Source: Promethearchaeota archaeon (lineage in GTDB: Archaea; Asgardarchaeota; Lokiarchaeia; Sigynarchaeales; SOKP01). From it: 17,348 nt of DNA. The DNA lies in the NCBI GenBank assembly GCA_019058515.1, contig JAHPYY010000208.1:1-17348 (forward strand), given 5' to 3'. A model generated the notes under the pieces. It made no database searches, was not told the origin of the DNA, and saw only the letters and a list, made by a program, of their open reading frames with translations. Numbering within the stretch: the stretch's first letter is position 1; each line of letters begins with the position of its first letter. The position numbers and the translations under genes are program-made. Shown piece after piece: positions 1-17,348 of this stretch.

Positions 1-809
1 ATAAAAATTTCATCAATCCATCGTTTTCTTACTGCGGAGTATATAAATTCGGTGAGTGGTTTAATTGAATCTGAATAGATAAATCTGATTTTTCTTCTAG
101 CAGGGATAAAATCACATTGCATAGAAATCCACGATACTATACCATAAGTACCTTTAGAAGCTTGTATTATTCTAAAAATATCTGTTTGACCAGGGCCTAG
201 GGGGCTGGTTAGAGCGGCCCCAAATTTTCTATTTGTTTCGATATCCAATGGACCTGCCGCTTCTCCCGTTCTGAATATTTCTCCATTACCAAATACAACC
301 TCCATACATAACAATGGATCTGAAATATCCCATTGTTTTTTAGCAATTAAATGAGGTTCTCGATCTAAAACGGAAGCGAGAACTGATTTTCCTGGTCTCG
401 GGAGAAAAGGTGCTAATGGCCTAAGTCCATGCTCTTTAAGTTTGGGGATTAGTTCCGCCCATATTACCCCAGGCTCTACAACACAGACTCTATTTCTTTT
501 ATTTATAAAAGGAATTTGTTTCATATTATGTAAATCTAAAATTATAGTCTTATCATGACAGACTGTGTCGTTTAGGAATTTAGGGGAAGTCGTGCTGCTT
601 ATAATCACTACATTTATATTATTTAAAGTTCTGAAATATTGAATTAATTTTGATATCTGGTCAGAATTCTCTGGTAAAATACTTACAATTGGAGTATCAC
701 TTATTTTTTCTAATATTGGTTTACAATAAAGTTCTCTAAGTAAATCTGAATTTGTAATTACTTTTTCTTTATCGATAATTTCAAATAATTTTTCAAAATT
801 GATTGACAT
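1..809 (-). CDS. FAD-binding (PCMH-type, GlcD-like) oxidoreductase, 3' end outside window
   Basis: The reverse strand is open from an ATG at 809 to the window edge: 269 codons with no stop. It begins MSINFEKLFEII. The order of elements matches the FAD_binding_4 domain of GlcD/lactate-dehydrogenase-like flavoproteins: 'IVSILPENSDQISKLIQYF' (about residues 41-59), 'IILDLHNMKQIPFINKRNRV' (89-108), 'VVEPGVIWAEL' (110-120), then 'DPLLCMEVVFGNGEIFRTG' (164-182) and 'QASKGTYGIVSWISM' (216-230). Such proteins oxidise a hydroxy acid or similar substrate with FAD and pass electrons to an ETF, quinone or Fe-S partner. The two glycine-rich loops that usually hold the FAD pyrophosphate look altered: 'ISSTTSPKF' stands where RGGGTS is usual, and 'SVLASVLDREPHL' where an IGG motif is usual. 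The substrate cannot be read. The C-terminal oxidase domain is off the edge. It is divergent from the regulator gene and shares the 810-944 control region. Confidence 0.75.
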   Translation of the reverse strand, partial: MSINFEKLFEIIDKEKVITNSDLLRELYCKPILEKISDTPIVSILPENSDQISKLIQYFRTLNNINVVIISSTTSPKFLNDTVCHDKTIILDLHNMKQIPFINKRNRVCVVEPGVIWAELIPKLKEHGLRPLAPFLPRPGKSVLASVLDREPHLIAKKQWDISDPLLCMEVVFGNGEIFRTGEAAGPLDIETNRKFGAALTSPLGPGQTDIFRIIQASKGTYGIVSWISMQCDFIPARRKIRFIYSDSIKPLTEFIYSAVRKRWIDEIF

Positions 810-861
810 TTTAACTCATTCTCTTAATTTTCCAATAGTTTTTCAATTAATTTATATTAGT

Positions 862-871
862 TATTTATATA
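862..871 (-). promoter_or_regulatory. TATA-like box for the FAD oxidoreductase gene
   Basis: Reading the minus strand, TATATAAATA lies about 55 bases upstream of the ATG at 809. This would place transcription start near 840 and leave a leader of about 30 bases. The box overlaps the outer arm of the upstream GCATATA dyad (868-887), so a protein bound there should affect TBP access. This is inference from position and composition. Confidence 0.4.
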
Positions 872-887
872 TGCATCGTCGCATATA
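868..887. promoter_or_regulatory. Operator-like dyad 1 (TATATGC-N6-GCATATA)
   Basis: TATATGC at 868-874 and its exact complement GCATATA at 881-887 are separated by six bases. The centre is at 877.5. It is one of two dyads with the same half-site and same half-site spacing; the other is centred exactly 20 bp away. It overlaps the probable TATA box of the leftward gene. It is probably the binding site of the adjacent winged-helix regulator. Confidence 0.6.
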
Positions 888-910
888 AATATGCATTAAT
901 GCATATTTAT
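885..910. promoter_or_regulatory. Operator-like dyad 2, perfect 26-bp palindrome
   Basis: The 13 bases ATAAATATGCATT (885-897) are followed directly by their exact reverse complement (898-910). The core ATATGCAT-TA-ATGCATAT repeats the half-sites of dyad 1 with the same GC-to-GC spacing of 8 bases. The centres of the two dyads are 20 bp apart, about two helical turns, so two dimers would sit on the same face. It lies just upstream of the regulator gene, which suggests autoregulation. Confidence 0.65.
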
Positions 911-944
911 TATAGATTTGTATTTAAAGATATTGGTTACAAAA

Positions 945-1802
945 TTGAGCTCTAACGATTATAATGAAAAAATTATGGAATGCCTTAACCAAAATAATTT
1001 TGGAATGACAATAACAGAGATTTCAGAAGAGATAAACGGTAATAGGAATACAGTTTCTAAGTACCTAAATAGATTAGAATCAAAAGATATTGTATATAAA
1101 AAGGAGATAGGTAAGGCCTCTTTATATTTTCTTAAAGATATTGAGTCAAAAGTATTAAATTTTATAACTGAAAATCCATCAGGAGTTACTATAAAAGACA
1201 TTTCATATGAGTTAAAGCTACCAAGAGACTCAGTGAGAAAACATCTTATAATTCTTGAAAAACAGAATAAGATCTTTAGCACAAAATTAGGAGCATATAC
1301 ACTATTTAAAAGTTCAGAAATGAAATTTGTGCCAAAAAAATTTATGATTTCCTTCTATAAGGCTTTACTTAAAGATTTAAAGAAAAAATTTCCGAATAAC
1401 GAAAGAATATTCAAAGAAATCGGACGTAATATTTTTGGTGATATAAAATTTCCAATAAGTAAACTTATAATAAAGAAATTGGAGGATTTTAAGACATCTC
1501 CCCTCAAACAATTACATTTTGAAGTATTCAAAGATGCGTTCCCCTCTTATTATATTTTTGAAGCAATCCATATTTCGGATCCAAAAATTGACAGCTCAGG
1601 TAAGAAAGGTTTATTTAGATTTAAAAATTCAGAATTTTTAAACAATTCTGATTCTCTCTATCATTTTTATTTAATATCGGGAATGATTGAAACAAAGATG
1701 TCAAATGACCTAGGGGTACCAATTAAATGCAATATCGAAAAAATTCACATATCAGACAAAAAAGAAGATTCTTATGTAGATATTTCTATAGAGTTTAAAT
1801 AA
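945..1802 (+). CDS. Tandem winged-helix transcriptional regulator with C-terminal putative sensor domain
   Basis: A DNA-binding regulator. The first winged helix includes 'MTITEISEEINGNRNTVSKY' with a wing 'KEIGKASLYFL'. The second includes 'GVTIKDISYELKLPRDSVRK' with a wing 'STKLGAYTLFKS'. About 150 further residues follow; their ending, 'FYLISGMIETKMSNDLGVPI' then a strand-rich tail, faintly recalls V4R-type small-molecule-binding domains, but that is a guess. I favour the TTG at 945 (protein MSSNDYNEKIMECL), which puts helix 1 at the N-terminus as usual. A TTG at 918 and an ATG at 975 are in the same frame. The gene faces away from the FAD oxidoreductase, and two GCATAT dyads lie between them, so it probably controls both genes. 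No SD is evident, and a TATA-like stretch at 906-914 would give a very short leader for the 945 start. Confidence 0.8.
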   Translation: MSSNDYNEKIMECLNQNNFGMTITEISEEINGNRNTVSKYLNRLESKDIVYKKEIGKASLYFLKDIESKVLNFITENPSGVTIKDISYELKLPRDSVRKHLIILEKQNKIFSTKLGAYTLFKSSEMKFVPKKFMISFYKALLKDLKKKFPNNERIFKEIGRNIFGDIKFPISKLIIKKLEDFKTSPLKQLHFEVFKDAFPSYYIFEAIHISDPKIDSSGKKGLFRFKNSEFLNNSDSLYHFYLISGMIETKMSNDLGVPIKCNIEKIHISDKKEDSYVDISIEFK

Positions 1803-2068
1803 ATCTTCAATGGCTAATTAACCAGAGAGAAAGTAATGCTTTTATTAGTATTTCAGATTACAGAATAATCTCGTATTTTAATTTAAATTTATTTTTGTTC
1901 AATAAGTCCATAATAGTATCTATTTTTATTTCAATTGTTTTTAGGGTAGAACTTATGAAAACGCATTAATCAATTGAACGAACCTTTTCTCAAATGTTTA
2001 ATAGCAGTATTTAATTTAATAATGTAATTTTAAACAAAATTTAGCATTAAAAAAAAAAGTGAAATTAA
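1803..2068. other. Intergenic region, no convincing gene
   Basis: This gap separates the regulator from the NMO-family gene. It holds an AT-rich TATA-like stretch, TATTTAATTTAA at 2009-2020, about 30 bases before a plausible transcription start and about 50-60 before the TTG start. A minus-strand open frame of about 35 codons near 1870-1980 has no start and no family resemblance. I see nothing else. Confidence 0.4.
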
Positions 2069-3121
2069 TTGGTACTTAAAACAAATATAACCAAAATGCT
2101 TGGAATCAAGCACCCGATTGTTGCTGCCCCAATGGGACCTTTTTATACAACTGATCTTACAATTGCTGTAAGTGAAGCAGGGGGATTAGGTGTGTTGAGC
2201 CATTCTGCTCTAATTAGCGATTATGTGGCAAAAAAAGATCCCGTCGATATAATGAAAGAAAATATGCTTAAAGTTATTGAACACACTGATAAACCTTTTG
2301 GATTTAATGTAAGGACTTCTCGACGAGAAATTGATGCACCTAGATTTGTAACCAAAATACCCGAATTCATTATGAATAATCCAAAATTAAGGGAACAGTG
2401 TGTATATGCAATAACTAGCGCGGGATCATCCAAAACATTACAAGCATCAAAATCCTTTCAGGAATTGAGGAAAAGTGGTTCTAACATTAAACATTTTCAT
2501 GTAGCTCCTGCATTATGGTTAGCTGATAAATGTGTTGCTGCTGGTGTTGATGGTTTAGTAGTCACCGGCGGGGAAGGTGGAGGTCATCAATCTTATGAAA
2601 AGGTTAGTACTTTAGTCCTTTTACAGCAAGTAGCCCAAAAGTATCCTGAAATGCCTGTCGTAGCCTGTGGAGGTTTTGCAACCGGGGAAGGTCTTGCTGC
2701 CGCATTAACTTTAGGAGCAGGAGCTATTGCTATGGGTTCACGATTTATAGCTTCAAATGAAAGCGAGTTTCACTCGACCTATAAAGGAATAGTGCCAACT
2801 GCCACAGCTAAAGACACAATTTTAGTAACTGGAGCGTTAGGACCAATAAGATTATGGAAAAATGAGTATTCTCTACATCATGGCTTGGTTGCTGATAAAG
2901 AAGAAAAAATGGCTGAGGAAGCCGCTTTTACAGCGGAGGATATTATTGCAGAAGGTAAAGCCTATGAAGCTGCTTACAAAGGTGATATTAAATCCGGTGC
3001 GGTTCTGCTTGGACAAAGCATTGGAATTATCAAAAGCTTAGAAAAAGTCAAGGATATTGTAGACCAAATCGTTGGCGATGCTGAAAAACGATTAACGGGA
3101 GCCTACAGCTATATCAATTAA
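2069..3121 (+). CDS. Nitronate monooxygenase / FabK-family FMN TIM-barrel oxidoreductase
   Basis: A 350-residue FMN protein of the 2-nitropropane dioxygenase/enoyl-ACP reductase II family. Diagnostic segments run in order: 'LGIKHPIVAAPMGPF' (11-25), 'AVSEAGGLGVLSH' (33-45), 'KPFGFNVRTS' (75-84), 'AAGVDGLVVTGGEGGGHQ' (157-174, with the family histidine at 173), 'MPVVACGGFATGEGLAAAL' (195-213) and 'GAGAIAMGSRFIAS' (216-229). The family oxidises nitronates or reduces enoyl thioesters; sequence alone does not decide which. The TTG start is supported because the family N-terminus (x-T-x-I-T-x-x-L-G-I-K-x-P-I) begins just after it and because AAGTGA lies 8 bases upstream. An ATG at 2096 would cut off the first strand. 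It is monocistronic, and a T-rich terminator follows. Confidence 0.85.
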   Translation: MVLKTNITKMLGIKHPIVAAPMGPFYTTDLTIAVSEAGGLGVLSHSALISDYVAKKDPVDIMKENMLKVIEHTDKPFGFNVRTSRREIDAPRFVTKIPEFIMNNPKLREQCVYAITSAGSSKTLQASKSFQELRKSGSNIKHFHVAPALWLADKCVAAGVDGLVVTGGEGGGHQSYEKVSTLVLLQQVAQKYPEMPVVACGGFATGEGLAAALTLGAGAIAMGSRFIASNESEFHSTYKGIVPTATAKDTILVTGALGPIRLWKNEYSLHHGLVADKEEKMAEEAAFTAEDIIAEGKAYEAAYKGDIKSGAVLLGQSIGIIKSLEKVKDIVDQIVGDAEKRLTGAYSYIN

Positions 3122-3123
3122 GC

Positions 3124-3371
3124 TTACTCCTCCTCTTCTGTTTTATTTTTTTTATTATTTTTTTTAATACTTTCCAAACAAGACTCTTTTTCTGACCTTT
3201 CCTTTTCCAGTTGATCTTCTAAGCTTTATATTGCAGGAACTTGGCATATTTTTTATCCAATTTTGTGGTTATATGGAGGTTCTTTTCTGGACAGACATTA
3301 ATGCAATTCATACAAAGAATACACTCACTTGAAGTCACTCTCATACCATTTTTTATATATTCTTCTTTTTT
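3124..3371 (-). pseudogene. Broken 4Fe-4S (ferredoxin/NapH-like) protein, C-terminal fragment with frameshift
   Basis: The minus strand is open from 3371 (just after a TAA at 3374-3372) to a TAG at 3221-3219. It encodes 'EEYIKNGMRVTSS' followed by 'ECILCMNCINVCPEKNL', a full CxxCxxCxxxCP cluster motif. A shift of one frame near 3222 opens a charged tail, 'LEDQLEKERSEKE...' ending in four glutamates, that stops at 3126-3124, two bases from the stop of the convergent NMO-family gene. The two halves together look like the last cluster and C-terminus of a polyferredoxin or NapH-type membrane ferredoxin. The N-terminal part and any start for it are missing, because the DNA upstream (3372-3467) is non-coding. 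An ATG at 3344 could give a 41-residue orphan peptide, but a decayed gene is the simpler reading. Confidence 0.65.
3140..3167 (+). terminator. T-rich terminator after the NMO-family gene
   Basis: Nineteen bases past the stop codon the plus strand runs almost entirely in T (GTTTTATTTTTTTTATTATT and beyond, to 3167). Archaeal transcription commonly ends at such U-tracts without a hairpin. The same bases read as lysine/asparagine codons in the pseudogene on the other strand, which weakens the call somewhat. Confidence 0.5.
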
Positions 3372-3467
3372 TTATATGAAAAGACCTATGTATTAACGGA
3401 AAATTAGCATTATTTTAATGCCAAATAAATATAATTTAAATATTTATCAGAGTGTTTAATAATATAT

Positions 3468-3869
3468 ATGCATAAAGATGAAGTGGATTTATTTCTAAAG
3501 AGATCAAATAATTTTTTAGAAGCAGCACACGAAAGATTTCAGAAAAAAGATTGGGATTTAACATGTTTCTTCTCTGAACAAGCTATACAATTATATTTAA
3601 AAGCAGCTTTACTAGAATTAAGTGGAGAATTTCCAAGATCTCATTCTATAAGACAACTAATTGCTACTCTTTCACAATTTTCAGTAAATAAAATAGAATC
3701 CGATAGAAAATCCTTAAGATTCATAGAAGATGCCTATTTCAATGCAAGATATTTAGATTATATTTATGAAAAAGACGATGCTTCAGATGCATTACAAATT
3801 GTTGGAAAGTTGAAAAAATACGTTGACCAGGTTAGAAAAGATTTTAGAAATAGGAAAGCAGAGGAGTAA
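3468..3869 (+). CDS. HEPN domain protein (toxin partner of HEPN-MNT pair)
   Basis: A 133-residue all-helical HEPN protein. It shows the typical run 'FLKRSNNFLEAAHERFQKKD' (9-28), 'SEQAIQLYLKAALLELSG' (36-53), 'SHSIRQLIATL' (58-68) and 'IEDAYFNARYLDYIYEKDD' (86-104). HEPN toxins are usually RNases with an R-x(4-6)-H motif; here R94 is followed by YLDYIYEKDD with no histidine in range, so it may not be a canonical RNase, or it may act through the 'RYLDYIY' tyrosines. In HepT/MntA-type pairs the MNT partner modifies HEPN tyrosines. The gene starts at an ATG preceded by an AT-rich TATA-like stretch (about 3427-3444) and no SD, so the mRNA is probably leaderless or nearly so. Its 3' end overlaps the MNT gene by 47 bases. 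Confidence 0.85.
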   Translation: MHKDEVDLFLKRSNNFLEAAHERFQKKDWDLTCFFSEQAIQLYLKAALLELSGEFPRSHSIRQLIATLSQFSVNKIESDRKSLRFIEDAYFNARYLDYIYEKDDASDALQIVGKLKKYVDQVRKDFRNRKAEE

Positions 3870-4176
3870 AATTCTATTTAATTACGAGAAGTATTTACAG
3901 AAAATTCTTGCTGCAATAAAAGATACTCTCAAAAAGCCAAGCGTCTACTTAGTTGGTAGTGTTTTGGAAGACAATTTGGTTGCTTTAAGTGATATAGATA
4001 TAATTGTTGAATGTGAAATACCTAAAAATCACATGAGAAGGGCTGAAATCGTAGCTAATATCGAGGAGAAATCAAACCTTCCCTTATACCATCCTTTTCA
4101 ATTTCACCTTTTATCCAATGAAGAATTATACAAATGGAAAGCAATCTATAAAATAAATCCAAAAAAAATATTATAA
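3823..4176 (+). CDS. MNT minimal nucleotidyltransferase (antitoxin partner of HEPN)
   Basis: A 117-residue minimal nucleotidyltransferase. The catalytic signature is complete at its core: 'VYLVGSVLEDNLVALSDIDI' (41-60) gives G45-S46, ten residues, then D57-x-D59. The third acidic position, usually on the next strand, is not obvious: 'HPFQFHLLSNEELYKW' (90-105) has Gln-Phe-His there. The protein is expected to silence the HEPN toxin by adding nucleotides to it. The start is uncertain. TTG at 3823 lies inside the HEPN gene, and there is no ATG or GTG between it and the catalytic motif; the only later ATG (4034) falls after the motif. The overlap suggests coupled translation. A hairpin and T-run follow the stop. 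Confidence 0.8.
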   Translation: MTRLEKILEIGKQRSKILFNYEKYLQKILAAIKDTLKKPSVYLVGSVLEDNLVALSDIDIIVECEIPKNHMRRAEIVANIEEKSNLPLYHPFQFHLLSNEELYKWKAIYKINPKKIL

Positions 4177-4177
4177 A

Positions 4178-4218
4178 CTGAACGGAAACAGTTGTTCAGA
4201 TTTAATGTTAATTTTTTT
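4178..4218 (+). terminator. Hairpin plus T-run after the HEPN-MNT pair
   Basis: CTGAAC (4178-4183) and GTTCAG (4194-4199) form inverted arms two bases after the MNT stop. A run of seven T follows at 4212-4218. This would end the toxin-antitoxin transcript before the glutamate-synthase operon. The stem is short, so it may be only the T-run that matters. Confidence 0.4.
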
Positions 4219-4384
4219 ACATTTTCTAAATATTTTTCATATAATTTACCAAACCAAATTACCTTAGATTAATATAATTTTCATTTTTCTCGGAAAAAAT
4301 AACTGCAATGTCCATTTTATCAACTACAAACTAAAAATCATGTATATCTTTTTATTTTTTACTGCATAATTTGTAATTAAGAAT

Positions 4385-6850
4385 ATGGAAAAAACCAAAA
4401 ATTGGAGACTTTCAATCCCAAGGATTTATTCACCTCAACCTTTAAAAACTTCTAAATTCAAACTGGTTGAAAAATCTGATTATGTTCATTTTGGGCACTT
4501 AGGATTTGGAGAATATTTTACTCCCGAGAAATATTGGACGTCACAAATTATCTCGCAGATTCTATATCAAGCGGAAACAGGAAAAATTCCAGTTTCGGGT
4601 GCTGGATATGGGGGATCTTTTGCTGGTGAAGGATTTGATGGGATATGGTTTGATATGTCTGAAATCGTGCGTCCAACAAGGGATGGAATCCACGGAAGGG
4701 AATATATTTCAACTAGAATTGAATTAGGTCGAAGAGCGTTAAAATTAGATTTTGGAACGAATAAAAATTTAACGACTAATGTTCCCCTATTAATAGGTCT
4801 TCCATTTCCAATAATTTTTAACCCTCTACCAGTAAGATCTAAAAAAGATAACAAAATTTTGTCAATTGTAAAAGCCGCATTTTCGCTAGGAACGATTGCT
4901 ATTATTCCACAATCAGATGTTTCAAATGATTACCTCCCATTCGCTAAATGTATATCGTTACGATTGAATCATAAACCAAACAATGTTGAAACCGCATTAA
5001 TTCAAAATGCAAAAATGGTTGAAATTGAAGATCTGACATTATTAAAAACTATAAAAAAAATATCTCCCAATATTTTGAGTTCATTTTTGCTTCCAATAGA
5101 AGAAGACATCGAAAACAAGGTACTCTCTTTAATTGGAAAAGGGATAGACATTATACACTTAAATTTCGATTTTAGTGGAGAAAGTAAATTAGGAAATGTC
5201 CCGACAGTTATCAAAAAGATTCACGATTTTTTAATTGACAACAATTGTCGTAACTCTGTGAGTATAATAGCAAGTGGAGGAATAGCTGCTGCGGAACATG
5301 TGGCAAAAGCGATGATCTGTGGAGCCGATTGCGTAGCAATAGATTACGTATTGTTAATTGGCCTTGGGTGTTCATTATGGGCGGATTTATCTTTTCCGTG
5401 TAGGGCAGAATATGGAGAATTAGACCCAGATTGGAGTATCAATAGAATTAAAAATTTAATCGCTGCTTGGAGGGATCAACTTCTTGAAATCCTTGGTGCT
5501 ATGGGAATTAGAGAAATTAGAAGGATCAGAGGAGAAGTTGGTAGAGCGATTTTTTACGAAAAGGAAAGAAAAGAATTTAGCTCTCTTTTTAAAATTGCTG
5601 GGGTTAATTCAAAATTAGGTTATCTATCTCCACGCGAACAATTAAGCGTTGGAGATTGTAGATGGCCGTTTGAATTGATTCAAGCAACATTTGAGCAAGC
5701 ACGTACTGGATTGCTTCCAGAACATCTTGGATATCGAATAGGCAGAAGTGCGGGAGGATTTGATCGCTTATCATTCGTATTTGAAGAAAATGGAACGGAA
5801 CTTTTGGATAATCCCTCTATAGATTTATCAATTCCCTTAAATTTGCGACCGAAAGGACCCAAAATAAATATCTCAATGCCTGTGTACTCTGGAGGTATGT
5901 CGTTTGGTTCGGTCTCTCTTAATGTTATGCTTGCTAGAGCAATGGCAGCCAAGGAAATTGGTTCTTTTATGTCGACTGGTGAAGGTGGTTATCCTCAAGA
6001 TTTAATTCCATATAGGAACCATGTTATCACGCAAGTGGCGACAGGGTTATTTGGTGTAAGTGAAGATACAATCCAAAGATCTCCTATAGTGGAATTCAAA
6101 TATGCTCAGGGTGCAAAACCAGGATTAGGAGGCCACTTGCTTGCTGGGAAAGTTACCGAAGCAGTAGCACACGCTAGGGAATCTGTGGCAGGTATTAGCT
6201 TATTTTCACCTTTTCCGTTTCATAGTGTATATTCAGTAGAAGACCATAAGAAGCATATTGATTGGATTAGGCAAATAAATCCAAACGCTCTTGTAATCGT
6301 TAAAGTTTCAACGCCTACGGATGTAGACATGGTTGCGGTCGGTAGTTATTATGCCGGAGCAAATGTTGTGAATATTGATGGTTCTTATGGTGGAACTGGT
6401 GCTGCTCCTGAAGTAAGTAAGAAGAATATAGCTATGCCTGTGGAATATGCGATACCAAAAGTGCATGACTTTCTCGTAAAGGAAGGCATAAGAGATGAGA
6501 TTATTCTAATCGCTTCCGGGGGAATTCGTACAGGATATGATATCGCTAAATCAATTGCTTTAGGTGCTGATGGAGCAATGGTTGGTACGGCAGATCTAGT
6601 AGCATTAGGATGCGAAAGACTCGGTGTTTGTGAAAAGGGGGATGGTTGTCCAGCAGGAATTACAACGACAGATCCTAAATATGCATGCCTAATAGATCCC
6701 CAGTGGGGAAAAGAACGCATAATTAATCTTAGAAGAGCGTGGGCTATTCAATTACGTCAAATTTTAGACGCTCTAGGAATGAAAAGTATTAGAGAATTGA
6801 GGGGTAGAACTGATACATTACTATACTTAGATAAAGAGGGACTGGGATGA
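4385..6850 (+). CDS. Glutamate synthase-like FMN subunit with two tandem barrels, the first degenerate
   Basis: A two-barrel protein of 821 residues. The second barrel (about 420-815) is a standard glutamate synthase FMN domain (COG0069): 'SGGMSFGS' (502-509), 'STGEGGYP' (530-537), 'AQGAKPGLGGHL' (574-585), 'SPFPFHSVYSVED' (608-620), 'DGSYGGTGAAP' (665-675), 'IASGGIRTG' (709-717), and C743, C749, C755 for a 3Fe-4S cluster. Spacing is C-x5-C-x5-C against C-x5-C-x4-C in classical GltB. The first barrel (about 36-395) aligns with it along its length: 'HDFL' 280 and 694, 'ASGGI' 296 and 710, 'AWRDQLLEIL' and 'AWAIQLRQIL'. It lacks the FMN, substrate and GGTGA motifs and keeps two cysteines. The role would be to make glutamate from 2-oxoglutarate with ammonia from the next gene's product. 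It is first in a four-gene operon and its TGA overlaps the next ATG. No SD is visible before the ATG. Confidence 0.85.
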   Translation: MEKTKNWRLSIPRIYSPQPLKTSKFKLVEKSDYVHFGHLGFGEYFTPEKYWTSQIISQILYQAETGKIPVSGAGYGGSFAGEGFDGIWFDMSEIVRPTRDGIHGREYISTRIELGRRALKLDFGTNKNLTTNVPLLIGLPFPIIFNPLPVRSKKDNKILSIVKAAFSLGTIAIIPQSDVSNDYLPFAKCISLRLNHKPNNVETALIQNAKMVEIEDLTLLKTIKKISPNILSSFLLPIEEDIENKVLSLIGKGIDIIHLNFDFSGESKLGNVPTVIKKIHDFLIDNNCRNSVSIIASGGIAAAEHVAKAMICGADCVAIDYVLLIGLGCSLWADLSFPCRAEYGELDPDWSINRIKNLIAAWRDQLLEILGAMGIREIRRIRGEVGRAIFYEKERKEFSSLFKIAGVNSKLGYLSPREQLSVGDCRWPFELIQATFEQARTGLLPEHLGYRIGRSAGGFDRLSFVFEENGTELLDNPSIDLSIPLNLRPKGPKINISMPVYSGGMSFGSVSLNVMLARAMAAKEIGSFMSTGEGGYPQDLIPYRNHVITQVATGLFGVSEDTIQRSPIVEFKYAQGAKPGLGGHLLAGKVTEAVAHARESVAGISLFSPFPFHSVYSVEDHKKHIDWIRQINPNALVIVKVSTPTDVDMVAVGSYYAGANVVNIDGSYGGTGAAPEVSKKNIAMPVEYAIPKVHDFLVKEGIRDEIILIASGGIRTGYDIAKSIALGADGAMVGTADLVALGCERLGVCEKGDGCPAGITTTDPKYACLIDPQWGKERIINLRRAWAIQLRQILDALGMKSIRELRGRTDTLLYLDKEGLG

Positions 6851-9282
6851 AAGTAATGAAAAAAGAAGTTGAAGGTGGTTGTGGAGTAGTAGGGTTCTGT
6901 TCAACTGAAAAAATTGCAGGTAAGCATTTGCTACCGCCATGTATTCAAATGCATAATAGGGGAAACGGAAAAGGAGGCGGTATTATTGCTATGGGATTAG
7001 AAGCGTCCCAATTGAATGTTTCTGAAGAAGTTTTGGAAACGCAATATTTAGTACAGATTGCTTATCTTAAACCTGAAATACGAAAGAGTGTTGAAGCTCA
7101 ATTTATATTTAACAATTTTAACATTCATTCTTGCTATAAAATTAAATGTAAAAATCCTAATTCTTACAATCTTGACATAGAACCACCCAAAGTATATAGA
7201 TATTTCTGTCGCGTTAAACCCCCTATTTTAAAGGAGTTTATGAAAAATAATAGAATTAAAGATATTAAAAAAGCCGAAGACGAATTTGTGTTTTTGAATA
7301 GTTTCAATATTAATAAAAAATTCTATGCGGAGAATGTTTCTCAAGATGCTTTTGTTTTATGCCATGGAAAAAATATGGTTGTATTTAAAATTGTAGGATA
7401 CGCTGAAGAAGCTATTGAATATTATAATTTGATGGATTTAAAAGCTCATATTTGGGTTGGACATCAGAGGTATCCCACTAGAGGGAGAGTTTGGCATCCT
7501 GGAGGTGCTCATCCATTTATTGGGTTGAAGGAAGCATTAGTACATAACGGAGATTTCGCAAATTATCATTCAATTTGTGAATATCTTATTCAAAACGGAA
7601 GAGAACCATTGTTTTCTACGGATACTGAAATTGCAGTATTGTTATTTGATTTGTGGACAAGAACTTTTGAGTATCCTTTAGAATATACTATTGAAGCTTT
7701 AGCTCCCACAACAGAACGAGATTTTATTATGCTTCCCTATAAGAAACAAGAAATATACAAGCTTATTCAAAGTTATCACATACAAAATTCTCCTGATGGT
7801 CCTTGGTTTTTTATAATTGCTAGAAACGATGATACTGAAAATCAGATCCAACTATTGGGAATTACAGATACTTCTATGTTAAGACCTCAAGTATTTGCTC
7901 TTCAAGAGAATGAAGAGGTTAAAATAGGCTTAATCGCTTCTGAAAAACAAGCTATTGATTCTATTTTGTTAAGTATTGCGGAAGAAGATAAAAGATTCTG
8001 TGCAATTGCAGATTTATATTGGAATGCTCGTGGTGGTAGTTATACAGATGGAGGAGCTTTTATATTTTCCTTGAAAAATCATCATTTGTCTTGTACTGAT
8101 AAGTTTGGAAATGAAATCAAGATTCCAAAAGGAACTTCTTTAAAAGCAAACGAATCCCAAAATTATCAATTTAAAACTAATTATTCTTTAGTTTGTCAGG
8201 AAATTCCTGATATGAGGTACGAAGAAATATTAGGATTTTTAGAATCAGCAGAAGTTTATGCTAAAAAGGGAGATTCACAATATCAAGAAACAGTTAAATT
8301 AATTACAAATTTAATTGATAGATTTTATCCAATTGGCAATAAAAAAAGAAGTAATTTACTAGAATTGTTTCATCAAACATTGTATTCAATATTTCGAAGT
8401 ATATCTTCTAAATTAGAATCTTCTAAATACTTAAATTTCCAGTCATCAAAAATACCTATCCCCAATTCTAACGATCAGTGTCTATTAATTGATGGTAAAG
8501 ATTATCCTTCAGAGGGATCTAAATCTCTGGCTTCAGTAATGGTCGAGGTTTTTAAGTACGGATGGAAAAAAATGCTTATTTTTGATCTTAGAGGTCAAAG
8601 ATTCTGTACTTGTGGTTTTGGACTCCATTCATCTCCACTCACAATTGAAATGTATGGATCTGCCGGTGATTATCTAGGTTCTGGAATTGATAATATGGAA
8701 GTAATTATCCATTCGAATGGTCAAGATCAATGGGGCCAGATAATGAAATCAGGAAAATTAGTGATATACGGAGATGTTGGGCAAGCGTTTCTTTACGGTG
8801 CTAAAGGAGGAGTTTGTTATGTAAGAGGAAATACAGCAGGGAGAGCTTTAATAAATGCTGTTGGGAATCCTCGGGTTATTATTAATGGAAGCTGTTTGGA
8901 TTACTTGGCCGAATCTTTTATGGCTGGTGATGTGTTTCGTAGCGGAGGTTTCGTTATTTTAAATGGGGTAAGCTTTAACGACAATGGGATTTTAGAAGAA
9001 TATCCAGAACCTTACCCTGGAGGTAATTTATTTTCTCTTGCCTCTGGAGGAGCAATTTATATTCGCGATCCACTTAAAAAAACAGGAGAAGAACAACTGA
9101 ATGGAGGGCGCTTCGCAAATTTTTCAGAACGAGATTGGACCCTCATTAAACCTTATTTAGAAGAAAATGAGAGATTATTTGGGATTAAAATATATGACTT
9201 ATTGACTGTTCATAATCAAGTTCAATCTCCAAGTGAAGTATATCGAAAAATTGTCGTAGGACGTGCGGAGGCTTTAAAATGA
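6847..9282 (+). CDS. Class II glutamine amidotransferase fused to GltB GXGXG domain
   Basis: An 811-residue fusion of the outer two domains of glutamate synthase without the central FMN barrel. The N-terminal amidotransferase has a nucleophile Cys12 in 'GGCGVVGF', which implies removal of an 11-residue leader (8 if translation starts at the second Met). Glutamine-site motifs are 'GHQRYPTRG' (205-213), 'HNGDFANY' (233-240) and 'STDTEIAVLL' (257-266), and the closing part 'DTSMLRPQVFAL' (341-352) is also typical. The C-terminal GXGXG beta-helix runs from about 545 to 707: 'GQRFCTCGFG' (583-592), 'GSAGDYLGSGID' (604-615), 'GDVGQAFLYGAKGGVCYVRG' (642-661). It should hydrolyse glutamine and channel ammonia to the FMN subunit. 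Starts and stops are coupled on both sides by ATGA overlaps. An N-methylglutamate-synthase-like activity cannot be ruled out, since that enzyme uses the same three modules. Confidence 0.85.
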   Translation: MKVMKKEVEGGCGVVGFCSTEKIAGKHLLPPCIQMHNRGNGKGGGIIAMGLEASQLNVSEEVLETQYLVQIAYLKPEIRKSVEAQFIFNNFNIHSCYKIKCKNPNSYNLDIEPPKVYRYFCRVKPPILKEFMKNNRIKDIKKAEDEFVFLNSFNINKKFYAENVSQDAFVLCHGKNMVVFKIVGYAEEAIEYYNLMDLKAHIWVGHQRYPTRGRVWHPGGAHPFIGLKEALVHNGDFANYHSICEYLIQNGREPLFSTDTEIAVLLFDLWTRTFEYPLEYTIEALAPTTERDFIMLPYKKQEIYKLIQSYHIQNSPDGPWFFIIARNDDTENQIQLLGITDTSMLRPQVFALQENEEVKIGLIASEKQAIDSILLSIAEEDKRFCAIADLYWNARGGSYTDGGAFIFSLKNHHLSCTDKFGNEIKIPKGTSLKANESQNYQFKTNYSLVCQEIPDMRYEEILGFLESAEVYAKKGDSQYQETVKLITNLIDRFYPIGNKKRSNLLELFHQTLYSIFRSISSKLESSKYLNFQSSKIPIPNSNDQCLLIDGKDYPSEGSKSLASVMVEVFKYGWKKMLIFDLRGQRFCTCGFGLHSSPLTIEMYGSAGDYLGSGIDNMEVIIHSNGQDQWGQIMKSGKLVIYGDVGQAFLYGAKGGVCYVRGNTAGRALINAVGNPRVIINGSCLDYLAESFMAGDVFRSGGFVILNGVSFNDNGILEEYPEPYPGGNLFSLASGGAIYIRDPLKKTGEEQLNGGRFANFSERDWTLIKPYLEENERLFGIKIYDLLTVHNQVQSPSEVYRKIVVGRAEALK

Positions 9283-10073
9283 GAATAATTGTATGTTTAA
9301 AACAAGTTCCAGATGTTGAAGAAGTGAAAACAGATCCAGATAGTGGACGAATTGTTCGAGTAGGCATAGCAGGTACTATCAATCCCTTTGATATGTTTAT
9401 TCTGGAAGAAGCAATGTGTTTAAAAGAAAAATTCGGCGGAATCGTTTCATTATTAAGCATGGGTCCTCCAGATGCGATCCATACTCTACAATATGGATTA
9501 GCAGTTGGGGCAGATGAAGCTTACCTTCTTTCAGATAAAAAATTTGCTGGATCAGACACATTAGCTACGGCATACGCTCTTTCATGCGTAATTAAAAAAT
9601 TAAATTTATATGATTTAATACTCTGCGGAATTAAAACTACTGATGGAGATACAGGTCAAGTAGGAGCAAATTTAGCTGAGATTCTTGATATACCTAATGT
9701 GTATTATGTTAATAAGATAATTAAATTTCAAGATTCAAAAATCATATTAGAGAGATTATTGGAAGATCGAAGTCAATTTTTAGAAGTTTCTTTGCCTTGT
9801 TTAATTTCAGTTGTAAAAGGAGCTAACATCCCTCGAATGCCCACATTAAAAGGGAAAATTGAAGCGGAAAAAAAAAGAATAAAAATACTCAGTTCTTCCG
9901 AAGTTAAAATTGAAGAAGAATATTGCGGGTTAGAAGGTTCTCCGACTAGAGTAGTAGAAGTATTTCTCCCGAAAAAAAGGAAAAAAGGGATAGTCTTAAA
10001 AGGTTGTATAGATCAAAATATTGTCAAACTTGTTGAATTCTTAGAAAGTAAGAATTTGGTACCAAAAAAATGA
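9279..10073 (+). CDS. etfB: Electron transfer flavoprotein beta subunit (EtfB)
   Basis: A 264-residue EtfB. Family landmarks are 'MRIIVCLKQVPDVEEVKTDP' (1-20), 'TINPFDMFILEEAMCLKE' (33-50), 'LLSMGPPDAIHTLQYGLAVG' (58-77), 'LLSDKKFAGSDTLATAYAL' (83-101), 'DGDTGQVGANLAEIL' (122-136) and 'NIPRMPTLKGKIEAEK' near residue 190. The SMGPP and LSDxxFAGxDTLAT stretches resemble clostridial ETFs that do flavin-based electron bifurcation more than the mammalian or Paracoccus type; this is a judgement from recalled family patterns. The protein pairs with the next gene's EtfA to carry electrons between NADH/ferredoxin and a partner flavoenzyme. Its only close partner here is the glutamate synthase-like pair. 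ATGA overlaps tie it to both neighbours. Confidence 0.92.
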   Translation: MRIIVCLKQVPDVEEVKTDPDSGRIVRVGIAGTINPFDMFILEEAMCLKEKFGGIVSLLSMGPPDAIHTLQYGLAVGADEAYLLSDKKFAGSDTLATAYALSCVIKKLNLYDLILCGIKTTDGDTGQVGANLAEILDIPNVYYVNKIIKFQDSKIILERLLEDRSQFLEVSLPCLISVVKGANIPRMPTLKGKIEAEKKRIKILSSSEVKIEEEYCGLEGSPTRVVEVFLPKKRKKGIVLKGCIDQNIVKLVEFLESKNLVPKK

Positions 10074-11254
10074 TTTATATTGATAATACTAAGTGTATCG
10101 GATGTGGAGAATGTGTTAGAGCATGCGTATTTGGTTTTATTTCTCTTGAAAATAAAGTTCCCTTAATTTCAGAAGATTGTCGATTATGTGGAGCTTGCGC
10201 TAAAGCCTGTTTATATGATGCTATAGTAATAAAAAGAGAAAAAAAGAAAAAATTCGCTAATTGGAAAGGGGTTCTTATTTTCGGAGAGCAACGAGACGGA
10301 ATGATTTTAGATGTGGTGTATGAGTTATTAGGCAAAGGGAGAATGCTTGCTAATAGACTGAATGAACCTTTGCTTTGCGTTATTTTAGGAAAATCAGTAA
10401 AACAAGTTAACGAATTACTATTTTATGGAGCAGATGAGGTCCACTATTTTGAGAACGACCATCTCGAGCTATTTAATTGTGAAACTTATTCAAAAATTAT
10501 ATCGGATTTCATCAAAAATTTAAAACCAAGTATCTTTTTGATTGGTGCAACTTTAAGTGGAAGAGAATTAGGTCCAAGAATTGCAGCAAGAGTTAGAACG
10601 GGTTTAACAGCAGATTGCACCGGCTTAAAAATAACTGATGATGGATTGCTATTACAAACAAGACCAGCATTTGGAGGAAATATTATGGCATCAATCATTT
10701 GCCCTAATACTAGACCCCAAATGGCTACAATTCGTCCAAAAATTATGAGAAAACCTGTGAAAATTATACGAGAGGGTAAGTTAATTCATCATAAAGTAAA
10801 TCTAAAGTTCTTAGAGTCGCGAATTAAAATATTAGATGAAATAAAATTCGATAACCATCATAATATAGAAAATGCGGATGTCATAATTTCAGGAGGAATG
10901 GGTTTAGGCAAAAAAGAAGGATTTGAAACCCTAGAAGAATTAGCAAACGAGTTAAATGGAGTGGTTGCTGCGAGTAGACCCACAGTCGATGCGGGGTGGG
11001 CAGATTATTCTATTCAAGTTGGGATGTCAGGAAAAGTTGTACAACCAAAATTGTATATTGCTTGTGGCATTTCAGGAGCTGTACAACACCGAGTTGGAAT
11101 GGAAACATCCAATATTGTTGTTGCAATTAATAAAAATGAACAAGCTCCTATATTTGAGATTGCAGATTTTGGAATTGTGGCTGATTTATATGATGTTATT
11201 CCAGAATTGATCAAAAATCTTAAAAAGCAAGAAGGAGCTAAATGTTCAGATTAG
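10070..11254 (+). CDS. etfA: Electron transfer flavoprotein alpha subunit with N-terminal 2x[4Fe-4S] ferredoxin domain (EtfA)
   Basis: A 394-residue EtfA. The first 55 residues are a two-cluster ferredoxin: C9, C12, C15, C19 and C37, C40, C43, C47. The proline that commonly follows the last cysteine is absent from both motifs. The EtfA part carries 'TGLTADCTGL' (177-186), 'LQTRPAFGGNIMASIICP' (195-212), 'RPQMATIRP' (215-223) and the FAD-binding C-terminus 'SGGMGLGKKEGF' (274-285), 'ASRPTVDAGW' (301-310), 'QVGMSGKVVQP' (316-326), 'GISGAVQH' (333-340), 'VAINKNEQAPIFEIADFGIV' (351-370). Consensus QVGQTGK is QVGMSGK here. Ferredoxin-EtfA fusions are known from bifurcating complexes such as caffeyl-CoA reductase (CarE) and lactate dehydrogenase-Etf (LctC). 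It is last in the operon, overlapping etfB by ATGA. Confidence 0.93.
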   Translation: MIYIDNTKCIGCGECVRACVFGFISLENKVPLISEDCRLCGACAKACLYDAIVIKREKKKKFANWKGVLIFGEQRDGMILDVVYELLGKGRMLANRLNEPLLCVILGKSVKQVNELLFYGADEVHYFENDHLELFNCETYSKIISDFIKNLKPSIFLIGATLSGRELGPRIAARVRTGLTADCTGLKITDDGLLLQTRPAFGGNIMASIICPNTRPQMATIRPKIMRKPVKIIREGKLIHHKVNLKFLESRIKILDEIKFDNHHNIENADVIISGGMGLGKKEGFETLEELANELNGVVAASRPTVDAGWADYSIQVGMSGKVVQPKLYIACGISGAVQHRVGMETSNIVVAINKNEQAPIFEIADFGIVADLYDVIPELIKNLKKQEGAKCSD

Positions 11255-11307
11255 GATTATGCCAATTGAACCATCTTTACAAAAAGAATCTCAATGCGTA
11301 TCCTAAA

Positions 11308-11544
11308 TTAGAGGCAATTAATTTTTTTGGCAATTGATGTAATGTGAACGAGTTCTTCTTGATTTTATATAAATTGTTTAATCTCCTTTTCTGAGAGTTT
11401 TAATGTTCCAAATGACTTTTCTATTCTTGCCTTTTAAACCCTAAGTAATCTTAGAAATAATTCCTAAAAGCTTTCATCTTCTCATTTGATTTTAATAAGT
11501 TTCTTAATAACATCCTCAGCTATACTAATAGTTTTAGAGGTCAC
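11308..11544 (-). pseudogene. Decayed VapB-type antitoxin (COG1753-like) with four in-frame stops
   Basis: The minus strand from a GTG at 11544 reads 'TSKTISIAEDVIKKLIKIK' after the start, then TGA (11484-11482), 'EDESF', TAG (11466-11464), 'ELFLRLLRV', TAA (11436-11434), 'KARIEKSFGTLKLSEKEIKQ' and 'FI', TAA (11367-11365), then 'NQEELVHITSIAKKINCL' to TAA at 11310-11308. The frame never shifts. The pattern KTISIxxDVxxxLxxIKxEDESFSxxxxRLL is the hallmark of archaeal VapB antitoxins, and the total of 79 codons fits the family length. Stops have replaced residues expected to be Arg, Ser and Lys, so this gene is dead by point mutation. No VapC toxin is recognisable next to it: only 53 bases remain before the etfA stop. 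Confidence 0.8.
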
Positions 11545-11736
11545 ATCTGTACATATATAAAACATACACACACATAAATAAGAAAAAAATTAGAAAAATT
11601 CAGAAAGAAAACGATATCAATAAAAATCCCTTCAAAAAGTTTATGCTCTCAATAGGAGCGATTTAGTTTAATTTTTAATTTAGATTTTATGATAAATAAA
11701 TTTTTGAATAATTCTACCGATTTCTATGTAATTATT
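11545..11736. other. AT-rich spacer, nothing recognised
   Basis: No start-to-stop frame of note on either strand. A short CA-rich patch (ACATACACACACATAAATAA, about 11562-11581) is the only local oddity. Confidence 0.4.
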
Positions 11737-12159
11737 TTAAATTTTCCGGTGGCAAAGATTTCGACAGAGAATAAGAATAAAGAGACTATTACTAACAATA
11801 TCCACACCACTCAGAAAAAGTTTGTAAAAGATAATGAAATCAAACCACATAGGAATTCGTTTTAGAATTCCTATGTGGTTATGGTTTCTTGTTATTGCTT
11901 CCTTTTTAATTTCATTACAATCAGTTATTTTTTCTCCAAGTTCTATAGATATTATGCTATTCACATCCGATTGTGGATTTCTCATAATAATCATTATATA
12001 TAGAAAATTTGATTTTAATAATACTTCTGTAGGTTGTGAACATTTTCGAGTTATTTCTATTAGAAAATCGTTTTTAAGAGAGATTGAAGTATTTATTAAA
12101 ATTCTCCATTCTACGCCATCTAATTTAAGAAATACTCCTGAGACATTTGTACAAAGTAA
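11737..12159 (-). pseudogene. Possible 5'-truncated or degraded reading frame, function unknown
   Basis: The minus strand is open for 140 sense codons between a TAA at 12162-12160 and a stop at 11737, but the first in-frame ATG is at 11994, 55 codons in. The upstream part reads like real protein with the codon choice of nearby genes: 'VSGVFLKLDGVEWRILINTS' and 'ISLKNDFLIEITRKCSQPTE'. After 11880 the frame passes through a perfect hairpin and becomes hydrophobic and low in complexity. The opposite strand also has a 142-codon frame (11834-12262), which is mostly Ile/Phe/Leu and looks like a shadow. A start-like 'MLEAVNKTMKR' in another minus frame just upstream (about 12180-12217) would fit a frameshifted original gene. 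I recognise no family. Confidence 0.3.
11843..11880. repeat. Perfect inverted repeat, 16-bp arms, 6-base loop
   Basis: AACCACATAGGAATTC (11843-11858), loop GTTTTA, then the exact reverse complement (11865-11880). Weaker complementarity continues outside (GAAATC at the left against GGTTTC at the right). No T-run follows on either strand, so it is not an ordinary terminator. It could be a small mobile-repeat core, a regulatory hairpin, or a scar of an inverted duplication. Confidence 0.8.
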
Positions 12160-12262
12160 TTATTACGAACGGTTATTTAAGCATCTATTGGCTATCTTTT
12201 CATTGTTTTATTCACCGCTTCCAACATATTTTGATCTTTTTAATATCTTATTTCTAATTTGA

Positions 12263-13606
12263 TTAGGTTTTTGTAATCCTCCCGTCCTGCTTTTCTAATT
12301 CTTTAGGGGAGTTTAGCTCTTTCGTTTTTACTTCAGCGATATTATCAAGATTTAAGATATTAGTAAACAATACGCCTATTGTTAATAAACCGATAATTAA
12401 CAACGCACAAAACAAGAAAAAGATATAAATACCTAATAGATCTGCGAAAAATCCAGATAAGATCATGCCTAATGGGGAAACGGAATTAGAAATTACAATA
12501 ATTAATGATATTACCCTTCCTTGTTTTCTCGGAGGTATTATGGTTTGAAGTAAGGTTATAAAAATAGAATTAATTATTGCTGTAACTGACCCTATGATTA
12601 AAACACCTATCCCAATTAGCCAAAATACTCCTATTGGAGGTAACAAAATAAATAGAACCCCTAAAAATTGGAAATAATATAACTGGATAATTCTTAATAC
12701 CACCTTGTTCCAATTTTTCTTTTTAATTACAATTATTGATCCCAATATTATACCTAATTGAAAGGAAGCCATTACAAGTGCGTAATCACTCGCAATTCCA
12801 GAATGAGTAACTTCAATATAATATGGCATAAGCACATAAAAGGGAGCAGAGAAAAAACTGGTTACTGCAAATATTAAGATTAATGAATTTAATCCAGAAA
12901 TTCCTTTTATCGTTGCGAATCCTTCCTTGAATTCCATTATAAATTTAGATTTCTTCTTTCTCTTCTTTTTTTTCCTTTGAATTGGTAATTTTAAGAAAAT
13001 TGATGGAACGAGTGCAATAGAATAGGTGATTATATCTATCCAAAGTATCTGCCCAATTGATAAATATACCATAAGTAAAGCAGCGATTAAGGGAGCTACA
13101 ATGTTAAGTAAGCCTGTGGCTAAAAAACTAATAGAATTAAGTTTAGAGAGATATTTCTGAGGAACCATAAAAGGAACTATAGTCATTAAAGTAGGTTGAT
13201 GGAACGCTTGACAAAGTCCTCTCAATACTATTAAGATTAATAATGCGATTAAATTCACAGATCCAATCGCAAATAGAATTATGATTCCTAAAGTAAAAAT
13301 TGCCTGGAGAAAATCGGATATTATTATTATTTTCTTCTTATTCCATCGATCTACAAACACACCTGCAAAGGGAACTAAAATCATAGAAGGAGCAAAACTT
13401 AGGAAATACGTAATTGACAAGACGCTAGGGCTTTCTGTTTCAATGGTAATCCACCAAATTATGGAGAACATGACTATTGAGGAACCAAAGAGTGAAATCA
13501 ACTGACCACCAAACAAAAAAAGAAAACTTCTAAATTTTTCTTTCTCACTTGGTATTTTAACTTGAATTTCTTTATCGTTTGATCTATCGGAATCGGATTC
13601 TTCCAT
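12263..13606 (-). CDS. MFS transporter (macrolide-efflux/EntS-like, MFS_3 type)
   Basis: A 447-residue membrane transporter with about 12 hydrophobic segments between residues 27 and 420 and charged, soluble ends. MFS motif A is present between helices 2 and 3: 'GVFVDRWNKKK' (82-92). 'LRGLCQAFHQPTLMTIVPFM' (128-147) and 'IPPRKQGRVISLI' in the second half are typical of the efflux branch with EntS and macrolide exporters. The central loop is very basic ('RKKKKRKKK', 211-219), consistent with a cytoplasmic position. It starts 24 bases after the beta-glucosidase stop on the same strand, so the two are likely co-transcribed. Its substrate is unknown: the family mostly exports drugs or siderophores, but the context could suggest sugars or glycosides. 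Confidence 0.85.
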   Translation of the reverse strand: MEESDSDRSNDKEIQVKIPSEKEKFRSFLFLFGGQLISLFGSSIVMFSIIWWITIETESPSVLSITYFLSFAPSMILVPFAGVFVDRWNKKKIIIISDFLQAIFTLGIIILFAIGSVNLIALLILIVLRGLCQAFHQPTLMTIVPFMVPQKYLSKLNSISFLATGLLNIVAPLIAALLMVYLSIGQILWIDIITYSIALVPSIFLKLPIQRKKKKRKKKSKFIMEFKEGFATIKGISGLNSLILIFAVTSFFSAPFYVLMPYYIEVTHSGIASDYALVMASFQLGIILGSIIVIKKKNWNKVVLRIIQLYYFQFLGVLFILLPPIGVFWLIGIGVLIIGSVTAIINSIFITLLQTIIPPRKQGRVISLIIVISNSVSPLGMILSGFFADLLGIYIFFLFCALLIIGLLTIGVLFTNILNLDNIAEVKTKELNSPKELEKQDGRITKT

Positions 13607-13630
13607 CGCTTTTATACTACCAAAGTAAAC

Positions 13631-15022
<1,392 letters not shown>

Positions 15023-15037
15023 TTAAAGATTAAGGGA

Positions 15038-15047
15038 TTATATAAAT
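15038..15047 (-). promoter_or_regulatory. TATA-like box for the beta-glucosidase/MFS operon
   Basis: Minus-strand TTTATATAAT is centred about 33 bases upstream of the ATG at 15010. Transcription would begin some 25 bases downstream of it, within about ten bases of the ATG. This implies a leaderless or nearly leaderless mRNA and agrees with the lack of an SD there. Confidence 0.5.
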
Positions 15048-15103
15048 TAATAATGTGGATTTAATAATAATAGATTGCGAATTGTCAAATTCTGCCTAAT
15101 AAA

Positions 15104-15262
15104 ATGAAGAAAATTGATCTAATCATAATTGGATATGCTGCTACGCTTATTTTAGATTTAGTTTTTCTTACGATTGTGCAGAGATTTGATGTATTATTAA
15201 TTTCAGGACCATTAGCTCTAATTCCCCTTATTATAACATTAATTCAAAGGAAGAGAGATTGA
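15104..15262 (+). CDS. Small two-helix membrane protein (52 aa), unknown
   Basis: A short gene from ATG 15104 to TGA 15260-15262: begins MKKIDLIIIGYAATLILDLV, ends LITLIQRKRD-like with basic residues ('LIQRKRD', 46-52). Two hydrophobic segments (about 5-24 and 30-46) with a short polar turn 'VQRFD' suggest a membrane hairpin with both ends in the cytoplasm. It ends 6 bases before the next membrane-protein gene, on the same strand, and a TATA-like stretch sits about 35 bases upstream. The close coupling is the best evidence that it is real; I recognise no family. Confidence 0.6.
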   Translation: MKKIDLIIIGYAATLILDLVFLTIVQRFDVLLISGPLALIPLIITLIQRKRD

Positions 15263-15268
15263 TTTGAC

Positions 15269-15802
15269 ATGGTCGGGATTATTTACTTTTACATTAATGT
15301 TTTAATCAATATTTACATTCTAATTGCGGTGTATTACTATTGCATTAAAACATACGGAATAAAAACAACGATCATCACTAATTTATGTCTATCATCTTTA
15401 GTATTGACTCTAATTATAACTGGCACTTACTTTGAAGCGGATCTGGGAACAGATTTAGAGATAGAAAATGTTTTTTTCTTGGTTAACGACACGATTACAA
15501 TATTTACGATATTTATTGTTGTATTTGAATTAGCTCGACTTTCTCTTAAAAAGACAAAAGGAACTGAATTATCTATCAAAGATATTTTAATAACATCCGT
15601 TGTTGCATCTATTTACGGAATTCTTTTTCAACTTCTCATAGATCCTACAGCAGCTGCTTTAGGAATCTACTTTTATCAAAATCCTCCGATAATAAACATT
15701 TTTGGATTTCCAATTTGGTTTATAACTTCATTTTCAATATACGGTTTGTATGCATTTGTTTTTTTATTAATTGAACGCCACTTTTTAAAAAAGAAAATAT
15801 AA
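15269..15802 (+). CDS. Polytopic membrane protein, weakly DUF422/carotenoid-biosynthesis-like
   Basis: A 177-residue protein with about five hydrophobic helices (roughly 3-25, 33-52, 68-90, 105-128, 145-170). Most of the charged residues are in short loops ('ETDLG'-like acidic loop near 57-64, 'KKTKGTE' near 93-99) and in a basic C-terminus. The segment 'LLIDPTAAALGIYFYQNPP' (122-140) followed by 'INIFGFPIWFITSFSIYG' (142-159) recalls the DP...LGxW...GxPxxNFxGW pattern of the CruF/DUF422 carotenoid hydratase family, but the GxP and GW parts are imperfect. A role in isoprenoid or carotenoid lipid modification is therefore only a possibility. It is coupled to the 52-aa gene upstream. Confidence 0.6.
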   Translation: MVGIIYFYINVLINIYILIAVYYYCIKTYGIKTTIITNLCLSSLVLTLIITGTYFEADLGTDLEIENVFFLVNDTITIFTIFIVVFELARLSLKKTKGTELSIKDILITSVVASIYGILFQLLIDPTAAALGIYFYQNPPIINIFGFPIWFITSFSIYGLYAFVFLLIERHFLKKKI

Positions 15803-15829
15803 AAAGAAAATTTAAATCTTGACTTAGTT

Positions 15830-16000
15830 TTAGCTTTTTACTTCAATCATTACTGCGATAGTTTTATTTGCTATTTCAAATTTCCTGATATCCCATTCAT
15901 TTTCTACATTTTGAACAATAGTATCAATTTGAACTATCTGCTTGATTTGGTCTATGTATTTATTAAAAATAGTTGAAATTTCATGGTCTTGTAACTGTAG
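15830..16000 (-). pseudogene. C-terminal remnant of an unidentified gene
   Basis: The minus strand is open from 16000 (after a TAA at 16003-16001) to a TAA at 15832-15830. It encodes a well-behaved protein tail: 'HEISTIFNKYIDQIKQIVQI', 'DTIVQNVENEWDIRKFEIAN' and 'KTIAVMIEVKS'. No ATG, GTG or TTG opens it. A second frame just upstream (about 16004-16075, 'RDKFLFRKIIHLKFSVTTVT') ends at a TGA overlapping its beginning, as expected if one gene was split by a frameshift. Composition and the helix-strand ending look genuine. I do not recognise the family. Confidence 0.45.
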
Positions 16001-16165
16001 TTACAGAGAATTTTAGATGGATTATCTTTCTAAAAAGAAATTTATCTCTATCGTTTTTTTACATAAACCACAATTATTTAAATCTAAACAGATGATTAAA
16101 TTTCATTTATTAGAAGTCATTTACTTAAATTTTAAAAATAAAATTAGAGAGTTTAAATAAAAATC

Positions 16166-17044
16166 GTGAAAACTATGAAGTTAAAAGGAATAGATAAATT
16201 TCGAGAAAAGATACCGTATTATTCAGGCAAAAAGATAATTATTTTACCAACATATTGTATTTTGGTTTTTACGCTTAGTTTAATAATTCAAATCTATTTT
16301 GACTTATTACCAACTATAATTCCTCTTAACGGCTCATTGGGATATTTTATCATCATATTTCCAATTTTGGGAGTAGTCCTGATGGGATCTATTGGTATAT
16401 TTTTAGTATTTCAAATGTGGTACAATCGGGATCGTTTAAAAGCGAAGTATGGTCAACTATCATACCAAAAAATATTTCTTGTGGGATTTGGAGGAGTAGT
16501 CATTATCTTTAGCATTGTAGTACATAGTTTAATCCCCTTTTATCTATGGAATCTTGATTTCTGGTCCAGTTTCCCTTTCTCAATATTTATTTCTGCAATA
16601 ACCTCTTATCTTACCCCAATTTCCCTAATCCTTGGATATATGCGCGTTTTTTTAGGTGTTTTTTTTTGCGTGTTGGGGTTGTTTATGTTTGTTCGAGCTA
16701 TAGAAGTTTTTGGTGTTGATTATATGACCGTTGTCTATCTTTATTTTCCGGAAGAGAGTGAATTACAGAATCATAAAATTTACTCAGTATTGCGCCATCC
16801 AACATATAGTGGGATTATTTTGCTTAGCCTCGGTAGCACGATTATTTATTTTACTCTGTATTCAATTATATATTTTCTGATCCTATATATCGGAATGTAT
16901 ATTCATATTCATTTTGTAGAAGAAAAAGAATTAATAAACCGATTTGGGGATTCATACAAAGATTATAGAGAAAAAACTCCGGCTTTTTTCGTGTATCCAA
17001 GAAACTTAATCCAATTTTTCAAATTCATATTAGGTAAAAAATAG
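16166..17044 (+). CDS. Isoprenylcysteine carboxyl methyltransferase / PEMT-family membrane methyltransferase
   Basis: A 292-residue integral membrane protein with about six to seven hydrophobic helices. The SAM-binding signature of the ICMT/PEMT superfamily is near the C-terminus: 'HKIYSVLRHPTYSG' (203-216), then after a helix 'FVEEKELINRFGDSYKDYRE' (250-269) and 'KTPAFFVYP' (270-278). The family methylates prenylated protein carboxyls, phospholipids or other lipid-like substrates on the cytoplasmic face. The archaeal substrate is unknown. The start is ambiguous. GTG at 16166 opens the frame, but ATG at 16175 is three codons later, and the GTGA at 16166-16169 could itself be its Shine-Dalgarno site, as a similar AAGTGA sits before the gene at 2069. 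Confidence 0.82.
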   Translation: MKTMKLKGIDKFREKIPYYSGKKIIILPTYCILVFTLSLIIQIYFDLLPTIIPLNGSLGYFIIIFPILGVVLMGSIGIFLVFQMWYNRDRLKAKYGQLSYQKIFLVGFGGVVIIFSIVVHSLIPFYLWNLDFWSSFPFSIFISAITSYLTPISLILGYMRVFLGVFFCVLGLFMFVRAIEVFGVDYMTVVYLYFPEESELQNHKIYSVLRHPTYSGIILLSLGSTIIYFTLYSIIYFLILYIGMYIHIHFVEEKELINRFGDSYKDYREKTPAFFVYPRNLIQFFKFILGKK

Positions 17045-17077
17045 ATAATTAGAAATCAAAAACAATGGTAAAATAAT

Positions 17078-17348
17078 ATGACAAAAATAGAGAGAAATTT
17101 TAATTTTATCGAAAGTGAAATAAAAAAGAAATCCTTTGGCATTCTTAGCACTATTGATAAAAATGGACATTCTCATTCCACAGGAATAATATATGCAGTA
17201 GCACCTTCTAATTCTAAATTTGCGTTATATGTGCTAACTGAAAAAAAATATAAAAAAGTTAAGAATATAGAAAATAATAATTCTGTTTCATTTGTAATAC
17301 CTTTTCCCCATTATGTTCTACGATTTGTACCATCTTCATGTGTACAAT
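17078..17348 (+). CDS. Pyridoxamine 5'-phosphate oxidase-like FMN-binding split-barrel protein, 3' end outside window
   Basis: Ninety codons from ATG 17078 to the window edge with no stop. 'KKKSFGILSTIDKNGHSHST' (17-36), 'KFALYVLTEKKYKKVKNI' (49-66) and 'NNSVSFVIPFPHYVL' (69-83) follow the pattern of the flavin-reductase/PNPOx-like split barrel (xxGxLSTxxxxGxPxxxxV, xxLYFxTxxxSxKxxNI, NPxVSFxI). Such proteins bind FMN, F420 or heme and many have no known substrate. It begins 33 bases after the methyltransferase gene on the same strand, so co-transcription is possible. Confidence 0.7.
   Translation, partial: MTKIERNFNFIESEIKKKSFGILSTIDKNGHSHSTGIIYAVAPSNSKFALYVLTEKKYKKVKNIENNNSVSFVIPFPHYVLRFVPSSCVQ

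Follow-up and report, generated by a model that had tools for sequence, protein, structure and literature searches.

An ETF of bifurcating sequence type encoded with a GltD-less glutamate synthase in Asgard and other archaea

Results

A four-gene unit with a complete glutamate synthase

In an uncultured Asgard archaeon, four genes on the + strand form one unit at positions 4385–11254 of the window, by which we mean the whole 17,348-nt stretch of DNA that was analysed:

4385–6850, + strand: gene 1, glutamate synthase core, 821 aa; Pfam Glu_syn_central (PF04898) and Glu_synthase (PF01645)
6847–9282, + strand: gene 2, amidotransferase and GXGXG domain, 811 aa; Pfam GATase_6 (PF13522) and GXGXG (PF01493)
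9279–10073, + strand: gene 3, EtfB, bifurcating sequence type, 264 aa; Pfam ETF
10070–11254, + strand: gene 4, EtfA with an N-terminal two-cluster (4Fe-4S) ferredoxin domain, 394 aa; Pfam 4Fe-4S dicluster (Fer4 families), ETF and ETF_alpha

The genes are joined by three ATGA overlaps (at 6847, 9279 and 10070), which a preliminary description of this DNA had reported and which the ORF coordinates and the overlap letters confirm. The complete glutamate synthase domain set claimed there is recovered by Pfam, and the synthase residues look intact. The domain scan took in 13 of the 22 ORFs listed for the window, the other nine overlapping scanned ORFs. Among these 13 there is no GltD-like gene of the kind that would mark an NAD(P)H-dependent GltBD, no FrhB/FdhB-type subunit domain reported that would mark an F420-dependent glutamate synthase and, barring weak FMN-barrel cross-matches of gene 1, no acyl-CoA or lactate dehydrogenase gene; within that set the operon lacks GltD and both dehydrogenases, as first described.

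Gene 1 consists of a central-domain barrel (about residues 1–420) and an FMN/3Fe-4S barrel (about 421–821), which are homologous to each other (28% identity over 199 residues). Its single-chain AlphaFold2 model (mean pLDDT 83) is closest to glutamate synthase large subunits in Foldseek, where chains of such enzymes fill the top seven places (E values from 8e-31 to 3e-27). Cysteines C743, C749 and C755 do not vary across the 60 sequences aligned, and it follows from alignment to 2vdc/1ea0 that these are the predicted ligands of the 3Fe-4S cluster. Gene 2 encodes an Ntn-type glutamine amidotransferase with the nucleophile Cys12 behind a short pro-segment, and each residue from E9 to V14, Cys12 included, is kept by 90% or more of the 34 sequences aligned; its single-chain model (mean pLDDT 87) finds glutamate synthase 7mfm as the best Foldseek match, with GlmS/GFAT and PurF chains next. 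The pair therefore carries the features by which a glutamate synthase is recognised, namely a conserved amidotransferase nucleophile, an FMN barrel with a three-cysteine site and a GXGXG domain (PF01493).

All four domain types of the NADPH-dependent GltB (amidotransferase, central, FMN/3Fe-4S barrel and GXGXG) are present, but they are split over two genes and, in place of GltD, ETF genes come after them. The absence of GltD and the common catalytic core are shared with the ferredoxin-dependent glutamate synthases, which carry a ferredoxin-specific loop after the GEGG motif. However, the operon enzyme has its own ETF, and gene 1 scores lower against the ferredoxin enzyme 1llw (168 bits) than against NADPH glutamate synthases (189–191 bits, with alignments from residues 499–502). 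The best stretch with 1llw starts only at residue 545, which, as judged from the alignment bounds, is compatible with a missing insertion.

An ETF related to CarDE and LctBC

In phmmer comparisons with PDB chains, EtfB is closest to CarD (6fah_B, 204 bits) and LctB (7qh2_B, 197 bits), followed by 4kpu (188), 5ol2 (179) and 7koe (158 bits), with the five remaining chains at 58–88 bits. The best match of EtfA is CarE (6fah_A, 401 bits over residues 5–386), in which all eight cysteines align, bearing out the two 4Fe-4S motifs noted at first. Among solved structures, EtfB is thus nearest to the CarCDE and LctBCD complexes and EtfA, ferredoxin domain included, to CarE, but their partner is a caffeyl-CoA reductase or lactate dehydrogenase, whereas here it is a glutamate synthase gene that lies alongside. 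At the second nucleotide site of EtfB the alignments show the motif DGDTGQVG, a DGDT-type motif that we take to be the mark of a bifurcating ETF. It is retained in 10 of 10 synthase-linked rows, and also in the aligned acyl-CoA-dehydrogenase-linked ETFs of an alignment that held no AMP-type ETF as control; the eight cluster cysteines of EtfA are retained in all nine archaeal synthase-linked rows. Judged by sequence, the operon ETF is of the bifurcating type and nearest to CarDE and LctBC, in keeping with the comparison to the CarCDE and LctBCD complexes drawn in the preliminary description.

Recurrence and inheritance of the arrangement

Nearly all genomes compared are metagenome bins. Among the best 80 of 459 synthase loci, which were the ones read, EtfB–EtfA follows the synthase pair in seven (L001–L005, L037 and L041). 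Within the same 80, downstream sequence of 2.1 kb or more is visible at 54 loci, and an ETF lies there in 7 and is absent there in the other 47; 34 of 39 loci visible on both sides have no ETF on either. A further genome has the unit split over two contigs (L027/L198). The unit thus occurs in nine archaeal rows, the window included, labelled Asgard, Micrarchaeota, Woesearchaeota, Undinarchaeota and Thermoplasmatota, so that the search for the same four-gene order in archaea suggested at the outset succeeds across several phylum labels; because the order recurs in differently labelled genomes, the arrangement is more than chance. On the stretches read from ten other Asgard synthase genomes (nine with a split core, one cut by a contig end), no ETF is seen, though the contigs of G061 and G170 end inside gene 2. 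Given that most synthase loci have no ETF neighbour, the synthase presumably can run on something else, and the family as a whole seems not to need an ETF.

A glutamine synthetase gene lies upstream of the unit in L001 and L002, and Lrp-type regulators lie divergently upstream in L005, L037 and L041 (one member per cluster was domain-scanned for these assignments); such neighbours point to ammonium assimilation. In one Anaerolineae locus, L032, the order is opposite: EtfB–EtfA lies directly upstream of the synthase, EtfA overlaps the synthase gene by 4 bases, and the domain scan finds no ferredoxin domain in this EtfA.

The nine archaeal synthases form one clade (support 98/96), as do the nine synthase-linked ETFs (96/95). 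The two trees largely agree and the unit therefore most simply moved as a whole; on these sequences, the archaeal four genes would most simply have spread as one piece. With L032 added, each tree requires two label changes, and the branches that impose them are well supported; its opposite order is most simply read as a second origin of the ETF–synthase pairing. When the comparison is confined to the six archaeal rows that lie farthest apart, EtfB distances do not correlate significantly with those of the synthase (Mantel; r 0.18, p 0.14). Chance neighbourhood of ETF and synthase is ruled out by recurrence together with the largely congruent trees.

Several loci bear on the surroundings of these clades. 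A wider bacterial ETF–synthase lineage finds no support, since of 30 loci read in the class of L032, where 174 of 396 genomes have an EtfA match, only L032's own has a synthase; its closest relative elsewhere (L262/L291, 64%) has an LctD-like gene about 1.2 kb further on. In the phylum of the Thermoplasmatota-labelled G005, EtfA is present in 128 of 292 genomes, and G005 alone among 30 loci read (flanks about 1.5 kb) has a synthase beside it. The 1.2 Mb, Micrarchaeota-labelled G004 shows no sign of a mis-binned contig, with a GC of 0.460 against 0.455–0.462 in four other stretches; the tetranucleotide correlation of the unit stretch with those four is 0.57–0.69, against 0.60–0.83 among them. 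EtfA is so rare in this phylum (1 of 295 sampled genomes) that the gene may have been gained horizontally, or a binning error may have escaped notice. For two contigs with a Fer4–EtfA, L199 and L200, scans of one and two neighbours, respectively, gave no known partner.

The ETF clade neighbouring the archaeal synthase-linked one adjoins LctD-like genes, a placement that counts towards the proposed bifurcating role. In the phylum of a Bathyarchaeota-labelled genome, seven loci were retrieved as longer stretches; such a gene lies beside the ETF in five and is absent in two, of which L234 ends soon after EtfA and L235 has part of EtfA. This neighbourhood might favour a reverse flow (confurcation), in which glutamate oxidation together with reduced ferredoxin would yield NADH, much as LctBCD oxidizes lactate. 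We regard this as very unlikely, given that the glutamine amidotransferase half is conserved and, like the glutamine synthetase and Lrp neighbours, suggests assimilation, and that glutamate synthases are practically irreversible.

Other ETF copies in the same genomes

Nine genomes, picked for carrying an ETF–synthase pair, contain 17 copies of EtfA, nine with the synthase and eight elsewhere. An acyl-CoA dehydrogenase match lies within 3.3 kb of seven of the eight non-linked copies and near none of the eight synthase-linked copies in genomes searched, so the linked ETF does not belong to an acyl-CoA dehydrogenase operon in any of those eight genomes. The synthase-linked EtfA is the genome's only one in G002, G004, G007 and G830. 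G002 and G007 have eight and six acyl-CoA dehydrogenase matches, respectively, alongside their single EtfA, which may therefore serve these too; in G004, searches for acyl-CoA dehydrogenase, FAD-oxidase_C and Fer4_20 gave no match. A Fer4_20 match (GltD-like, also found in other enzymes) occurs elsewhere in eight of the nine genomes. All nine have a glutamate-dehydrogenase-family match, which rejects the idea that glutamate is made through the synthase alone.

It might be supposed from G002 and G007, and from the many homologous synthases with no ETF neighbour, that the synthase depends on ferredoxin and the ETF works separately, with acyl-CoA dehydrogenases or in ferredoxin supply, the operon reflecting co-regulation only. 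The split between linked and non-linked copies, the largely joint inheritance with a probable second origin, and the lack in G004 of any match to such dehydrogenases make this improbable.

Discussion

Genomic context supports well a partnership of the ETF with the glutamate synthase, and we hold with some confidence that the one is the partner of the other; their contact and electron bifurcation are inferred. The preliminary description had proposed that the ETF feeds the synthase, and the context favours this through the recurrent order, the largely congruent trees and the position of other ETFs, mostly beside their own dehydrogenases. It had also named as contrary evidence homologous loci with the ETF beside other dehydrogenases and apart from the synthase, and half of this pattern is borne out: related ETFs that lie outside the unit adjoin other dehydrogenases, and most synthase homologs are without an ETF neighbour.

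The ETF probably replaces GltD as the electron input, drawing on NADH with co-reduction of ferredoxin. In such a scheme NADH would reduce the FAD of EtfB; a first electron would reach ferredoxin by way of the EtfA 4Fe-4S clusters, and the second would be carried by EtfA's mobile FAD to the 3Fe-4S/FMN in the synthase. After two rounds the synthase would reduce iminoglutarate, formed from 2-oxoglutarate and glutamine-derived ammonia, for a net reaction of

2 NADH + 2 ferredoxin(ox) + 2-oxoglutarate + glutamine -> 2 NAD+ + 2 ferredoxin(red) + 2 glutamate

With potentials of -320 mV for NADH, about -130 mV for 2-oxoglutarate/glutamate and -420 to -500 mV for ferredoxin, and with the energy of glutamine hydrolysis included, the reaction would be downhill by roughly 15–30 kJ/mol. 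Whether the ETF bifurcates in vivo we consider about evenly balanced.

Alternatively, the ETF could be a plain, non-bifurcating conduit that replaces GltD and hands the synthase electrons from NADH or, via the 4Fe-4S domain, from reduced ferredoxin. The pairing in L032 with an ETF that has no ferredoxin domain would fit, and so would a precedent for exchanging the electron-input subunit, since putative F420-dependent glutamate synthases are described from methanogens and ANME archaea (PMC3448663, PMC3087415, PMC9012536). Those too are archaeal glutamate synthases with an alternative electron-input subunit, but it is an FrhB/FdhB-type F420H2 dehydrogenase there and an ETF here. A plain conduit seems unlikely nonetheless, because the EtfB motif is kept in every linked row and the EtfA cluster cysteines in every archaeal one, and the closest solved relatives are bifurcating complexes.

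A 2018 survey covers twelve bifurcating enzymes, and no glutamate synthase is among those named in the parts consulted (PMC6085437). No published ETF-linked glutamate synthase was found in the literature searched, which agrees with the preliminary description, where no characterised ETF-dependent one was known. Tentatively, and with slightly less conviction than for bifurcation itself, the ETF–glutamate synthase may be a further flavin-based bifurcating class, one in which NADH-driven synthesis would pay for ferredoxin reduction and which would have passed from one archaeal phylum to another as a cassette of four genes, assembled at least twice.

Glutamate is a main point at which ammonium enters biomass, and the reductive formation of this amino acid is not known to be coupled to energy conservation. 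Were the reduction coupled to a bifurcating ETF, biosynthesis would itself cover the cost of reduced ferredoxin. The ETF–synthase unit also gives experimental access to the way in which ammonium assimilation is driven in some Asgard and small-genome archaea.

Operon organization

The four genes at 4385–11254 (forward strand, ORF listing of the window) overlap one another in series, with an ATGA at each of the three junctions (6847, 9279 and 10070), and ORFs, overlaps and domain scan all agree with the preliminary description, which had read them as a glutamate synthase with an ETF whose EtfA carries two 4Fe-4S motifs. Judged from its closest relatives, which are Lokiarchaeota/Promethearchaeota records, the host belongs to the Asgard archaea.

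Genes of the operon and other genes of the window
Gene 1, + strand, 821 aa: two homologous barrels (domain match, structure model, fold match)
Gene 2, + strand, 811 aa: glutamine amidotransferase and GXGXG domain (domain scan, model, fold match)
Gene 3, + strand: EtfB (domain scan)
Gene 4, + strand: EtfA with two 4Fe-4S motifs (domain scan)
2069–3121: nitronate monooxygenase/FabK-like FMN protein (domain scan)
12263–15010, − strand: MFS transporter next to a GH1 beta-glucosidase (domain scan)

By domain scan, model and fold match, the N-terminal barrel of gene 1 resembles the glutamate synthase central domain and the C-terminal barrel the FMN/3Fe-4S domain (28% identity to each other over 199 residues); with the amidotransferase and GXGXG domains of gene 2, the complete set of four GltB domain types is therefore distributed across genes 1 and 2. 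No GltD was found in the operon or elsewhere among the 13 window ORFs scanned. Just upstream, at 3468–4176, a HEPN-domain gene (PF05168) overlaps a nucleotidyltransferase-domain gene (PF01909), the layout of a candidate HEPN/MNT toxin–antitoxin pair.

Recurrence of the synthase–ETF unit

In a protein search, the 7998 candidates with the greatest word overlap were scored and 7494 passed; GTDB contigs held 459 loci with a synthase relative, and neighbourhoods were read for the best 80. The pairing of synthase and ETF genes recurs, with EtfB–EtfA after the synthase pair in seven of these 80 (L001–L005, L037, L041), before it in one (the Anaerolineae locus L032), and divided between contigs in the Woesearchaeota-labelled genome G830 (synthase on L027; the end of gene 2, EtfB and EtfA on L198). 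The four-gene unit is thus real and recurrent. The proposed association of ETF with synthase holds for part of the family: among the best 80, a downstream ETF occurs in 7/54 loci with at least 2.1 kb visible past gene 2 and is absent there from the other 47, and 5 of the 39 loci visible on both sides have an ETF (L001, L004, L032, L037, L041).

About 28 of the best 80 loci (manual count) encode the synthase core as two half-length genes; all nine ETF-linked synthases are, as far as visible, of the fused-core type. In the phylum of the Asgard-labelled genome G001, 14 of 227 genomes have a synthase (E 1e-80); the core is fused in four, each with an ETF beside it, and no ETF lies beside the nine split and one contig-end-cut synthases (0/10) on the stretches read, two of these contigs ending inside gene 2. 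Among the best 80, Ada-type regulator and EamA transporter genes lie between the two synthase genes in five Chloroflexota loci (L011, L017, L019, L023, L025), and a NAD synthetase gene (NadE) lies upstream of the synthase with a 4-base overlap in L006, L009, L020 and L042 and downstream in L001 and L003 (domain scan on the L001 copy).

Evolutionary history

The nine archaeal linked ETFs form a single clade (support 96/95) in the EtfB+EtfA tree (25 rows), adjoining ETFs that sit beside LctD-like genes, with the L032 ETF outside; the corresponding synthases also form a single clade (98/96; 34 rows). Both trees require two linked/unlinked label changes, and so the linkage would most simply have had two origins. 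Deeper well-supported nodes share one branching order, from the single Thermoplasmatota-labelled row outermost through Undinarchaeota- and Micrarchaeota-labelled (their mutual order not settled by the ETF tree) and Woesearchaeota-labelled rows to Lokiarchaeota. This order differs from the accepted relations of these phyla, and the unit was therefore probably transferred as a whole. The four closest Lokiarchaeal rows conflict, the synthase tree joining L002 with L003 (96/90) and the ETF tree L001 with L003 (94/92).

Across the nine archaeal rows, synthase distances correlate with those of EtfA (r 0.96) and EtfB (r 0.90), and across the six most distant rows with EtfA (r 0.76, p 0.007) and not with EtfB (r 0.18, p 0.14), all values including shared species history. 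In an EtfA-only tree (52 rows), linked copies stand apart from acyl-CoA-dehydrogenase rows in 93% of bootstrap trees, on a side that holds many unlabelled rows and with 4 of 13 linked labels assigned indirectly.

Electron donor and mechanism

Since the operon has no GltD, the synthase most likely receives its electrons from the ETF, which would act in GltD's place; the partnership is well supported by gene context. Nine genomes picked for having the pair hold 17 EtfA copies, nine of which adjoin the synthase. Matches to acyl-CoA dehydrogenase lie no more than 3.3 kb from seven of the other eight, the eighth (G006:C11:723023) being flanked by two xylose-isomerase-like genes; no such match lies near the eight synthase-linked copies in the genomes searched (G830 excluded). 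The linked EtfA is the sole EtfA in G002, G004, G007 and G830, and G004 has zero matches to acyl-CoA dehydrogenase, FAD-oxidase_C or Fer4_20. Acyl-CoA dehydrogenase matches in G002 (eight) and G007 (six) weaken the case for exclusivity there.

The suggestion that this ETF may be of the bifurcating type is partly supported by comparison with structure chains: EtfB is closest to CarD (204 bits) and EtfA to CarE (401 bits). Four further EtfB chains from ETFs known to bifurcate score 158–197 bits, and the remaining five 58–88 bits. Apart from conservative changes, 10/10 linked rows retain the DGDT-type EtfB motif, which also occurs in the acyl-CoA-dehydrogenase-linked rows of the same alignment. 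EtfA has all eight cluster cysteines in each of the nine archaeal linked rows; the domain scan found no ferredoxin domain in L032 EtfA. Bifurcation by an ETF–synthase is plausible from these sequence features, and is the likeliest predicted mode in the archaeal units.

A 2018 survey places the lactate dehydrogenase type in bacteria only (PMC6085437); in contrast, five loci (L231, L232, L233, L236, L237) from the phylum that includes a Bathyarchaeota-labelled genome carry Lct-like EtfB–EtfA–LctD clusters.

Among titles and abstract openings listed in open-access full-text searches, a range that mostly excludes subscription papers and in one search covered 20 of 29 papers, none concerned an ETF-linked glutamate synthase. 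The nearest precedent for a swapped electron-input subunit is the putative F420-dependent glutamate synthases (PMC3448663), which, like the window unit, would have exchanged this subunit (PMC9012536, PMC12054007, PMC8097209 and PMC3087415 were also consulted). Within the best 80 loci, a GlcD-like FAD protein with a 4Fe-4S domain lies directly upstream in nine, from methanogen-labelled and bacterial genomes (L039, L044, L045, L048, L055, L061, L071, L073, L076), and is a second candidate input module for related synthases; a FlpD (MvhD)-like protein directly precedes a split synthase in three (L036, L063, L079), neighbours being identified from a single scanned member per protein cluster. From such neighbourhoods, the synthase family seems to accept different electron-input modules.
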